This document shows, piece by piece, positions 1 through 64,000 of a stretch of 64,000 nucleotides of DNA (its first letter is position 1; every line of letters begins with the position of its first letter). Location: the NCBI RefSeq assembly GCF_017313785.1, contig NZ_JAFLNL010000001.1, positions 62,001 to 126,000 of the forward strand, in the 5' to 3' direction. Under the pieces are notes generated by a model. The model was not told the origin of the DNA, made no database searches, and saw only the letters and a list, made by a program, of their open reading frames with translations. Made by a program: the position numbers and the translations under genes. Source of the DNA: Flagellimonas aurea. GTDB lineage: Bacteria; Bacteroidota; Bacteroidia; Flavobacteriales; Flavobacteriaceae.

Positions 1-142
1 TCAAGGCAAAAAGTAGGGTGTGCGACCAATCTATGTGGTCAACATCCATATGAAATCCTATAAATACCAGAGTGATCAAAATGGTGATAACCAAAGAAGA
101 TCGAAGTGCAAATTTGTATGATTTCTTTAGTTTTATGGCCAT
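1..142 (-). CDS. Sensor histidine kinase, N-terminal fragment cut by window edge
   Basis: The first 47 codons of a gene that runs off the left edge. The visible residues are a basic start (MAIKLKKSYK), a hydrophobic segment (LVITILITLVFIGF) that looks like a first transmembrane helix, then a polar stretch that would face the periplasm. The ATG shares its A with the TAA stop of the response-regulator gene just upstream (TAATG), so the two are translationally coupled. This context, and the resemblance of the start to flavobacterial PhoR-type kinases, support a sensor kinase partnered with that regulator. No catalytic domain lies in the window, so the identity is inferred. Confidence 0.7.
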   Translation of the reverse strand, partial: MAIKLKKSYKFALRSSLVITILITLVFIGFHMDVDHIDWSHTLLFAL

Positions 143-828
143 TAGAGTACAAACTTATACCCCACACCTTTAACGGTTTTAAAGTGGTGGTCGCCGATTT
201 TTTCGCGTAGTTTTCTAATATGGACATCTATGGTTCGGCCACCAACGACCACTTCGTTGCCCCAGACTTTATCCAAGATCACTTCTCGCTTAAAAACTTT
301 GTTTGGCTTGGATGTTAAAAGTGAAAGGAGTTCAAATTCCTTTCTTGGAAGGACCATTTCTTCACCATCGTTCACAATTTTGTACTCTTCCCTATTGATG
401 ATAATCTCTCCGACTTTGACGATATCTTCCACTTCCTTCTTGTCATCTTTCAACCTTCGCAACAAGGCCTTCACTTTGCTAACCAATACTTTTGGTTTTA
501 TGGGCTTGGTGATATAATCGTCTGCCCCTGCATCAAAACCGGCCACTTGGGAATAATCTTCTCCTCGCGCCGTCAAGAAAGTGATTATAGTATGATCCAA
601 CCCCGGTGTGTTTCGGATTACTTCGCATGCCTCAATACCATCCATTTCCGGCATCATAACATCCATAATAATAAGATGAGGGCTTTTCTTCTTGGCCTTC
701 GCAACTCCTTCCACTCCGTTTTTGGCAGTGAATACTTCGTACCCTTCGGCAGAAAGGTTATAGCTTATAATTTCCAGAATATCAGGTTCATCGTCTACCA
801 ATAGAATTTTAATGTCCTTGTTTTTCAT
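142..828 (-). CDS. OmpR/PhoB-family response regulator
   Basis: A 228-residue two-component DNA-binding regulator. Residues 6-120 form a receiver domain: acidic pair VDDE at 11-14, phospho-acceptor Asp56 in IIMDVMMPEMDG, and conserved Lys108 in DYITKP. Residues 138-228 form an OmpR-type winged helix with the typical RTIDVHIRKLREK recognition helix and a GVGYKF end. It is the first gene of an operon with the sensor kinase cut by the window edge. The divergent neighbour is a TonB-dependent receptor gene, and the gap between them carries TAAC boxes with 11-bp spacing, which fits PhoB-type binding and possible autoregulation. The family is certain; assignment as the phosphate regulator PhoB is inference. 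Confidence 0.93.
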   Translation of the reverse strand: MKNKDIKILLVDDEPDILEIISYNLSAEGYEVFTAKNGVEGVAKAKKKSPHLIIMDVMMPEMDGIEACEVIRNTPGLDHTIITFLTARGEDYSQVAGFDAGADDYITKPIKPKVLVSKVKALLRRLKDDKKEVEDIVKVGEIIINREEYKIVNDGEEMVLPRKEFELLSLLTSKPNKVFKREVILDKVWGNEVVVGGRTIDVHIRKLREKIGDHHFKTVKGVGYKFVL

Positions 829-854
829 GGGATGGTATTTCTGTGTTAAACGCC

Positions 855-862
855 CAAATGTA
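855..862 (-). promoter_or_regulatory. -7 box of the response regulator/kinase operon
   Basis: On the minus strand the octamer TACATTTG fits the Bacteroidota -7 consensus TAnnTTTG. It lies 26 bases before the response-regulator ATG, leaving a short leader. No good TTG -33 element is seen. The nearest TAAC boxes (891-905) fall where the -33 region would be, which suits an activator-dependent promoter. Confidence 0.5.
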
Positions 863-888
863 AAGATAATACACTTACGGGATAAACG

Positions 889-957
889 CTTAACGTTGAT
901 TTAATCTAGTAACCTTATTGTAACAAAACTGAAATAAACACTTAACATACAACTAAC
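889..957. promoter_or_regulatory. Array of TAAC boxes with 11-bp spacing (candidate PhoB sites)
   Basis: TAAC tetramers start at 891, 910, 921, 943 and 954, with TAAT at 902. The spacings are 11, 8, 11, 22 and 11 bases, so 910, 921, 943 and 954 stay on one helical face and one 11-bp step (932) is skipped. PhoB-type regulators are known to bind direct repeats with an 11-bp period. The array lies between the divergent regulator and TonB-receptor genes. Its right end is about 22 bases before a -7-like GTTCTTTG (979-986), where an activator would replace the -33 element. The spacing is read directly; the binding protein is inferred. Confidence 0.5.
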
Positions 958-1006
958 ACGGCTTTTACAACCTGTAGCGTTCTTTGCGCCAAATATATAC
1001 CTGATA

Positions 1007-3910
1007 ATGAAATATTTTTTACTGATTTTTGCCTTGTTGGCAACATCACTGAGCAGCGCCCAGCAATCCACGGGTAGCATTGTCGGTAAACTAACCGACC
1101 AAGAGTACAACAATGAGCCACTTGCTTTTGCCAATGTGGTAATTAAGGGGACCACTATTGGAACTACTTCCGATTTTGATGGCCTTTATGAAATTTCCGG
1201 GATTGCCCCGGGCACTTACATTTTAGTATATAGTTATTTAGGTTATGAAACCGTAGAAATTCCAAATGTAACAGTAGAAGCTGGAAAAGTTACTAGCGTA
1301 GATGTTCCAATGAGTGCTGGACAGGGAATGGCACTAGATGAAGTAGTAGTTACCACTGTAGCCAGGAAAGATTCCGAGACTGCCTTACTATTAGATCAAA
1401 AAAGAGCAATTGAAATAAAGGAAAGTATCGGCGCTGTAGAATTAGGAAATTTAGGAATCTCCGATGTAAAATCTGCCGCTACTAAAATCTCCGGTGTTAC
1501 TGAAAGTGAAGCTTCTGGAGATGTATTTGTTCGTGGTCTTGGAGATAGATATTTGACCACTACCTTTAATGGTCTTCCTATTCCATCCGATGACATCGAG
1601 AAAAAAAACATAGACCTTGGCTTGTTCCCAACTAGGGTAATCCAAAACGTGAGTATTAGCAAAACCTATTCTGCTACCACTTCTGCCGACCAAGCTTCCG
1701 GTAATATAAATATTGCCTCAAGGGAATTGTCCGGAACCAGTGAATTGGAAGTGGGTGTTTCCATTGGAGCCAACACCAATGCTATTGGCGATGGATCGGA
1801 CGGGCAAGGTTTTAAGGTAACAGCAAACTACGAAGATACCTCTCTCGGATTTTACGATACCGATATCGATATCAGAGATCAAATCACCAACCAATCATGG
1901 GACGCCAGTACCGTTGAAACGCCAGCCAATATGGGCGTCAACATTAGTGGTGGAAAATCCTTTTTTGACAACAAGTTCAAAGTGTTCGGTACATTGTCCA
2001 ACTCCAAAAATCATAAATATTACAGCCCTGGCGAATTTTTGATTTATGATCAGGTAACGGTTACAGATTCCATTACAGATTTTCAACAGTGGGAAACAGA
2101 GCATGTAAACAATGCCATGTTGGACCTTACCTACCAAGATGAAAAAAACATAATAAAATCTGTAACGCTTTTTGTAAATACATTAAATGATGTAGTGTCA
2201 GAAGGAGGTAGAAACGGTTTTGGTAACATTCAGGAAGAGACCATTGGAGATTTTTCTGATTTTTTAAGAGATCAAAACACCAAGCAGACCCGTTTGTTTG
2301 TTACCCAATTAATCGGTAACCACAAGTTTGGAGAAAAAAATGTATTGGACTGGGCCGTTAGTTATAACAAACTTAACGCCGATGAGCCGAACAGGATTCG
2401 TAACATCATCAACTTTACCTCAGACCCCGTAAATGCTTTTCTCTACGAAAACAGTGCCTTTGAATCAAGAAAACTTTCCCAGACAATTGATGATGAAGAG
2501 TACAACGGTCTCTTAAAAGATAGGCTGAAAATCATTGATGAAGAAAATAAAAAATTTTACATTGACCTTGGGGCGAACTATAGAAAAAAGACAAGAGATT
2601 TTGAATCTACTTTTTATGGAGTTTCCAACGTAGATGACAATAGACCAAGCTCCACTTCATTGGATGATCTTGATCAGATTTTTACAGATGCCAACTTCAA
2701 TAACAATATTTTGGAAATCATCGCTTTCCAGTCCAACGAAGCTGGAGAAGTAAAGGATGAATATACCGGTGAGTATGAATCCATTGCAGGGTTTGCTCTT
2801 TTTAACGTTGGCTTTGGAAACTGGAACTTTAACGCCGGACTTAGGGCACAACAAGATGAAATCGTAGTAAACTATGATGTGGCCAATGCACCTGGCGGTG
2901 AAGTTGGTTCCGTTTCAAGGGATTATACCAACGTTTATCCTAGTTTGAACATAAAATATGCACTTAACGAAGAACATGCCCTTCGTTTTGCTGCCAGCCG
3001 CAGCATCACACTTCCAGAGTTTAAGGAAATTGCTCCTTTTCGATACATTTCCCCCACAGGGCAACAAGTTTTTGGTACTGTTGGAGATAATGCATTGGAA
3101 GCTTCGTTCGCCAACAACTTTGACCTTAAATGGGAGTTCTTTCCAACTAGGGGTCAGCTGGTTTCTGCTTCCTTGTTTTATAAAAGCATAGAAGACCCCA
3201 TCAACAAAGTACGTGCACGTGGTTCCGATGGTGCCTTGTTCACCTTTAGAAACACAGGGGAAGAAGCCACTATCTATGGTATCGAGATAGAATCCAAAAT
3301 AGATATCATCACTCCTGAAATGAACGATGAGAACGGCAACCCATTAGGACCAACACTAAGTTTGGTACTAAACGCCAGTAGAATGTGGCACGAGCAAGAC
3401 CTTATCGAAAGAACCACGGAAGAAGGTGCAATTATAGAAACTTTTAGATACGGAACCAATAAAAATGCCCCCCTACAAGGTGCTTCCGATTGGATCATGA
3501 ACAGTAGTTTAAACTTGGAAACCTCCAACAATTGGGTAGCCAACGTATCAGCAAGCTATGCTTCGGACAAGATTTTTGCCATGGGATTTGCAAGAGCTCA
3601 AGAAGATTGGGATACCCGTTATAATGATGCCATTTTGGAAAAAGGATTCGTGGTGTTGAACTCAAAAATCAGTAAGCAGTTTGGACAAAACTTTCAAGTA
3701 TCGTTATCCGGACAAAACTTGTTAAATCCAAAAATAGAACAGTCCATAAACTACTTGACTTCTGAAAGTAGAGCGGAATTGGAAGCATTTTCAGATGACA
3801 GAGAAGTACGTTTGGGACCAGGCGCCCCACAAAGAGAGACTATTACCGATGTAGTTCGCTCTTATACTTTGGGCAGAACATTTAGCCTTGGACTTAAATA
3901 TACTTTTTAA
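1007..3910 (+). CDS. TonB-dependent outer-membrane receptor with carboxypeptidase-regulatory-like domain
   Basis: A 967-residue outer-membrane active transporter driven by TonB-ExbBD. A signal peptide (MKYFLLIFALLATSLSSA) is followed by a CarboxypepD_reg-like domain (about 23-107), a TonB-box-like DEVVVT near residue 111, a plug domain (about 120-235, with VFVRGLGDRYLTTTFNG) and a long beta-barrel ending in the terminal-Phe signature GLKYTF. It is transcribed away from a two-component regulator across an 11-bp-phased box array and is followed after 48 bases by a large surface-type lipoprotein, likely co-transcribed. The substrate cannot be read from sequence; the context suggests a regulated nutrient, perhaps phosphorus-containing. 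The lipoprotein is not SusD-like, so this is not a standard SusCD pair. Confidence 0.92.
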   Translation: MKYFLLIFALLATSLSSAQQSTGSIVGKLTDQEYNNEPLAFANVVIKGTTIGTTSDFDGLYEISGIAPGTYILVYSYLGYETVEIPNVTVEAGKVTSVDVPMSAGQGMALDEVVVTTVARKDSETALLLDQKRAIEIKESIGAVELGNLGISDVKSAATKISGVTESEASGDVFVRGLGDRYLTTTFNGLPIPSDDIEKKNIDLGLFPTRVIQNVSISKTYSATTSADQASGNINIASRELSGTSELEVGVSIGANTNAIGDGSDGQGFKVTANYEDTSLGFYDTDIDIRDQITNQSWDASTVETPANMGVNISGGKSFFDNKFKVFGTLSNSKNHKYYSPGEFLIYDQVTVTDSITDFQQWETEHVNNAMLDLTYQDEKNIIKSVTLFVNTLNDVVSEGGRNGFGNIQEETIGDFSDFLRDQNTKQTRLFVTQLIGNHKFGEKNVLDWAVSYNKLNADEPNRIRNIINFTSDPVNAFLYENSAFESRKLSQTIDDEEYNGLLKDRLKIIDEENKKFYIDLGANYRKKTRDFESTFYGVSNVDDNRPSSTSLDDLDQIFTDANFNNNILEIIAFQSNEAGEVKDEYTGEYESIAGFALFNVGFGNWNFNAGLRAQQDEIVVNYDVANAPGGEVGSVSRDYTNVYPSLNIKYALNEEHALRFAASRSITLPEFKEIAPFRYISPTGQQVFGTVGDNALEASFANNFDLKWEFFPTRGQLVSASLFYKSIEDPINKVRARGSDGALFTFRNTGEEATIYGIEIESKIDIITPEMNDENGNPLGPTLSLVLNASRMWHEQDLIERTTEEGAIIETFRYGTNKNAPLQGASDWIMNSSLNLETSNNWVANVSASYASDKIFAMGFARAQEDWDTRYNDAILEKGFVVLNSKISKQFGQNFQVSLSGQNLLNPKIEQSINYLTSESRAELEAFSDDREVRLGPGAPQRETITDVVRSYTLGRTFSLGLKYTF

Positions 3911-3958
3911 CGCTAATCAATACAATAGTCTAATAATTAATCTAAATCCATTTCTTTT

Positions 3959-6901
3959 ATGAAAACGAAAATTTTGAAACTTTCAATGTTATCGCTAGCC
4001 ACAATGGCACTGGTTTTTACCAGTTGTAGTGGTGATGATAATGGCGGGGATAATCCAACCACGCCTACCTGTGATGACAATATCCAAAACGGGGATGAAA
4101 CAGGTGTAGACTGTGGTGGTTCTTGCGAGCCATGTGAAAATCCAGCTACAACGCTTACAGGTTCAATATCCGAGGATATGACCCTAGACCCAGCTGAGAC
4201 CTATGTTCTACAAGGTTCTTTTAGCGTGGAGTCCGGAGCTACTTTGACCATCCCTGCTGGAACAACAATTACAGCCGAGGTTGAAGATGGTACCGAAACC
4301 AAAACTTACATCGTTGTACAAAAAGGAGGTATGATTGATGTTCAAGGTACCGAGGCCAACCCTGTTATCCTTACTTCTGCAAACGAAGAGCCAGGTGATT
4401 GGGGTGGTTTAATTCTTGCTGGTAACGCAACCACTACCGAAGGCGTGGATGCCGAAGCTGAAGTAGGCGGTATCATCTATGGAGGTACTGACGATGCCGA
4501 CAATTCTGGTAGTATCGATTACTTGATCATCAACTATGCCGGCGCACAGATCAGTACAGAATCTCAGTACAATGGTCTTACTCTTTACGCAGTTGGTTCA
4601 GGTACCACAATAAGCAACGTTGCTGTACTTAATGGTACCGATGATGGCGTTGAGTTTTTCGGTGGAACTGTTTCCGCCTCCAACTTCTATTTGGAAAACA
4701 ACGAAGACGACGCTATTGATTGGACTGAAGGATGGAACGGTACATTGACAAACGCTTATGTAGTTCACACTTCTGGATTCTCTACTGTTGTTGAAGCAGA
4801 TGGAGAGAACAAAAACCCAAGTTTGGTTAATTTGACCGCTGTTTCTTCCGTTGGAGGTACAGCCCTCCAGTTTAAAAAAGAATCTGGAGCAACCATTACA
4901 GGACTTTCTTTGAACGGATACGATACATCTGTATTGATGAGCGACGCTGGTCCATTGGCTAACGTTCAAATTGAAGGAGCAGATGCCAATCCCAACCTAT
5001 CTTACGTTGGTGATGCCACAGTTGACGTAGAAATGTTTGGATGGGTAAATTCTGCACTTGTGATAGAAGAAAGCAAATTGACAGGTTCTCTAACTTCTGA
5101 TTTAACTTTAGATCCAGCTGTAGACTACTTTTTGGAAGGAAGCTTTAGCGTAGAATCCGGTGCTACTTTGACTATTCCTGCTGGAACAAGAATTGTTGCC
5201 GATGTTGAGGAAGGCACTGAAACTAAAACATACATAGTAGTGCAAAAAGGCGGTATGATTGATATTCAAGGTACCGCTACCGACCCTGTTGTTATGACTT
5301 CTTCCAACGAAGAGCCAGGTGACTGGGGTGGATTGGTAATTGCTGGTGATGCAACTACTACCGAAGGTGTGGATGCCGAAGCCGAAGTAGGTGGTATCAT
5401 CTACGGTGGAACAAACGATGCGGACAACTCTGGCAGCATTGAATACTTGATTATTAACTATGCCGGGGCGCAGATCAGCACTGAATCTCAGTATAACGGT
5501 CTTACCCTTTACGCTGTAGGTTCTGCTACTACAATCGATAACGTAGCTATCTTGAACGGTACCGATGATGGTGTTGAGTTCTTCGGAGGAACTGTTTCCG
5601 CTTCCAACTTCTACTTGGAAAACAACGAAGATGACGCTATCGACTGGACAGAAGGATGGAACGGTACATTAACCAATGCTTACGTATTGCACACAGCTGG
5701 TTTCTCTACTGTTGTTGAAGCAGATGGTGCCAATGGCAACCCAAGCTTGGTTAACTTGACCGCTGTTTCCACAGTTGGTGGTACAGCTCTTCAGTTCAAA
5801 AAAGAATCCGGAGCAACCATTACAGGACTTTCTCTAGATGGATATGATACATCAGTATTGATGAGCGACGCTGGTCCATTGGCCAATGTTCAAATTGAAG
5901 GCGCCGATGCCAGCCCAGCAGAAACTTATGCTGCCGTTGCCTCTGTTGACATCAATACATTTACTTGGGCTACAGGAAATGCTGAAGCACAATCTGCTAC
6001 GTTGACAGGTTCTCTTAACTCTACACTTACATTGGATGCCGATGTAACTTACTACTTGAACCAATCTTTCAGTGTCGAAGATGGAGCTACTTTGAACATC
6101 CCTGCTGGAACAACTATTATTGCCGATGTTGAAAATGGTGACGAAACCAAAACATACATCGTGGTTCAAAAAGGAGGTACAATCAATGTACAGGGTACTG
6201 CTGCTAATCCTGTTGTTATGACCTCATCCAACACAACTCCTGGTGACTGGGGTGGTTTGGTAATTGCCGGTAAAGCTACTACTACCGAAGGTGTGGATGC
6301 CGAAGCTGAAGTTGGAGGTATTCTTTATGGTGGTACTGAAGATGATGACAATTCAGGTAGCATCGAATACTTGATCATTAACTATGCCGGTGCACAGATT
6401 AGCACCGAATCTCAGTATAACGGCCTTACACTTTATGCAGTAGGTTCTGGAACCACAATCGATAATGTTGCCATCAAAAATGGAACAGACGACGGTGTTG
6501 AGTTCTTTGGTGGAACCGTTTCTGCTTCCAACTTCTATTTGGAAAACAATGAGGATGATGCCATTGACTGGACAGAAGGATGGAACGGTACGTTGACCAA
6601 TGCTTACGTATTGCACACTTCTGGCTTCTCCACTGTTGTTGAGGCCGATGGCGCTAACGAAAACCCAAGTTTGGTTAACTTGACCGCTGTTTCCACGGTT
6701 GGTGGTACAGCTCTTCAGTTCAAAAAAGAATCTGGAGCAACCATTACAGGACTTTCCTTAACAGGGTATGATACTTCTGTATTGATGAGCGATGCTGGTC
6801 CATTGGCCAATGTACAAATTGAAGGTGCAGATGCTGATCCTGCAGAAGTTTATGATGCAACTGCAACTGTAGATGTAACAATCTTTGATTGGGCCAACTA
6901 A
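3959..6901 (+). CDS. Large surface-type lipoprotein with three long beta-helix-like repeats
   Basis: A 980-residue lipoprotein. The lipobox ends at Cys23 (LVFTSC) and an acidic tract (SGDDNGGDN) follows, as in lipoproteins exported to the flavobacterial cell surface. A short cysteine motif, NGDETGVDCGGSCEPC, occupies roughly residues 43-58. The rest is three near-copies of a ~307-residue unit (about 64-372, 373-679, 680-980). Each unit begins TLTGS and contains SFSVESGATLTIPAGT, GDWGGL, LYAVGS, DDGVEFFGGTVSASNFYL and EDDAIDWTEGWNG. The spaced Gly/Thr/Asn-rich strands suggest right-handed parallel beta-helices. It lies 48 bases behind a TonB-dependent receptor and is followed by a terminator, so the two form a unit. 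It may capture ligand for the receptor or act at the surface; no enzyme motif was recognised. Confidence 0.88.
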   Translation: MKTKILKLSMLSLATMALVFTSCSGDDNGGDNPTTPTCDDNIQNGDETGVDCGGSCEPCENPATTLTGSISEDMTLDPAETYVLQGSFSVESGATLTIPAGTTITAEVEDGTETKTYIVVQKGGMIDVQGTEANPVILTSANEEPGDWGGLILAGNATTTEGVDAEAEVGGIIYGGTDDADNSGSIDYLIINYAGAQISTESQYNGLTLYAVGSGTTISNVAVLNGTDDGVEFFGGTVSASNFYLENNEDDAIDWTEGWNGTLTNAYVVHTSGFSTVVEADGENKNPSLVNLTAVSSVGGTALQFKKESGATITGLSLNGYDTSVLMSDAGPLANVQIEGADANPNLSYVGDATVDVEMFGWVNSALVIEESKLTGSLTSDLTLDPAVDYFLEGSFSVESGATLTIPAGTRIVADVEEGTETKTYIVVQKGGMIDIQGTATDPVVMTSSNEEPGDWGGLVIAGDATTTEGVDAEAEVGGIIYGGTNDADNSGSIEYLIINYAGAQISTESQYNGLTLYAVGSATTIDNVAILNGTDDGVEFFGGTVSASNFYLENNEDDAIDWTEGWNGTLTNAYVLHTAGFSTVVEADGANGNPSLVNLTAVSTVGGTALQFKKESGATITGLSLDGYDTSVLMSDAGPLANVQIEGADASPAETYAAVASVDINTFTWATGNAEAQSATLTGSLNSTLTLDADVTYYLNQSFSVEDGATLNIPAGTTIIADVENGDETKTYIVVQKGGTINVQGTAANPVVMTSSNTTPGDWGGLVIAGKATTTEGVDAEAEVGGILYGGTEDDDNSGSIEYLIINYAGAQISTESQYNGLTLYAVGSGTTIDNVAIKNGTDDGVEFFGGTVSASNFYLENNEDDAIDWTEGWNGTLTNAYVLHTSGFSTVVEADGANENPSLVNLTAVSTVGGTALQFKKESGATITGLSLTGYDTSVLMSDAGPLANVQIEGADADPAEVYDATATVDVTIFDWAN
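4150..6898 (+). repeat. Three tandem ~0.92-kb coding repeats
   Basis: The lipoprotein gene contains three head-to-tail copies starting near 4150, 5078 and 5999. Long stretches are nearly identical at the nucleotide level (for example around 4660-4740, 5570-5660 and 6490-6590), while the first ~60 codons of each unit and the unit ends diverge. Such direct repeats can expand, contract or convert by recombination, and are also prone to collapse in short-read assembly. Confidence 0.9.
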
Positions 6902-6928
6902 TCAAGATTATATATACTTATAATTTTA

Positions 6929-6957
6929 AAAGCCCCCGCAATTGCAGGGGCTTTTTT
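6929..6957 (+). terminator. Rho-independent terminator after the repeat lipoprotein gene
   Basis: AGCCCC (6931-6936) pairs with GGGGCT (6947-6952) around a short GC-AATT-GC core with one mismatch, followed by a run of T. It ends the TonB receptor/lipoprotein transcription unit. Confidence 0.85.
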
Positions 6958-7037
6958 GTTTACTATTCATTAATAATTACTTAATCATAGAGTAGTCTTT
7001 TTCTTATATTTTTAGTTCAAAATAAAACACTAATACC

Positions 7038-8258
7038 ATGAGAAAAATTACTTTATGTTTATGCTTAATCTTTTCTTTTTACGTTTCCTCCGCTCAGACT
7101 TATAATTATCATAGGTTCGAAACCTATGCTACAGCAGAAAAAGCATGTGTTGGGAATACTTCTGATGCCTTTGTTGTTAAAGTGAACTTAGACATTGATC
7201 ATTTGTTGAACAATGGGGAATATTATGTAATTGATTTTGGCAGTAACTTTAATCTGGGGGTCAGGTATGCAAAAGTTCTTAATAGATACTCCGGAACCGG
7301 TGATGCAGATTTTTACTTGGATGGCTCAGGAATAGGGTCTTCGACAGATGTATGTAGTCTTATTTACAGATATCATAGGTTTGAAACTTTCACAACTCTT
7401 CAAAAGGCGGAAAACAGAGTATGTGGAACCTCAACAAACCATGATGGTATATGGAAAGTCAATATTCTAATCGATAGATTATTAGATCATGATGAAGTTT
7501 ACCAAATAAATCTTGGTGGTAGTTTAGGAACCAGATATTGCAGGGTTTTAAACAGATATAATGGAAATGGTGACGCAGATTTTAGTCTTAATGGACAATC
7601 AATAGGCAACCCCATTAACATCAACTGTGTTGTAGATAGTGATAATGATGGAATACCAGATGGTCAAGATAATTGCCCAAATAATGCAAATGCCAATCAG
7701 GCTGATATGGACAACGATGGCATTGGCAATGTATGCGACAACCAAGATAACAGAGATTCAGATGGGGATGGCGTTCAGAATTATGAAGATAACTGCCCTA
7801 ACGAATCCGGTCCAGCATCTAATGATGGATGTCCAGGAGAACCAGATCTGTCCATCAATTTAAATGGCTCCGTAATTAATAGCGATTGCTTTGGCTGTGA
7901 TAATTATTTCAGCCAAATTGGAACAGATAGACACTACTTAAATAATCCCAGTGGAATTGCAAATATTGATGTACTCGTCCAAAATCTTGGCAATGCCACT
8001 TCTACTTCCACTACAGTTGGGTATTATATTTCAGCAAACAGCACTTTTGAAAGTAATTCAGATACGCGAATAAAAACATCCAACATTGGATCACTCGGTA
8101 CAAACAGTGGGGATTATTCCTCTGTTACACTTTTTACATACGATTTTAATAGTGTCGGTGGTAATTTTTGGTTGCTGATTCGAGTTGACGATGATGATGA
8201 CAATGATGAATCCAATGAAAATAATAATGTATTCGCTCTACGTTTTGCAATCAACTAA
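7038..8258 (+). CDS. Secreted protein: two N-terminal repeats, thrombospondin-3-type calcium repeats, CARDB-like domain
   Basis: A 406-residue exported protein with a cleavable signal peptide (MRKITLCLCLIFSFYVSSA). Residues about 21-105 and 110-195 are two copies of an unassigned domain: both carry YHRFET near the start, RVLNRY/KVLNRY in the middle and GDADF followed by a short LDG/LNG end. Residues about 199-265 are thrombospondin type-3-like calcium-binding repeats (DSDNDGIPDGQDNCP, DSDGDGVQNYEDNCP). The C-terminal part (about 267-406) resembles a CARDB adhesion domain (DLSINL, VLVQNLGNA, ESNENNNV). There is no lipobox and no clear type IX sorting domain, so its final location is uncertain. 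It stands between two terminators with the lipoprotein gene downstream. Adhesion or matrix function is inference. Confidence 0.82.
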   Translation: MRKITLCLCLIFSFYVSSAQTYNYHRFETYATAEKACVGNTSDAFVVKVNLDIDHLLNNGEYYVIDFGSNFNLGVRYAKVLNRYSGTGDADFYLDGSGIGSSTDVCSLIYRYHRFETFTTLQKAENRVCGTSTNHDGIWKVNILIDRLLDHDEVYQINLGGSLGTRYCRVLNRYNGNGDADFSLNGQSIGNPININCVVDSDNDGIPDGQDNCPNNANANQADMDNDGIGNVCDNQDNRDSDGDGVQNYEDNCPNESGPASNDGCPGEPDLSINLNGSVINSDCFGCDNYFSQIGTDRHYLNNPSGIANIDVLVQNLGNATSTSTTVGYYISANSTFESNSDTRIKTSNIGSLGTNSGDYSSVTLFTYDFNSVGGNFWLLIRVDDDDDNDESNENNNVFALRFAIN

Positions 8259-8306
8259 AAAGACTCAACAAATATAACTCTGTCACAAGAAAACAAAATC
8301 CATAAC

Positions 8307-8825
8307 ATGAAAACAAAATCCTTCATATCAAATATATTCTCAATAAGCTTAATCATATTGTTTATATCATGCTCAAACGATGACAGTTCCTTTGATGGGA
8401 ACCCAGAAACACAACAAAGCCTTGTAAAGGCTGATGCAGCCCTAATCGCTCTTGGCGAAAATACCCTTAGAGATAGTTTAAGCTTGGACTTGGTTATTCC
8501 AGAAAATGACTATGGTTTATCCAATACTGAGCCATTATTACTATTCCCGTTCTATAAATCCGCTGAAGCGGAATCTAAAACTTGGCTTCCTGTTCCAAAT
8601 GTGCAGATTGAAAAAAATCTAAAGACTTATTATTCCAGAAGCAATGGTTTGACCCTTGTTCTCCATGCTGAAAAATTTGATAGCTCTATGCCCTACGGAA
8701 ATAATTTGAAATTCAAGGAACTCAATATCATTGCGGTAAGGCCATCCAAAATATCTGGGTTAACACGTAATGAGCTAGATGTAAGGGATTATAACCAAAT
8801 GATAGACTATTTAGATTTAAAATAA
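8307..8825 (+). CDS. Small lipoprotein of unknown function
   Basis: 172 residues. A hydrophobic signal leads to a lipobox with Cys22 (LFISCSNDDSS), and the acidic SNDDS after it resembles the flavobacterial surface-export signal. The mature part shows no family I recognise; it includes SLDLVIPENDYGL, a central LLFPFYKSAEAESKTW segment and a basic-acidic C-terminus. The start lies 48 bases after the CARDB-type protein gene, so co-transcription is likely, and a terminator follows. It could be a partner of that secreted protein. Confidence 0.78.
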   Translation: MKTKSFISNIFSISLIILFISCSNDDSSFDGNPETQQSLVKADAALIALGENTLRDSLSLDLVIPENDYGLSNTEPLLLFPFYKSAEAESKTWLPVPNVQIEKNLKTYYSRSNGLTLVLHAEKFDSSMPYGNNLKFKELNIIAVRPSKISGLTRNELDVRDYNQMIDYLDLK

Positions 8826-8852
8826 TAAAAATCGAGCGTTTGAATATTAAAA

Positions 8853-8881
8853 CGGCGGGTAAGCATATCCGCCATTTTTAT
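8853..8881 (+). terminator. Rho-independent terminator
   Basis: GGCGG (8855-8859) pairs with CCGCC (8870-8874) across a 10-base loop, followed by ATTTTTATTTT. It closes the 7038-8825 transcription unit. Confidence 0.7.
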
Positions 8882-8967
8882 TTTATGGTTTCTTGTAATT
8901 GGTTGCATTTCATCGAAAAGCATCACTCTAATTCTCAAATGGTTCAATAATCACATCACTATTTTTA

Positions 8968-8975
8968 TATATTTG
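8968..8975 (+). promoter_or_regulatory. -7 box upstream of the first sorting-domain protein
   Basis: TATATTTG matches TAnnTTTG and ends 27 bases before the ATG at 9003, giving a short leader. No clear TTG element about 19 bases further upstream. Confidence 0.45.
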
Positions 8976-9002
8976 TGGCATACCGTTTGCAACCATTAAC
9001 GT

Positions 9003-9314
9003 ATGAAGCACTTTTACTTCGTCTTTTTCTTTTTTATCTGTTCACTTGGGTTTTCTCAGCAAAGCGCCAGTTCAAGTGCGGATATTGACGGATTTAAGCT
9101 GTATCCCAACCCTGTTACCCAAGGCAAGGTTTATATAGAAACCAAAGAAAACGCTCCAAAGAAAATTCTGGTTTTTGATGTATTGGGCACACAAGTCCTT
9201 GAGACCACCATCTTAGGCAGAGAGCTCAACCTATCAAACCTAAGCAAAGGAGTTTATATTTTAAGGGTTTTTGAACAAAACAAAGTAGCTACTAGAAAGC
9301 TCATTGTGAAGTAG
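9003..9314 (+). CDS. Mini type IX secretion sorting-domain protein (paralogue 1)
   Basis: 103 residues: a signal peptide (MKHFYFVFFFFICSLGFS), about ten linker residues, then a complete type A sorting domain (about 29-103) with GFKLYPNPV, IETKENAP, KILVFDVLG, LNLSNLSKGVYILRV and the terminal TRKLIVK. Such domains normally sit at the end of large secreted cargo and route it through the type IX secretion system; here almost nothing else is present. A similarly built gene follows at 9462. It could be a sorting decoy, a small surface protein, or a remnant of a larger gene. Own -7 box at 8968-8975. Confidence 0.88.
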   Translation: MKHFYFVFFFFICSLGFSQQSASSSADIDGFKLYPNPVTQGKVYIETKENAPKKILVFDVLGTQVLETTILGRELNLSNLSKGVYILRVFEQNKVATRKLIVK

Positions 9315-9461
9315 TTCACCGATTTTCACGGCTTTTCTGCCAATCGTATACCACAGCTTTCAACGCTTTACAACCCATTTTAGTACTTTCACAACATAAA
9401 ATGGTGAACAATACCCTGTTTACCTACTTTTATCATGCACATAGACCCCAAATCAGCTTGC

Positions 9462-9785
9462 ATGAAGAAAATCTACTTTGTTTTACTTATGGCTTTACCA
9501 CTACTCTCATTCGGTCAAGACCTAGTTACAGTTAACAATGAGCCCGTACAGGAGCTCAAGGGTTTTAAAATGTACCCGAATCCAGCTTATGGCAATGAGG
9601 TATATATCTCTACGGAAACCAACGGCACCAAAGAAATAAGGATTTATGACGTTTTTGGTGAAGTAGTGCTAACGGAAAGAATCAGTACCAATACTTTGGA
9701 CATTTCCCGACTGGTACCTGGCGTTTATGTACTCCAGGTAACTGAACAGAAAAAAACAATGACCCGAAAATTGGTCGTCAAATAA
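9462..9785 (+). CDS. Mini type IX secretion sorting-domain protein (paralogue 2)
   Basis: 107 residues from the ATG at 9462. An upstream in-frame ATG at 9435 would add nine polar residues before a perfect signal peptide (MKKIYFVLLMALPLLSFG), so the internal start is preferred. The mature protein is again almost only a type A sorting domain: GFKMYPNPA, EIRIYDVFGEVVL, LDISRLVPGVYVLQV, TRKLVVK. It follows the related gene at 9003 by 147 bases and is followed by a terminator. The pair looks like an old tandem duplication: same architecture, moderate similarity. Confidence 0.87.
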   Translation: MKKIYFVLLMALPLLSFGQDLVTVNNEPVQELKGFKMYPNPAYGNEVYISTETNGTKEIRIYDVFGEVVLTERISTNTLDISRLVPGVYVLQVTEQKKTMTRKLVVK

Positions 9786-9808
9786 AATAAGACAGCACAT
9801 CACATTTT

Positions 9809-9836
9809 AAGCCCTTTTCCCGAAGGGCTTTTTATT
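9809..9836 (+). terminator. Rho-independent terminator
   Basis: AAGCCCTT (9809-9816), six-base loop, AAGGGCTT (9823-9830), then TTTATTTTT. It separates the sorting-domain gene from the acyl-ligase gene that starts at 9858. Confidence 0.85.
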
Positions 9837-9857
9837 TTTGGGTACTTTTGGTCCAGA

Positions 9858-10844
9858 ATGAAGCAGTTTGATACCCATCGGATTTTCAATATCAACAATG
9901 CGGACGATTTTGAAGAAGTCGCATTGGATATTTTCAAGTTTCAATACGAAAACAATGAGGTATACAGGGACTTTTGTATCCATTTAAGAAAGTCTCCCAA
10001 AAATGTTTCAAGCTCATTGGAAATACCATTCCTGCCTATTTCCTTCTTTAAGACACATAAGGTTACTTCAACTCAAAAAGAGCCCGAGACCATTTTTACC
10101 AGCAGCGGAACCACACAAAGCACTACAAGCAAACATTTTGTTCCTGATATAGAGCTATATGAAAAAAGCTTTCTCAAGGCATTTGAACTTTTCTACGGAA
10201 TGCCCAAAGATTTCTGCATTCTAGCTCTTTTACCCTCCTATTTGGAAAGAGAAGGTTCTTCATTGATCTATATGGTAAATAGCCTGATTGAAAAATCCGG
10301 ACATCCTCACAGTGGGTTTTATCTTCATAATCTCGAAGAACTCCATCAAAAATTAAAGATATTGGAAAGTAAAGGTGCCAAAACATTGCTCATCGGGGTT
10401 TCTTTTGCGCTCTTAGATCTGGTCGAACAATTTCCTTCAACCTTAACAAACACCATTGTGATGGAAACCGGCGGCATGAAGGGTAGACGCAAAGAACTGA
10501 TTCGGGAGGAACTCCATCAAATCCTAGAAAAGGGATTGGGTGTTGAACATATCCACTCAGAATACGGTATGACGGAACTGTTGTCCCAAGGCTATTCGAA
10601 AGGCAACGGAATTTTTGAGACACCTCCTTGGATGAAAATCGTTACGCGCGACACCGAAGACCCGCTTTCAATCCAACCCAATGGAAAAACAGGAGGTGTA
10701 AATGTGATTGATCTGGCAAACCTATATTCCTGCTCCTTTATCGCTACACAAGATTTGGGGAAAACGCACCCAAACGGAACCTTTGAAGTTTTGGGCCGTT
10801 TTGATGATTCGGATATCAGAGGATGTAATTTGATGGTGTTGTGA
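9858..10844 (+). CDS. LuxE/PaaK-like acyl-adenylate-forming protein
   Basis: 328 residues. It carries adenylate-forming enzyme motifs: a phosphate-binding loop of the TSGTTG type (FTSSGTTQST, about 75-84) and HSEYGMTEL (about 232-240), corresponding to the YGxTE motif of ANL enzymes. Length and motif order fit the LuxE acyl-protein synthetase family; LuxE activates a fatty acid as acyl-AMP and passes it on. No luciferase or reductase gene is nearby. Stand-alone LuxE-like genes are common in Bacteroidota, where their acyl substrate is unknown; lipid or envelope modification is possible. Its stop codon is one base from the tyrS stop on the other strand. Confidence 0.82.
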   Translation: MKQFDTHRIFNINNADDFEEVALDIFKFQYENNEVYRDFCIHLRKSPKNVSSSLEIPFLPISFFKTHKVTSTQKEPETIFTSSGTTQSTTSKHFVPDIELYEKSFLKAFELFYGMPKDFCILALLPSYLEREGSSLIYMVNSLIEKSGHPHSGFYLHNLEELHQKLKILESKGAKTLLIGVSFALLDLVEQFPSTLTNTIVMETGGMKGRRKELIREELHQILEKGLGVEHIHSEYGMTELLSQGYSKGNGIFETPPWMKIVTRDTEDPLSIQPNGKTGGVNVIDLANLYSCSFIATQDLGKTHPNGTFEVLGRFDDSDIRGCNLMVL

Positions 10845-10845
10845 T

Positions 10846-12141
10846 CTACTCGACTACTAGCACAAAATAATTCTTCTTGCCTCGCTGCAGCAGCACAAAT
10901 TTATCATTGATCAAATCTGACGACGTAATCAGATAATCCTCTTTCACCTTTTCTTTATTGACGGATATGGAATTTTGTTTTAATTCTCTTCGAGCTTCAC
11001 CATTGGAACCCAAAAATCCCGTTTGGGCAGCCAGTGCGCCTATCATATCCAAACCGGGATCAAGTTCATCCTTGCTCACCGTAGCTTGAGGTACCCCTTC
11101 AAACACATCCAAAAATGTCTTCTCGTTAAGCTGTTTTAAATCATCGGAAGTTGATCTACCAAAAAGAATATCGCTTGCCTTAATGGCATTGTCCAGATCC
11201 TCTTGGGAATGCACCATTATGGTCACTTCATCGGCCAATTTACGCTGAAGTGCCCTTTGGTGGGGAGCTTCTTTATGTTCGGCCACTAAAGCTTCAATTT
11301 CCTGTTTACTTAGAAAAGTGAATATTTTAATGTACTTCTCTGCATCTTCATCCGAAGTATTCAACCAATATTGATAAAATTTATAGGGAGATGTTCTTTC
11401 TGCGTCCAACCAAACGTTTCCACCTTCGGTTTTTCCGAATTTGGTCCCATCTGCCTTGGTGATCAACGGGCAAGTAAGTGCAAAACCTTTTCCACCACCA
11501 ATTCGTCGAATCAATTCCGTACCCGTGGTAATATTCCCCCATTGATCACTGCCTCCCATCTGAAGACTGCAATTATGGTTTTGGTACAGATATAGGAAAT
11601 CATATCCTTGAACCAACTGATAGGTAAACTCGGTAAAGGACATACCTTCTTTCGCATCTGAAGAAAGACGCTTTTTAACGGAATCCTTGGCCATCATATA
11701 GTTTACGGTGATGTGCTTACCAACATCGCGGATAAACTCCAAGAACGAAAAATTCTTCATCCAGTCGTAGTTGTTCACCAAAACGGCCGCATTGGGCTCA
11801 CCGCTCTCAAAATCCAAAAAACGGCCCATCTGGGCCTTGATGGCCTCTTGATTATGATGTAGGGTTTTCTCATCCAACAAATTGCGTTCCGCAGATTTGC
11901 CCGATGGGTCACCGATCATTCCGGTTGCACCTCCTACCAAGGCATAAGGCTTATGACCTGCCAGTTGGAAGTGCCGCAACATCATTACACTTACCAAATG
12001 CCCAATGTGCAAGGAGTCCGCTGTTGGATCTATACCCACATAAGCACCCCTCATTTCTTCCATTAGGTGTTCTTCGGCTCCTGGCATCACATCGTGCACC
12101 ATTCCCCTCCATTGCAGTTCTTGAACAAAATTCTTCGTCAT
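10846..12141 (-). CDS. tyrS: Tyrosyl-tRNA synthetase
   Basis: 431 residues; charges tRNA-Tyr with tyrosine in the cytoplasm. Class I signatures are present: [14 protein letters not shown] contains HIGH, and [13 protein letters not shown] holds the KMSKS-like loop as KFGKT, as usual for bacterial TyrRS. The C-terminal S4-like RNA-binding domain ends near KKNYFVLV. I start at 12141 ([13 protein letters not shown]), the family's usual beginning; an in-frame ATG 18 codons earlier adds a segment unlike the family and would overlap the promoter. Single gene with its own -7 box. Confidence 0.96.
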
Positions 12142-12163
12142 GATCAATTTTTTGGAATAGCTG

Positions 12164-12195
12164 CAAATATAAAATGAAGTTGGCATTTCCCTCAA
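12164..12195 (-). promoter_or_regulatory. Promoter of tyrS
   Basis: Minus strand: -7 box TATATTTG (12171-12164), preceded by a TTG (12195-12193) with 21 bases between, close to the Bacteroidota -33/-7 layout. The leader is about 15-20 bases. Confidence 0.5.
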
Positions 12196-12226
12196 TTTTT
12201 ACGTCACAAATAGGTACTTTTACTTT

Positions 12227-13228
12227 ATGATTTTGGTTACAGGAGGCACTGGACTGATCGGTTCCCATCTACTTTTCCATTTGATCAACAGTGGGAAGAC
12301 CGTCAGAAGCAACTACAGGAGCAAAGCATCCATAGAAAAGGTCCGTAAGGTTTTTGGGTATTTTACCGATGACCCATCCTCTTTAGTGGAAAAAATTGAT
12401 TGGGTACAGGCCGATATCACCGAACTTGGGGATCTGGACAAGCTTTTTATTGATGTGGACTACGTGTACCATTGTGCCGCCCTGATTTCTTTCGACCCTA
12501 AAGATTATAAAATTCTGGAGCGCACCAACGTTGAAGGCACGGCGAACGTAGTCAATCTATCCTTAAAATATGGTATTAAAAAACTGTGCTACGTAAGCTC
12601 TATTGCTGCCATTGGGTCCAACCTCAAACAAACGGAAGTAACCGAGGAAAATGAATGGAACGAAGCCAAGGCCACAGTTTACGGCATTACCAAATATGAG
12701 GCAGAACTGGAAGTTTGGCGCGGCTCACAAGAGGGACTTGATATTGTTGTTGTAAACCCTGGTGTTGCAATCGGCCCAGGATTTTGGAAGTCGGGCAGTG
12801 GATCCTTTTTTACCTATGCTTCCAAAGGAAAGAAATATTACATTCCCGGTGGAACCGGATTTGTTACCGTATCGGATGTTGTAAGAGCAATGACTATGTT
12901 GATGGAATCGAACATCCGCACCGAGGGCTTTATTTTGGTCAATCAAAATATGACCTACAAAGAGCTTTTTGATAAAATTGCGCCTAACCTTGGAGTCTCC
13001 CCACCCACCAAAAAAGTTTCAAAATTTATGATCGAGTGCTTTTGGAGATGGGATTGGGCTAGAAGCAATCTTTTTGGGAAAAGAAGAAAATTGTCCAAAG
13101 CTGTAGCCAAAGGATTGTTCCATAAAGAAGAGTACAGCAGCGAAAAAATAAAATCGGAATTAGACTTTGAATTCGAAGACTTGGATAAGGCAATCGAATT
13201 TTGCTGTGATAGGTTTATCGAGAAGTAA
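12227..13228 (+). CDS. NAD(P)-dependent epimerase/dehydratase-type protein (extended SDR)
   Basis: 333 residues of the extended short-chain dehydrogenase family. It begins directly with the Rossmann nucleotide loop GGTGLIGSHL (about 5-14), has the family's VYHCAALISF, the catalytic Ser-rich strand YVSSIAAIG and the active-site YGITKYEAE (Tyr and Lys). Substrates vary (nucleotide sugars, dihydroflavonol-like, sterol-like) and cannot be read here. It is divergent from tyrS, and its last 14 bases overlap the end of the convergent DUF4296 gene. Confidence 0.88.
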   Translation: MILVTGGTGLIGSHLLFHLINSGKTVRSNYRSKASIEKVRKVFGYFTDDPSSLVEKIDWVQADITELGDLDKLFIDVDYVYHCAALISFDPKDYKILERTNVEGTANVVNLSLKYGIKKLCYVSSIAAIGSNLKQTEVTEENEWNEAKATVYGITKYEAELEVWRGSQEGLDIVVVNPGVAIGPGFWKSGSGSFFTYASKGKKYYIPGGTGFVTVSDVVRAMTMLMESNIRTEGFILVNQNMTYKELFDKIAPNLGVSPPTKKVSKFMIECFWRWDWARSNLFGKRRKLSKAVAKGLFHKEEYSSEKIKSELDFEFEDLDKAIEFCCDRFIEK

Positions 13229-13667
13229 TAGTATCTGACTTTTTTACACCTTCCTTTTGCTCCCTAATGGCCTTTAAGGAATCATTTCGTTGAATACTTG
13301 CCTCACGGACACTGTCGTTCAGCCTCTTTCCAATAGCCTCCAAGGTATCCTTTTGCTGCTTCAGTCTAGCTTCTACATCTTTGTATATGGTTTGGTATTC
13401 CAAAGGAATAGACGCATAATAAAGGTCGCTCTCCGCAAATTGGGTGCTATCTATATCATATTTGGTATATAGGAACTCCATGATATCGATACCTGAATCC
13501 TCAAATTTTCTCAAGGCGCCAGATTTTGAAGCATTTAAAATCGCAAGATCATGTAAAATCTCGGTCATTTTCTCCTTGGGAATAAGGTTTTCCGGCTCAT
13601 CCACTACCTTTTCGGCACAGGACACCAAAATGATGAAACCCAAAATGTATGTAACGATATATTTCAT
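13215..13667 (-). CDS. DUF4296 lipoprotein
   Basis: 150 residues with a lipobox at Cys17 (FIILVSC). The N-terminal half matches the Bacteroidota DUF4296 pattern (LIPKEKMTEILHDLAILNA, then YTKYDIDSTQFAESDLYY); the C-terminal third is a highly charged, probably helical tail. Third gene of a GT2-pyrC-DUF4296 operon, starting two bases after the pyrC stop. Function unknown; the constant neighbourhood suggests co-expression rather than a pyrimidine role. Confidence 0.85.
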   Translation of the reverse strand: MKYIVTYILGFIILVSCAEKVVDEPENLIPKEKMTEILHDLAILNASKSGALRKFEDSGIDIMEFLYTKYDIDSTQFAESDLYYASIPLEYQTIYKDVEARLKQQKDTLEAIGKRLNDSVREASIQRNDSLKAIREQKEGVKKSDTITSR

Positions 13668-13669
13668 CC

Positions 13670-15004
13670 CTAACGATTAAACGTAAGCCTCCTTGCTTTC
13701 TTTTCTGCACTAAAATTGCCATTCTCATAGGCCAAAAGACCATTCACAAAGGTGCGCTTTACCTCCGAATCAAAAGTAACACCTTCAAAGGGAGACCAAC
13801 CACATTTATAGAAAAGATTGGCTTTTTTAACCTCATTTTTGGAACTCTGGTTAACCTGAACCAAATCTGCGTAATAGCCTTCGCGTATAAACCCACGTCG
13901 GTCAATATCAAACAACTTTGCGGGGTTATGGCACATTTTTTCGACGATTTTCTCCAAACTGATGATTCCTTCCTTTTCCTTTTGGAGCATAGCCAGCAAA
14001 GCGTGCTGTACCAATGGCCCCCCAGATGGCGCACTGGTGTATGGATTATCCTTTTCTTCGAGCGTATGTGGTGCATGGTCGGTGGCAATCACATCAAAAC
14101 GGTCGTCCAACAGCGCTTCCCAAAGTTTCTGCCTATCGGTTGCCGTCTTTACAGCAGGGTTCCATTTAATATGGGTGCCTTTTTTTGCATAATCCTCATC
14201 GGAAAACCAAAGATGGTGAATACATACCTCAGCGGTAATCTTCTTCTCCTCCAAGGGGATCTTGTTCGTAAACAAATCGGTTTCAATTCCTGTGGATACA
14301 TGGAATACGTGCAATCTGGCACCAGTTTTTTTGGCAAGGGCAATTGCATTTGATGAGGATAGGTAACAAGCCTCCGCACTTCGTATGACAGGGTGCATTT
14401 CTATCGGGATATTGTCTCCATACATCTCCTTGTACTTGGCCAAATTGGTCCTTATGGTACCTTCGTCCTCACAGTGAGCTGAAATCACCATTTCGGTATT
14501 ACTGAAAATTTTTTCCAGTACTTCCTCATTGTCCACCAGCATATTTCCGGTAGAAGAACCCAAAAACAGTTTTACCCCGGAACATGCATTTTTGTCGAGT
14601 CGTTTTAACTCTTCCAAATTATCGTTGGTACCTCCAAAAAGGAACGAATAATTGGCCGATGAATCCTTAGCGGCAATGGCAAATTTCTCTTCCAGTTTTT
14701 CAATGGTAGTGGTCTGTGGAATTGTATTGGGCTGTTCCATAAAAGTGGTAATGCCCCCAGCAATGGCCGCCCTGCTTTCAGTAGCAATGGTTCCCTTATG
14801 TGTTAGTCCCGGTTCCCTAAAATGTACTTGATCGTCTATAATGCCGGGCAACAATACATCTCCTTCCAGATCTATCACCTTGGCATTGGCATCAGAAATA
14901 TCCGAATCGATTCTAACAATAAAGTCCCCATCCAATAGCACATCGGATTCAAAAATGCTGTTCTCGTTCACGATTTTGGCATTCTTCAGCAGTATTCTTG
15001 ACAT
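13670..15004 (-). CDS. pyrC: Dihydroorotase
   Basis: 444 residues of the cyclic amidohydrolase family; converts carbamoyl-aspartate to dihydroorotate in pyrimidine synthesis. Metal-site segments are visible: IDDQVHFREPG (about 56-66), SAHCEDEG, LHVFHVST and TDHAPHTLEEKD. The first His of the usual HxH is Gln59 (QVH), a substitution I recall as common in Bacteroidota enzymes, so it is not evidence of inactivity by itself. The start is two bases from the stop of the upstream glycosyltransferase, and DUF4296 follows at once. Allantoinase or hydantoinase activity is an alternative, but the context-free match is best to PyrC. Confidence 0.9.
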   Translation of the reverse strand: MSRILLKNAKIVNENSIFESDVLLDGDFIVRIDSDISDANAKVIDLEGDVLLPGIIDDQVHFREPGLTHKGTIATESRAAIAGGITTFMEQPNTIPQTTTIEKLEEKFAIAAKDSSANYSFLFGGTNDNLEELKRLDKNACSGVKLFLGSSTGNMLVDNEEVLEKIFSNTEMVISAHCEDEGTIRTNLAKYKEMYGDNIPIEMHPVIRSAEACYLSSSNAIALAKKTGARLHVFHVSTGIETDLFTNKIPLEEKKITAEVCIHHLWFSDEDYAKKGTHIKWNPAVKTATDRQKLWEALLDDRFDVIATDHAPHTLEEKDNPYTSAPSGGPLVQHALLAMLQKEKEGIISLEKIVEKMCHNPAKLFDIDRRGFIREGYYADLVQVNQSSKNEVKKANLFYKCGWSPFEGVTFDSEVKRTFVNGLLAYENGNFSAEKKARRLTFNR

Positions 15005-15006
15005 AA

Positions 15007-15741
15007 CTAAAAGCTCTTTTTAAAAAATATACTCCTAAACTTCATGGCTATCACACCAAAAATTGCCTCCCGAATAATGGCGGAGTTCATTTTTGATTTT
15101 CCGTTTACCCGATCAGTAAAAATAATCGAGACTTCCTCTATCTTGAATTTTCTGAGATAGGCCCTGTACTTCATTTCTATTTGAAAAGCGTAGCCAATAA
15201 AGCGTACATTATTCAAATTAATGGTTTCCAGCACATTTCTTTTGTAACAGACAAATCCGGCAGTAGGGTCATGTACCTTCATTCCGGTAATCAATTTTAC
15301 ATAAAAAGATGCCCCGTAAGAAAGTAATATTCTTGCCAAAGGCCAGTTGACCACATTTACCCCCTTTTTGTATCTGGAACCTACGGCAACATCGGCGCCA
15401 TTTAAGCAGGCCCTGTGCAAACGGGACAAATCTGCTGGCCGATGCGAAAAATCCGCATCCATTTCAAAAATATACTCGTACCCTCTTTCCAGAGCCCATT
15501 TAAAACCATGAATATAAGCCGTACCCAGACCCGATTTCTCTTTGCGAACCTCTAAAAAAAGACGATCAGGGTATTCGGTCTGTAAGGTTCGTACACAATC
15601 TGCCGTACCATCGGGTGAGTTATCGTCGACAACAAGAACATGAAAATCCTTTTTTAGGTCGAAGACCGTCTTTGTTATGGCCTCGATGTTCTCGATTTCG
15701 TTGAATGTGGGTATAATGACCAAGCCGTCTGCCATTCGCAC
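15007..15741 (-). CDS. Polyprenol-phosphate mannosyltransferase-like GT2 enzyme
   Basis: 244 residues (242 if the second ATG at 15735 is used). A GT-A glycosyltransferase of family 2 like dolichol/polyprenol monophosphomannose synthase: VIIPTFNEIENI at the start, nucleotide-sugar-binding VVDDNSPDGTAD, metal-binding EMDADFSH and HDPTAGFVCYKR. It would load a sugar on a lipid carrier at the inner face of the membrane. First gene of the operon with pyrC and DUF4296. The next gene, on the other strand, is a GT39-type membrane transferase that uses such carriers, so the two may act together. Confidence 0.9.
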   Translation of the reverse strand: MRMADGLVIIPTFNEIENIEAITKTVFDLKKDFHVLVVDDNSPDGTADCVRTLQTEYPDRLFLEVRKEKSGLGTAYIHGFKWALERGYEYIFEMDADFSHRPADLSRLHRACLNGADVAVGSRYKKGVNVVNWPLARILLSYGASFYVKLITGMKVHDPTAGFVCYKRNVLETINLNNVRFIGYAFQIEMKYRAYLRKFKIEEVSIIFTDRVNGKSKMNSAIIREAIFGVIAMKFRSIFFKKSF

Positions 15742-15826
15742 TGGATTAGAATGTTCAAAAATACGGTTTTCTAAATTGTACTCGCAAGAGATATAGGATG
15801 CTTAAACAGGACTTCCCCAATATTTG

Positions 15827-15834
15827 TAACTTTG
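15827..15834 (+). promoter_or_regulatory. -7 box of the GT39/DUF4271/hemD unit
   Basis: TAACTTTG matches TAnnTTTG, 22 bases before the ATG at 15856. Confidence 0.5.
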
Positions 15835-15855
15835 CCCCTTTAAAATCACATTTTG

Positions 15856-17511
15856 ATGTCTCAAAAGTTTCCCAGACTTTTTTTTGTTCTCTTGGCCGTT
15901 CTATTTGCACTCAACCTGCTGCAATCGTCGGTAACAGAACTCATTTATGATGAAGCCTACTACTGGTACTATGCGCAAAATATGGCCTGGGGGTATTTTG
16001 ACCATCCGCCCATGGTCGCGTTTTTGATAAAGCTTAGCAGTTTTCTTTTTGATGGAGAACTCGGGGTGCGATTTATGAGCTGCATACTTTCTGCTGGAAC
16101 CTATATACTATTGTGGTTGATGGTGGAAAATCCAAAGAAAAAGGATTATGTAACCCATTTTTTCCTTTTGGTATTCTCATTTACTTTGATGAATGCCTAT
16201 GGTTTTTTGACGCTTCCCGATACGGCATTATTATTTTTCACTGCCCTGTTCCTTTGGCTGTACAAACGTTTTTTGAAGCATGAGGGTATCATGACCACAA
16301 TAGGTCTAGGGTTGATAATGGCCGCATTGATGTACAGTAAGTACCATGCGGTATTGGTAATTCTTTTTGTGTTCTTATCCAACTACAAGCTCATTTTCAA
16401 CAAAAAAGCGTGGTTCGCCGTAATTTTGGCCCTTATTTGCTACGCCCCCCATTTTATATGGCTCTATCAGAACGATTTTGTTTCCATCACCTTCCATTTA
16501 TCCGAACGCCCGAACCAAGCATATAAGTTTGATGAATTTACCTTGGGCTTTTTCTTGAACATTGTAGTTATCATTGGCCTGCTTTTCTATTGGGTCTATG
16601 GCGCCCTTTTTAAATTCAAGGCAACGGACAAATTCTCGAAGGCACTGGTTTATCTGGTTTATGGAGTATTGATTTTCTTTTTCATTTCCAGCTTCAACCG
16701 GAGGGTGCAGGCACAATGGACCATTGCCATCTCAATTCCTTTGGCATTAATTGCTTTCGACCATCTTTTAAACAACGCCAAAAGCAGAAAGTGGATGTAC
16801 CGGATTGGTATTGTAAGTTTGCTTCTTTTGATGTACGCAAGAGCCTGGATGGTGAACTACCGATTATTCCCGATGTACTTTGAAACTCATGGAAACAAGG
16901 AGTGGGTGAACGAGCTTAAGACAAAATCCGGTGGGATCCCAGTTGTGTTTGAAAACTCTTACCGCCGTTCCTCCATGTATGAGTTTTATTCGGATGTACC
17001 TGCTATTTCGCTCAACAATTTTATGTACCGCAAAAACCAATATTCCATTGATGGCTCTGAGGAGCGAGTGCGCGGAAAAAAGGTCTTGTATGTTTCCCAG
17101 TATAGAAAAAGTGGCGACATTAGTTACATGCATCTGGACAGTACAGTTTTTCACGGAATATATATTGATGATTTTCAGTCCTACCGAAAATTGCAATGCA
17201 TTGTGGAAAAGCCGGAGACCGGCATCAAACACTCGCTCAAGGTGTATAACCCATACCCTTTTGATGTGCCTTTGGAACAATTGGAATACACTATTTCTTA
17301 CTCCAACGAGCACAAGCAGGTTAAGCAGATGCTTCCCCTAAAGGTTGAGAACACCTTGCCCCAACAATCTTTGTTGAAATCCAAAGACACCATCAACTAC
17401 TCCTTTGAGCTACCCTTATCCACTATGGAAAGACCTGCATATTTTAGGATCGGGATCGCAGAAAACGGTCTTCTTCCCGGACTCAATGGAAAACCTGTTA
17501 AAATCGAATAA
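15856..17511 (+). CDS. GT39-type polyprenyl-phosphate-sugar glycosyltransferase (membrane)
   Basis: 551 residues with about ten hydrophobic segments in the first two thirds and a soluble C-terminal part. The first loop has the ArnT/PMT signature: IYDEAYYWYYAQ with the catalytic acidic pair, and GYFDHPPMVAFLI. Such enzymes transfer a sugar from a polyprenyl phosphate donor to lipid or protein on the periplasmic side. The start is the ATG at 15856; the TTG just before it is less likely. It overlaps the DUF4271 gene (TAATG) and is divergent from the polyprenol-phosphate sugar synthase gene, a functional match. The acceptor is unknown. Confidence 0.88.
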   Translation: MSQKFPRLFFVLLAVLFALNLLQSSVTELIYDEAYYWYYAQNMAWGYFDHPPMVAFLIKLSSFLFDGELGVRFMSCILSAGTYILLWLMVENPKKKDYVTHFFLLVFSFTLMNAYGFLTLPDTALLFFTALFLWLYKRFLKHEGIMTTIGLGLIMAALMYSKYHAVLVILFVFLSNYKLIFNKKAWFAVILALICYAPHFIWLYQNDFVSITFHLSERPNQAYKFDEFTLGFFLNIVVIIGLLFYWVYGALFKFKATDKFSKALVYLVYGVLIFFFISSFNRRVQAQWTIAISIPLALIAFDHLLNNAKSRKWMYRIGIVSLLLLMYARAWMVNYRLFPMYFETHGNKEWVNELKTKSGGIPVVFENSYRRSSMYEFYSDVPAISLNNFMYRKNQYSIDGSEERVRGKKVLYVSQYRKSGDISYMHLDSTVFHGIYIDDFQSYRKLQCIVEKPETGIKHSLKVYNPYPFDVPLEQLEYTISYSNEHKQVKQMLPLKVENTLPQQSLLKSKDTINYSFELPLSTMERPAYFRIGIAENGLLPGLNGKPVKIE

Positions 17512-18167
17512 TGGAACCCATTGAAAAAACAATAGTTTCATTGGATTGGATGACCATAACCTTGTTTACAAGCTTGGTTGTTTTCGCACTTGGCAAATAC
17601 CTATTTCATAAAAAGTTTTTAAACTTCATCATTTTGCCTTTTAATGATAAATACATCCTGCTCCATAACAAAAAAGGACAGTTTTCGCATTGGTTCCATT
17701 TGCTGTTGACCTTGTTTCAGCTTGTCAACCTATCCTTTTTTATTTTTCTGATTCTTCATACTTTCGACTTGGTCCCCCAGGATAACACCATGACCAACTA
17801 TTTGATCATTCTAGGGTTTTTGGCCCTTTTTGAACTGGTCAAGTTCTTGATACAGATGTTTACAGGATTCGTTTTCAACAACTTAAGCTTGGTTTCTAGT
17901 TTTGTATTCAGTAAAATCTCTTACCTCAATTATAGTAGCATTATAATCTGCATTGCCAATATTTTATTGATTTACATCGCAAACGACTCAAAAACAATAA
18001 TATACACGGCATTGACCCTGATTTTTCTTATAAATGGCATTGGCTTGACCAAGCTATTAAAGAACCATCAAAAAACACTCCTCCCGTATTTTCTGTATTT
18101 TATTTTGTACCTTTGCGCACTCGAAATTGCGCCCTTGGTGTTAATTGGAAGCTATTTAAAAGGTTGA
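17511..18167 (+). CDS. DUF4271 integral membrane protein
   Basis: 218 residues with about six hydrophobic segments (FTSLVVFALGKYLF, LLLTLFQLVNLSFFIFLIL, YLIILGFLALFELVKFLI, IIICIANILLIYIA and others). It fits the Bacteroidota DUF4271 family by length, topology and its fixed place before hemD. The start ATG overlaps the stop of the GT39 gene by one base, so the two are coupled. Function unknown. Confidence 0.85.
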   Translation: MEPIEKTIVSLDWMTITLFTSLVVFALGKYLFHKKFLNFIILPFNDKYILLHNKKGQFSHWFHLLLTLFQLVNLSFFIFLILHTFDLVPQDNTMTNYLIILGFLALFELVKFLIQMFTGFVFNNLSLVSSFVFSKISYLNYSSIIICIANILLIYIANDSKTIIYTALTLIFLINGIGLTKLLKNHQKTLLPYFLYFILYLCALEIAPLVLIGSYLKG

Positions 18168-18173
18168 TAACTT

Positions 18174-18917
18174 ATGAAAGTAAAAACAATTTTGGTTTCC
18201 CAACCAGAACCCAAAGTCGAAAACTCCCCCTATTCAAGACTAATTGAAAAAGAGAAAGTTAAAGTAGATTTTAGACCTTTCATACACGTTGAAGGCGTAG
18301 AGGCCAAAAATGTGAGACAGCAAAAAATCGACTTGAACAACTTTACGGCGATTATCCTTACGAGCAGAAACTCTGTGGATCACTTTTTTAGGATTGCCGA
18401 TGAAATGCGCTTCAAAGTTCCGGATTCCATGAAATATTTTTGTCAGTCGGAGGCCGTCGCCTACTACTTACAAAAATATGTGGTGTACAGAAAAAGGAAG
18501 ATTTATGTTGGGAAAAGGACTTTTAACGAGTTGATTCCCTTGATCAAGAAGTACAAGGATGAAAAGTTTCTATTGCCTTCTTCCGATTCGCTAAAACCTG
18601 TTGTTCCCGAATTGTTGGACGAACTAGGTGTAAATTGGACAAGAGGAATCTTCTACAAAACGGTAATCAGCGACCTTTCTGACCTTAGAAATGTGTATTA
18701 CGACATTTTGGTATTCTTCAGCCCATCAGGAATCGAATCTTTAATGAAGAACTTTCCCGATTTTGAACAAAACGATACAAGAATTGCCGTTTTTGGCAAC
18801 AGTACGGTAAAAGCAGCAACAAGTGCAGGTCTTAGAATAGACATTCAGGCACCAACGCCCGAAACTCCTTCCATGACCATGGCATTACAAAAGTACATTA
18901 CCAGCGTTAACAAGTAA
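18174..18917 (+). CDS. hemD: Uroporphyrinogen-III synthase
   Basis: 247 residues; closes the linear tetrapyrrole to uroporphyrinogen III in haem and cobamide synthesis. HemD is poorly conserved, but the pattern fits: TILVSQPEP at the start, ILTSRNSVDHFF, VGKRTFNEL, LLPSSDSLKPVVPELL, VFFSPSGIESL, IAVFGNSTVKAA and a C-terminal APTPETPSMTMAL. Six bases downstream of DUF4271 and followed by a terminator shared with the convergent pckA. Confidence 0.9.
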   Translation: MKVKTILVSQPEPKVENSPYSRLIEKEKVKVDFRPFIHVEGVEAKNVRQQKIDLNNFTAIILTSRNSVDHFFRIADEMRFKVPDSMKYFCQSEAVAYYLQKYVVYRKRKIYVGKRTFNELIPLIKKYKDEKFLLPSSDSLKPVVPELLDELGVNWTRGIFYKTVISDLSDLRNVYYDILVFFSPSGIESLMKNFPDFEQNDTRIAVFGNSTVKAATSAGLRIDIQAPTPETPSMTMALQKYITSVNK

Positions 18918-18942
18918 TTTTAATTCTGGCCTAAAAACTAAA

Positions 18943-18974
18943 ACGCCCTCGGTAAACCGGGGGCGTCTTTTTTT
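18943..18974. terminator. Bidirectional terminator between hemD and pckA
   Basis: Ten-base-pair stem ACGCCCTCGG / CCGGGGGCGT (18943-18952 with 18957-18966, one T-G wobble), TAAA loop, T8 on the plus side and a T-rich stretch on the minus side. It serves the convergent hemD and pckA genes. Confidence 0.9.
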
Positions 18975-18975
18975 T

Positions 18976-20592
18976 CTAGAATGCGTACCGTTGTGGTCCT
19001 CCCCTCCGGATTTCCTCACTGGCGTGCTCCTCGAACTTTTTAAAGTTCTCCCTAAAGGCATTGGTAAGCTTAAAGGCCGTTTTGTAGTAAGCCTCATCAT
19101 TGTTCCATGTGGCCCTTGGGCTCAGCACCTTGGTCGGCACACCCGGGCATTCCCTCGGCTGGGCCACGCCAAAGACCGAATGGATATGGTACTTCTCGTA
19201 ATTGTACAGTCCCAGCTCGCCGTTCAATGCGGCGCTGATCATTGCCCTGGTGTATTTTAGCTCCATGCGGGTGCCCACTCCGTAGGGTCCGCCCGTCCAG
19301 CCCGTGTTCACCAACCAAACGTCCACACCGGATTCCTTCATCTTCTTGCTCAACATCTCCGCATACCTGGCCGGGTGCAAGGGCATGAACGGGGCACCGA
19401 AGCATGCCGAGAACGATGGCTGTGGCTCCACAACGCCCGCTTCCGTTCCAGCAACCTTGGCCGTATAGCCCGATATAAAGTGGTAGGCCGCCTGTGCAGG
19501 GGTCAATTTTGAAATGGGGGGCAATACCCCAAAGGCATCCGCCGTAAGGAAAAAGATGTTCTTCACGTTCTTCCCTATCGATGGCCACTGGATGTTTTCG
19601 ATGTGGTGTATCGGGTAGCTTACCCTGGTGTTCTGGGTGATCGAGGTATCGGTGAAATCGACCTCACCGTTGTCGTCCATCACCACGTTTTCCAAAATAG
19701 CGCCCTTTTTGATGGCCCCGTAGATCTCCGGTTCCTTTTCTTTTGATAGATCGATCACCTTGGCATAGCACCCGCCCTCAAAATTGAACACCGTGTTGTC
19801 CGGCGTCCATCCGTGCTCATCATCGCCGATCAGTTTTCTGTCAGGGTCCGTGGAGAGGGTCGTCTTCCCCGTTCCCGATAGACCAAAGAATATCGCCGTG
19901 TCCCCCGATTCCCCCACATTGGCGGAGCAGTGCATGGGAAGGGTCTCCTTGTATACGGGAAGTATGAAGTTGAGCGCGGAGAATATCCCTTTCTTGATCT
20001 CCCCCGTATAGCCCGTACCGCCGATAAGGGCGATCTTCCTGCCAAAGTTCAGTATCGCAAAGTTATGCTGCCTGGTGCCGTCCTCCTTTGGGTCGGCCAT
20101 AAAACCGGGTGCGTTCACCACCGTCCACTCCGGGTCAAAATCCTCCAGTTCCTCCTCGGTGGGACGAAGAAACATATTGTAGGCGAACATATTGGACCAC
20201 GGATATTCGTTGATCACACGGATGTTCAAACGGTAGTCGGCATCTGCACAGGCATATGAGTCCCGTACATAGAGCCCCTTGGTGTTCAGATAGGCGATGA
20301 CCTTATCGTAGAGCGCATCGAACTTTTCACTGTCAAAAGGAATGTTGATGTCGCCCCACCAGATCTTGTCCTTGGTGATATCGTCCTTGACGATGAAGCG
20401 GTCCTTCGGCGACCGGCCCGTGAATTCCCCAGTGTTTACCGCCAAGGCCCCTGAAGAGGCTTCACGGCCCATGTCCTTGTCAATCGTGATGTCCTGGAGT
20501 TCTTCCGGGGACAATTGGTAGTGGATGTTGTCGTGGTTTATTCCGTAAACATTTAACGAAATCGTTTTCGTATCCGGAGCAGAATCCTTCAT
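18976..20592 (-). CDS. pckA: Phosphoenolpyruvate carboxykinase (ATP)
   Basis: 538 residues; makes PEP from oxaloacetate with ATP, the entry to gluconeogenesis. All family marks are present: P-loop GLSGTGKTTLSTDP, Mg/Mn-binding LIGDDEHGW, SANVGESGDTAIFFG, and the N-terminal FTGRSPKDRFIVKD. Full length. The gene is visibly GC-richer than its neighbours (a sampled line at 19321-19380 has 33 G/C in 60, against about 27 in 60 at 22801-22860), with many C- and G-ending codons. This could be codon optimisation for high expression or a different evolutionary origin. Monocistronic: own -7 box and terminator. Confidence 0.97.
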   Translation of the reverse strand: MKDSAPDTKTISLNVYGINHDNIHYQLSPEELQDITIDKDMGREASSGALAVNTGEFTGRSPKDRFIVKDDITKDKIWWGDINIPFDSEKFDALYDKVIAYLNTKGLYVRDSYACADADYRLNIRVINEYPWSNMFAYNMFLRPTEEELEDFDPEWTVVNAPGFMADPKEDGTRQHNFAILNFGRKIALIGGTGYTGEIKKGIFSALNFILPVYKETLPMHCSANVGESGDTAIFFGLSGTGKTTLSTDPDRKLIGDDEHGWTPDNTVFNFEGGCYAKVIDLSKEKEPEIYGAIKKGAILENVVMDDNGEVDFTDTSITQNTRVSYPIHHIENIQWPSIGKNVKNIFFLTADAFGVLPPISKLTPAQAAYHFISGYTAKVAGTEAGVVEPQPSFSACFGAPFMPLHPARYAEMLSKKMKESGVDVWLVNTGWTGGPYGVGTRMELKYTRAMISAALNGELGLYNYEKYHIHSVFGVAQPRECPGVPTKVLSPRATWNNDEAYYKTAFKLTNAFRENFKKFEEHASEEIRRGGPQRYAF

Positions 20593-20895
20593 AGTTTAAT
20601 TTTTGCGTTGGTACAAAACTAGGAAATATTCAGTTTTACTCCTTTTAAAACCTGCTTAATTGGATGATTTTGTGATTAAAATGTGCTATTCCAATTGATT
20701 CCTCCAAATGATCACAAAACATTATTGGTCTTTCTTAAAAACCTAAAATCTCTGACACAAATCGTTCTAAAAACTTAAAAATCAATATTTGAATACAAAA
20801 TTACCTCATTCGTCAATTCAAAACGGCCATTCATCAATTGGGCCAAACATTTCATGATTGTTTCCAATACATTTCGAATCCAAAAATATATTTAT
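20593..20895. other. 303-bp divergent intergenic region
   Basis: AT-rich spacer between pckA (minus) and the SH3 lipoprotein gene (plus). It holds the pckA -7 box near the left end. I see no open frame, hairpin or RNA gene in the rest. A near-repeated CATTCGTCAATT/CATTCATCAATT pair (about 20809 and 20830) might be an operator, but the support is thin. Confidence 0.4.
20614..20621 (-). promoter_or_regulatory. -7 box of pckA
   Basis: Minus strand TAGTTTTG fits TAnnTTTG and lies 21 bases before the pckA ATG. No TTG -33 element is evident. Confidence 0.45.
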
Positions 20896-21684
20896 ATGCA
20901 AACCATAAAAGGTATTACCTTAATCTGCACCGTACTTTTCTTATGCTTGAGCTGTAATTCAAAATCGGAAAAGAAAGCTGGCTCATCTGAAAATTCCGAT
21001 ATTCTTGAAATCGGGGATACTGACATCAACAATCTTTCTAAAGCTTCAACGGCAATATGTTTATGGCCCAAAGTGGGGTTGCGGGACAAACCTGGCCGAA
21101 AAAACACTAAATATCTAACTACAATTTATTTTGGGGAAAACGTAACCTTTCTTGATGAACACAAAAAAGCCGAAGATGACAAAGAATACCTAAAAGTCCA
21201 GCTTTCGGATGGAAGTGAGGGCTGGGTATACGAACACCTTTTTGCATTAGGTGGCGAACTGGCCATTATTGAAAAGGAAACGGAACTCTATAAAAGACCG
21301 GACATCATGACCTTTGAAGGAAAAAAATTGGAACCCATGGACATGGTTGTAATCTTTAAGAGCGAGGAGCAGGAAGATTGGCACGAAGTGACCAGCATGA
21401 AAAGAGAGAAAAAAGGTTGGATTCAAGGGGATATTGATGCTATACAAAATGAGATTGACGTAAAACTGGGAATCCTCTATTGGCGGGCAATGGAAGAGTC
21501 GCCCGAAAAGAAATTTGAATTATTGGAAAATATCTTGGCCAATCCCAATTTTAAAAAATCAAGATTGATAGAAAACGTCAACGAAGCGCTGTATGATAAC
21601 GATGGTAAGGGCGAAGCTTTCTATATTAAAGAACTTGATTCCTTTGAAAAACCTTTCTTCCAACAAACTGGGCATAAAAACTAA
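20896..21684 (+). CDS. SH3-like-domain lipoprotein, frame-shifted before its last domain
   Basis: 262 residues from the ATG at 20896 (MQTIKGITLICTVLFLCLSC, lipobox Cys20); the upstream in-frame ATG at 20854 would put a polar stretch before the signal. Mature residues about 45-115 form a bacterial SH3-like unit (LRDKPGRKNTKYLTTI, EGWVYEHLF), and a second related unit follows (ELYKRPD to KKGWIQGD). The frame ends abruptly after a run of five A (21647-21651), while a further SH3 unit continues in the next frame. Removing one A joins them into about 328 residues. It could be a real mutation, a sequence error, or slippage at the A run. Role unknown; SH3-like domains often bind cell-wall or protein ligands. 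Confidence 0.75.
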   Translation: MQTIKGITLICTVLFLCLSCNSKSEKKAGSSENSDILEIGDTDINNLSKASTAICLWPKVGLRDKPGRKNTKYLTTIYFGENVTFLDEHKKAEDDKEYLKVQLSDGSEGWVYEHLFALGGELAIIEKETELYKRPDIMTFEGKKLEPMDMVVIFKSEEQEDWHEVTSMKREKKGWIQGDIDAIQNEIDVKLGILYWRAMEESPEKKFELLENILANPNFKKSRLIENVNEALYDNDGKGEAFYIKELDSFEKPFFQQTGHKN

Positions 21685-21883
21685 TTTGGCCAATGTAAGA
21701 AGTGAGCCAAGCACCACTAGTGACATCCTGTTTCAAGTTCAAAAAGGTAACATCTGCCATATTACGGCACAAGGGGAATCCTTGGTTGAAATAAATGGGA
21801 TTTCCGATCGCTGGTACAAAGTTAATTTTAACGGTAAAGAGGGTTGGGTCTTTGGGTATTATACTACTAAAAGAAGAGAATAA
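21653..21883 (+). pseudogene. C-terminal SH3-like domain out of frame with the lipoprotein gene
   Basis: In the +1 frame relative to the gene before it, codons from about 21653 encode a clear SH3-like domain: NLANVRSEPSTTSDILFQV, then WYKVNFNGKEGWVFGYY and a stop at 21883. An open frame exists back to 21593, but a start there would give an unnatural N-terminus with no signal peptide. The segment is best read as the detached end of the lipoprotein, separated by a one-base insertion in the A5 run at 21647-21651. Confidence 0.75.
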
Positions 21884-21891
21884 AACAAGAA

Positions 21892-22275
21892 TTACCTGGA
21901 TTTAATTATTCGATACCCCAATAGCATCCAACCGAGTATCATAAAAACCCCACCTATTGGGGTTAAAAAGCCGATCACTTTAAAATCGAAAGTGGTCACG
22001 TCGTTCAATGCGAGTAAATAAATCGAACATGAGAACAGGATAACCCCTAAAAGAACAGAAACAAAGACCTTTTTTTTGGTCTTTTCCGCTATCCCGTTAT
22101 AAAGTGCCAAAAACAGCAGGAATAAAGCATGGTACATCTGGTACCTAACTCCTGTTTCAAAAGTATCCACAGCATCCTTATCCACCAATTTTTCCAATCC
22201 ATGCGCACCAAATGCTCCCAAGACTATGGCCACCATTCCCATAATGGTTCCCGTCAATAAAATTGTTCTGTTCAT
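21892..22275 (-). CDS. DUF423 small membrane protein
   Basis: 127 residues, four predicted membrane helices. The family signature is clear: GTIMGMVAIVLGAFGAHGLEK, then FETGVRYQMYHALFLLFLALY and a C-terminal FLTPIGGVFMILGWMLLGY. Inner-membrane YgdD-like protein of unknown function. Convergent with the SH3 lipoprotein, eight bases apart; probably monocistronic. Confidence 0.92.
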   Translation of the reverse strand: MNRTILLTGTIMGMVAIVLGAFGAHGLEKLVDKDAVDTFETGVRYQMYHALFLLFLALYNGIAEKTKKKVFVSVLLGVILFSCSIYLLALNDVTTFDFKVIGFLTPIGGVFMILGWMLLGYRIIKSR

Positions 22276-22354
22276 AACTTTAATCTACTCTTTTTTTAAA
22301 AATATAACATTTTAATACCTTAGTGACCACGCAATTCAAAAGTAAACAAAACAC

Positions 22355-23728
22355 ATGGTCCGTACTATTTTAGTTATAGGAGCAGGTAAGTCGACCTCAT
22401 ACCTTTTAGATTATCTTTTAAAAAAATCAGACGGAGAAAATATTCGTCTCAAAATCGGAGACCTACATCCCGAAAATATCCCCGAAAAATTTTCCAAACA
22501 CCCAAACTGTAGTGTTTTCACCCTTGATATATTCAACGAAGCTGATAGAAAAAAAGCTGTTTCGGAGGCTTCTATTGTTGTTTCCATGCTACCCGCAAGT
22601 TTACACATCAATGTGGCACGTGATTGTATTGAATTTGAAAAACATTTTATCACCGCTTCGTATGTTAGTGATGAGCTCAGGGCACTGGACGCCGAGGCAA
22701 AAGAAAAAAACCTTGTTTTCATGAACGAAATCGGTCTGGACCCCGGAATCGACCACATGAGTGCCATGGAGGTGATAGACAGGATAAGGGATGCAGGAGG
22801 CAGAATGTTGTTGTTCGAATCTTTTACAGGTGGTTTGGTTGCCCCGGAAAGTGACACCAACCTTTGGAACTATAAGTTTACGTGGAATCCAAGAAATGTG
22901 GTACTTGCCGGACAGGGAGGTACTGCAAAATTTATCCAAGAGGGTACTTACAAATACATACCTTATCAGAAACTCTTCAGGAGAACTGAGTTTTTAGAAG
23001 TTGAAGACTATGGCACTTTTGAGGTCTATGCCAACAGGGATTCGTTGAAATATAGGGAAGCCTACGGCCTACAAAACGCACTTACACTTTACAGGGGAAC
23101 CATGCGTAGGGTTGGGTTTTCCAAAGCTTGGCAAATGTTTGTAATCCTTGGTATGACGGACGATAGCTATACCATAGAAAACTCTGAAGGAATGTCCTAC
23201 CGGGAATTTGTAAATCTTTTTCTCCCCTATTCTCCTACGGATTCGGTCGAATTAAAATTGAGGCACTACTTAAAAATCGACCAAGACGACATTATGTGGG
23301 GAAAACTTTTGGAGCTCAACCTTTTTGATGCTACCAAAAAAATACCCTTGAAGAATGCAACGCCGGCTCAAATGCTTCAATACATATTGGAGGACAGCTG
23401 GACCCTTGAAGAGCACGAAAAAGACATGATAGTTATGTACCATAAGTTCGGATATGAGCTCAATGGTGAAAAAAAGCAAATTGATGCCAATATGGTCGTA
23501 ATCGGTGAAAACCGTGCCTATACCGCAATGTCCAAAACCGTAGGATTACCTGTTGCCATGGCGACGCTGCAAATTTTGAATGGTAAAATCAACACCCCAG
23601 GGGTTCAAATTCCGATAAAAAAAGAAGTGTATAAGCCGATTTTAGAGGAACTAAAAGCCAATGGAATACAATTTAAGGAATATGAAGTCCCTTATCTTGG
23701 TTACAATCCTGATTCCGTTGCAGGTTAA
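22355..23728 (+). CDS. Saccharopine dehydrogenase-family oxidoreductase
   Basis: 457 residues, close to the usual length of glutamate-forming (LYS9-type) saccharopine dehydrogenases. An N-terminal Rossmann loop (ILVIGAGKSTSYLLDYLL), SMLPASLHINVARDCI and NEIGLDPGIDHMSAMEVI are characteristic. The family oxidises saccharopine to aminoadipate semialdehyde plus glutamate in lysine breakdown, or acts on related imino acids. An Lrp/AsnC regulator gene follows in the same direction, a common arrangement for amino-acid catabolism. The exact substrate is not certain. Confidence 0.87.
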   Translation: MVRTILVIGAGKSTSYLLDYLLKKSDGENIRLKIGDLHPENIPEKFSKHPNCSVFTLDIFNEADRKKAVSEASIVVSMLPASLHINVARDCIEFEKHFITASYVSDELRALDAEAKEKNLVFMNEIGLDPGIDHMSAMEVIDRIRDAGGRMLLFESFTGGLVAPESDTNLWNYKFTWNPRNVVLAGQGGTAKFIQEGTYKYIPYQKLFRRTEFLEVEDYGTFEVYANRDSLKYREAYGLQNALTLYRGTMRRVGFSKAWQMFVILGMTDDSYTIENSEGMSYREFVNLFLPYSPTDSVELKLRHYLKIDQDDIMWGKLLELNLFDATKKIPLKNATPAQMLQYILEDSWTLEEHEKDMIVMYHKFGYELNGEKKQIDANMVVIGENRAYTAMSKTVGLPVAMATLQILNGKINTPGVQIPIKKEVYKPILEELKANGIQFKEYEVPYLGYNPDSVAG

Positions 23729-23746
23729 TCTCCTATATATTTTGAA

Positions 23747-23754
23747 TATATTTG
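23747..23754 (+). promoter_or_regulatory. -7 box of the Lrp/AsnC gene
   Basis: TATATTTG, 22 bases before the GTG start at 23777. The surrounding ATATATTTTGAATATAT is partly palindromic, which could also be an Lrp-type operator. Confidence 0.45.
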
Positions 23755-23776
23755 ACTTCAAATCAAAATAGATATT

Positions 23777-24247
23777 GTGAAAAACAATAACAATTCGGTT
23801 AAGATTGATGGGATTGACAAGAAAATCCTAAGATATCTTATGGAGGATGCCCGTAAACCTATTCTCGAAATAGCAAGGAACATTGGAATTTCGGGCGCAG
23901 CGATTCACCAAAGACTTCGTAAACTGGAAAGTTCAGGACTCATTTCTGGCTCCAAATTCGTAATCAATCCAAAGGTTCTAGGTTACTCAACCATGGCTTA
24001 TATCGGTATTTATTTGGACAAGGCCATGACCAATCCAAAAGCCGTAAAACAATTGAAAGATATACCCGAGGTTTTGGAATGCCACTACACCACGGGGAAC
24101 TGGTCCATCCTAATTAAAGTATTGTGCCAAGATAACGAGCACCTTATGCAGGTACTCAACAAAAAAATACAACAAATAGAAGGTGTTTCCCGGACCGAAA
24201 CCTTTATTTCATTAGATCAACAAATTGACCGACAAATTCAAATTTGA
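23777..24247 (+). CDS. Lrp/AsnC-family transcriptional regulator
   Basis: 156 residues. N-terminal winged helix (IDKKILRYLMEDARKPILEI ... GISGAAIHQRLRKLE, about 12-62) and a C-terminal RAM/AsnC ligand domain (TMAYIGIYLD, CHYTTGNWSILIKVLC, GVSRTETFISLD). The start is GTG at 23777, since no ATG lies before the helix-turn-helix. It probably senses an amino acid and controls the saccharopine dehydrogenase-like gene upstream and itself. Confidence 0.93.
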   Translation: MKNNNNSVKIDGIDKKILRYLMEDARKPILEIARNIGISGAAIHQRLRKLESSGLISGSKFVINPKVLGYSTMAYIGIYLDKAMTNPKAVKQLKDIPEVLECHYTTGNWSILIKVLCQDNEHLMQVLNKKIQQIEGVSRTETFISLDQQIDRQIQI

Positions 24248-24285
24248 TATTTGTATTGAATCTAAATAAACATTACATTTGTCCC

Positions 24286-24609
24286 ATGAATGTAATATTT
24301 CAATCCACATATTACACCTTGTATCAAGCTGCCAATGAGCGCTGTTTTTATGTTGATTTTGGTCAAAAAACAGTTCGTATGTCGTTGTGCCAGTTACTTG
24401 CTCTACGCCATAAAGTGATGAGCATAAACATCGAGGACCATTTTGACAGTGATTTGAATGCTCATGGATTCGAAGTGCTCATGTTGTGCAACAAGGAACA
24501 TCTTTTTGTTCTGAACACATTGGAAATATTGGATTTGAAGACACTCGTTTCCAACAGTTTTGTATCATTGGGGCTTTCGGTGGGTGCCTTGGAGACCATT
24601 ACCTCCTAA
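24286..24609 (+). CDS. Small conserved-looking protein of unknown function
   Basis: 107 residues from the ATG at 24286 (MNVIFQSTYYTLYQAANERC). An in-frame ATG 14 codons earlier is less likely because it lies at the end of the Lrp gene. No signal peptide or membrane helix. Visible features are FYVDFGQKTVRMSLCQLLALR, MLCNKEHLFVLNTLEILDL and three scattered cysteines. It lies between an Lrp regulator and ferritin; I cannot name the family or role. Confidence 0.75.
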   Translation: MNVIFQSTYYTLYQAANERCFYVDFGQKTVRMSLCQLLALRHKVMSINIEDHFDSDLNAHGFEVLMLCNKEHLFVLNTLEILDLKTLVSNSFVSLGLSVGALETITS

Positions 24610-24695
24610 CCAACCACACGGTTTTTTCTTATTTTTATTCAATCTTAAACTGTCTTAAAACTAGACCGTTACTTTTTAAACGCCTACAAATTCCG

Positions 24696-24703
24696 TAAAT
24701 TTG
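24696..24703 (+). promoter_or_regulatory. -7 box of the ferritin gene
   Basis: TAAATTTG fits TAnnTTTG and ends 31 bases before the ferritin ATG. I see no Fur-like dyad next to it. Confidence 0.5.
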
Positions 24704-24734
24704 TTAGGAACACAAGATTAAAATCATAGCCTTT

Positions 24735-25253
24735 ATGAAAGATATAGCAAGACAAAGTATGAGCATTAAAGTGGAATCCATGGATTTGCTCAACGGACAG
24801 ATAAAAATGGAGGCACATGCTTCCGCCACCTATTTGGCCATGGCCTCTTGGTGTGAACAGAACGGTTTTTTTACTAGTGCCAAATTTTTCTTTAAGCAAG
24901 CAGAGGAAGAGCGCGAGCACATGATGAAGATTTTCAATTTTTTGGTGGATACGGGCGCAAATCCTATTTCTCCTGAAGTAACTGGAATCAATCATGACTA
25001 CTCATCCATTGTTGATGTTTTTGAATCAACCTTGGAGCATGAGGTGAAAGTGACAAAATCCATTCATAACATTGTAAAGAAAGCCAGAGAACTTGGGGAT
25101 TTTGCAACCGAACGATTTTTGGATTGGTTTGTAATGGAACAAATCGAGGAAGAAAACACGGTAAGGGATATCTTGGACATGATCGAGGTTACCGGCACCG
25201 AAGGTGTGGGACTTCAAATGATCGACAATCAAGTTGCCAATTGGATCGAGTAA
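24735..25253 (+). CDS. ftnA: Ferritin
   Basis: 172 residues, four-helix bundle plus a short fifth helix; forms a 24-subunit cage that oxidises Fe(II) and stores the mineral. Ferroxidase-site residues are visible: the helix-A Glu in LLNGQIKMEAHASATYLAMA, EEEREHMMKI (Glu and His), helix-C Glu in STLEHEVKVT and DWFVMEQIEEENTV. Lack of a haem-binding Met pattern points to non-haem bacterial ferritin. An internal ATG eight codons in (MSIKVESMD) could also be the start. Single gene with its own -7 box and terminator. Confidence 0.95.
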   Translation: MKDIARQSMSIKVESMDLLNGQIKMEAHASATYLAMASWCEQNGFFTSAKFFFKQAEEEREHMMKIFNFLVDTGANPISPEVTGINHDYSSIVDVFESTLEHEVKVTKSIHNIVKKARELGDFATERFLDWFVMEQIEEENTVRDILDMIEVTGTEGVGLQMIDNQVANWIE

Positions 25254-25272
25254 TCCATCAAATATGAAATAG

Positions 25273-25298
25273 AAAAAGGGGCCGCTTGGCCCCTTTTT
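25273..25298 (+). terminator. Rho-independent terminator after ferritin
   Basis: AAAAAGGGGCC / GGCCCCTTTTT (25273-25283 with 25288-25298), GCTT loop: a perfect 11-bp stem with T-tract. The A-rich left arm also makes it usable from the convergent metallopeptidase gene. Confidence 0.92.
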
Positions 25299-25320
25299 TA
25301 TTGTATTGCTTGATATTTCA

Positions 25321-26022
25321 TCAATCTCTACCTCCAAAAACCTGAACTGCCCAGTACAATAGGGACGCCAATGCACCCAATGCTGCCACCAAATAGGTTC
25401 TTGCGGCCCATTTTAGGGCATCTTCCGCTCCGGCATATTCTTCTTGGCTCACCATGTTTTTTTGCTTTAACCAAACCAATGCCCTTTTACTGGCATCATA
25501 TTCCACGGGAAGGGTGATAAAACTGAACAAGGTCGCGAAGCCCATCATGATCAATCCGGCCACCGCGATATAGAAGCCAATACCTCCAGCAACACCTGTG
25601 ACGGCCATCAACATAATACCTCCAAAGACCACCCAAGTTGACATTCCAGAGGTAACACTTACCACAGGAACCAATTTGGAACGCATGGTCAACCACTCAT
25701 AGGCCTGGGCATGCTGTACCGCGTGTCCACATTCGTGCGCGGCCACCGCGGCAGCCGAGGCATTTCGTTGGTTGTATACGCCTTCACTCAGGTTTACCGT
25801 TTTGTTTTTAGGATTGTAATGATCCGTTAACATTCCAGGAGTGGAAATCACCTTAACATCTCGAATTCCATGGTCATCGAGCATTTTTTGGGCAATCTCT
25901 GCCCCGCTCATGCCATTTCTTAGATGGACTTTGGAATATTTTTTGAACTTGCTCTTCAATTGATTGCTTACCAACCAACTGACCAGTGCAATTGCACCGA
26001 TCAATATATAATATGTCATCAT
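25321..26022 (-). CDS. YugP-type membrane zinc metallopeptidase
   Basis: 233 residues of the neutral zinc metallopeptidase family found in Bacillus YugP. An N-terminal membrane helix (YYILIGAIALVSWLV) is followed by the zinc-binding HECGH (His96-Glu97-x-x-His100) in VAAHECGHAVQHAQ, then three more hydrophobic helices. It has the typical DHYNPKNKTVNLSEGVY segment before the active site. Physiological substrate unknown; membrane-protein quality control is a usual guess. Own unit after the ald terminator. Confidence 0.92.
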   Translation of the reverse strand: MMTYYILIGAIALVSWLVSNQLKSKFKKYSKVHLRNGMSGAEIAQKMLDDHGIRDVKVISTPGMLTDHYNPKNKTVNLSEGVYNQRNASAAAVAAHECGHAVQHAQAYEWLTMRSKLVPVVSVTSGMSTWVVFGGIMLMAVTGVAGGIGFYIAVAGLIMMGFATLFSFITLPVEYDASKRALVWLKQKNMVSQEEYAGAEDALKWAARTYLVAALGALASLLYWAVQVFGGRD

Positions 26023-26065
26023 AACTTTATCGTTTTACGTAGATATAAATATACCATATAAAAGC

Positions 26066-26093
26066 AAAAACCCCGCCAAATAAATGGCAGGGT
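26066..26093 (-). terminator. Terminator of ald
   Basis: Minus strand ACCCTGCCA / TGGCGGGGT with one mismatch, six-base loop, followed by TTTTTGCTTTT; 26070-26092 on the plus strand. It lies just beyond the ald stop. Confidence 0.75.
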
Positions 26094-26119
26094 CTATTTT
26101 CTGTCAAAATGTTAGTTCA

Positions 26120-27220
26120 TCAAGCCAATACGGGCTCCAAATGAAAGGTTTCCGCAATTTCCTTGTAAACCACTTCGCCCTCAACAACGTTGAGCCCTTT
26201 TTCCAAGGACTTATCCAACTTACAGGCACTACGCCATCCCAGATTAGCCAATTTTAGCACATAGGGCAGTGTTACATTCGTCAAGGCAACAGTAGAAGTA
26301 TAAGGCACTGCCCCTGGCATATTGGCTACACAGTAATGGACCACATCATCAATAATATAGATAGGGTCCTCATGGGTCGTTGGTTTGGTGGTTTCCACGC
26401 ATCCGCCTTGATCTACCGCTACATCTACAATAACGGTTCCTGGATGCATATCCTTGAGCATGTCCCTAGTTATCAAGTTAGGGGCCTTGGCTCCTTTTAA
26501 AAGGACACCACCGATAATTAAATCGTTTGTTTTTATATGTTTTCTGATATTGAACTCGTTCGAAAATCCGGTCACCACATGGCTTGGCATAATGTCGTTC
26601 ACATATCTGAGACGTTTCATGTTCACATCCAAAATGGTTACTTGTGCACCCAATCCTGCTGCCATTTTAGCAGCCTGGATACCTACGGTTCCAGCTCCAA
26701 GGACCAAAACGCGTCCTGGGGACACTCCGGGCACCCCTCCCAAAAGCACCCCTTTGCCTTTCACTGGTTTTTCCAAATATTTGGCTCCCTGCTGAATGGC
26801 CATTCTACCCGCAACTTCGGACATTGGTGTTAATAATGGCAAAGTACCGTCTTCGTCTTCCACGGTTTCATAAGCAATACAAATGGACTTGCTTTTGATC
26901 ATGGCCCTGGTCAATGCCTCACTGGAAGCAAAATGAAAATAGGTGAAGACAATTTGTCCCTCCTGAATCAAATTATACTCCTCGGCAATGGGCTCCTTGA
27001 CCTTAACGATCATATCGCTCATGGCATATACCTGGCCAATCGTATCCAAAATAGTAGCCCCGGCCTGTTGGTAATCCTGATTAAAAAAACCACTTCCCTC
27101 ACCTGCACCGGATTGCACATATACGGTGTGGTTGTTCTTTACCAATTCAAATACTCCGGCTGGCGTCATGCCAACCCGGCTCTCGTTGTTTTTGATTTCT
27201 TTAGGTATACCAACAGTCAT
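26120..27220 (-). CDS. ald: Alanine dehydrogenase
   Basis: 366 residues; NAD-dependent interconversion of alanine and pyruvate plus ammonia. VGIPKEIKNNESRVGMTPAG opens the protein as in the family; the Rossmann loop is VLVLGAGTVGIQAAKMAAGLG, and KVKEPIAEEYNLI plus the MSEVAGRMAIQQGA segment are diagnostic. The start at 27220 (MTVGIPKE) matches the family; an ATG ten codons earlier is possible. The shared ancestry with transhydrogenase alpha subunits is ruled out by length and the missing membrane part. Flanked by terminators, so monocistronic. Confidence 0.94.
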   Translation of the reverse strand: MTVGIPKEIKNNESRVGMTPAGVFELVKNNHTVYVQSGAGEGSGFFNQDYQQAGATILDTIGQVYAMSDMIVKVKEPIAEEYNLIQEGQIVFTYFHFASSEALTRAMIKSKSICIAYETVEDEDGTLPLLTPMSEVAGRMAIQQGAKYLEKPVKGKGVLLGGVPGVSPGRVLVLGAGTVGIQAAKMAAGLGAQVTILDVNMKRLRYVNDIMPSHVVTGFSNEFNIRKHIKTNDLIIGGVLLKGAKAPNLITRDMLKDMHPGTVIVDVAVDQGGCVETTKPTTHEDPIYIIDDVVHYCVANMPGAVPYTSTVALTNVTLPYVLKLANLGWRSACKLDKSLEKGLNVVEGEVVYKEIAETFHLEPVLA

Positions 27221-27336
27221 AACTATGTGTTTTTTGGTTACTGGGGTCAAAGTTGAATAAAAAAATTAGATTAAAACATAAAAATTCGATAAAAAACAGG
27301 GTGTGAAGGTCAAAATAAACGTTTTTTAACATTTAT

Positions 27337-27411
27337 ACCCCTTATTTTATAGGGGTGAAAATATATAAAACGTATATATAATGATTTAACCCTATAATTT
27401 TATGGGTAAAA
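27337..27411. other. Two similar small AT-rich hairpins upstream of ald
   Basis: In the 287-bp gap between ald and leuS, ACCCCT/AGGGGT (27337-27342, 27351-27356) and ACCC-ATA/TAT-GGGT (27389-27392, 27402-27407) each bracket TTATTTTAT-like loops and are preceded by ATTTA. They look like two diverged copies of one element within the ald upstream region. No open frame is seen; the ald promoter must lie in this gap, but I see no convincing -7 box. Confidence 0.35.
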
Positions 27412-27423
27412 CTTGTTTAAAAT

Positions 27424-27453
27424 AAAAAAGCATGCCGGTCGGCATGCTTTTTT
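27424..27453 (-). terminator. Terminator of leuS
   Basis: GCATGCCG (27430-27437), GT, CGGCATGC (27440-27447), flanked by A6 and T6, so the hairpin could work in both directions; it lies 55 bases after the leuS stop. Confidence 0.9.
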
Positions 27454-27507
27454 AGGGGTATTATATGTTTTTGTTAAAAATTTTCGGCTAATAATCCAGT
27501 TTTACGA

Positions 27508-30500
27508 TTAACCTACAATATTCACAATCTTTCCGGGCACTACGATTACCTTTTTAGGGGAACGACCCTGTAATTGCTCTTTTGTTTTTTCGTGGGCCAT
27601 TACAGCGGCCTCGATTTCATCCTTGCCCATATCCAACGGCAACTCCATCTTGAAGCGCATTTTTCCGTTAAAGGAAATAGGATATTCCTTGCTGCTTTCC
27701 ACCAAATACTTTTCCTCAAACTTAGGGAACGGTGCTTCGGCAATGGATTCGGAATGTCCCAAACGACTCCATAGCTCTTCGGCAATATGGGGCGCGTAAG
27801 GCGAAACCAAAATGGCCAATGGTTCCAAAATAGCTTTGCTTGTGCATTTTTGAGCGGTCAGTTCGTTGACGCAGATCATAAAGGTGGACACCGAAGTGTT
27901 GAACGAGAAGTTCTCGATATCTTCTTCTACTTTTTTGATGGTCTTGTGCAGGGTTTTTAGGTTTTCGGCGGTGGGTTCCGCTTCAGTGACGCTTCGACTA
28001 CGCTCAGCATCCGAATCGATAAAGGGAGAATAGAGCTTCCATAATTTTTTAAGGAAGGAATGTACTCCTGTGATACCTGCTGTGTTCCAAGGTTTGGACT
28101 GCTCCAAGGGACCCAAGAACATTTCGTACAAACGCAACGAATCTGCTCCATATTCCTCACAAATGGCATCGGGGTTGACGACATTGTATTTGGATTTGGA
28201 CATTTTTTCGATTTCGCGACTTACAACATAAATATCATTGTCGTCCTCAATTACTTCACCATTCTCTCCTATGAAAATTGCATCTAAATATTCAGGATTT
28301 AATTTTTTAAAAGCTTGCACATCCAATTCATCAGATGCATTTACTAAAGAAACATCAGCATGTATTGTATGTATTGGCACAATAATCTGCCATTGTTTCA
28401 AGTCAAGCTTAGATTTAACATCATCATCAAGGATATCGTAAATCCAACTCTTAATCTGTTCTTCTTTGCTTCTATCCCCAGTTGCAATACCTCTTAAAAC
28501 CTCAATAAAATGATTTCTACTAATTAAAAAAGGTTTTCTAATTGGTTGTTCAATTTCTACTGGATTGCCAAGCTCCGTAAAAAAGTAAGTGACTCTTTGA
28601 ACAAATGCACTAGTCCCCGTAATCATCCCTTGGTTAATCAACTTTTGGGCAAACTCATCTTTGGGCACATAGCCCATATCGAACATAAACTTCTGCCAAA
28701 AACGGGAATATAACAGGTGTCCCGTAGCGTGTTCGCTACCTCCTATGTATAAATCCACATCTTGCCAGTAGTTGATGGCTTCGGGAGAGAAAATAGCATC
28801 ATCATTACGCGGATCCATATACCTATTAAAGTATTGGGAACTTCCTGCCCAACCCGGCATGGTGTTCAACTCCAATGGAAAAACGGTTTTATGGTCAATC
28901 AAATCGTTGGAAACGACTTCATTTGTTTCCGCGTTCCATGCCCACTCAGTGGCGTTGCCCAATGGGGGCTCGCCCGTTTCGGTAGGGAGGTATTTTTCCA
29001 CTTCGGGCAATTGCAAGGGCAAATGCTCCAAATCGATCATTTGCGGCATCCCATCCACATAATATACGGGGAATGGCTCGCCCCAATACCGCTGACGACT
29101 AAATACGGCATCGCGCAAACGGTAATTGACTTTGCCTTCGCCATGACCTATCTTTTCCAACTCGGCAATGATTTTCTTCATGGCATCCTTATAAGATAGT
29201 CCATTCAAAAAGTCAGAATTGGCAATAATTGTACTTTCCTTGTCAGCAAATGCCTCTTCGGAAATATCGACCCCTTCAAAAATGTTGGGGATATCTATAT
29301 TGTAATGTTTGGCAAAATCATAATCACGTTGGTCGCCACAGGGTACGGCCATTACCGCTCCCGTTCCGTAACTGGCCAAAACGTAGTCGCCAATCCAAAT
29401 AGGAATGGGCTCTTTGGTGAACGGATGCTCTGCATAAGCTCCCGTAAACACTCCAGAAATGGTTTTTACATCCGCCATACGGTCACGTTCGGAACGTTTT
29501 GCCGTAGCTTCCACGTAAGCGTCCACCTCAGCTTTTTGTTCAGGTGTAGTGATTTTGTCCACCAATTCGTGTTCTGGAGCCAAGGTCATAAAGCTTACTC
29601 CGAAAATAGTATCAGGCCGGGTAGTGAAGACTTCAATCTCGTAAGGCTTCTCGACTGCGCTCGAAGTGACATCGTCATCCGAAATCACATCTTGGTCGCT
29701 TCGACTACGCTCAGCGTCCAACACATTAAAAGTAACTGATGCGCCCACTGAACGTCCAATCCAGTTGGTCTGGGAATCTTTTAGTGGCTGTGGCCAATCA
29801 ATTTTGTCCAATCCGTCCAACAAACGCTGAGCGTATGCGGTAATGCGCATACTCCATTGTGTCATTTTTTTGCGTACTACGGGATGACCTCCACGTTCGG
29901 AAACTCCGTTTACGATTTCATCATTGGCCAAAACGGTTCCCAAGGCGGGACACCAGTTCACTTCGGTATCCGCCAAATAGGTCAATCTATATTTTAAAAG
30001 AATCTCTTGCTTTTCCTTTTCTGAAAATCTATTCCAAGCGGCGGCATCAAAACTTGGGGTATCATCATCACAAGTTGCTTCGACATCGGTATTTCCTTCT
30101 TTTTCAAAAATGGAGATCAAACTGGAAATGTTTTCCGCTTTGTCCGACTTCTTGTTGTACCACGAATTGAACAATTGGATAAAAATCCATTGCGTCCATT
30201 TATAATATTGTGGGTTGGAGGTACACACTTCGCGGCTCCAATCAAAAGAAAAACCAAGCTGATCTAACTGCTCACGGTATCTGTTGATGTTGTTTTCCGT
30301 AGTGATAGCCGGATGCTGCCCTGTTTGAATCGCATATTGCTCCGCAGGCAACCCAAAGGAATCGTAGCCCATGGGATGCAACACATTGAATCCCTTATGT
30401 CTTTTGTATCGCGAATAGATGTCCGTGGCAATGTAACCTAGTGGGTGCCCTACGTGCAAGCCTGCCCCTGATGGGTAAGGGAACATCGACAATGCATAAA

Positions 30501-30597
30501 ATTTAGGTTTTTCGGAATCGTTGGATGCCTTAAACGTTTCATTTTCTGCCCAATACTTCTGCCATTTGGCCTCAATCTCGCGGAAATCGTAATTCAT
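27508..30597 (-). CDS. leuS: Leucyl-tRNA synthetase (oversized, with in-frame insertions)
   Basis: 1029 residues, longer than I expect for bacterial LeuRS. Catalytic and editing landmarks are intact: MFPYPSGAGLHVGHPLGY (HIGH motif as HVGH), FTTRPDTIFGVSF in the CP1 editing domain, YIGGSEHATGHLLYSRFW and the KMSKS loop in REIEKMSKSKYNVVNPD. Three unusual segments stand out: residues 295-317 and 864-869 are encoded by copies of a short dispersed repeat (AERSRS twice, VTSSAVEK once), and about 670-740 is an AT-rich stretch where the family usually has a short loop. All keep the frame, so the enzyme is probably active. Divergent from ftsX, own promoter. Confidence 0.96.
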   Translation of the reverse strand: MNYDFREIEAKWQKYWAENETFKASNDSEKPKFYALSMFPYPSGAGLHVGHPLGYIATDIYSRYKRHKGFNVLHPMGYDSFGLPAEQYAIQTGQHPAITTENNINRYREQLDQLGFSFDWSREVCTSNPQYYKWTQWIFIQLFNSWYNKKSDKAENISSLISIFEKEGNTDVEATCDDDTPSFDAAAWNRFSEKEKQEILLKYRLTYLADTEVNWCPALGTVLANDEIVNGVSERGGHPVVRKKMTQWSMRITAYAQRLLDGLDKIDWPQPLKDSQTNWIGRSVGASVTFNVLDAERSRSDQDVISDDDVTSSAVEKPYEIEVFTTRPDTIFGVSFMTLAPEHELVDKITTPEQKAEVDAYVEATAKRSERDRMADVKTISGVFTGAYAEHPFTKEPIPIWIGDYVLASYGTGAVMAVPCGDQRDYDFAKHYNIDIPNIFEGVDISEEAFADKESTIIANSDFLNGLSYKDAMKKIIAELEKIGHGEGKVNYRLRDAVFSRQRYWGEPFPVYYVDGMPQMIDLEHLPLQLPEVEKYLPTETGEPPLGNATEWAWNAETNEVVSNDLIDHKTVFPLELNTMPGWAGSSQYFNRYMDPRNDDAIFSPEAINYWQDVDLYIGGSEHATGHLLYSRFWQKFMFDMGYVPKDEFAQKLINQGMITGTSAFVQRVTYFFTELGNPVEIEQPIRKPFLISRNHFIEVLRGIATGDRSKEEQIKSWIYDILDDDVKSKLDLKQWQIIVPIHTIHADVSLVNASDELDVQAFKKLNPEYLDAIFIGENGEVIEDDNDIYVVSREIEKMSKSKYNVVNPDAICEEYGADSLRLYEMFLGPLEQSKPWNTAGITGVHSFLKKLWKLYSPFIDSDAERSRSVTEAEPTAENLKTLHKTIKKVEEDIENFSFNTSVSTFMICVNELTAQKCTSKAILEPLAILVSPYAPHIAEELWSRLGHSESIAEAPFPKFEEKYLVESSKEYPISFNGKMRFKMELPLDMGKDEIEAAVMAHEKTKEQLQGRSPKKVIVVPGKIVNIVG
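27991..28008 (-). repeat. Dispersed short repeat inside leuS (copy 1)
   Basis: GCTTCGACTACGCTCAGC, identical base for base to 29698-29715 and read in the same frame as AERSRS (leuS residues 864-869). The motif resembles the short semi-palindromic TTCGAGCGnAGTCGA elements I know as dispersed repeats in flavobacterial genomes. Confidence 0.75.
28375..28590 (-). other. AT-rich in-frame insertion in leuS
   Basis: About 72 codons (residues ~670-740) between the conserved SAFVQRV and HADVSLVN segments, encoding polar, Ile/Lys/Asp-rich sequence (IEVLRGIATGDRSKEEQIKS, DDDVKSKLDLKQWQ). AT richness extends over about 28240-28620: the line 28321-28380 has 20 G/C in 60, against 31 in 60 at 29461-29520. 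From memory, related enzymes have roughly 20 residues here. It may fold as an extra helical module. Confidence 0.6.
29647..29715 (-). repeat. Dispersed short repeats inside leuS (copies 2 and 3, tandem)
   Basis: Two neighbouring elements: 29698-29715 (identical to the copy at 27991) and 29647-29670, a related semi-palindrome containing TTCTCGACTGCGCTCGAA. Together they encode leuS residues 295-317, inserted just before the TTRPDT motif of the editing domain, in frame. Confidence 0.75.
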
Positions 30598-30622
30598 TGT
30601 TAATCTTGTTCAATTTCGTGTG

Positions 30623-30651
30623 CAAAAATAGGTTTAATCCCCTAAATACAA
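30623..30651 (-). promoter_or_regulatory. Promoter of leuS
   Basis: Minus strand TTG (30651-30649), 18 bases, then TATTTTTG (30630-30623): a full Bacteroidota -33/-7 promoter, 25 bases before the leuS ATG. Confidence 0.6.
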
Positions 30652-30686
30652 TTTACTTTTCTATTTTTACGTACTGATTCTACTAT

Positions 30687-31565
30687 ATGAGCCAATATAT
30701 TGAACGATATCAGCGTCGAAAACTGATCTCCTCCTACTTTTCCGTGGCTTTGAGCATTGCCCTGGTCCTTTTTCTTTTAGGTGTTTTGGGTCTTTTGGTG
30801 CTCAACACCAAAAAATTAGCGGATCACTTTAAGGAGCAGATTACCATTTCGGTGTTTTTGAAGGACAGCGCAAAGCCTGTGGAAATAGATCAGTTGCAAA
30901 AAAGTTTGGCGCTTGCCGAGTACACCAAGTCGGCCGAATACATTTCCAAGGAAGATGCCGCCGAACAATACAGCGAGGATATCGGCGAAAATTTTGAAGA
31001 GTTCTTGGGCTACAATCCGTTGAAAAACTCCATAGATGTGAATTTGAAGGCTGATTTTGTCTCTCCAGAACAAATTGACGAAATCGCAAAGGAACTGGCC
31101 GACAAGGCTTACGTAGACGAAGTGAGCTACGACAAACCGTTGATTTCTCTCCTGAACAACAATGCAAGGAAAATCAGTTTGTGGATTCTGGTAGCCAGTG
31201 CCGTGTTCACACTCATTGCGGTGTTGCTGATCAACAGCTCCATCCGTTTGTCCATTTATTCCAAACGGTTCATCATCAAAACCATGCAGATGGTGGGCGC
31301 TACCAAGACCTTTATCCGAAGACCGTTTATCTGGACCAACATTAAACTAGGGATGGCGGGAGCTTTTGTCGCCTTGATCGGACTTGGTGTTTTGGTGTAC
31401 TATATCGATAAAAATTTCCCTGAACTGAATCTATTGCAAGATTATATTGTTCTCATCATTTTGTTCGTTAGTGTCTTTGGTCTGGGCGTTATTATTTCGT
31501 GGGCCAGCACCCATTTTGCGACACAACGCTTTTTAAACCTGAGAACGGACGATCTTTATTATTAA
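30687..31565 (+). CDS. ftsX: Cell division protein FtsX
   Basis: 292 residues; membrane subunit of the FtsEX complex that controls septal peptidoglycan hydrolases. Topology: cytoplasmic N-terminus, helix at about 20-43, a ~120-residue periplasmic domain (ITISVFLKD, YISKEDAAEQ, NPLKNSIDV), then three helices ending in the cytoplasm. First gene of the ftsX-DUF3098-uppP-truB cluster typical of Bacteroidota; ftsE is elsewhere. Confidence 0.95.
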   Translation: MSQYIERYQRRKLISSYFSVALSIALVLFLLGVLGLLVLNTKKLADHFKEQITISVFLKDSAKPVEIDQLQKSLALAEYTKSAEYISKEDAAEQYSEDIGENFEEFLGYNPLKNSIDVNLKADFVSPEQIDEIAKELADKAYVDEVSYDKPLISLLNNNARKISLWILVASAVFTLIAVLLINSSIRLSIYSKRFIIKTMQMVGATKTFIRRPFIWTNIKLGMAGAFVALIGLGVLVYYIDKNFPELNLLQDYIVLIILFVSVFGLGVIISWASTHFATQRFLNLRTDDLYY

Positions 31566-31574
31566 CTTTGCAGC

Positions 31575-31841
31575 ATGAGCAAGAAAAACAACAACGGTCA
31601 AAAACCTGCCAAAGAGTTTGTTTTCCAAAAGAAAAACTATCTCTTTCTATTTATAGGTATTGCCTTTATTGCCCTTGGATTTATTTTGATGAGCGGTGGT
31701 GGAAGCGACGACCCCGAAGTATTCAATCCCGAGATATACAATTTTAGAAGAATCCGCCTTGCACCGACCTTGATCCTTATCGGTCTTGGCATTCAGGTTT
31801 ACGCCATATTGTTGAATCCTCACAAGAAAAAGAAGGAATAA
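31575..31841 (+). CDS. DUF3098 small membrane protein
   Basis: 88 residues: basic start, FVFQKKNYLFLFIGIAFIAL with a first helix, GGGSDDPEVFNPEIYNFRR loop, second helix (LAPTLILIGLGIQVYAIL) and a lysine tail. This is the DUF3098 pattern found between ftsX and uppP in Bacteroidota. Nine bases after ftsX; its TAA abuts the uppP start. Function unknown, presumably envelope-related. Confidence 0.92.
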   Translation: MSKKNNNGQKPAKEFVFQKKNYLFLFIGIAFIALGFILMSGGGSDDPEVFNPEIYNFRRIRLAPTLILIGLGIQVYAILLNPHKKKKE

Positions 31842-32636
31842 TTGGAATTGATCGACGCCATTATCCTTGGAATCATTCAGGGATTGACCGAATTTTTACC
31901 TGTTTCCTCCAGCGGTCACTTAGAATTGGGAAAAGCCATTTTGGGAGCGCAGGCCGTTCCCGAAGAAAGTTTGTTGTTTACCGTAGTGCTTCATTTTGCG
32001 ACCGCATTGAGCACCTTGGTAGTCTTCCGAAAAGACGTTTTTCATATTCTGAAAGGTCTTTTTCAGTTTAAATGGAACGAGGAAACCCAGTTTTCCTTAA
32101 AAATCATCATCTCCATGATTCCTGCCGCTTTGGTCGGCCTTTTTTTGAATGATTTTATCGAAGTGTTTTTTGATGGTGCCATCGTAATCGTTGGTATTAT
32201 GTTGGTCATCACGGCATTTTTGCTCTATTTGGCCGATTTGGCCAAGACCACCGATAAAAATGTATCCTTCCGAAGTGCTTTTGCCATTGGAATGGCGCAG
32301 GCCGTGGCCATATTGCCTGGAATTTCCCGTAGTGGTGCGACTATTTCGGCAGCCGTACTTTTGGGGGTTGACAAAACAAAATCGGCCCGTTTTTCCTTTT
32401 TGATGGTGGTTCCATTAATCTTGGGGAAAGTGGCCAAAGATGTGATGGGCGGGGACATTACCTTTCATGGCGACCAAGCTGTAGCCATGGGAGCAGGTTT
32501 TATCGCAGCTTTTATCGCAGGTCTTGCTGCTTGTACCTGGATGATCAAATTGGTACGCCAGAGCAAGCTTACCTATTTTGCCATTTATTGTTTGATCGTA
32601 GGGTTGATTGCCCTTGCGTGGAGCATTTGGGGATAG
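31842..32636 (+). CDS. uppP: Undecaprenyl-diphosphatase (BacA-type)
   Basis: 264 residues, about seven membrane helices. Recycles the lipid carrier for peptidoglycan by hydrolysing undecaprenyl pyrophosphate. Signatures GLTEFLPVSSSGHLEL and LPGISRSGATIS are both intact. The start is TTG immediately after the DUF3098 stop; there is no ATG before the conserved DAIILGIIQG, so this unusual start is well supported and implies translational coupling. Confidence 0.95.
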   Translation: MELIDAIILGIIQGLTEFLPVSSSGHLELGKAILGAQAVPEESLLFTVVLHFATALSTLVVFRKDVFHILKGLFQFKWNEETQFSLKIIISMIPAALVGLFLNDFIEVFFDGAIVIVGIMLVITAFLLYLADLAKTTDKNVSFRSAFAIGMAQAVAILPGISRSGATISAAVLLGVDKTKSARFSFLMVVPLILGKVAKDVMGGDITFHGDQAVAMGAGFIAAFIAGLAACTWMIKLVRQSKLTYFAIYCLIVGLIALAWSIWG

Positions 32637-32667
32637 ATCAGTATATTTGCCCCAAAATCCCAAGTTT

Positions 32668-33372
32668 TTGAACACCAAAGAAGATTTTTTAAACGGTCAG
32701 ATTCTTTTGATCGACAAACCGTTGGAATGGACTTCCTTCCAAGCCGTGAATGCGCTCAAATGGGCCATTCGTAAAAAATTCAGTCTTAAAAAGATAAAAA
32801 TCGGTCATGCGGGAACGTTGGATCCATTGGCCACAGGCCTGTTGATTATCTGCACAGGGAAATTCACCAAAAAAATTCCAGAGCTTCAGGGACAGGCAAA
32901 AGAATACACAGGTACCTTCACGTTGGGAGCTACTACACCTTCTTATGATCTGGAGACCGAAGTGAACGAGACCTTTCCCATCGATCACATTACAGATGCA
33001 TCCATAAAAGATGCCACAACACAATTCTTGGGTGAAATTGACCAAGTGCCTCCCATTTTTTCAGCCTTAAAAAAAGATGGAAAGCGGTTGTACGAACTTG
33101 CCCGCGAAGGGAAAGAAGTGGAAATAAAATCACGAAAAATAGAAATATCCGAGTTTGAAATTACCCGAATAGACCTGCCTGAAGTGGATTTTAGGGTAGT
33201 GTGCAGCAAAGGGACCTATATCCGTTCCCTGGCGCACGATTTTGGCAAGGCATTGGGTTCTGGAGCCTATTTATCCGAGCTCCGAAGAACCAAAATAGGT
33301 GATTTCAACGTAAATAATGCTACAAGCCCCAATGTTTTCAAGGAAAACCTTGAAGTAAACGCTTCAACCTAA
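32668..33372 (+). CDS. truB: tRNA pseudouridine-55 synthase
   Basis: 234 residues; makes pseudouridine 55 in the T-arm of tRNAs. LLIDKPLEWTSF, the catalytic Asp in GHAGTLDPLATGLL, YTGTFTLGATTPSYD and the RVVCSKGTYIRSLAHD segment are diagnostic. I place the start at TTG 32668 (fits the family's short N-terminus); an ATG at 32608 would overlap uppP by 29 bases and add 20 unlikely residues. Last gene of the ftsX cluster. Confidence 0.94.
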   Translation: MNTKEDFLNGQILLIDKPLEWTSFQAVNALKWAIRKKFSLKKIKIGHAGTLDPLATGLLIICTGKFTKKIPELQGQAKEYTGTFTLGATTPSYDLETEVNETFPIDHITDASIKDATTQFLGEIDQVPPIFSALKKDGKRLYELAREGKEVEIKSRKIEISEFEITRIDLPEVDFRVVCSKGTYIRSLAHDFGKALGSGAYLSELRRTKIGDFNVNNATSPNVFKENLEVNAST

Positions 33373-33388
33373 AAGGTTGGGATAAAAT

Positions 33389-33396
33389 AATTTTGC
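33389..33396 (+). promoter_or_regulatory. -7 box upstream of the TonB-like gene
   Basis: TAATTTTG, 23 bases before the ATG at 33420; weak support for a separate promoter behind truB. Confidence 0.35.
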
Positions 33397-33419
33397 AAAA
33401 AAGCGGTTATAGATAAACG

Positions 33420-34139
33420 ATGAACTTAAACAAGAACCAGTTATCACTTTTGATTACTTTCTTCTCTATGTCCATAGTGATTTTATTGCTTTTCAATATT
33501 CACTTGGGGGGCGTACAAGAGGATGAATATGTCATTGAAATGAGCCTGGCCGACGAGGACATCGAAAAATTGCTTGAAGAGGAAGAGCAACGATTGGAAG
33601 AAATGGCAGCCAACAGTGACCCCATTAAAAGTCACATGGCCGTGAACGAGACTGCAAAACCCAGCGTTGGCAACCCTGAGCCCTTAAAAACGTTGGAAGA
33701 ACTAATGGAAGAACGGGCCATGAGCAGCGAATCGGGAGAGTATGCCGATAACTCAGGTTTTGAGGACCAACTAAAACAGTTGAAAGCACAACGGGACGAG
33801 AAAAAAGAAAAACTTGGTGAACGCGATGCTCAAAAAGAGGAGTTCACCAATTATTTAAAAGATAGACGTACCTCCATCTCCTATTCTTTGTTGGAAAGAA
33901 ATGCCTACTATCTTCCTCCACCCATCTATACTTGTATTGAAGGCGGTAAGGTTGTGATCAACATTACTGTGGACGAAAATGGATATGTAAACGAGGCCAC
34001 TTTCAACGACAAAAGTTCAGGAACCAGTAATGGTTGTTTAGTGGACAACGCTATCGCTTATGCGCTAAAGGCCCGTTTTAGTCCGGATTCCAAAGCATCA
34101 CAAATAGGGACAATAACCTATTTATTCCAGAGCAAGTAA
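33420..34139 (+). CDS. TonB-C-like membrane-anchored protein
   Basis: 239 residues: one N-terminal membrane helix (LLITFFSMSIVILLLFNIHL), a long acidic/basic helical region (about 40-150, many Glu/Lys/Gln), and a C-terminal domain with TonB-like pattern (GGKVVINITVDENGYVNEATF, then NAIAYALKARFSPDSKASQIGTI). True TonBs have a Pro-rich linker; here it is replaced by a probable coiled coil. It could transduce energy to a receptor or be a structural periplasmic spanner. Its 3' end overlaps the convergent thioredoxin-like gene by 18 bases. Confidence 0.8.
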   Translation: MNLNKNQLSLLITFFSMSIVILLLFNIHLGGVQEDEYVIEMSLADEDIEKLLEEEEQRLEEMAANSDPIKSHMAVNETAKPSVGNPEPLKTLEELMEERAMSSESGEYADNSGFEDQLKQLKAQRDEKKEKLGERDAQKEEFTNYLKDRRTSISYSLLERNAYYLPPPIYTCIEGGKVVINITVDENGYVNEATFNDKSSGTSNGCLVDNAIAYALKARFSPDSKASQIGTITYLFQSK

Positions 34140-34742
34140 GCCCAGTATATCCTCCAAGATATTTTGCCCCTTATTTTTATTGTACCAAACCTGAAGTTCT
34201 TGTTTGAACTCATCTGTCAACTTTCCATGCTCTCTTTTGTAGTCTTCCACCATTTGGGTGGCAATACTAGGTCTTGGACCCCACTCGCCAACGATTTCAT
34301 TATTGACTTTGTCAAACACAATCACTTTGGGAATTGAACGCGCCCCGTTTGTAAGGAAAGTATCCATTAAATCTAGACTTTCATCCCTTAACACAATCTT
34401 TAATGTTATGTTTGGGCTTGCTTCAGCAATTTTATCCATAATCGGCAAACTTGCTGCGGCGTCACCGCACCAGCTTTCGGTAAGTACAAGCAGGATTAAT
34501 TCCTTATCAAGGGACTTTAATTTTTGCCGGACCTCTTCGGAAATCTTGAATGTTTTTTCCCAACGTGACATTCGTTTATCTCCCAATTTGGTATAATTGA
34601 CAAATATTTCAGATTGATAGGGACCGGTGGAACCACCTGTCAAGGCCAACTTGGAAACCAATGCGCGGTAACTTGGGTAATCCATGGCCTTTTGCAGATA
34701 ATCCTGTACTATTTCCAATCTATTCTTCTCCAGTAGTTCCAT
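34122..34742 (-). CDS. Thioredoxin-fold protein with single-cysteine WCGDA motif
   Basis: 206 residues. The thioredoxin-like strand-loop LLVLTESWCGDAAASLPIMDKI replaces the usual WCGPC by WCGDA, so only one active-site Cys remains; the cis-Pro segment is ARSIPKVIVFD. Length and motif fit the cytoplasmic thioredoxin-like family of Bacteroidota and Firmicutes. It could bind or glutathionylate rather than form a dithiol. No signal peptide. Monocistronic. Confidence 0.85.
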   Translation of the reverse strand: MELLEKNRLEIVQDYLQKAMDYPSYRALVSKLALTGGSTGPYQSEIFVNYTKLGDKRMSRWEKTFKISEEVRQKLKSLDKELILLVLTESWCGDAAASLPIMDKIAEASPNITLKIVLRDESLDLMDTFLTNGARSIPKVIVFDKVNNEIVGEWGPRPSIATQMVEDYKREHGKLTDEFKQELQVWYNKNKGQNILEDILGLLALE

Positions 34743-34822
34743 AAAAACATTTTTTCAAAAGTAGCGCCATACATTAAGCTGTTTGGTGACTTTTGTCATT
34801 GGTTGTTTGTTGGATTTAAACC

Positions 34823-36238
34823 TTACAATGTTTTTGGGTTTATGGCCAAACTCTTGAACAGCATGGCCTTGGTATAGAAAAATTTGTTCTGCATCTCGTT
34901 CTGCTTTAGGTAAGCATCGATGAGCTTGCTCTCACGTGAATTGATCAAAAACAAGGAACTCTCTCCAAAACTGAATTTTCGTTCCTCGGCTTGCAACATA
35001 GTTGTATAGTCTTTAACAATGTCGGATATCAACTGGTTTTGTTGCGTAAAGGAATCCAGTTCGTTATAAATAGCAATCACCTTGTTCTGAATTTCGACTT
35101 GTGCGTTGTCCCTTTCGTACTCTGCGTCCCTCAACTTAAACTTGGCCAATTTTAGATCTCCGCGTTCTTTTCTAAGAAAAATTGGCATCTGAAAACTCAA
35201 TCCGGCCTTATAATTTTCGGTCACAAAAGAATCGATAAACTCAGGGGTCTCAGTGATAAAATTATATTCAGCCTGTAACTTTGGAAGCAATTTATTGGCC
35301 TTCAATCTTTTATCAACTGCCAGCCCTTCTATTTTATAGTCCAAGGACAATAGTTTTGGATGTGTTTCCAGATTAAAGCTGTCCAACGGTATACCATCTA
35401 TCTCCAAGGTTGAATTGATATCTATTTCGGGCTCCAGATTAGGGGCTATGCCAGGTTGAAGTTCAACGGGAACATCTTCGATCCATAAAAAATTACTGAG
35501 CTCCAATGATTTTTTCATGAGGTTGACCTTTGCTTGCTGATATCCCAAATCACGGTTTCGGACGGCAATTTTGGCCTCTACGGTATCGATCATGGCAATA
35601 TCGCCTGCCAGGGCACTCTCTTTTATCCCTTGAAAACGTATCTCTGCATTCTCTAAAAAATCTTTGTATACCTCAGCATCTCTGTAGGATTTCAACCAAT
35701 CAAAATAAGCCAAGGATGCATTGTACAGCACTTGGTTGACCTGCAGGTCTTGGTCGGCTTTGGTCTGCTCCCTAAAAAGCTTTGCCTTTCTTAGGGTAGC
35801 CATACGCTCGTTGATCCAAAACCCCTGCAAAACGGACATGGACACCCCGGCACTGTACAGACCATCATCAGGCAAGGTTTCATCAGGATTGAGGTAGTAT
35901 CCTTCATTTTGCTGAAAATTTCCTTTGAGCTCTATCCCAAACCAGGTAGGTATCTTAAAGGTGGCATTCAAGCGGTCCCAGTATTCGGTATCCTTGAACT
36001 CCTTGGTATTGTAATCCACTTCGACCTTGGGATCAAACCCTCCTCTGGCCTTCATCAAATTGGCCTGCCCTATGGCAATGTTCAATTGGGCCTGCTTGGC
36101 TACGGGATGGTATTTTTTTACATAGCCCAAATACTCTTTAAATCCCAGCACCAAAGAATCTTGCTGAGCGTAAAAAGAACCTACAGTAAAGAAAAAGAGG
36201 GTACAAGATAAAAGTAATCTTCTATTTCTTTGCGGCAT
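34823..36238 (-). CDS. TolC-family outer-membrane channel
   Basis: 471 residues with a signal peptide (LLLSCTLFFFTVGSFYA) after the ATG at 36238; an ATG 15 codons upstream is inside HlyD and less likely. Long helical repeats and AxxNLxKARGGFDPK-type segments (QLNIAIGQANLMKARGGFDP) are typical of outer-membrane efflux proteins. Last gene of the TetR-ABC-HlyD-TolC operon; its start overlaps the HlyD gene by 17 bases. It would form the exit duct of a tripartite exporter. Confidence 0.9.
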   Translation of the reverse strand: MPQRNRRLLLSCTLFFFTVGSFYAQQDSLVLGFKEYLGYVKKYHPVAKQAQLNIAIGQANLMKARGGFDPKVEVDYNTKEFKDTEYWDRLNATFKIPTWFGIELKGNFQQNEGYYLNPDETLPDDGLYSAGVSMSVLQGFWINERMATLRKAKLFREQTKADQDLQVNQVLYNASLAYFDWLKSYRDAEVYKDFLENAEIRFQGIKESALAGDIAMIDTVEAKIAVRNRDLGYQQAKVNLMKKSLELSNFLWIEDVPVELQPGIAPNLEPEIDINSTLEIDGIPLDSFNLETHPKLLSLDYKIEGLAVDKRLKANKLLPKLQAEYNFITETPEFIDSFVTENYKAGLSFQMPIFLRKERGDLKLAKFKLRDAEYERDNAQVEIQNKVIAIYNELDSFTQQNQLISDIVKDYTTMLQAEERKFSFGESSLFLINSRESKLIDAYLKQNEMQNKFFYTKAMLFKSLAINPKTL

Positions 36239-37577
36239 CTGCACTTGTGTTTTGAGGTTGATAATAATTTGGCGGGAAGCCATTCAACTGCCTCCACAAT
36301 TCAAACCAGATCGGAACATCTTCCAATAGGGCCATGGTACTTGCTCCTGAGCCTACCCGAATATCCTTGGGCCAGGGAGCTTCTTCCTCGTCCGGAGCCA
36401 ACAGTATACGATATTTTCCATTGGGACTGATAAAGTTCTCGATAGCGACCACTTTCCCCCCAAAGGTACCGTAGGAAACATTGGGCCAGCCGCTGAATAC
36501 TATGGCGGGCCAACCATCAAATTGGATACGTACCTTTTCGTCCACATGGATCAATGGAAGATCTATCGGGTCCACAAAAGTTTCCACGGCTATATCATAA
36601 TCCGAGGGCATGATGCCTACCAATTGGGCTCCTTCCTTAAAAGTTTCCCCAATTCCAGATTGGATGGCCTTGGTGATATACCCGTTTTGCGGAGCTTTGA
36701 TATAGAGCATATCATTACGTATTTCGTAATTTGTATATTGGTTTTCCAACTTGGTGACCTGTGCTTCGGAGTCGAATTGATTGGATTGTGCCGTATATAG
36801 ATCACTCTGTGCCTTCGAAATTTTATCGGTGTACTCTGCCCGAACCCGATTGATTTCCACTTGGGCATTGATCACATCATTTTTACTGGCCAACAATTTA
36901 TTTTCTTGGCTGATGAGCTTTGCCTGTGTCTCTTGTAATTTTAATCGCTTTTCTTCTAGATCGGTAACGGCCTTTAACCCCTCATCCTGCAGTTTTTCAA
37001 CTCGGTCATACTGTCTTTGGGCAATCGAAATGTTGGTCTTGGCCGCTTCCAGGTCTATACTATCGCTCTTTACCTTTAGTTTTGACTGCATCAACTTGTT
37101 CCTGGCCTGCTCCAGTTTTAAACCGAGCTCTTGGTTCAATGCCCTTATCTGCTGGTTTAAGGCTTTCCCCTTTTCTTGATAAGAAGTCACGGACATGTTC
37201 TTTGCCATGATCTGTTTACCTGTGCGCTCCACCAGATTTGGGTCAAAATATTCGCTCTTCACCTCGGAAATATGCAAAATAGTATCTCCCTTTTCCACAT
37301 ATTGACCTTCTCTTACAAACCATTTTTCAATCCGTCCGGGTATTGGCGACTGGATTGTTTGTGGTCTTTGATCCGGAGTCAAAGTGGTAAGGTACCCTCG
37401 GCCAGATATGTTCTGGGTCCATGGCAAAAACATCATAAAGACAACAATAATAGAAAAGGATGCCAGGAAGCGGTTAAACTGCTTGTAGTGCCTCTTATGG
37501 AACACTTTTTTACCTGCCTCGTAGCCGGTAAGGTCCACCTTTTCGTTCAGTTTATTATTTGAAGAAATATTCAGCAT
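36222..37577 (-). CDS. HlyD-type periplasmic adaptor
   Basis: 451 residues: cytoplasmic start, one membrane helix (FLASFSIIVVFMMFLPW, about 38-54), a biotinyl-lipoyl-like half motif (IQSPIPGRIEKWFVREGQYVEKGDTIL), a long coiled coil (about 110-270), then the second lipoyl half (IKAPQNGYITKAI) and beta-barrel domain. It links the inner-membrane ABC protein (stop five bases upstream) to the TolC channel. Confidence 0.92.
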   Translation of the reverse strand: MLNISSNNKLNEKVDLTGYEAGKKVFHKRHYKQFNRFLASFSIIVVFMMFLPWTQNISGRGYLTTLTPDQRPQTIQSPIPGRIEKWFVREGQYVEKGDTILHISEVKSEYFDPNLVERTGKQIMAKNMSVTSYQEKGKALNQQIRALNQELGLKLEQARNKLMQSKLKVKSDSIDLEAAKTNISIAQRQYDRVEKLQDEGLKAVTDLEEKRLKLQETQAKLISQENKLLASKNDVINAQVEINRVRAEYTDKISKAQSDLYTAQSNQFDSEAQVTKLENQYTNYEIRNDMLYIKAPQNGYITKAIQSGIGETFKEGAQLVGIMPSDYDIAVETFVDPIDLPLIHVDEKVRIQFDGWPAIVFSGWPNVSYGTFGGKVVAIENFISPNGKYRILLAPDEEEAPWPKDIRVGSGASTMALLEDVPIWFELWRQLNGFPPNYYQPQNTSADAAKK

Positions 37578-37582
37578 GAACT

Positions 37583-39253
37583 TTAATTTACGTTGATCAA
37601 TCTACCTTTTTCCATACGGATTACCTGATTACAGCGTTTTGCCCATTTGGGATTCTCGCTAACAACGACCAAAGCCCATCCGTTGGCAGGATCCGTTAAG
37701 AAATCCATCATTCTTTCTGTTTCTTCCTCATCATATTGTTCCAATGGATCCTTGAGCACCATTAATTTGGGGCGGGTTACTATGCTTCGGGCCAGAACAA
37801 TTTTTCTGGAGATAAAATCGGGGAATTTTTTTCCTTCAGGATACAGAATGGTTTTTAACCCCTGCGGCTGCTCTTTCACAAATTCTGAAAGACTTACTTT
37901 TTCCAAGGCCCAATACACATCTTCCATGGAGATGTCCTTGTTACCAAAGGTAATATTGTCCAATAAGGTTCCCTCAAAGGGGTATTCTTCCGTCAACGAA
38001 TGACCAAGATATGATCTATACTGGCTCAATTTAATTCCTTTAAGCGCTACATTGTTCACATATATCTTACCTTCATCCGGTTCTAGAATACCGGCAATCA
38101 TTCTTAATAACGTTGACCTTCCCGACCCACTCTTTCCTTGTATCAATAACTTTGTTTCTGGCTTTATAGTGAGTGATAAGTGGTCTATTATTTTCTTATC
38201 CAATCCAGGCACTTTGTACACGATATCTTCCAGCTCCACCGTTAATCCCTCATTTTCCTTGAACGGGGTTTCCCCATCTTGTGGTTCCAATTCCTTATCC
38301 ACGACCTGTCCCATTTTTTCCAAAGAAGTCAATAGGTCATAAAATGTTTCGAGACCCAAAATCAATTTTTCCACAGAACTGATAACCAACAGAATAATGA
38401 TTTCCGCCGCCACGAACTGACCAATGTTCATCTGCTGTTCCAGTACCAAGAGGCCCCCGATCAAAAGCAACCCTGCGGTAACCAAAACCTTGAAACCAAT
38501 CATCTGGATGAATTGCAATACCAACACTCTAAAGTGACTTTCCCTTGCGTCCAAATAGTCATCTACCAAAGTGTCGTTCTTTTCAAGGGCATGGGAGGTC
38601 TTCCCAGAAAGTTTAAAACTGATAATGGAACGGGCGATTTCTTGAACCCAATGGGCTACTTTGTATTTGATCTTGGATTCTTCCAAACTGGTGTCCAAGC
38701 CCCTTTGTGCAGTAAATTTGAACACAATATAAATGAGGACCAGCAATAACAACCCATAAATTATGAAGAAAGGGTGATAAAACGACAGCAACAATAACCC
38801 GAAAACTATCTGTAGCAGGGCTGCCGGGAAATCTATCAATATTTTGGATAGAGATTTTTGTACGGTAAGAGTATCAAAAAAACGATTGGCAAGCTCCGGA
38901 GGATAATAATACCTAAGCTCACTCATCTTGATTTTTGGAAAGCGGTAGGCGAACTCAAACGATGATCTGGTGAAAATCTTTTGCTGCAAGTTCTCTATGA
39001 TACGTATCTGCATCAACTGCAAAACCCCAACAAAGGCCACCCCCATGGTAACAAGTACAACCAACACTATCCAAGAGGTACTCACCCTTGCCCCTTGAAT
39101 CAGGTTAATAATGGCCTGTATTCCCAACGGCAGGGAAAGATTGACCAGTCCCGCAAAAATGGCGTAGTAAAAAATTTGAAGAATATCCTTTTTGTCCAAG
39201 GAAAGCAAACCGGTTAGCCGCTGCCAGGCAGAGAGTATTTTTTTATTGGCCAT
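37583..39253 (-). CDS. ABC exporter-type protein with degenerate ATPase motifs
   Basis: 556 residues: an N-terminal six-helix exporter domain (about 20-320) and a C-terminal nucleotide-binding domain (about 330-556). The key ATPase residues are replaced: Walker A is GKSGSGRST (Arg for the phosphate-binding Lys), the Q-loop region reads LGHSLTEEYPFEG, no LSGGQ signature is present (FPDFISRKIVLARSI instead), Walker B plus Glu is LMVLKDPLE (Lys for Asp, Asp for Glu) and the switch His is Glu in VVVSENPKW. It is thus unlikely to hydrolyse ATP normally. It sits in an operon with HlyD and TolC, so it may be a structural or regulatory partner, or use another energy source. Confidence 0.85.
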   Translation of the reverse strand: MANKKILSAWQRLTGLLSLDKKDILQIFYYAIFAGLVNLSLPLGIQAIINLIQGARVSTSWIVLVVLVTMGVAFVGVLQLMQIRIIENLQQKIFTRSSFEFAYRFPKIKMSELRYYYPPELANRFFDTLTVQKSLSKILIDFPAALLQIVFGLLLLSFYHPFFIIYGLLLLVLIYIVFKFTAQRGLDTSLEESKIKYKVAHWVQEIARSIISFKLSGKTSHALEKNDTLVDDYLDARESHFRVLVLQFIQMIGFKVLVTAGLLLIGGLLVLEQQMNIGQFVAAEIIILLVISSVEKLILGLETFYDLLTSLEKMGQVVDKELEPQDGETPFKENEGLTVELEDIVYKVPGLDKKIIDHLSLTIKPETKLLIQGKSGSGRSTLLRMIAGILEPDEGKIYVNNVALKGIKLSQYRSYLGHSLTEEYPFEGTLLDNITFGNKDISMEDVYWALEKVSLSEFVKEQPQGLKTILYPEGKKFPDFISRKIVLARSIVTRPKLMVLKDPLEQYDEEETERMMDFLTDPANGWALVVVSENPKWAKRCNQVIRMEKGRLINVN

Positions 39254-39932
39254 GTACTTTTTGATTTAGTGTGCGGAATATCAAATCCGTGAAAAATGCG
39301 GTAGGGGTTACCTCTTCACTACAGTTTGTGAGGGATGGAAAGTGCGATTTTAAAAAATTCTGGTGTAACGAACCTTCAAGCACATTACTGGCCAGACTGG
39401 TCGGAAATTCATAATCCCCGTCCACATCAGAAATCATTTTGCTAAGACGACCCACCAACCTTTTGCATATAATAAAGCTCCCTTCCGCCCCATCATTGCT
39501 CATTTCTTTCACAAGATAAGACTTTGAATACTCGTTAATGATTATCTTGTTGAGCACTACTTCGTTAATGTGCGAAAAGGAGGAGTCCTCCTCTACGGTC
39601 TGTGTCAACACTTCAATGGAAGCCGCCAATTTTTCCACTGGGTCGGAAATTGCATTGGTAGAAAAAACCATCTTGTACTCTACCCATCCCCAATACCAAG
39701 AAGCCAGATAAAGCAATAGCTTGTGCTTGTTCTCAAAATATCGGTAAATCGAACTTTCGTTTGAGTGTATTCTAACTCCCAATTTCTTAAATGTAAAGGA
39801 TTCAAAACCAATTTCATCGATCAACAATATACTCTGCTCCACGATTTTCTTCCCCAAATCTGACGATTCAGGGTCTTTAACATAGAGTTTCTCATCGATT
39901 TCCAGTTTCACAGATTGTAGTAAAATGTCCAT
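39243..39932 (-). CDS. TetR/AcrR-family regulator of the export operon
   Basis: 229 residues. N-terminal TetR helix-turn-helix at about 28-75 (GKKIVEQSILLIDEIGFESF, TFKKLGVRIHSNESSIYRYF, ENKHKLLLYL), then a ligand-type helical domain with no recognisable ligand signature. First gene of the operon: its stop overlaps the ABC gene start by 11 bases. It likely represses its own operon, though no operator dyad is obvious. Confidence 0.9.
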   Translation of the reverse strand: MDILLQSVKLEIDEKLYVKDPESSDLGKKIVEQSILLIDEIGFESFTFKKLGVRIHSNESSIYRYFENKHKLLLYLASWYWGWVEYKMVFSTNAISDPVEKLAASIEVLTQTVEEDSSFSHINEVVLNKIIINEYSKSYLVKEMSNDGAEGSFIICKRLVGRLSKMISDVDGDYEFPTSLASNVLEGSLHQNFLKSHFPSLTNCSEEVTPTAFFTDLIFRTLNQKVHGQ

Positions 39933-39960
39933 TCTATCCCATTTTTAAAACAAAGCCTCG

Positions 39961-39968
39961 CAAAAATA
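39961..39968 (-). promoter_or_regulatory. -7 box of the TetR-ABC-HlyD-TolC operon
   Basis: Minus strand TATTTTTG, 28 bases before the TetR ATG. Confidence 0.45.
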
Positions 39969-40052
39969 ATAGCATTACTATTAACATCCACCACTTTAAC
40001 TTGTACTTAACGATTTCTTATTTTGCCTTACTTTTACTTAAAATTGATTGCT

Positions 40053-40616
40053 ATGGACAAACATAGATGTGGCTGGTGCGTGGGCGACACCCTTTATGAA
40101 GCCTATCATGACGAGGAATGGGGCGTTCCTGTCAAAGATGATGAAACCCTTTTCGAATTTTTGATCTTGGAGACCTTTCAGGCAGGTCTGAGTTGGATTA
40201 CCATATTAAGAAAACGTGAAAATTTTAGGCAGGCCTTTGACCATTTTGACTACAAAAAGATTGCAAAATATAATCAAGCCAAGATTGATGCCCTCCTACA
40301 AGACCCAGGAATCGTCAGAAATAAACTAAAGGTTAATGCCACGGTCACCAACGCCATTGCCTTTATAGAAGTCCAAAAAGAATTTGGTAGTTTTAGTAAA
40401 TACATTTGGGGATTTGTAGACCACAAGCCCATTAAAAACGAGTTGAAAAACTATAAAAATGCTCCGGCAACCACCGAATTATCCGATACGATCAGCAAGG
40501 ATTTAAAAAAACGTGGCTTTAAGTTTGTGGGAAGTACGGTGATTTACGCCCACATGCAGGCCACGGGCATGGTCAACGACCACGAAGTAAACTGTTTTAG
40601 ATACCATGAAGTTTAA
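40053..40616 (+). CDS. tag: DNA-3-methyladenine glycosylase I
   Basis: 187 residues from MDKHRCGWC; an ATG ten codons earlier gives a hydrophobic start unlike the family. Tag removes 3-methyladenine from alkylated DNA. Signatures: CGWCVGDTLYEAYHDEEWG at the start with zinc-binding Cys and His, LILETFQAGLSWITIL with the catalytic Glu, and GSTVIYAHMQATGMVNDH. The end overlaps the next gene by 11 bases. Confidence 0.95.
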   Translation: MDKHRCGWCVGDTLYEAYHDEEWGVPVKDDETLFEFLILETFQAGLSWITILRKRENFRQAFDHFDYKKIAKYNQAKIDALLQDPGIVRNKLKVNATVTNAIAFIEVQKEFGSFSKYIWGFVDHKPIKNELKNYKNAPATTELSDTISKDLKKRGFKFVGSTVIYAHMQATGMVNDHEVNCFRYHEV

Positions 40617-41187
40617 ATACCTCCTATTTGTAATCGTTGGTATTGTGCAAATCACATCTGCGCAAAACAAGTACGAACAGGAATCCAGAATAGACAAGGC
40701 TGACTTCCCGAACAGCGCTTACCTGTTAATTGAAGGTTACCTGAAAGATGCCAAACGAGTGCGTTTTTACCAAGAAACGGATAGCACCAAAAAAAGCTAC
40801 GAAGCCAAGTTTAAAAAAGGGCGATTGCGCTATAGCGTTGAGTTCGATGAACAAGGGACATTGGAAGATGTAGAGTTTAAAATAAAGGTTAGGGACATTC
40901 CGAACGATACATGGGGCGCCATTCAATCTTACCTGGATAAAAACCACTACAAACACAGAGTAAAAAAAATTCAACAACAATACCCCTTTCGTGAAGAAAA
41001 GTCGGTTGAAAAGACATTGCACAACGCATTTCAGAACTTGATCCTGCCCGATGTAAACTACGAATTGGTCTTTTCCGCCAAAGAAAGTGGTGGTTTTCAA
41101 GAATACGAGGCACTGTTCGATTCCGAAGGACAGTTGGTCCAGATTCGCAAATCCTTCCCACCAAGTTATGACCATGTACTCTACTAA
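40606..41187 (+). CDS. Exported protein of unknown function
   Basis: 193 residues with a signal peptide (MKFKYLLFVIVGIVQITSA). The mature part has two similar halves: FYQETDSTKKSYEAKFKKG followed by LRYSVEFDEQGTLEDVEF, and YELVFSAKESGGFQEYEALF followed by DSEGQLVQIRK, which recalls PepSY-like beta-alpha folds. The gene overlaps tag upstream (11 bases) and the DUF2490 gene downstream (20 bases), so the three are co-translated. Function unknown. Confidence 0.8.
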   Translation: MKFKYLLFVIVGIVQITSAQNKYEQESRIDKADFPNSAYLLIEGYLKDAKRVRFYQETDSTKKSYEAKFKKGRLRYSVEFDEQGTLEDVEFKIKVRDIPNDTWGAIQSYLDKNHYKHRVKKIQQQYPFREEKSVEKTLHNAFQNLILPDVNYELVFSAKESGGFQEYEALFDSEGQLVQIRKSFPPSYDHVLY

Positions 41188-41863
41188 GTGGTTTTTATTT
41201 GTTTCGGTGCTATTGTTGCTGATTTCAGCATCCGTAAAAGGCCAAGAAAATCTAACGGGGTACTGGCAACCGCAAATTGCCATAAACTACCCAGTATCCG
41301 GTCCATATTCCCATAACTTTTCAATCGCGAACCGAAACTACATTTTTGATAATGAGGAATTCACCTTAAAAGGAAGACAACTGGATGTTGTCCATTTTTC
41401 AAACTTAAAAGTGAGGGACAACCAAAGTATCGCACTGGGCGTTCAGTATCGGTTCAGGAGCAATTTTGAAAACAGGGAAAACGAACTTAGACTTACCCAG
41501 CAGTACAACATTACCAACCAACCCTTTGCCATACGCTATGGGCACCGTTTTCGGGCAGAGCAACGTATCACCAATTCGTTGACAATCCATAGGTTCCGAT
41601 ACCGCTTTGCGCTTGATTTTCCATTGGTCGGCGAAAAATTAGATGTAGGGGAACCCTATTTTGTAGGGAGCTTGGAAAATCTGTTGAGCGTGGCCAAATA
41701 CAATGCCCCTCAATATGATGCTCGTTTATCCGGGCAAGTGGGCTGGCAACTGAACGGCGGCATAAAATTCCAAGTGGGTGTGGAGTACCGAATGGAAGAC
41801 TATTCAGCCGGTGTTCCACAACATATCCTTTTTCTACTGACCAGTGCGCAAATTTCCTTGTAG
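41168..41863 (+). CDS. DUF2490 outer-membrane beta-barrel-like protein
   Basis: 231 residues from the ATG at 41168 (or 41174), directly before a signal peptide (WFLFVSVLLLLISASVKG). Alternating short amphipathic strands (SIALGVQYRFRSNF, ENELRLTQQYNI, FAIRYGHRFRAEQRI, RFRYRFALDFPL) predict a small outer-membrane barrel, fitting DUF2490. An ATG at 41087 lies inside the upstream gene and has no signal after it. Its 3' end overlaps the convergent aat by 30 bases. Confidence 0.85.
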   Translation: MTMYSTKWFLFVSVLLLLISASVKGQENLTGYWQPQIAINYPVSGPYSHNFSIANRNYIFDNEEFTLKGRQLDVVHFSNLKVRDNQSIALGVQYRFRSNFENRENELRLTQQYNITNQPFAIRYGHRFRAEQRITNSLTIHRFRYRFALDFPLVGEKLDVGEPYFVGSLENLLSVAKYNAPQYDARLSGQVGWQLNGGIKFQVGVEYRMEDYSAGVPQHILFLLTSAQISL

Positions 41864-42508
41864 CAACTTAACGAACTCTTTTCTTGGAATAAGTTCGGCA
41901 CCCAAACTTTCCAGATGATCGGTATGCACTTGACAATCTATAATCCGATACCCTTTCTCTCCCAATTCTTTGGCCATTTTTATAAATGCAAACTTTGAGG
42001 CATTGGCCCGCAAGCTGAACATGCTCTCCCCGCAGAACACATGTCCTAGATCAATGCCGTAGAGTCCTCCTACCAAATCCTCGTTTTCCCAGACCTCATA
42101 GGATTTTGCATGCCCTTTTTCGAACAATTTCATGTAAGCGGTTTTCATTTCGGGCGTTATCCATATACCCTCTTGGCCTTTACGACGAATTTGGGCACAG
42201 TAGTCGATTACCTGTTCAAAGCAGGTGTTTTGAGTTAGCACGAATGACCAATCCCGGATTACTTTTCGCATGCTCTTGGACACTTTTACTTTATGTGGGA
42301 ACAGCACCATCCTTGGGTCGGGCGTCCACCATAAAATCAGGGAGTCATCATTGAACCATGGAAAAATACCATTTTTGTAGGCCAACAGTAATCGCTCCGG
42401 CGAAAGGTCTCCACCTACTGCAAGCAAGCCATCTTCACTGGCATTATCAACGGGAGGAAACTCCAATCTCCTGTCCAAAAAATATAAGGGAGTGTTTTCC
42501 AAGGACAA
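41834..42508 (-). CDS. aat: Leucyl/phenylalanyl-tRNA-protein transferase
   Basis: 224 residues; adds Leu or Phe to proteins with basic N-termini, marking them for ClpAP. Typical segments: FPPVDNASEDGLLAVGGDLSPERLLLAYKNGIFPW, WWTPDPRMVLFPH, GLYGIDLGHVFCGESMFS and FIDCQVHTDHLESLGA. The start must be TTG (42508); no ATG precedes the conserved N-terminus. Convergent overlap with DUF2490. Confidence 0.94.
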   Translation of the reverse strand: MSLENTPLYFLDRRLEFPPVDNASEDGLLAVGGDLSPERLLLAYKNGIFPWFNDDSLILWWTPDPRMVLFPHKVKVSKSMRKVIRDWSFVLTQNTCFEQVIDYCAQIRRKGQEGIWITPEMKTAYMKLFEKGHAKSYEVWENEDLVGGLYGIDLGHVFCGESMFSLRANASKFAFIKMAKELGEKGYRIIDCQVHTDHLESLGAELIPRKEFVKLLQGNLRTGQ

Positions 42509-42543
42509 TTTTTTCTAAAAATACAAATCAGCCCAAAAACTAA

Positions 42544-42570
42544 AAAATCCGAACGTTACGTTCGGATTTT
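42544..42570 (-). terminator. Terminator after the DUF3127 gene
   Basis: Perfect 12-bp stem AAAATCCGAACG / CGTTCGGATTTT (42544-42555 with 42559-42570), TTA loop, A/T-rich on both sides. It separates DUF3127 from aat, both on the minus strand. Confidence 0.9.
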
Positions 42571-42601
42571 CAAATTTTATAAATAGTAAACCTTTCTATT
42601 A

Positions 42602-42979
42602 TTAAAATGGAAGATCGTCGTGGTCTTCATCACTATAATCATCGGCAGGCTCAAAGGCTTCCATAGGCGGAACCGGAGGCATGTTGTCACCTGCTGGCTC
42701 AGACTGAAGGTTCTCTATTCGCCATCCTTGGATGGAGTTGAAATATTTGGTTTCTCCTTGAGGGTTTACCCATTCCCTTCCTCTCAGGTTGATACTGATC
42801 TTCACCATTTGCCCTACGGAATAATTATTGAGCAAATCACATTTATCCTGCACAAACTCTACCAATATGTGCTGCGGATATTGCTCTTCAGTGGTCACGA
42901 CCACCTCTCTTTTTCTGAAACCGTTGTTGCCATAGGTTTTGGTCTCATCTATCATTTTGATTCTTCCCTGAACTTCCAT
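42602..42979 (-). CDS. DUF3127 OB-fold-like protein
   Basis: 125 residues matching DUF3127: EVQGRIKMIDETKTYGNNGF, KREVVVTTEEQYPQHILVEF and GREWVNPQGETKYFNSIQGW, with an acidic tail ending DDLPF. The beta-rich core and the acidic C-terminus ending in Phe recall single-stranded DNA-binding protein (SSB), whose tail recruits partners; a nucleic-acid role is an inference. Monocistronic. Confidence 0.88.
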   Translation of the reverse strand: MEVQGRIKMIDETKTYGNNGFRKREVVVTTEEQYPQHILVEFVQDKCDLLNNYSVGQMVKISINLRGREWVNPQGETKYFNSIQGWRIENLQSEPAGDNMPPVPPMEAFEPADDYSDEDHDDLPF

Positions 42980-43004
42980 GCAATGTTAATTTTTGTTGAA
43001 AATT

Positions 43005-43012
43005 CAAAAGTA
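43005..43012 (-). promoter_or_regulatory. -7 box of the DUF3127 gene
   Basis: Minus strand TACTTTTG, 25 bases before the ATG. Confidence 0.45.
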
Positions 43013-43101
43013 CATAAAATGAATCCTAATGACATCCGTTATTTAAACTAACTATCAACATGTTTTCCAATTACCTATCTTTAAAAAGAATTTGACCACC
43101 A

Positions 43102-44247
43102 ATGGATTTTAGTACCAAACGGAAAACCTCCAATATTATACTGCTGGTATCGGCATTCATCATTGTGAGTCTTATTCTATGGAACACCAATAGCTTTTTC
43201 CGAAAGTTTAAGGAGGAGGAACGCCTAAAAATGGAAATTTGGGCAACAGCACAGTTGGAACTCGTTCAATCATCGGTAGACCAAGAACTGGGGAACCTCA
43301 CCCTCAAAGTTCTGGGCAACAACACCTCTACCCCAATGATTTTGGTTAACGAGGAAGGTTCCTATAAAACCCATAATATTCCCGAGGACAAAATTGCCGA
43401 CAGCGCATATATCCATCAAAAGATAGAGCAGTTCAAAAATGAGAACCAACCCATTCAGATCATTCAGGAAGACGAACTGCTCGAAACTCTGTATTATGGC
43501 AATTCGGAGGTACTCAACAAACTAAAATATTATCCACTTGCCCTTTTGTTGATCATTTTTTTGTTCGGGGCAGTGATATTCTTTTTCTTCCGAACCAACA
43601 AAGCATCGGAACAGAACAAGCTCTGGGCTGGCATGGCCAAAGAAACGGCACATCAAATAGGAACGCCGCTCACATCTCTTTTGGGTTGGAACGAACTCCT
43701 TAAATCTGAAGATATCAATCCTGAGGTGACCCAAGAAATAGCAAAGGACATCGATAGGTTGGAAACCATTACAGAACGATTTTCCAAAATTGGTTCTATT
43801 CCAGAATTGAAGGACCATGATATTGTAAATGAGACCAAAAAGGCATTCGATTACTTGAAGCAACGTAGTTCCAAACTGGTACATTTTTCCTTCAGCTCCA
43901 ATATAGACGAAGCCCATGTACTTATGAACCCCCCTTTGTACAACTGGAGTATAGAAAACCTGGTAAAGAATGGTATCGACGCCATGAAGGGCAAGGGCAA
44001 TATTGCCATCCAAATAGAGAAAAAGGGACAGAACATCAATATTCTGGTATCGGATACCGGCCACGGAATCCCCAAAAGTGATTTTCAGAACATCTTCAAT
44101 CCCGGTGTAACTTCCAAGCAAAGGGGCTGGGGATTAGGACTTTCGTTGGTAAAAAGAATTGTTGAAGAGTACCATAAAGGAAAAATTAAAGTATTTTCGT
44201 CTAGTAAAGAAGGAACTATCATGCAAATTACCCTACGAGCACTATAA
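43102..44247 (+). CDS. Membrane sensor histidine kinase without adjacent regulator
   Basis: 381 residues: membrane helices at about 13-29 and 146-165 bracket a ~115-residue periplasmic sensor; DHp helix with His184 in KETAHQIGTPLTSLLGW; HATPase with NLVKNGIDAM (N box), SDTGHGIP (G1) and GWGLGLSL (G2). The AHQIGTP variant is a Bacteroidota type. No response regulator is nearby; the following gene is a small zinc-ribbon protein nine bases on, probably co-transcribed. Confidence 0.93.
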   Translation: MDFSTKRKTSNIILLVSAFIIVSLILWNTNSFFRKFKEEERLKMEIWATAQLELVQSSVDQELGNLTLKVLGNNTSTPMILVNEEGSYKTHNIPEDKIADSAYIHQKIEQFKNENQPIQIIQEDELLETLYYGNSEVLNKLKYYPLALLLIIFLFGAVIFFFFRTNKASEQNKLWAGMAKETAHQIGTPLTSLLGWNELLKSEDINPEVTQEIAKDIDRLETITERFSKIGSIPELKDHDIVNETKKAFDYLKQRSSKLVHFSFSSNIDEAHVLMNPPLYNWSIENLVKNGIDAMKGKGNIAIQIEKKGQNINILVSDTGHGIPKSDFQNIFNPGVTSKQRGWGLGLSLVKRIVEEYHKGKIKVFSSSKEGTIMQITLRAL

Positions 44248-44256
44248 ATTTGAATT

Positions 44257-44601
44257 ATGGCAAAAGAAAAGCAACTCGTAATACAAGAAGCTGATATCAC
44301 CAACAATTGCCCCAAATGTTTTAATCAGGAACTTAAGATTACGTTTTACCAAAAACACACGTTTAATGCACTATACCATAGAACTACCGGTGTGGTGACC
44401 AATGAGATCAAGTGCAAGAAATGCAATTCCATCATATATCCCGTGGATTGGACCCCCGATATTGAAAGGGTATTTGATTACTACAACAAATTGGTAAAGC
44501 CGGACAGGCCCGCAGTGCGCTTCACCATGCTATTTTTTGTGGTCTTGGTCCTAATGCTATGTCTTGTAGCGGCCGGCGTCTATTTTATGATAGAGGGCTA
44601 A
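44257..44601 (+). CDS. Zinc-ribbon plus membrane-helix protein
   Basis: 114 residues. CPKC (about 18-21) and CKKC (about 52-55) form a likely four-Cys zinc ribbon; after a charged middle a single C-terminal helix (FTMLFFVVLVLMLCLVAAGV) anchors it in the membrane. No family recognised. The position right after the orphan kinase suggests it acts with it. Four-base overlap with the convergent HIT gene. Confidence 0.78.
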   Translation: MAKEKQLVIQEADITNNCPKCFNQELKITFYQKHTFNALYHRTTGVVTNEIKCKKCNSIIYPVDWTPDIERVFDYYNKLVKPDRPAVRFTMLFFVVLVLMLCLVAAGVYFMIEG

Positions 44602-44987
44602 AGGTGGGACTTGATTTGTTCCGCTACCGCTTCAAACTCATCTGAGGTAAGACTCTCCTTATTTTGAAACGTAGCATTGGCCATACTTTGCAACGGAATC
44701 AAATGCACATGCACGTGGGGCACCTCAAGACCAATAACCGTCATCCCCACTCTTTTACAGGGCACTGCTTTTTGTATGGCAAGACCAACTTTTCTTGAGA
44801 AGGCCATGAGTTTCATGTAAGATTCCTCATCAAGATCCAAAATCTTGTCCACTTCCTTTTTCGGGACGCATAGCGTGTGTCCTTTGGAATTAGGGTTGAT
44901 ATCCAAAAAAGCGAAGTGATCTTCGTCCTCAGCTATTTTGTAAGAAGGTATATCCCCGTTGATGATCTTGGTAAAAATACTGGCCAT
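44598..44987 (-). CDS. HIT-family nucleotide hydrolase
   Basis: 129 residues with the histidine triad HVHVHLIPL near the C-terminus and an N-terminal FTKIINGDIPSYKIAEDEDHFAFLD. HINT-type proteins cleave nucleoside phosphoramidates or adenylated lysine. The gene follows greA on the same strand, separated by a terminator. Confidence 0.94.
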   Translation of the reverse strand: MASIFTKIINGDIPSYKIAEDEDHFAFLDINPNSKGHTLCVPKKEVDKILDLDEESYMKLMAFSRKVGLAIQKAVPCKRVGMTVIGLEVPHVHVHLIPLQSMANATFQNKESLTSDEFEAVAEQIKSHL

Positions 44988-45010
44988 TTTAATTCAGTTT
45001 AAAATAAAAA

Positions 45011-45032
45011 AATCCCGTACTACGACGGGATT
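45011..45032 (-). terminator. Terminator between greA and the HIT gene
   Basis: AATCCCGT (45011-45018) pairs with ACGGGATT (45025-45032) across a six-base loop, with T-rich sequence on the minus side. Confidence 0.8.
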
Positions 45033-45054
45033 AAATATACCAATTTAGTTGATG

Positions 45055-45531
45055 TTACTCTCGAGTGATCTCTAAAATCTCAAATTTGAGCGTTCCATTG
45101 GGAACCTTGATCTCGGCAACATCACCTACTTTTTTGCCCAATAACCCTTTACCGATCGGAGATGTCACGGAAATCTTACCTGTTTTAAGATTGGCTTCGC
45201 TCTCCGCCACCAAGGTATACTTCATTTCCATCCCATTGGCCAGGTTTTTAAGCTTCACGGTAGAAAGTACTAATATCTTGGAGGTGTCCAGTTGTGATTC
45301 ATCGATTAAACGGGCATTGGCCAAGGTTTCTTCCATTTTGGAAATCTTCATTTCCAAAAGCCCTTGGGCCTCTTTGGCCGCATCATATTCCGCATTTTCT
45401 GAAAGATCTCCCTTGTCTCTTGCTTCAGCAATGGCCTGTGACGCTTTTGGACGCTCTACATCCTTAAGTTGATTCAACTCGTCCCTCAATTTCTTTAATC
45501 CTTCGGGTGTATAGTATGATACTTTGCTCAT
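45055..45531 (-). CDS. greA: Transcription elongation factor GreA
   Basis: 158 residues from the ATG at 45531 (MSKVSYYTPEGLKKLRDEL); an ATG 18 codons earlier is outside the family pattern. N-terminal coiled coil (IAEARDKGDLSENAEYDAA carries the catalytic acidic tip) and C-terminal FKBP-like domain (ISVTSPIGKGLLGKKVGDV). Rescues backtracked RNA polymerase by stimulating transcript cleavage. Confidence 0.96.
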   Translation of the reverse strand: MSKVSYYTPEGLKKLRDELNQLKDVERPKASQAIAEARDKGDLSENAEYDAAKEAQGLLEMKISKMEETLANARLIDESQLDTSKILVLSTVKLKNLANGMEMKYTLVAESEANLKTGKISVTSPIGKGLLGKKVGDVAEIKVPNGTLKFEILEITRE

Positions 45532-45717
45532 ATCGTTAATTTTTAATGCAAAGAGGCATTGAAGAAAATCAAAAAATTTCCCCAATGTACTCTTCCTCTA
45601 CAAATACAAAAAATCCTCAACGATGCCCATGACCTGCATGGTTTTTGCGAGGATTTTACGCAAATATAGAGAATTTTTGTTCAACTTTGCTGCCGTAACG
45701 TACTGAAACTATCGAAC

Positions 45718-46152
45718 ATGAAGCACCTCTGGGCCATAGTATTATTGGCACTGGTATTATCCTGCAGCTCCGATACCTCCAATAGAAATCCTTATTTACA
45801 AGAGGTACGATTCCGTTTTGAGTTGAACCTTAACCTGCCGTTGTACAATAATTTACAAAACATTGGAAATCCTGTTTACGTGGGCAACAATGGCGTGGGA
45901 ACCCGAGGCGCCTTCGTTATCAATACAGGGTCCAGTTTTATGGCCTGGGAAGCCAGTTGTCCCAACCATGTCCCCAATGAATGTTCCACCATGACAATCG
46001 ACGGGCAGAATGCTGCATGTAGCTGCGAAGGTTATACCTATAGTTTGTTTACCGGACAACTATTGGATAGGCCCGATGATGGAAACCGATACCACGACCT
46101 CTTATTTTATAGGGCTACCCAAAGTGGAAACGTGGTCATCATATCTAATTAA
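45718..46152 (+). CDS. Rieske-like lipoprotein with altered cluster ligands
   Basis: 144 residues; lipobox Cys16 (LVLSCSS). The middle resembles a Rieske fold: CPNHVPNEC in the place of the first C-x-H loop, and ACSCEGYTYSLFTGQLL in the place of C-P-x-H-G-x-x-F-x-x-x-T-G. In the second loop Glu stands where the [2Fe-2S] His ligand should be, while extra cysteines occur. It may bind a different metal or none. It is followed by an aldo/keto reductase gene nine bases on, a possible redox partner. Confidence 0.75.
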   Translation: MKHLWAIVLLALVLSCSSDTSNRNPYLQEVRFRFELNLNLPLYNNLQNIGNPVYVGNNGVGTRGAFVINTGSSFMAWEASCPNHVPNECSTMTIDGQNAACSCEGYTYSLFTGQLLDRPDDGNRYHDLLFYRATQSGNVVIISN

Positions 46153-46161
46153 TCCTGAAGA

Positions 46162-47148
46162 ATGAAGTATAGAAAACTAGGAAAAACAGGAATAGAAGTC
46201 TCTGAAACCTCCTTGGGTACTTGGCAGGTAGGTGGAAAATGGGGCTCTGGATTCAATGATGCTTTAGCTGAACAAGTTATTAATGAAGCAATAGATGACG
46301 GTGTAAACTTTATAGACACCGCTGATGTCTATGAAGCCGGTGCAAGTGAGGCAGCCGTTGGCCGAGTGGTAAGATCAAGGCCCGAAGAAGTTTTTGTGGC
46401 CACAAAATGTGGAAGACAAATCAATCCGCACGTTAACGAAGGCTATACTGTGGACGTACTCCGAAAATATGTGGAGGACAGCTTAAAAAACACTGGGCTG
46501 GAATGCTTGGATCTGATTCAATTGCACTGCCCTCCGACGGAAGTGTACTACCGTCCCGAAATTTTTGAATTGTTCGACCGATTAAAGGATGAGGGCAAAA
46601 TAAAAAACCTTGGTGTTAGTATAGAAAAAATAGAGGAGGGTTTAAAGGCCATTGAATATCCCAACGTCAAAACGGTCCAAATCATATTCAATATGTTCCG
46701 GCAGCGTCCTTCGGAATTGTTTTTTGAACAAGTACAGAAGAAGGATGTCGGTGTAATCGTCCGCGTCCCTTTAGCCAGTGGACTACTTACCGGGAAATTT
46801 TCTTCGGACTCCACTTTTGACGAAGAAGACCACAGGAACTTTAACAGAGATGGTGCAGCTTTTGATAAGGGCGAAACCTTTAGCGGTGTCCCTTTTGAAG
46901 TAGGATTACAAGCTGTTGAAGAACTCAAAAAAGTATTTCCCGAAAGAAAAAACCTAGCACCCATGGCTCTACGATGGATATTGGATTTCCCCGAGGTCAG
47001 TTGTGTTATTCCGGGTGCATCAAAAGAAGAACACCTGAAAAGCAATCTTGAAGCGGTGAAATTACCGTCGCTCACAAAAGAGAAAAAAGCAGCTGTAAAC
47101 CAAATATACCACGAATACATAAAAAAACACGTGCACCAACTTTGGTAA
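46162..47148 (+). CDS. Aldo/keto reductase
   Basis: 328 residues, NADPH-dependent TIM barrel. YRKLGKTGIEVSETSLGTWQ at the start, catalytic Asp/Tyr in NFIDTADVYEAG, Lys in VATKCGRQ, His in LIQLHCPP, and the C-terminal cofactor loop VIPGASKEEHLKSN. Substrate unknown. Nine bases after the Rieske-like lipoprotein gene, and convergent with the Gfo/Idh gene, four bases apart. Confidence 0.93.
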   Translation: MKYRKLGKTGIEVSETSLGTWQVGGKWGSGFNDALAEQVINEAIDDGVNFIDTADVYEAGASEAAVGRVVRSRPEEVFVATKCGRQINPHVNEGYTVDVLRKYVEDSLKNTGLECLDLIQLHCPPTEVYYRPEIFELFDRLKDEGKIKNLGVSIEKIEEGLKAIEYPNVKTVQIIFNMFRQRPSELFFEQVQKKDVGVIVRVPLASGLLTGKFSSDSTFDEEDHRNFNRDGAAFDKGETFSGVPFEVGLQAVEELKKVFPERKNLAPMALRWILDFPEVSCVIPGASKEEHLKSNLEAVKLPSLTKEKKAAVNQIYHEYIKKHVHQLW

Positions 47149-47152
47149 TAGA

Positions 47153-48154
47153 TCAGAGTTTTCCCAAAATTTTCTCCATTACCCAACTGGTATGCAGACC
47201 GGTCGTTCCAGTTGAGGGATGCTTTCCTTGTCCTTGAAGATGATTTTTTATATTCTCTACATGGAACTCTTGAATGTGTTCTGGTTGCGGAATATTCAAA
47301 ATTTGATGCCCCAAAGCATTTTGAAGCTCAACGGGGGCTTCGTCCAAAACGGCAAAACGAATGCTTCCCTTGGAGCCCATAATTTCGACCTTATCAGTTC
47401 GGTGGTTCGTTCCAAAGTTCCAGTTGCCTGTTCCCGTAATCCCTGCCTCGTGTATCCAATTTGCCGTTATGGCATCAAAAGCGGAATACAATCCAATTTG
47501 GTTCGTGCAAAAACCATTGGCCTCTTCAATATCACCCAATAAAAAGGTGAACAAGTCCAAACCATGACTGGCCAAATCATCAAAATATCCGCCACGGGCA
47601 ATTGCGGCATCGGTTCTCCAGTTATATGCTTTGCTTAGATCAATATCACTGGGCGGTTTGGTCTTTTGCCAATGGATATGGCGAACTTCACCTATCAGAC
47701 CATCATCCAACCATTGCTTTATTTTTAGAAATCGGGGCAGTGAACGGCGATAATAGGCTATAAAAAGGGGGACATCCCCATTCCGAAAAGCTTCATAAAT
47801 GGCCAAACTGTCATTATAAGTAGGGGCCATGGGTTTTTCTATACAACAAGGTTTCCCCGCTGCAGCTACTTTTAAAGCGTAAAATTTATGGGTATCGGGA
47901 GGTGTAGCAATATAAACTGCATCAATATTTGGATTGTCGATTACCTCATCAGCATCGGTCGTCCAATGAGGAATCCGGTGTCTTTTCGCATAATCCTCTG
48001 CCTTTTCTGGATTGCGCCGCATTACCATGGAAACCTCAAAACCTGATGTAATCTTATAGGCTGGCACGCTTTTTATTTCGGTTACGGCACCACAACCGAT
48101 AACGCCCCAGCGTAGGGGCTTTTCTTCTGAAAAATTAAAACGGGATTCTGTCAT
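47153..48154 (-). CDS. Gfo/Idh/MocA-family oxidoreductase
   Basis: 333 residues: nucleotide loop WGVIGCGAVTEIKSVPAYK, then the catalytic EKP in CCIEKPMAPTYNDSL and a C-terminal substrate domain with HEAGITGTGNWNFG. NAD(P)-dependent, usually on sugars or inositols. Its first codons lie within a 13-bp perfect inverted repeat (48139-48180), so its initiation may be affected by RNA structure or by the terminator of the upstream TonB receptor gene. Confidence 0.92.
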   Translation of the reverse strand: MTESRFNFSEEKPLRWGVIGCGAVTEIKSVPAYKITSGFEVSMVMRRNPEKAEDYAKRHRIPHWTTDADEVIDNPNIDAVYIATPPDTHKFYALKVAAAGKPCCIEKPMAPTYNDSLAIYEAFRNGDVPLFIAYYRRSLPRFLKIKQWLDDGLIGEVRHIHWQKTKPPSDIDLSKAYNWRTDAAIARGGYFDDLASHGLDLFTFLLGDIEEANGFCTNQIGLYSAFDAITANWIHEAGITGTGNWNFGTNHRTDKVEIMGSKGSIRFAVLDEAPVELQNALGHQILNIPQPEHIQEFHVENIKNHLQGQGKHPSTGTTGLHTSWVMEKILGKL

Positions 48155-48180
48155 TATGGATAAATTTACAGAATCCCGTT
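48139..48180 (-). terminator. 13-bp inverted repeat over the Gfo/Idh start (terminator-like)
   Basis: AACGGGATTCTGT (48180-48168 on the minus strand) pairs perfectly with ACAGAATCCCGTT (48151-48139); the 16-base loop ends with the ATG of the Gfo/Idh gene and the right arm is codons 2-5. TTAATTTTT follows. It lies 13 bases beyond the TonB receptor stop, so it can terminate that transcript, or hold the start codon of the next gene. Confidence 0.65.
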
Positions 48181-48192
48181 CTTTTTTACACC

Positions 48193-50442
48193 TTAAAAGT
48201 TGATGGCCGCTCCTACAAGAAAATTGATTCCTGCTTGTGGGTAGTAACCGGCACCTTCGATGGTTGTTATGGTTCCAGGGTTGGAATAGTCATCATCAAA
48301 CGTGTAGAAATATCCGTTGGAGACAATATCGGCATCAAAAATATTGTTCACCAAACCGGAAAGTTCAATGCTCTTTATAAAAGAGTTCATGTTGATGGTG
48401 TACTGAATATTGAAGTCTGTTTGGGTATAGCTATCCAAAACAGAGGTTTCGGAATCTATATTGCCCATGTATTGTTTGCCTACAAACTTTGAAAGCAATG
48501 AAACCTGAAAGTTGGTGTTGGGCTGATAGGTGATAATGTTGCCCGCAATCAATTTTGGAGAGTAGGCAATGTTTGTATTCCCCAAATCTTGAAGCTCTCC
48601 GTCTCGCTCAAAGAAATAATCAAGGTTCCTGTTATCGCTCAAAGCAATGTTCGGTCTCCATTTAAATGTACTGGACAGGTTTACATTGGCATCGATTTCC
48701 AATCCTAAACGATAACTGTCACCAACGTTCGACCTTAACGGAGCCCCTACATCGTTCAAACCTCCCGTCAATACCAACTGATCTTTGTAACGCATATAGT
48801 ACACATTGGTGTTCAATTGAAAACTTGGTGAAACATATCTCCATCCCAACTCAAAATCGTTGAGTTTTTCAGGTTTTGGGCTTCCGTTTTCGTAATCGTT
48901 GCGGTTGGGTTCCCTGTTGGCTCGCGCATACGAAAAATAGAAGTTATTGTTACGGTTCAAATCGAAAGTGACACCTGCCTTTGGATTGAAAAAATTGAAG
49001 GTGTCGCCCACTAGGCCGGTATCTTCGCCATTGGCCTGATAACCAACACCACGATATTGCACATCTCCGAACAAGGACCATTGGTCCGTAAGTTGATAAT
49101 TGGCCTTTGTGTAGAAGTTTACATCCGTTTTGGTTGAATTATCGTCATAATACCTATCCCGAATTTCACTATTGCGTGCATATTCTGCCCATATGATTTC
49201 GCCAAAGTGATCTCCTTTGTATTCATTGTAACCCCCACCCATAATAAGTTCAAGGTTTTCGCTGTTGTAGGTAGCAGAAAATACGGTTCCATAAAAATCA
49301 TTGTCCAACCAACGGCGGCGAATCAAATCGGTAGTTTCTACCAATTCACCATTTACAGTAAAAGGTTCCAGACCATAGGTAGCAAAATCGTCTTCTTCCC
49401 TGTATTGCTCAAAAAAGCCCCGGCCTCTTGTATAGTGAACGGCCAAATGAGTGTTCCAAGCCGAGTTCCATGTCTCGTACCAGTGCAGTTGAAAATGGTC
49501 TTGTTTGTAGTTATCCACTTCATTTTCATAGTATTGGGTATCTCCATTATCATCGGTATATTCCCCGGCCGAGTTGTAGGTACGGTTATCTTCCAACTGG
49601 TCTGCCGTTATACCGTTCCATGCCTGATAGGTAATCTCGTGCCCACCAAAAAGCAACGCCTTGATCAAGGTATTGTCATCTTTATAGGTTCCCTGTAGAA
49701 AATAACTTTCCAATTCAGAGGATGCCCTGTCCACATAGCCATCCGAAGTAACACGTGACAAACGCCCAGAAAATTCAAAGTGGTCGTTCATCAATCCCGT
49801 ACTGAACTTTACGTTGCTACGCAGGGTATTAAAACTTCCTACAGATGATGAGATTTTGGCATAGGCCTCCTCCGAAAAAGCGTCGGTAAGCATATTCAAA
49901 CTTGCCCCAAAGGCACCTGCACCGTTCGTAGATGTTCCCACACCACGTTGCAATTGCAAACTTTGCGTAGAAGAGGCAAAATCGGGCATGTTCACCCAAA
50001 AAGTACCATGTGATTCTGCATCGTTGTACGGAATACCATTGATAGTTACATTGATTCTCGTAGCGTCGCTTCCACGGACACGCATACTGGTGTAACCGAT
50101 ACCCGCCCCGGCATCCGATGTGGTCACCACGGCCGGCATAAAGTTCATGAGAATAGGGATGTCCTGACCGAGGTTTCGAGGGGCCAGTTCCACCTTGTCC
50201 AAATCAGAAAAAGTAATGGGAAAATCCTTGGTAATCCTTATGGACTGAACCAAGACCTCATCTAGGACGACTTTTGTTCCCTCAAGGCTGTCAACAGGTT
50301 CTTCTTGAGCACTAATGGAAAGTGCCAGGCCAAAGCACGCCATACTTGCAAGTAATGTTTTGATGCGATGTCCTTTCCTTTTTTTTGACGGTCGCAACGA
50401 GCCAGAAAAGGCTCTTTTTTGAATAATTGAATAGAGTTTCAT
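48193..50442 (-). CDS. TonB-dependent receptor, predicted thiamin-related
   Basis: 749 residues. An unusually long basic N-region leads to the signal peptide core (TLLASMACFGLALSISA). TonB-box-like DEVLVQSIR near residue 60, plug with IGYTSMRVRGSDATRINVTING, then the barrel ending in FLVGAAINF. There is no carboxypeptidase-regulatory-like domain, which fits vitamin/siderophore-type receptors. The decisive clue is a TPP riboswitch in its leader, the arrangement known for predicted outer-membrane thiamin receptors of Bacteroidota. Ligand thiamin, its phosphates or a precursor is thus an inference from regulation. Confidence 0.9.
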   Translation of the reverse strand: MKLYSIIQKRAFSGSLRPSKKRKGHRIKTLLASMACFGLALSISAQEEPVDSLEGTKVVLDEVLVQSIRITKDFPITFSDLDKVELAPRNLGQDIPILMNFMPAVVTTSDAGAGIGYTSMRVRGSDATRINVTINGIPYNDAESHGTFWVNMPDFASSTQSLQLQRGVGTSTNGAGAFGASLNMLTDAFSEEAYAKISSSVGSFNTLRSNVKFSTGLMNDHFEFSGRLSRVTSDGYVDRASSELESYFLQGTYKDDNTLIKALLFGGHEITYQAWNGITADQLEDNRTYNSAGEYTDDNGDTQYYENEVDNYKQDHFQLHWYETWNSAWNTHLAVHYTRGRGFFEQYREEDDFATYGLEPFTVNGELVETTDLIRRRWLDNDFYGTVFSATYNSENLELIMGGGYNEYKGDHFGEIIWAEYARNSEIRDRYYDDNSTKTDVNFYTKANYQLTDQWSLFGDVQYRGVGYQANGEDTGLVGDTFNFFNPKAGVTFDLNRNNNFYFSYARANREPNRNDYENGSPKPEKLNDFELGWRYVSPSFQLNTNVYYMRYKDQLVLTGGLNDVGAPLRSNVGDSYRLGLEIDANVNLSSTFKWRPNIALSDNRNLDYFFERDGELQDLGNTNIAYSPKLIAGNIITYQPNTNFQVSLLSKFVGKQYMGNIDSETSVLDSYTQTDFNIQYTINMNSFIKSIELSGLVNNIFDADIVSNGYFYTFDDDYSNPGTITTIEGAGYYPQAGINFLVGAAINF

Positions 50443-50461
50443 TCGTAAAAATGTTACGAAT
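50441..50461 (-). promoter_or_regulatory. Hairpin overlapping the TonB receptor start codon
   Basis: Minus strand ATTCGTAA - CATTT - TTACGAAT, an 8-bp perfect stem; the A and T of the ATG (50442-50440) are in the stem. It could be the expression platform by which the TPP riboswitch controls translation initiation. Confidence 0.55.
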
Positions 50462-50528
50462 AAAAGGGGTCATTATTCTTTGTTAAAAATTGATTTTTGT
50501 TTCTAAAGAAACATAGAAATTCCAAGAT

Positions 50529-50620
50529 GCGGCCAGCGCATTCCCTTGGCAGCATTACCCGCCCAGGTTCATTGGGTATAATCTCAGCCTTTTGTTAAAA
50601 GCACCCCTTTGAGATGCCGC
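50529..50620 (-). promoter_or_regulatory. TPP riboswitch (THI element)
   Basis: On the minus strand the conserved blocks appear in order: AAGGGGTGC, GGCTGAGAT, ATACCC, TGAACCTG, CGGGTAATGCTGCCAAGGGA; flanking GCGGC and GCCGC can close P1. These are the pyrimidine- and pyrophosphate-binding cores of the THI box. It lies about 87 bases upstream of the TonB receptor ATG, with no other gene in between. Confidence 0.93.
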
Positions 50621-50627
50621 AAATGTA
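50620..50627 (-). promoter_or_regulatory. -7 box upstream of the TPP riboswitch
   Basis: TACATTTG on the minus strand, directly upstream of the riboswitch, so the riboswitch lies in the receptor gene leader. Confidence 0.5.
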
Positions 50628-50717
50628 AGATGCCCGTATTGATTTTCATAAAAAACATCTTAAAAATTTAACTTTTACTAACAACCATGCACCCCAAGTG
50701 CAAGCGTATATAAGAGT

Positions 50718-53156
50718 ATGCACCCAAAATCAAAAAAAAGATTTACCCTAAAAATTGTAATGAGCTATGTTACGCTGGGTATTCTTGCATCCCTCGCTGC
50801 ATTTTTCATCTATAATGAATTCAAAAGCTATGCCTCATCCAAGAACCAGGACGACAGCAATGAAAAGCTCTTGAAGACCAATAGGTTACTCACTCAACTG
50901 TACGATGCCGAAAACCTCTCCAAGTTGGCCCTCCAGACCAAAAAACCAGAGGATCTAAAATCCTATGCGCAAAAAGTGGATTCCATTACGGCCTTCATAG
51001 ATTCACTAAAACCGTTGGCAAAATCAGATTACAGTAATCAAACTTCCAAATTGGACAGTGTTCAGGAATTATTGAACCAAAAGGTATTCAACAATGCTGA
51101 ATTGCGAAAACTTAAGGTACGGAACGATAACAATACTTCATTGGATTCAGTTTTAAAGGCTTTTCATGATATGGAAGTGGGAATGGGAAGAATTACTCCG
51201 GAAACCTTTGCTCCTAATTTTGACAAATTGTCCCCAGAAGCAAAAGAGTCCATACGAAAATCTGTGGCCATTCTTAATAAGAATATCCCGAACTCAGATG
51301 GGGGTGCGGACGCCAACAATATCGATTCCATTTTAGAGGTTTCCAAATCCATCATAAACAAAGCCATTACAGAAACTGCCACTGCCGAGAGGACTGTACT
51401 TCAAAAGGAGCTCGAAATTTATCGCACTGACCTTGAGCTTTCCCAAAAAATGAGAGGGATTTTATCAGATTTTGAACAAGAAATGGCCCAGAACACATAT
51501 CTGGATGCTCTTCAGCAGGAAGAAGCACTTAAAAAAAGTACGCGTTTAGCTGGTGGAGCGGTGATTTTGGGGTTGATCATTGTAATCGTTTTCACCTTTA
51601 TGATTTCCAAAGATTATTGGAAAGTCCAAGAATATCGGGAACGCCTCGAAAGGGCTAAAAAATATTCGGAATCGCTTTTAAAAAGTAGGGAGCAGCTCAT
51701 CTCGACCGTAAGCCACGACCTCCGTACCCCTTTAAATACCATTAGCGGTTATTCCGGTTTGATAGGGCAAAGCGGATTAAATTCCGAACAATCGAATTAC
51801 TTAAAAAAGATTCAATCTTCTTCCGATTATGTAGAAAAACTGGTGAACGACCTTTTGGACTTTTCAAAGTTGGAGGCCGGAAAAATTCAATTGGACAAAG
51901 TTCCTTTTTTGCTGTCACAGTTAATAGAGGACACGGCAACAGATTTTGAGGAGATGCAATCCAAAAAAGGAGTGTCGTTACAATTGAAAGTCTCCGAAGA
52001 TTTAAAAACACCCATCATAAACGATCCATTTAGAATACGACAAATATTATCCAACCTGATTGGCAATGCCTTTAAATTTACCGATGAAGGTCATGTAGAG
52101 GTCTCCGCCACGGTGATTGAAAAAAATAAATCCAAATGGGCAAAAATCGAGGTTGAGGATACAGGAATTGGAATACCTGCCGAAAAACAAGAAGCCATTT
52201 TCCAAGAGTTTATCCAAGCAGGGGAATCCACAGAAAAAAAACAAATTGGGTATGGCCTTGGCCTGACCATTTCCAAAAAACTTGCCGAATTATTGGATGG
52301 CACTTTAAGCTTGAACAGCGAAGTGAACAAGGGGAGTACCTTTACAGTTGAGATTCCTGTTGAGTTTTCCAATATCGAAATCAAAGAGGACAATTCCGAA
52401 ACTCCAATTGTAAAGCCTGATGAATTATCCATTTTGGTAATCGATGATGACGAAAATATGTTGAGTCTCATATCGGAAGTCTGCAAACTCAACCATGTAA
52501 AAACTACAACTTTTACAAATTTTGATGATTTTCACATTTCCGAAATCCATCAGTTCGATGCGGTTATCACGGATATTCAAATGCCTTCCATCGATGGTTT
52601 TTCCGTATTGGAAAAAGTCAATAATACAGGTTATTCAAAACCTGTGATAGCCATGACCGGTCAACAGATTGGAAATAAATCCGAATATTTGGAAGCAGGT
52701 TTTGCCGATGTTCTGCAAAAACCTTTCTCTGCAACAGACCTATTAAAAGCTTTGTCGTTCGTCAATAATATGAGTTTCAAAAGTGAAATCACGGACACAG
52801 CTTCTTCCTTTTTTACTATTCGGAATATTTCCGCATTTCTGGATAGTTTTGAGTCGGTCAAAGAAGTTTTGCAGGTCTTTTTGGATAATTCCCTCAAAAA
52901 TATGGAGCTCATGTTTTCCGCTATCGGCAATCAGGATTATACCGACATTAAGGCCATATCCCACAAAATGTTGCCCATGTTCAGACAATTGGAGGTACAT
53001 GATGCCATCCAATTATTAGAGGTTTTGGAAAATCTTTCCGGTGATGCAACAGGAGAAAAGGTATTTGAAATTTTAACAGAACTTCAAACAGTCCTGAACA
53101 ATCTTGATGTTGAAATCCAAGCGTATCTGGCTAAACATCCAATTGATATTGATTGA
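50718..53156 (+). CDS. Hybrid sensor kinase with receiver and HPt-like domains
   Basis: 812 residues: membrane helices at about 14-32 and 276-297 around a helical periplasmic sensor; DHp with His333 (STVSHDLRTPLNTISGYSG); HATPase (about 440-560: LSNLIGNAFKFTDEG, EDTGIGIP, GYGLGLTISKKL); receiver domain (about 572-690) with Asp619 in ITDIQMP; and a C-terminal HPt-like bundle with His749 in AISHKMLPMFRQL. A complete phosphorelay in one chain. The last 26 bases overlap the convergent sigma-54 regulator gene, the likely output partner. Confidence 0.93.
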   Translation: MHPKSKKRFTLKIVMSYVTLGILASLAAFFIYNEFKSYASSKNQDDSNEKLLKTNRLLTQLYDAENLSKLALQTKKPEDLKSYAQKVDSITAFIDSLKPLAKSDYSNQTSKLDSVQELLNQKVFNNAELRKLKVRNDNNTSLDSVLKAFHDMEVGMGRITPETFAPNFDKLSPEAKESIRKSVAILNKNIPNSDGGADANNIDSILEVSKSIINKAITETATAERTVLQKELEIYRTDLELSQKMRGILSDFEQEMAQNTYLDALQQEEALKKSTRLAGGAVILGLIIVIVFTFMISKDYWKVQEYRERLERAKKYSESLLKSREQLISTVSHDLRTPLNTISGYSGLIGQSGLNSEQSNYLKKIQSSSDYVEKLVNDLLDFSKLEAGKIQLDKVPFLLSQLIEDTATDFEEMQSKKGVSLQLKVSEDLKTPIINDPFRIRQILSNLIGNAFKFTDEGHVEVSATVIEKNKSKWAKIEVEDTGIGIPAEKQEAIFQEFIQAGESTEKKQIGYGLGLTISKKLAELLDGTLSLNSEVNKGSTFTVEIPVEFSNIEIKEDNSETPIVKPDELSILVIDDDENMLSLISEVCKLNHVKTTTFTNFDDFHISEIHQFDAVITDIQMPSIDGFSVLEKVNNTGYSKPVIAMTGQQIGNKSEYLEAGFADVLQKPFSATDLLKALSFVNNMSFKSEITDTASSFFTIRNISAFLDSFESVKEVLQVFLDNSLKNMELMFSAIGNQDYTDIKAISHKMLPMFRQLEVHDAIQLLEVLENLSGDATGEKVFEILTELQTVLNNLDVEIQAYLAKHPIDID

Positions 53157-54477
53157 TTTTGTTGTAAAGTGTCTTTCGGGTAACCTGCAAGAGTTTTGCT
53201 GCCTTGCTCTTGTTAAAGTTGGTTTGCTTTAATGCGCTCAAAATCCTTTCTTTTTCAAAATCGGATCTAGAGAAATTCACTTCATGCCCTTTATTGGCAC
53301 CATCGACCACCTCGTCTGCCAATGCATTGGGAAACATGGTTTCCGTTGGGGAGAAAAGAACTGCCCTTTTTATCACATTTTTCATTTCTCTTAAATTCCC
53401 GGGCCAATCGTACTTGTGTAGAATATTTTTGGTCTCCTCGGAAAATTCAAGCACATTTTTGTCCAATTCGGTATTGGCCCTGGCCAAAAAATAATCGGCA
53501 AACAGGAGAATATCTTCCCGCCTATCCCTTAACGATGGTACTTCTATGGAAAATTCATTGAGTCGATGGTACAAATCTTCCCTAAAATTGCCTTCTTCGA
53601 CGGCTTCAAGAAGATTTTCGTTTGTGGCAGCTATGATTCGAATATCCACTTGGATTTCTTGGGTGCTCCCCACACGTTTTATTTTACGTTCTTGAATGGC
53701 CCTGAGCAATTGTACTTGGTGTTCGTATGAAAGATTCCCTACCTCGTCCAAAAAGAGCGTTCCGCCATTGGCAGCTTCAAAATGACCTTTTTTATCGTCT
53801 ATAGCTCCTGTAAAACTACCTTTAACATGACCAAAGAACTCACTTGTGGCTATTTCTTTTGGTATGGCCCCACAATCCACGGCCACAAAAGGTTTATTGC
53901 TCCTCTTACTTGCCAAGTGAATGGAGTTTGCTGTCACCTCTTTTCCTGTTCCGCTTTCTCCAGTAAGCAAAACAGACATATTTGTAGGGGCGACCAACTC
54001 TACATATTGTTGAAGTTTTTTGGATTTTTCCCCCTGTCCTTTTAAAAAGCCAACAGGCTTCTTCTCCTCTACTGGTTCCTTTTTAGAGGATTTGACAGCT
54101 ATTTGTGTCTCAGTGACCTCTGTTTTCAATGCTTCCTTTATCACTCCAAGTATCGCCTCTGGAGTAAAAGGTTTGGAAATATAGTCGAAAGCACCTTCTT
54201 TGATGGCGTTTACCGCGGTTTTCACCTCTGCATAACCTGTCATCAGAATAACCTGTGTTTTTGGAGAATCGCGTTTGACCTGTGCGAGCAAAGTAACCCC
54301 GTTTCCTTTGGGCAATCTTACATCGGACAATATTAAATCGAAAGTAGATGATGCGAGATGTTGCTCTGCTTCTTTTATGGAGAAACCTATGGATACCTCA
54401 AAGCCGTTCTTGGTCAAAAACTTTTGAAGCATTTGACAGAAGGCAGTATCGTCTTCAATGATTAGGATTTTGGGCAT
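53131..54477 (-). CDS. Sigma-54-dependent response regulator (NtrC family)
   Basis: 448 residues: receiver (1-118) with Asp52 in LILSDVRLP and Lys in YISKPFTP; AAA+ domain with Walker A GESGTGKEV, the sigma-54-contacting GSFTGAID (GAFTGA variant) and Walker B TLFLDEVGNL; Fis-type helix-turn-helix at about 415-448 (FNKSKAAKLLQVTRKTLYNK). It activates RpoN promoters from upstream sites. Convergent with the hybrid kinase. The next gene on the same strand (PepSY-like) carries a sigma-54-like promoter and is a candidate target. Confidence 0.95.
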   Translation of the reverse strand: MPKILIIEDDTAFCQMLQKFLTKNGFEVSIGFSIKEAEQHLASSTFDLILSDVRLPKGNGVTLLAQVKRDSPKTQVILMTGYAEVKTAVNAIKEGAFDYISKPFTPEAILGVIKEALKTEVTETQIAVKSSKKEPVEEKKPVGFLKGQGEKSKKLQQYVELVAPTNMSVLLTGESGTGKEVTANSIHLASKRSNKPFVAVDCGAIPKEIATSEFFGHVKGSFTGAIDDKKGHFEAANGGTLFLDEVGNLSYEHQVQLLRAIQERKIKRVGSTQEIQVDIRIIAATNENLLEAVEEGNFREDLYHRLNEFSIEVPSLRDRREDILLFADYFLARANTELDKNVLEFSEETKNILHKYDWPGNLREMKNVIKRAVLFSPTETMFPNALADEVVDGANKGHEVNFSRSDFEKERILSALKQTNFNKSKAAKLLQVTRKTLYNKINQYQLDV

Positions 54478-54548
54478 AATTCAGTTACCTAATATACGTC
54501 CCATATCATTTTAAAGATGATTGCTTTCTTATAAAATTATCACAAAAA

Positions 54549-54574
54549 AAGGGCTGCATATTACTGCAGCCCTT
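54549..54574 (-). terminator. Terminator after the PepSY-like gene
   Basis: AAGGGCTGCA / TGCAGCCCTT (54549-54558 with 54565-54574), TATTAC loop; minus-strand exit into T7. Located between the PepSY-like gene and the sigma-54 regulator gene, so the small gene is its own unit. Confidence 0.9.
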
Positions 54575-54612
54575 CATCAACCAAACTAACTATTGTGGGG
54601 TGATATATCTAA

Positions 54613-54915
54613 TTACATGTCAATCCAGTTCCCCTCAGCATCGGCATATACAGTTCCTGATGTACCGTCTTCAAGGGTAAGTTCCAATTTATATTGGTCC
54701 TTATCGTTTTTGTATGCTTTATCGATTTTAGCGGTAGGGTAGTTGGACTCTACTGCGCTAGATACAGCAGAAGGAAGGTCAGACACGCTGATTTCTTCAA
54801 AATCTCCTACTACGATCTCGATTGCACTGTTATTTTCTAGTTCTGGAGTTTCAACATTTGCAAATGCTGTGATTCCTACAAATGATAGTACTGTTGCTAA
54901 AGCTAAATTTTTCAT
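54613..54915 (-). CDS. Small exported PepSY-like protein
   Basis: 100 residues: signal peptide (MKNLALATVLSFVGITAFA), an acidic linker, then one PepSY-like beta-alpha domain (SAVSSAVESNYPTAKIDKAY, QYKLELTLEDGTSGTVYADA, GNWIDM). Such periplasmic domains often inhibit or sense proteases or stress. It is monocistronic with a sigma-54-like promoter and repeats upstream, next to an NtrC-type regulator gene: a likely direct target or feedback element of that kinase-regulator pair. Confidence 0.85.
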   Translation of the reverse strand: MKNLALATVLSFVGITAFANVETPELENNSAIEIVVGDFEEISVSDLPSAVSSAVESNYPTAKIDKAYKNDKDQYKLELTLEDGTSGTVYADAEGNWIDM

Positions 54916-54950
54916 GGTATTTAATTTTATTGTTAAACTTGCTTATCTAA

Positions 54951-54968
54951 CTGAAAACATAGTGCCAA
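54951..54968 (-). promoter_or_regulatory. Sigma-54-like promoter of the PepSY-like gene
   Basis: Minus strand TTGGCACTATGTTTTCA: the -24 element TTGGCAC is perfect; ten bases after GG the -12 dinucleotide is TC instead of GC, so the match is incomplete. The predicted start point is about 26 bases before the ATG, and no TAnnTTTG box is seen in the leader. Confidence 0.4.
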
Positions 54969-54983
54969 CACCATAAAATTTTT

Positions 54984-55081
54984 AAAAATCAAGTTAATTT
55001 ATTGATTTTTAGTTGTTTGTGATTTTGTGCCAGTTTTAATAGTTGTGTAAAACTGTGTAATACCGTAAACAAAGTGTGTAA
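54984..55081. promoter_or_regulatory. Upstream dyad and TGTGTAA direct repeats (candidate activator sites)
   Basis: A 9-bp inverted repeat AAAAATCAA / TTGATTTTT (54984-54992, 55002-55010) and TGTGTAA at 55044, 55054 and 55075 (steps 10 and 21). Relative to the predicted start point the repeats fall near -103 to -140, where sigma-54 activators usually bind. Confidence 0.4.
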
Positions 55082-55093
55082 AAATTATACAAG

Positions 55094-55115
55094 AAAGGCT
55101 GCCTGGGCAGCCTTT
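55094..55115. terminator. Terminator-like hairpin downstream of the 41-codon gene
   Basis: AAAGGCTGCC / GGCAGCCTTT, a 10-bp perfect stem, tight loop. The minus strand exits into CTTGTATAATTTTT. It would end transcripts of the small membrane protein gene before the PepSY-like promoter region. Confidence 0.65.
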
Positions 55116-55193
55116 CGTATTTGCCAATAAATGGTCACAAGGAAAAAAGACCATGGTACAGATTGGCAGAAATGGATAATACATGGATAGTGT

Positions 55194-55319
55194 TTATATA
55201 GCATCATCCTGGTTTTTGATATGTTTATGCTTGTTTCTGTTCCTTAGGTAGGATATCAATATATATAGGGCCAAGCCCAACGATACCACGTTTAAAAACA
55301 ATATTATTTTGTAAAACAT
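55194..55319 (-). CDS. Probable 41-residue single-helix membrane protein
   Basis: ATG at 55319, TAA at 55194. The peptide has a short start, one strong hydrophobic helix (IILFLNVVSLGLALYILISY) and then a basic tail (LRNRNKHKHIKN) ending in DDAI, the classic shape of small inner-membrane proteins with a cytoplasmic C-terminus. A terminator-like hairpin follows it and another hairpin precedes it. Too short for most gene finders; no homology is claimed. Confidence 0.5.
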   Translation of the reverse strand: MFYKIILFLNVVSLGLALYILISYLRNRNKHKHIKNQDDAI

Positions 55320-55359
55320 ATATGCCGTTGTCTATCTTTTTGAACATTATTGAAAAGAA

Positions 55360-55475
55360 AGCCGTACATAAAGCACGGCTATCTTACCAAATCAACCAAC
55401 CTAGTTAAGACAACCCCGCAAGGATTATCAAAAAATTTAATCATGTCACCGGAAATGATTCCGGTTATGTTTTTT
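55360..55475. other. Two hairpins in the 650-bp gap
   Basis: AGCCGTAC / GCACGGCT (55360-55367, 55373-55380, one wobble), with a T-rich exit on the minus strand; and ACCGGAA / TTCCGGT (55448-55454, 55459-55465) followed on the plus strand by TATGTTTTTT. No gene that they would terminate is evident beside them. Leader control of the 41-codon gene or a small RNA are possible. Confidence 0.4.
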
Positions 55476-55511
55476 AGACACACTTTTTAAAGCCAAGTCA
55501 CATTTGAGCAC

Positions 55512-55543
55512 AAAAAAACCCGCTACTTTTTCAGCAACGGGCT
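55512..55543 (-). terminator. Terminator of the thiamine-BP/PnuC/kinase/DUF4301 operon
   Basis: Minus strand CCCGTTGCT ... AGCGGG with a two-base bulge, loop of GAAAAAGT type, then T7. Immediately after the DUF4301 stop. Confidence 0.8.
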
Positions 55544-55565
55544 TAATAAATTGTTTTTTACACAG

Positions 55566-57104
55566 TTATGCTTGGTGTGTGGGCTTTAAAAGATCACTGA
55601 CCGTTTTAACGGGATTAAAGGTCACCAATGGTACCTCCACAAAAATGGTGTTCCAGAAAGCCATAGCCCCGTTCCATAATCCAGGAAGTTCCAGTGCCTT
55701 CAGTTCTTTTCCCTCTTTGGTCTTACCGGTAATAAAACCTTGTTTGGTATCCACAAAGTCCAAAAGATCAAACTTTTGTCCTTTGTAGTCCCGCACCCCG
55801 CATACCAGATCTACCGGATTAAAATGTGTGGAATTCTGTAGTATAGCCGCTTGGGCTTTATCCTCCATATCTATTTGGGCGGACTCTATTATCTGAAGGG
55901 ATATGTTGCCTTGTGCATCTTTTATCCAAAACGGACCGCCACCGGGCTCACCTTCATTTTTCACCATGCCACATATACGTATGGGACGGTTGATTCTGTC
56001 CTTCAACATCGTTTTTTGCTCCTCTACGCCAAAATCATCATAATTCTTGGGCATACGTACATTGAGGTCTTTCTCCAAAAACGCTTTGATTTCATCGGCT
56101 TTTTCAATGGAAACATCATCTTTGTCCAAAAGTCTGGCATAGGCGAACGCTTTGTCCTGAACTTTTTTAAGGACACCCGCCAACATTTTTTTACTGTTTG
56201 ATACGGTCTCCAAGTTTTTATCGATGACCACATTATCTATATTCTTGATGAAGATAATATCTGCATCCTGATCGTTCAGGTTCTCAATGAGGGCACCATG
56301 TCCTCCCGGACGGAACAATATAGAACCATCACTATTTTTGAAGGGCTTATTGTCCATATCCACTGCAACGGTATCCGTGGATGGTTTTTGGTTGGAGTAG
56401 GTAATATTGAAAGAAGTATCTGTTTTCTTGGAGATTTTTGGCCCCACAGTCGCTTCCTCTTTCGCAAACATCTCATCATGCTGTTCCGATACGGTAAAAT
56501 GAAGATTGGCGGTGCCTTTGGTCTTGGCATAGAGAGCGGCTTCCTTTAAATGCTCCTCGAAGGGGGTTGCCGTTTCCGTACCATATTTATGGAAAGGCAA
56601 AAGGCCTTTGGGATAAAATCCATAGTTAAGACCGCTGTCCATCAACATTTCCTTTACAAAAAGATAGGCCTCCTCATCTTTGTTTGAGGCTTTGCCCTTG
56701 ATTCTGGACATGATCAGATCATAAAAGGGAAAGTCGGAAAGATTCTCGGTAAATTTTTTGGCATCCTGGTCTCCTGTGCGTTTTATGTATTCGGATAGCT
56801 TTTCTTTTGATGGGTCATAACTGTCCAGAAAATTGAACATGGCCTTGAACATACGGGATGCCGCGCCAGAGGCTGGAACAAACTTTAATAGTTCAAGTTC
56901 CTTTCTATTATCCTCAAAATATTGAAGCAGGTCCAGCTGCTCCTTTTCCGAGAACCGAAGTATTCCATTGCCCACTACCGCTGCTTGCGATAGTTGTACA
57001 AATGGGATGCCTTCTTTAAATGTTTGTATTTGATTATTTACTTTTTCTTTGGAAATTCCTTTGGAGTCCAGTTGTTCCAAGTCTTTAGGACTTAATTCTA
57101 TCAT
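55566..57104 (-). CDS. DUF4301 protein with nucleotidyltransferase-like motifs
   Basis: 512 residues, DUF4301 family. Two motifs look like sugar-nucleotide pyrophosphorylases: FVPASGAASRMFK (about 76-87), resembling the nucleotide-binding LxxGxGTRM loop, and RPGGHGALIENL ... FIKNIDNVV (about 266-288), closely resembling the PPGHGDIY ... FVSNIDNL segment of UDP-glucose pyrophosphorylases. A nucleotidyl transfer reaction is therefore predicted but unproven. Last gene of a four-gene operon; its start overlaps the kinase gene by 20 bases. Confidence 0.85.
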   Translation of the reverse strand: MIELSPKDLEQLDSKGISKEKVNNQIQTFKEGIPFVQLSQAAVVGNGILRFSEKEQLDLLQYFEDNRKELELLKFVPASGAASRMFKAMFNFLDSYDPSKEKLSEYIKRTGDQDAKKFTENLSDFPFYDLIMSRIKGKASNKDEEAYLFVKEMLMDSGLNYGFYPKGLLPFHKYGTETATPFEEHLKEAALYAKTKGTANLHFTVSEQHDEMFAKEEATVGPKISKKTDTSFNITYSNQKPSTDTVAVDMDNKPFKNSDGSILFRPGGHGALIENLNDQDADIIFIKNIDNVVIDKNLETVSNSKKMLAGVLKKVQDKAFAYARLLDKDDVSIEKADEIKAFLEKDLNVRMPKNYDDFGVEEQKTMLKDRINRPIRICGMVKNEGEPGGGPFWIKDAQGNISLQIIESAQIDMEDKAQAAILQNSTHFNPVDLVCGVRDYKGQKFDLLDFVDTKQGFITGKTKEGKELKALELPGLWNGAMAFWNTIFVEVPLVTFNPVKTVSDLLKPTHQA

Positions 57105-57666
57105 GTTTTTGGAGAAGTTTATCTATATGTTCTACTGCTGTGGAAAGCCTTGACGCTTTATCTCCCCTTAAATTAATGAATTTCCTGTTATTATTCTCCA
57201 AAGCTTCCTTAAAATGCATAAACATTCGTTCTCTCTCATCCGGTTTGTCCCTAAGGTCATCAGCTACCCATGGCGTGTCGATATAGGTCAGGAAGTAGAG
57301 GTCGTAACTGTTTTTTAGGGCGTATTCTTCCAAAAGTGGGTCACAGGTACTGTTGTAATACGCTTCGGAATACACCTTTGTCTCCAAAAGGTCGGTATCA
57401 CATATAAGTACTTTATTTGCTTTTTTCGCCAATTGGTTCTCTAGGCGCATTTGTCCGTAAGCAATAGGCAGCAAATCGTTTGGTTCGCAGGTTTTTTGTT
57501 CCCTGTCCCATTTATCTTGTAGGTATTCGCGAGCATATTCGGGCACCCATTCGGTTTTGTAGTATTCCGCCAGTTGTTTGGACAAGGTGGTCTTCCCTGT
57601 GGATTCTGGTCCAAAAAGGACGACTTTTATGAGGTTGGCGGGCTCTTGGCCAAGTTTTTCTTCCAT
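57085..57666 (-). CDS. NadR-type nucleoside kinase (AAA_28 P-loop)
   Basis: 193 residues from the ATG at 57666 (MEEKLGQEPANLIKVVLFGPESTGKTTL); an ATG 21 codons earlier lies within pnuC. P-loop GPESTGKTT, VPEYAREYL, ICDTDLLETKVYSEAYY and LTYIDTPWVADDLRD match the ribosylnicotinamide kinase domain of NadR; the adenylyltransferase domain is absent. Overlaps pnuC by 40 bases and DUF4301 by 20. It may phosphorylate nicotinamide riboside, or thiamin given the neighbouring thiamine-binding-type protein. Confidence 0.88.
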   Translation of the reverse strand: MEEKLGQEPANLIKVVLFGPESTGKTTLSKQLAEYYKTEWVPEYAREYLQDKWDREQKTCEPNDLLPIAYGQMRLENQLAKKANKVLICDTDLLETKVYSEAYYNSTCDPLLEEYALKNSYDLYFLTYIDTPWVADDLRDKPDERERMFMHFKEALENNNRKFINLRGDKASRLSTAVEHIDKLLQKHDRIKS

Positions 57667-58262
57667 GCTAGATATCCCTGTACAGCTAGAACAGTAAAAA
57701 TGAGGTACTGTAAAGAGAACATACCCCATCCTCTGTAGGCGTACAAAGGTACGGTAATTAAATCACCCAATATCCAAAGGGTCCAGTTTTCCAATTTTTT
57801 ATTGGCCATATACCACATTGCGGTAAAAAAAACGCCCGAGGTAAAAATATCTACGTAGTTTGTGGGCCCTATCTCCGCTCCAAAAGCTTTGTAAACTCCA
57901 TATGTGACCAACATGGTGAGGAAAAAAAAGCCAACACCGACCCATTTCTCCTTCTTATTGGTCCTTGTAATATGCACCACTGGCTTTCTATCATCCCTTC
58001 GTCTTGCCCAGTTCCACCATCCATAAATGCTCATAATGGAATAGTAGAAATTCATCATCATGTCCCCTAAAAGATTATCAACAAAAAAGATATAGGTAGT
58101 AATCACCGTAGCGACGAGACCCGTAGGATACACCAAAATATCTTCCTTTTTAGCATAGACTACACTAGCAATTCCAAAGAAAAAAGCGGTCGCTTCCAGA
58201 ATAATGAGGGAGAACTCACGGTCTTCATAGGGACCAATAAAGAAATCAAAAATGGGGTTCAT
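57627..58262 (-). CDS. pnuC: PnuC-family vitamin/nucleoside transporter
   Basis: 211 residues, about seven membrane helices. Family marks: FFFGIASVVYAKKEDILVYP, MMNFYYSIMSIYGWWNWARR and the C-terminal WTLWILGDLITVPLYAYRGW. PnuC proteins move nicotinamide riboside by facilitated diffusion, trapped by phosphorylation; PnuT relatives carry thiamin. The kinase gene overlaps at its 3' end, and a thiamine-binding-type gene overlaps at its 5' end (17 bases). Either vitamin is possible. Confidence 0.92.
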   Translation of the reverse strand: MNPIFDFFIGPYEDREFSLIILEATAFFFGIASVVYAKKEDILVYPTGLVATVITTYIFFVDNLLGDMMMNFYYSIMSIYGWWNWARRRDDRKPVVHITRTNKKEKWVGVGFFFLTMLVTYGVYKAFGAEIGPTNYVDIFTSGVFFTAMWYMANKKLENWTLWILGDLITVPLYAYRGWGMFSLQYLIFTVLAVQGYLAWKKNLAKSPPTS

Positions 58263-58506
58263 ACTCGCTTCGGTCGGATTTTACCATTTTCATGGTCAGC
58301 ACCACATGGTCCAAATTCTCAAAACTTTCCTTTATTTCTGAATTGAGCAATTCCATTACTTCATTATAACCCCCAAAAACCTGTGTACTCAGTGGATTCT
58401 CCAAAACAGTAAGCCCAGAGTCGCGCAACTTTTTGATAAAAGCAATGACGGGGGTCTCAAAATCATCCTGGAGCGGAGATAGCGTAAGTTCAACGGATAT
58501 TCTCAT
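58246..58506 (-). CDS. Thiamine-binding-type protein (YkoF/MTH1187 family)
   Basis: 86 residues. RISVELTLSPLQDDFETPVI, LRDSGLTVLENPLSTQVFGG and VVLTMKMVKSDRSEYEP match the small ferredoxin-like MTH1187/YkoF fold, annotated as thiamine-binding. First gene of the operon with pnuC, kinase and DUF4301 and thus the main clue that the operon deals with thiamin. Cytoplasmic; might chaperone or sense the vitamin. Confidence 0.85.
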   Translation of the reverse strand: MRISVELTLSPLQDDFETPVIAFIKKLRDSGLTVLENPLSTQVFGGYNEVMELLNSEIKESFENLDHVVLTMKMVKSDRSEYEPHF

Positions 58507-58546
58507 GGAGCAAATAATTTCAGGGTAAAACTACAAAAAGGAATTG

Positions 58547-59188
58547 TTATCCCCCCATCATTTTAAGGGCATAAACGCACGTAAACCCTTCAAATTCCAA
58601 AAACTCGATTTCGTAATGGGTCCTTTTACCATTGTACAGTATTTCGGCAACGGTTCGAGTATCCTCAAAAGAAAAATCGATGACATTGATATGACGTAAA
58701 AAACTGAGCCCCTGTTGTGCATAAATTTTATAGAGTGATTCCTTTGCTCCCCAAACTATGGTCAATTTTCGTATCAGTGCTTCGGAATTGGCCAACGTTT
58801 TATACTCTTGGATAGGTGTGAATTTGTGAGCTATCTTCAATATTTTATCACGTTGCATCTCAATGTCTATACCCACTTCATCCGTCTCGCTGATGATGAT
58901 GCCTGTAAAGTTGTGCGAATGGGTAATGGATATAAACTTGCCATCTTTTAGATGGGGCTTTCCAAAATCATCATAATACAGGTCATGATCCACATAACCT
59001 GCCTCGGCCATAAGGTGGCGAATACTCAAAAAAGCCCGTCGGTGCGCCATCGATTTCATACCGTCCATCCTGCTTTGGCAATGCTCTGTAAGGTCCACAT
59101 CCTTAGAAAGTTCACCTTCCGGCTCGGTCACTTTCCAGATATAGACCTTAGTGGTCGGAGAAACTGTTATTGTTTTGTAAAGAGGCAT
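58547..59188 (-). CDS. 4'-phosphopantetheinyl transferase
   Basis: 213 residues; transfers phosphopantetheine from CoA to carrier-protein serines. Signatures: VGIDIEMQRDKI (metal-binding Asp and Glu) and WGAKESLYKIYAQ (W-x-x-KE-x-x-YK), plus ITHSHNFTGIIIS. Length fits the Sfp-like type. It precedes the thiamine-BP operon by 40 bases on the same strand and may share its promoter. Confidence 0.92.
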   Translation of the reverse strand: MPLYKTITVSPTTKVYIWKVTEPEGELSKDVDLTEHCQSRMDGMKSMAHRRAFLSIRHLMAEAGYVDHDLYYDDFGKPHLKDGKFISITHSHNFTGIIISETDEVGIDIEMQRDKILKIAHKFTPIQEYKTLANSEALIRKLTIVWGAKESLYKIYAQQGLSFLRHINVIDFSFEDTRTVAEILYNGKRTHYEIEFLEFEGFTCVYALKMMGG

Positions 59189-59210
59189 GAACTTAAGTTA
59201 AGTGAATTTG

Positions 59211-59248
59211 TATCTTTGTCGCACTACAAAAGCGAAGCTACAAAAGTA
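59211..59248. promoter_or_regulatory. Divergent promoters for ahcY and the phosphopantetheinyl transferase operon
   Basis: Plus strand TATCTTTG (59211-59218), 44 bases before the ahcY ATG; minus strand TACTTTTG (59248-59241), 52 bases before the transferase ATG. Both fit TAnnTTTG; the two promoters face away from each other with overlapping leaders. Confidence 0.45.
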
Positions 59249-59262
59249 AATTTATATAAAGT

Positions 59263-60579
59263 ATGAGCACAAAAACAATTCCGTATGTTCCTTATAAAGT
59301 GAAAGATATCTCTCTTGCCGATTGGGGAAGGAAAGAAATTGAGCTTGCCGAAGCAGAAATGCCGGGCCTTATGGCCTTGCGTGAAGAATACGGGCAACAA
59401 CAGCCTTTAAAAGGAGCCCGAATAGCAGGGTGTTTGCACATGACCATTCAGACCGCTGTTTTGATCGAAACCTTAGTGGCTCTTGGAGCAGAGGTTACCT
59501 GGAGTTCTTGCAACATTTTCTCTACTCAAGATCACGCTGCTGCTGCAATCGCTGCTGCGGGAATTCCTGTGTATGCCTGGAAAGGAATGAACGAAAAGGA
59601 ATTTGACTGGTGCATTGAGCAAACCTTGTTTTTTGGCGAGGACAGAAAGCCTTTGAACATGATCCTGGACGATGGTGGCGACCTTACCAATATGGTTTTG
59701 GACCAATATCCAGAACTTGCCGGAGGTGTAAAGGGATTGTCCGAAGAAACCACCACAGGGGTTCACCGTTTGTACGAAAGAATGAAAAAGGGTACCCTCC
59801 CAATGCCCGCGATCAATGTGAACGATTCCGTGACCAAATCCAAGTTTGATAATAAATATGGATGTCGCGAAAGTGCCGTGGATGCCATCCGTAGGGCTAC
59901 CGACACTATGTTGGCAGGAAAACGCGTAGTGGTCGCCGGTTATGGCGATGTGGGAAAAGGAACCGCAGCCTCTTTTAGGGGAGCAGGCTCCATTGTTACC
60001 GTTACCGAAATCGACCCGATTTGTGCCCTACAAGCCTGTATGGACGGTTTTGAAGTGAAAAAACTGGAAACCGTGGTATCCAATGCCGATATCGTGATTA
60101 CCACAACAGGTAACAAAGATATTATCCGAGAGGAGCATTTCCGTGCTTTAAAAGACAAGGCCATTGTCTGCAATATTGGACATTTTGACAATGAAATAGA
60201 TATGGCTTGGTTGAACGGCGCCTATGGAAATACCAAGAATGAAATAAAACCTCAAGTGGACAAGTATACCATTGAGGGGAAAGATGTCATCATTTTGGCA
60301 GAAGGTAGACTGGTAAACCTTGGTTGTGCCACTGGGCATCCAAGTTTTGTGATGAGCAACTCGTTCACCAACCAGACCTTGGCGCAAATCGAGCTTTGGA
60401 ACCATAATGACAAGTATGCCAACGAGGTGTATATGCTCCCCAAACATTTGGATGAAAAAGTGGCCAAACTGCACTTGTCGCGTTTGGGTGCCGAATTAAC
60501 GGAACTAAATGAGGAACAAGCAGAATATATTGGTGTAACCGTAGAAGGTCCTTTTAAACCCGAATACTACCGTTACTAA
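59263..60579 (+). CDS. ahcY: Adenosylhomocysteinase
   Basis: 438 residues; hydrolyses S-adenosylhomocysteine to adenosine and homocysteine in the methyl cycle. [40 protein letters not shown] loop [14 protein letters not shown] and the C-terminal KPEYYRY are all canonical; no truncation. Own promoter and terminator. Confidence 0.98.
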
Positions 60580-60600
60580 ACACAACGAATCAAAAAACAA

Positions 60601-60628
60601 AAACCCATGGTTTGCGCCATGGGTTTTT
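60601..60628 (+). terminator. Terminator of ahcY
   Basis: AAACCCATGG / CCATGGGTTT (60601-60610 with 60617-60626), TTTGCG loop, T-tract; symmetric flanks let it serve the convergent DUF3332 gene too. Confidence 0.9.
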
Positions 60629-60645
60629 TATTGGGGAAAATTTTA

Positions 60646-61224
60646 TTAATCTGCCAATAGGGTCTCACCATAGTAGCAGGTCTTGCTTTCTTTCAACAAG
60701 GCCAAACCTTCTTCCCTTGTGCTATTTGGGTCGATTTTTATTTCTTCACCATTGGGCATGTAAACAATGTAGAATCCTTCTTCAAAAGAGGAAAGTTTAA
60801 TGATCTCACCGTTGGGACGAACGGCATTCCAAGATTTTTCATCCGGTTTGTACACCAAATCGATTTTCTTTCCTTTTTTCGGGCCCTCCACCACGGTTAC
60901 CTGAATTCTGTTCTTGGTGGCGATCATTTCAAAAGTGTTGCCATCGTGCTCCACAATTTGGGTTTCCGACTCCCCATCTTTCATAGCTATCGGGTTAGAT
61001 CCGGACCAAAATTCGATGACGTTGAAGATAATGGCGTCCCCAAGAAAAAACAGACCATAAACAGGGACAATGTTCAATCCCCAAAAAATAAGATTATCCA
61101 AAAATTTACTGTCCGTTAGCCCTTGGTTCCAATCTTTCAAATTATTGAAAGCGCTGAAAGAACCTAAACAGCTGGTAAACAAAATAGAGCAGGCCAATAA
61201 TGAAGAAATAATAACTTTTTTCAT
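60646..61224 (-). CDS. DUF3332 lipoprotein/membrane protein
   Basis: 192 residues from the ATG at 61224 (MKKVIISSLLACSILFTSC, lipobox Cys19); an ATG 37 codons earlier has no signal. GSFSAFNNLKDWNQGLTDSK and NIVPVYGLFFLGDAIIFNVIEFW are DUF3332 features, including a hydrophobic hairpin. Function unknown; expected in the envelope. Confidence 0.88.
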   Translation of the reverse strand: MKKVIISSLLACSILFTSCLGSFSAFNNLKDWNQGLTDSKFLDNLIFWGLNIVPVYGLFFLGDAIIFNVIEFWSGSNPIAMKDGESETQIVEHDGNTFEMIATKNRIQVTVVEGPKKGKKIDLVYKPDEKSWNAVRPNGEIIKLSSFEEGFYIVYMPNGEEIKIDPNSTREEGLALLKESKTCYYGETLLAD

Positions 61225-61383
61225 GATATAAGATTTATAGTTAATCCTATTGAAGGTACAAAAGATTTTGATTTTAGGTTTTCCAGAGTTCGATTTCGAT
61301 ATATTTAATTGGGACCACTGGCAAAAAAATTCCAAGGCTTCAGATCTTGATTCTTACCTTTATTGGTTCAAAAGAAGAATGTT

Positions 61384-62496
61384 ATGAACGACCATTGGTA
61401 CGACATTAAAAATATTGAAACGGTTGATTCTCCATCCATCGCTCTATACCTGGAACATCTCAAGTTCAACATTGAGGAGATGGTCTCGATGGTACATGGG
61501 CAAACGGATAGGTTGATGCCGCACATCAAGACCAACAAAATGCCTCGGGTCATGAAGCTTTTACTGGAGTCGGGAATCTCAAAATTCAAGGCTTCCACTA
61601 TCTCTGAAGCTGAAATCGCGGCCGAGGCGGGGGCCACTGCTGTTCTTATTGCGCACCAGTTGGTGGGACCAAAGTTGGACCGCTTTTTACAATTGATAAA
61701 ACACTACCCAAATACGGCGTTTTCAACTTTAGTGGACAACGTGGACAGTGCGGAACTTTTGAACCAAAAAGCCGAGGAAACAGAACTCAATGCCAACATT
61801 TATATTGATATCAACAATGGAATGGACCGGTCCGGAATCCAAATTGGTCCGGGGCTGGACGAGCTCATCAACTATTTGAAAATATGCAAATCGCTCAACT
61901 TTAAAGGGCTGCACGCGTACGATGGCCACCTAAGGGATTCCGATTTTGAGGTGCGCAACCAAAAGATAGAACAAGGGGTGATGGATGTAGTGGTTTATTT
62001 TGATACGCTAAGGATAGATTACCCCCAAGCTCAATTGATATGTGGTGGAACCCCATCGTTCACATCTCATTTGCTCCAAGAAAACAGAATCACCAGCCCT
62101 GGCACCTGTGTGCTTTGGGATTGGGGATATGGTGAAAAATTGACAGAACAAAATTTCAAACATGCCGCACTATTGGTTACACGAATCATTTCCAAACCCA
62201 CCGAAGGGATTATAACCATAGATTTGGGACATAAATCGGTAGCGGCCGAAAATCCTATTGACAAGCGCGTTAAGTTCCTGAACATTGATGACTATGAACT
62301 GCTTTCACAAAGTGAGGAACACGGGGTAATCAAAGTAAAGGATTGGGACAAATACAAAGTCGGTGACGTGCTCTATGGCATTCCGTATCATATTTGCCCC
62401 AGTATCAATCTTCATGATGAAGTTTCGGTTATCGAGAACGGCAAAAAAGTGGATACTTGGGAAATTACCGCCCGAAAACGAAAACTAAGGTTTTAA
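61384..62496 (+). CDS. D-threonine aldolase-type PLP enzyme
   Basis: 370 residues, fold-type III PLP enzyme like D-threonine aldolase and D-serine dehydratase. The PLP lysine lies in MPHIKTNKMPRVM; GMDRSGI, GLHAYDGHL and the metal-binding C-terminal segment GIPYHICPSINLHDE are diagnostic. It would cleave D-threonine or D-allothreonine to glycine and acetaldehyde, or a related beta-hydroxy D-amino acid. Start ATG 61384; a TTG seven codons earlier is less likely. The 3' end overlaps the convergent phytase by 12 bases. Confidence 0.9.
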   Translation: MNDHWYDIKNIETVDSPSIALYLEHLKFNIEEMVSMVHGQTDRLMPHIKTNKMPRVMKLLLESGISKFKASTISEAEIAAEAGATAVLIAHQLVGPKLDRFLQLIKHYPNTAFSTLVDNVDSAELLNQKAEETELNANIYIDINNGMDRSGIQIGPGLDELINYLKICKSLNFKGLHAYDGHLRDSDFEVRNQKIEQGVMDVVVYFDTLRIDYPQAQLICGGTPSFTSHLLQENRITSPGTCVLWDWGYGEKLTEQNFKHAALLVTRIISKPTEGIITIDLGHKSVAAENPIDKRVKFLNIDDYELLSQSEEHGVIKVKDWDKYKVGDVLYGIPYHICPSINLHDEVSVIENGKKVDTWEITARKRKLRF

Positions 62497-63507
62497 GTCC
62501 AGCGCCTTTTTCAGGTCGTAGAAATAAAAGTTTTTTTCATCGTTCATGGCAGCGAAAAGACCAGATGAAAAGGTATCGTTCAAGGGAACGGTGACCACAT
62601 CGCAACCATCGGTCTCCAAAGTGGAAAGGTTTACCGCTTTTATAAAACTATTGTCCTTTCTGGAGAAGATATTGAACTGTCCGCGTTGTTGGTCGGAAAC
62701 TATAATATATCCTTCTTCGTTAGGGTATCCGGCAATGGCAATGCCCTCGATGTCCTCCAAGAACAGTTCACCACCAAAACAGGCCAATTCCTTGTTGCCC
62801 ATGCTCGGCTCCGCGTAGTATTTTTTAACGCATTCGCCTTCATCGGAATAGTACACGTAGCCCATTTCGTTGTCCACGGCTATGGCCTCGATTTCCTTGC
62901 CGCCAGTAAAACTTCCGAATTTACGAACCAAATTAGACGATACACCTGTGCTGTCCGATTCCAATTTGTATTGATATAAATAAGAGCCTGTTGGGCCTAT
63001 CTTTCTACTCACGATGGCGTATAGGGATGAATCCTTCGGGGATTTGTACATACTTATTCCCATGGCCAAACGTTGTTCCACGTCGGTTTCATCTTCAAAT
63101 ACGGGAAAACCACCACCATCGAGCGGTTTCATGTCGGGCACGGAGAACAATCTGATCTGTTGTTTTTCCCGCTCGGTAAAGGCGATTACATCAACGGCAA
63201 CGGAATCGTTTAGCTGAAAACCATATTCCAAATCCACATTGTTGGGTCTTTGGATGTTTTTGATGGATTTCTCTTCAATGATCTTCCCATCAAGGTCAAA
63301 GGCATAAACACCGCCGTTGGTCTCTTTATCGGTTCCGAATACGATACTTTTTGAGGCATCATCCGGATTGATCCAAATAGCGGGATCATCGGTATCGTTT
63401 GGGGTTTTTTCTGTGATTATATCTGGAGCAATGGCTGGCAGTTTGCTCCCTTGATTGCAGGAAGTTAATGCAACAGCAGCTAAAATTGGTGTAAATATTT
63501 TTCTCAT
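62485..63507 (-). CDS. Beta-propeller phytase, lipoprotein form
   Basis: 340 residues; releases phosphate from phytate (myo-inositol hexakisphosphate) with calcium. Lipobox Cys17 (AVALTSC) after the ATG at 63507. Propeller and calcium-site segments are characteristic: TPNDTDDPAIWINPDD, FGTDKETNGGVYAFDLDGK, QRPNNVDLEYGF, YSDEGECVKKYY and SDQQRGQFNIF. It follows a TonB-dependent receptor gene on the same strand, a known phytase/receptor pairing that suggests uptake of the released product. Anchored to the outer membrane or surface. Confidence 0.93.
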   Translation of the reverse strand: MRKIFTPILAAVALTSCNQGSKLPAIAPDIITEKTPNDTDDPAIWINPDDASKSIVFGTDKETNGGVYAFDLDGKIIEEKSIKNIQRPNNVDLEYGFQLNDSVAVDVIAFTEREKQQIRLFSVPDMKPLDGGGFPVFEDETDVEQRLAMGISMYKSPKDSSLYAIVSRKIGPTGSYLYQYKLESDSTGVSSNLVRKFGSFTGGKEIEAIAVDNEMGYVYYSDEGECVKKYYAEPSMGNKELACFGGELFLEDIEGIAIAGYPNEEGYIIVSDQQRGQFNIFSRKDNSFIKAVNLSTLETDGCDVVTVPLNDTFSSGLFAAMNDEKNFYFYDLKKALDLKP

Positions 63508-63538
63508 ATTGATGATTAAGATAAGAAATGCCAGTCCC

Positions 63539-63567
63539 AAGCACCTACCCTTTCTGGGCAGGCACTT
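63539..63567 (-). other. Hairpin between receptor and phytase genes
   Basis: Minus strand AAGTGCCTGCCC pairs with GGGTAGGTGCTT (12 pairs, three G-U) over a short loop. No T-tract follows, so it is more likely an RNA-processing or stabilising element than a terminator. Confidence 0.4.
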
Positions 63568-63602
63568 GTTATGACACCGTATATAAAATATACTACCTGA
63601 AA

Positions 63603-64000
63603 TTATTTTCTAAACAAATCGTACTTCAATCCGAAGGTAAATCGGATATCGTAGAACTCCATCTGTTGTGTTCTTGATTTTACTCCTTGGAAATAACGCA
63701 ATGGTTGATTTGTGATGTTGTTCACGTCGGCGTACAACCTTAAATTGCTGTTGATGGCATAGCTGGCATTGAAATCCAAGAAGAATTGTGTATCGTAATA
63801 TCTATCTTCAAAAGCATTCCCTCCAATTTCGTCGATATAGGAGTCTGAGAAGTTGGCGGACAATCTTGCGCTGAACCTTTTATCGGCATAGCCCAAAGAA
63901 CCGTTGAACATGTTTGGAGCGGTGTTCGGTAAATCCAAATCGGTACGCTCGTCACCATCTTCGTTACGAATACCGTCCGCACTTGAAGACAAGTAGGTGT
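63603..64000 (-). CDS. TonB-dependent receptor, C-terminal fragment cut by window edge
   Basis: The last 132 residues of a barrel: RNEDGDERTDLDLPNTAPNM, LGYADKRFSARLSANFSDSY, FFLDFNASYAINSNLRLYAD, NNITNQPLRYFQG and FTFGLKYDLFRK, the standard end of TonB-dependent receptors (here Lys-terminal rather than Phe). The gene continues beyond the right edge. Ninety-five bases before the phytase gene, likely one operon. Confidence 0.88.
   Translation of the reverse strand, partial: TYLSSSADGIRNEDGDERTDLDLPNTAPNMFNGSLGYADKRFSARLSANFSDSYIDEIGGNAFEDRYYDTQFFLDFNASYAINSNLRLYADVNNITNQPLRYFQGVKSRTQQMEFYDIRFTFGLKYDLFRK

Follow-up and report, generated by a model that had tools for sequence, protein, structure and literature searches.

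Clade-wide degeneration and repeated loss of the ATPase domain in an ABC-derived tripartite exporter of Bacteroidota, a candidate for proton-driven export

What energises an ABC-type exporter whose ATPase domain has lost its catalytic residues, when the genes for a complete HlyD-TolC duct remain beside it? The question is raised by a 556-aa protein of Flagellimonas aurea, encoded in the stretch of 64,000 nucleotides analysed here (positions 62,001 to 126,000 of contig NZ_JAFLNL010000001.1; hereafter, the window).

The operon and the ATPase motifs of the window protein

The transporter gene belongs to an operon in the order TetR, transporter, HlyD, TolC/OEP, in which neighbouring genes overlap or are 5 bases apart and all are read from the minus strand. 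The features considered below are (window positions, with motif positions assigned by alignment):

39243..39932, minus strand: TetR-type regulator, first gene of the operon, overlapping the transporter start
37583..39253, minus strand: pseudo-ATPase ABC-type exporter, 556 aa, an intact ORF with an ATG start
38279..39253, minus strand: six-helix membrane domain, about residues 1–325, the part also retained by ATPase-free relatives
38489..38491, minus strand: Lys255 in helix 5, Lys/Arg in 204 full-length, 9 membrane-only, 8 fused and 16 outgroup proteins
38366..38404, minus strand: helix 6 segment with the nearly invariant Glu284, Glu295 and Lys296, candidate charge-relay residues with a putative function
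37586..38251, minus strand: degenerate ATPase domain, about residues 335–556, with a predicted fold and under purifying selection
38210..38212, minus strand: A-loop position, Val348 in place of the aromatic residue
38117..38119, minus strand: Walker A Lys replaced by Arg379 (K379R), sequence GKSGSGRST
37991..37993, minus strand: Q-loop Gln replaced by Thr421
37811..37825, minus strand: signature LSGGQ replaced by FPDFI (residues 477–481)
37748..37753, minus strand: Walker B Asp replaced by Lys501 (LMVLKD) and catalytic Glu by Asp502
37655..37657, minus strand: switch His replaced by Glu533
36222..37577, minus strand: HlyD-type periplasmic adaptor, 451 aa, directly downstream of the transporter
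34823..36283, minus strand: TolC-type outer-membrane efflux protein (OEP), overlapping the adaptor gene

Pfam assignments and gene coordinates bore out the original prediction that HlyD, TolC and TetR are retained around the transporter. The window protein scored 57.2 bits against ABC_tran (cut-off 25) and 36 bits against ABC_membrane (PF00664; cut-off 28), and thus carries the membrane domain that defines exporters of the tripartite kind. Several of its top NCBIfam profiles were also of the type I secretion/tripartite exporter kind, and among the best 25 of 158 matched models no exporter cut-off was nearly reached, the best scores being 172.6 bits against a cut-off of 853.3 (TIGR03796) and 165.9 against 693.1 (TIGR03375). 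The nearest named relatives, Allomuricauda abyssi and A. chongwuensis, encode a transporter that is 99% identical.

Motif columns were fixed by aligning the protein to five ordinary exporters that its genome also encodes. This alignment confirmed that the Walker A Lys, Walker B Asp, catalytic Glu, signature and switch His are all gone, as had been claimed, and revealed two further losses, of the Q-loop Gln (T421) and of the A-loop aromatic (V348); the D-loop Asp508 was retained. The Gln of an LGQS motif in relatives was considered as the Q-loop Gln and rejected, the true column lying three residues further on in the same alignment. The protein therefore does not possess the catalytically competent ATPase motifs of a tripartite exporter.

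An AlphaFold model of the window protein (mean pLDDT 67.9, pTM 0.45) predicted six long helices and, with better scores, an ATPase fold, in which the means of 10-residue blocks ranged from 60 to 90 and mostly from 75 to 90. Because confidence in the membrane domain was only moderate, the membrane depth of individual residues is approximate. The nearest structures returned by Foldseek included PCAT1, TM287/288, TmrAB and PrtD.

Elsewhere in the window, the repeat CTTCGACTACGCTCAG occurs in two copies (27992-28007 and 29699-29714) inside the minus-strand ORF 27508-30597, which we take to encode leucyl-tRNA synthetase, apparently an essential enzyme. No such repeat arose in 100 shuffles at one mismatch or fewer; both copies keep the reading frame and add short '..ERSRS..' peptides.

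Degeneration across the clade and loss of the ATPase domain

The transporter proved widespread, with matches at E ≤ 1e-60 in 177/299 genomes sampled from the same family, a match in 76/296 genomes of the phylum sample and, for the membrane-domain profile at E ≤ 1e-50, in 194/395 genomes of the class sample; sampling was even rather than exhaustive, and the trees used below are quick searches. The main clade was represented by 208 full-length sequences; 204 of these, the window protein among them, are distinct. Rows clipped by locus ends (L089, L120, L128, L136 and L221), nine membrane-only rows and 16 outgroup rows were excluded from the motif counts, and the fusions described below as well as fragments and divergent members that turned up later (L256-L262, L268 and L280-L283) are not among the 204. 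Leaving aside the named close relatives, the main-clade genomes carry the code of the window's class, with four exceptions: L167, L175, L180 and L183 are coded only as the same phylum, yet fall inside the main clade.

Nearly every member of this clade lacks the catalytic residues. Counted as sequences rather than as independent events, the Walker B Asp was present in 16/204, the catalytic Glu in 17/204, both together in two, the switch His in three and the Q-loop Gln in seven, and every member retained at most three of the five signature residues. The original prediction had held that relatives with intact motifs at the same locus would reduce the case to a single decayed gene; the main-clade relatives proved degenerate as well, none of the 204 combining Asp, Glu and His. 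Four of the five losses first listed (Asp, Glu, signature and His) thus extend across the clade, whereas that of the Walker A Lys is local, since Lys persists in 173/204, with Arg in 24 and other residues in seven; Arg occupied this position in 19 of the 109 close rows. With the exception of the Walker A change, the losses are not attributable to chance, because most are common to relatives. The replacement residues were themselves conserved in the close rows, with Lys at the Asp position in 101 and Asp at the Glu position in 103 of 109. The P-loop was lost at further loci (for example L134/L135, L139, L199/L224 and L280/L281).

Asp/Glu at Walker B, and in most cases His at the switch, were retained only in the more distant outgroup (n=16, coded as other classes of the phylum), with the Walker A Lys in 16/16, Asp in 16, Glu in 16 and His in 14. 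Even there the Q-loop Gln was found in 0/16 and the signature was partial (1 to 4 of 5 residues), so that degeneration seems to predate the main clade and to have gone deeper inside it.

The persistence of the Walker A Lys in 173/204 means that some nucleotide role may persist, and it bears on the reading that most relatives bind ATP without hydrolysing it and that a gate opens on binding, with ATP as signal and not as fuel. Such a switch would also be in line with the A-loop Tyr or Phe of 68/99 distant relatives and with the predicted folding of the ATPase domain. Set against this, the window protein has its Walker A Lys, A-loop aromatic and Q-loop Gln all replaced, the A-loop Tyr or Phe is found in 0/109 close rows, other lineages have dispensed with the P-loop or the whole domain, and a switch supplies no energy. 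We consider this reading improbable.

Selection on the two halves of the protein was assessed from dN/dS, which could be computed for both domains in 9/28 pairs, the others being saturated in at least one domain; the values are rough, as synonymous sites were often near saturation. In all nine pairs the membrane domain was the more constrained (0.012-0.061, against 0.019-0.392 for the ATPase domain), and in 8/9 the ATPase domain itself gave 0.02-0.11. The highest ATPase-domain value, 0.39, came from the pair L134 and L135, where Walker A is lost. Comparison of the window protein with L042 gave 0.013 for the membrane domain and 0.019 for the ATPase domain, indicating that selection still maintains the two halves in the clade of the window. 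In identity to the window protein, the membrane domain exceeded the ATPase domain in 207/207 comparisons; the reverse, a better conserved ATPase domain, was seen in 19 of the 20 closest pairs of ordinary exporters, which share sequences and are not independent.

The operon was conserved along with the transporter. Where the flank sufficed, HlyD was the next gene at 80/80 close, 54/55 distant, 15/16 outgroup and 9/9 membrane-only loci, and TolC then followed at 77/77, 51/52, 13/15 and 9/9, respectively; TetR preceded the transporter at 104/105 close, 66/102 distant, 0/16 outgroup and 2/9 membrane-only loci. With sufficient flank, profiles matched neither HlyD nor TolC at L247 and L207 and found no TolC at L211. 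The conserved core of the system thus consists of the membrane domain and the duct genes.

These data also bear on simple decay of the gene. Faster drift of the ATPase half in 9/9 computable pairs would suit decay, as would one broken transporter copy, at L268 (genome G660), whose frame departs from the family after about residue 151 next to an intact TetR gene. Conversely, nearly all listed relatives have a frame that stays open throughout the match, with a single in-frame stop in a few; both the operon and the replacement residues are conserved; and dN/dS is low in the membrane domain in all nine pairs and in the ATPase domain in eight. With the losses common to relatives and dN/dS low, we rejected a single decayed gene, and consider decay in general very improbable.

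Two groups of relatives have no ATPase domain in the gene at all. A membrane-only form of 332-339 aa was present in nine genomes (L176-L179 and L216-L220; family codes f3, f9 and f10), where the HlyD frame overlaps the end of the transporter by 8 bases in 7/9 and starts 34 or 66 bases later in the other two. In eight further genomes (L272-L279; family codes f60, f74, f77, f85 and f86) the membrane domain and HlyD form a single-frame fusion of 744-781 aa, with TolC next in 8/8 and TetR adjoining in 7/8. Another candidate for the membrane-only form, picked out by ORF length (G796/L221), was dropped because its gene is cut by the contig end. The 17 ATPase-free cases are a minimum, as only part of the 194 class-level matches was inspected.

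In a tree rooted on the outgroup, the membrane-only and fusion forms made up one clade each, both nested in the degenerate family. A single origin of both was rejected (p-AU 0.014) on a 56-row quick tree in which long branches near the fusions were flagged. The ATPase domain has thus been lost at least twice, with the adaptor and channel genes retained. The fusion appears topologically sensible because the end of helix 6 and the start of HlyD would both lie on the cytoplasmic side.

Search for an ATPase in trans

In principle, an ATPase domain missing from the transporter gene could have moved elsewhere. A profile of the family ATPase domain found no family-like domain in the 17 ATPase-free genomes, two of the eight fusion genomes being less than 90% complete; the best matches reached 149-166 bits and all lay in exporter-sized frames of 583-668 aa. 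The same profile gave 289-334 bits in four full-length genomes whose own sequences are in the profile, and among 14 control genomes with members outside it the family domain ranked first, at 201-294 bits, in 12. The two remaining controls scored low, at 157 bits against 167 for the best ordinary exporter (G310) and, in a genome where the P-loop is lost (G341), at 98.5 against 141. The negative result therefore holds for domains of normal family likeness, and a heavily decayed one could hide. Within that scope, relocation of the domain to another gene was rejected.

Alternatively, the degenerate protein could pair with an active ABC half-transporter, or borrow a shared ATPase, encoded elsewhere. 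Other exporter genes were indeed present in 15/15 genomes scanned for ABC_membrane, and there are well-documented exporters in which one site is dead (PMC7756269). No active partner half was consistently near the transporter: in flanks of unequal length, another ABC gene appeared at 1/110 close, 4/103 distant, 1/16 outgroup and 1/9 membrane-only loci. At L206 and L236 an ordinary-looking exporter-sized ABC gene lies no more than about 3 kb away from the transporter; the remaining ABC genes in flanks are smaller, or partial (L229).

Co-occurrence was examined for exporters L002, L004, L005 and L006 of the window genome, with L003 left out. L004 and L006 did not co-vary with the system, close matches (57-84% identity; orthology assumed, with no reciprocal test) being present in 15/15 genomes that have it and in 17/17 that show no match to it; L002 and L005 did not co-vary either, with matches (63-79%) also in genomes lacking the system. 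Genome G268 contains just three other ABC_membrane genes, two of them of the universal L004/L006 kind.

Energising in trans is further opposed by the HlyD fusions, in which HlyD at the place of the ATPase would leave little room for one. In favour of a docking ATPase, which is conceivable, the membrane-only clade still has the coupling-helix motif, with E120 and R124 in 9/9 and D127 kept save for one D-to-E change. The motif is retained in the window protein as ELxNRFFD, and its residues E120/R124/D127 have drifted in the fusions. Its retention in the membrane-only clade is unexplained and is the best remaining argument for a docking partner. On balance we consider an ATPase acting in trans quite unlikely, and the suggestion in the original prediction that the exporter might be driven by another partner is disfavoured, given the lack of an adjacent partner, the lack of a co-varying exporter among those tested and the existence of lineages in whose genomes the profile picked up no family-like ATPase domain.

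Conserved charges, a candidate energy source and precedents

Within the membrane domain, a set of charged residues in or near the helices was nearly invariant. E87, E295, K296, K313, K196 and K133 were found in 204/204 main-clade members, K255 in 203/204 (Arg in the other) and E284 in 202/204 (Asp in two), and the set E87, K/R255, E284, E295 and K296 was complete in 202/204; none of 15 ordinary exporters aligned carried this set. The eight fusions all kept K255, E284, E295 and K296. In the outgroup, E284 was present in 15/16, E295 in 13/16 and K296 in 13/16. Since these charges largely occur in an outgroup with the Walker B Asp/Glu, they predate the loss of the ATPase and are not an innovation tied to it; the ancestor may already have been able to use a proton gradient, as reported for MsbA.

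Two further groups of relatives depart from the common form of the protein. L282 and L283 (f87) represent a very divergent, long-branch subfamily from genomes of 2.2-2.3 Mb, with HlyD and TolC present; these proteins, which lie outside the 204, carry K255Q, E295Q and K296D. Relatives of about 700-830 aa (L189, L190, L192, L193, L195, L200-L206, L236, L238, L239, L241, L243, L246, L247 and L251) carry a divergent extension at the N terminus, about 150-190 aa long, that the window protein lacks; an alignment of 13 in-group copies of it returned no usable match in Pfam or among PDB sequences.

The charges also help to weigh a passive or gated duct, in which the membrane domain would anchor and gate HlyD-TolC without pumping, and cargo would enter from the periplasm or the leaflet by diffusion, or the assembly would mainly bridge the membranes. 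The energy-coupling parts have been evolutionarily dispensable while the adaptor and channel genes stayed, which suits this reading, and the HlyD fusion favours a structural role. Against it, the presence of E87, E295, K296 and K313 in 204/204 exceeds what an anchor would need, and a permanently open duct would probably be costly. We regard a passive duct as unlikely.

We consider the best explanation to be a tripartite exporter of ABC descent that no longer hydrolyses ATP and would be driven by protons through the conserved charges, and give this reading, in which the energy source is inferred, a probability of about one half. Counting against it are the presence of most of the charges in the outgroup, the lack of three of them in L282 and L283, the coupling-helix motif of the membrane-only clade and the Walker A Lys of 173/204. 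The pseudo-ATPase exporter with a complete duct that was first proposed is supported, both by the clade-wide losses and by two lineages without the ATPase domain, and drive by an ion gradient, also suggested at the outset, would fit. In such a mechanism the membrane-domain dimer would undergo alternating access powered by the proton gradient, with proton coupling through Glu87, Lys255, Glu284 and Glu295/Lys296, and the complex would move its substrate outward; to judge from the TetR-controlled, efflux-like operon, the substrate could be small amphiphiles. The leftover ATPase domain may act as a folded platform for dimerisation or gating, and nucleotide binding perhaps persists in lineages with Walker A, probably not in the window's clade. 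More tentatively, the family could be a proton-driven secondary exporter made from an ABC membrane domain that feeds a HlyD-TolC duct, reached through a graded series that would run from an ATPase with Asp, Glu and His, via a clade-wide dead ATPase, to deletion of the domain and fusion with HlyD.

Among known systems, the type I secretion and other tripartite ABC exporters (HlyB-HlyD-TolC, PrtD and LapB-type) share with this family the ABC_membrane fold, HlyD and TolC in one operon. They differ from it in that here the catalytic motifs are lost and the ATPase domain is deleted in two clades, and the window protein has no N-terminal peptidase-like domain. Heterodimeric exporters (TM287/288, TmrAB, TAP and MsRv1273c/72c) resemble it in their degenerate ATPase-domain motifs and similar fold, but keep one active site by way of a partner. 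The window locus has no adjacent active partner gene and none was found elsewhere in our searches, so that a homodimer would hold two dead sites.

The nearest precedents are SbmA and the laboratory-truncated MsbA and LmrA. To our knowledge, SbmA works without HlyD or TolC. According to the available part of PMC13316013, E. coli SbmA, which has no ATPase domain, uses the proton gradient to take up peptides and is thought to descend from a YddA-like ancestor; loss of the ATPase from a full-length ancestor has been proposed there for SbmA/BacA (SLiPT), which share an ABC-type membrane domain with our family. As described in that text, SbmA works in the import direction, has two additional helices and lacks coupling helices, in contrast to the export-type tripartite operon and six predicted helices found here. 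Compared with the features that define SLiPT proteins, the window protein keeps a degenerate ATPase domain (17 relatives have none in the gene), shows six long helices in a model of moderate confidence instead of eight per protomer, and has coupling helices, as has the membrane-only clade, the motif having drifted in the HlyD fusions. Judged by conservation, E87, E284 and E295 are candidate counterparts of the SLiPT glutamate ladder.

The MsbA and LmrA membrane domains are likewise exporter membrane domains that, ATPase-free, move a drug on the proton gradient (PMC4979069, in the part available): a pH gradient drives ethidium export by MsbA minus its ATPase domain, and similar behaviour is cited there for the LmrA membrane domain. 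These are engineered truncations of active pumps, whereas here the ATPase was removed by evolution and an adaptor and a channel belong to the system. Association with HlyD or TolC is not described for SbmA or truncated MsbA in the available parts of PMC13316013 and PMC4979069. A Chem Rev review of tripartite systems assigns the transporters to the ABC, RND or MFS families, and the words 'Bacteroidetes' and 'SbmA' are absent from the portion of its text available (PMC8277102). Among the matches listed for ABC exporters that have HlyD/TolC and a degenerate, missing or partner-supplied ATPase, no open-licence PMC title or abstract describes the family, an absence that is weak evidence.

If the proton-driven reading is true, tripartite exporters would gain a mode of energisation beyond ATP hydrolysis in their ABC-derived members, and natural sequences would show a primary pump turning into a secondary one. 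The natural series of outgroup, dead ATPase, Walker A loss, membrane-only form and fusion makes proton coupling directly testable, and genes annotated as ATP-driven transporters in Bacteroidota may not use ATP.
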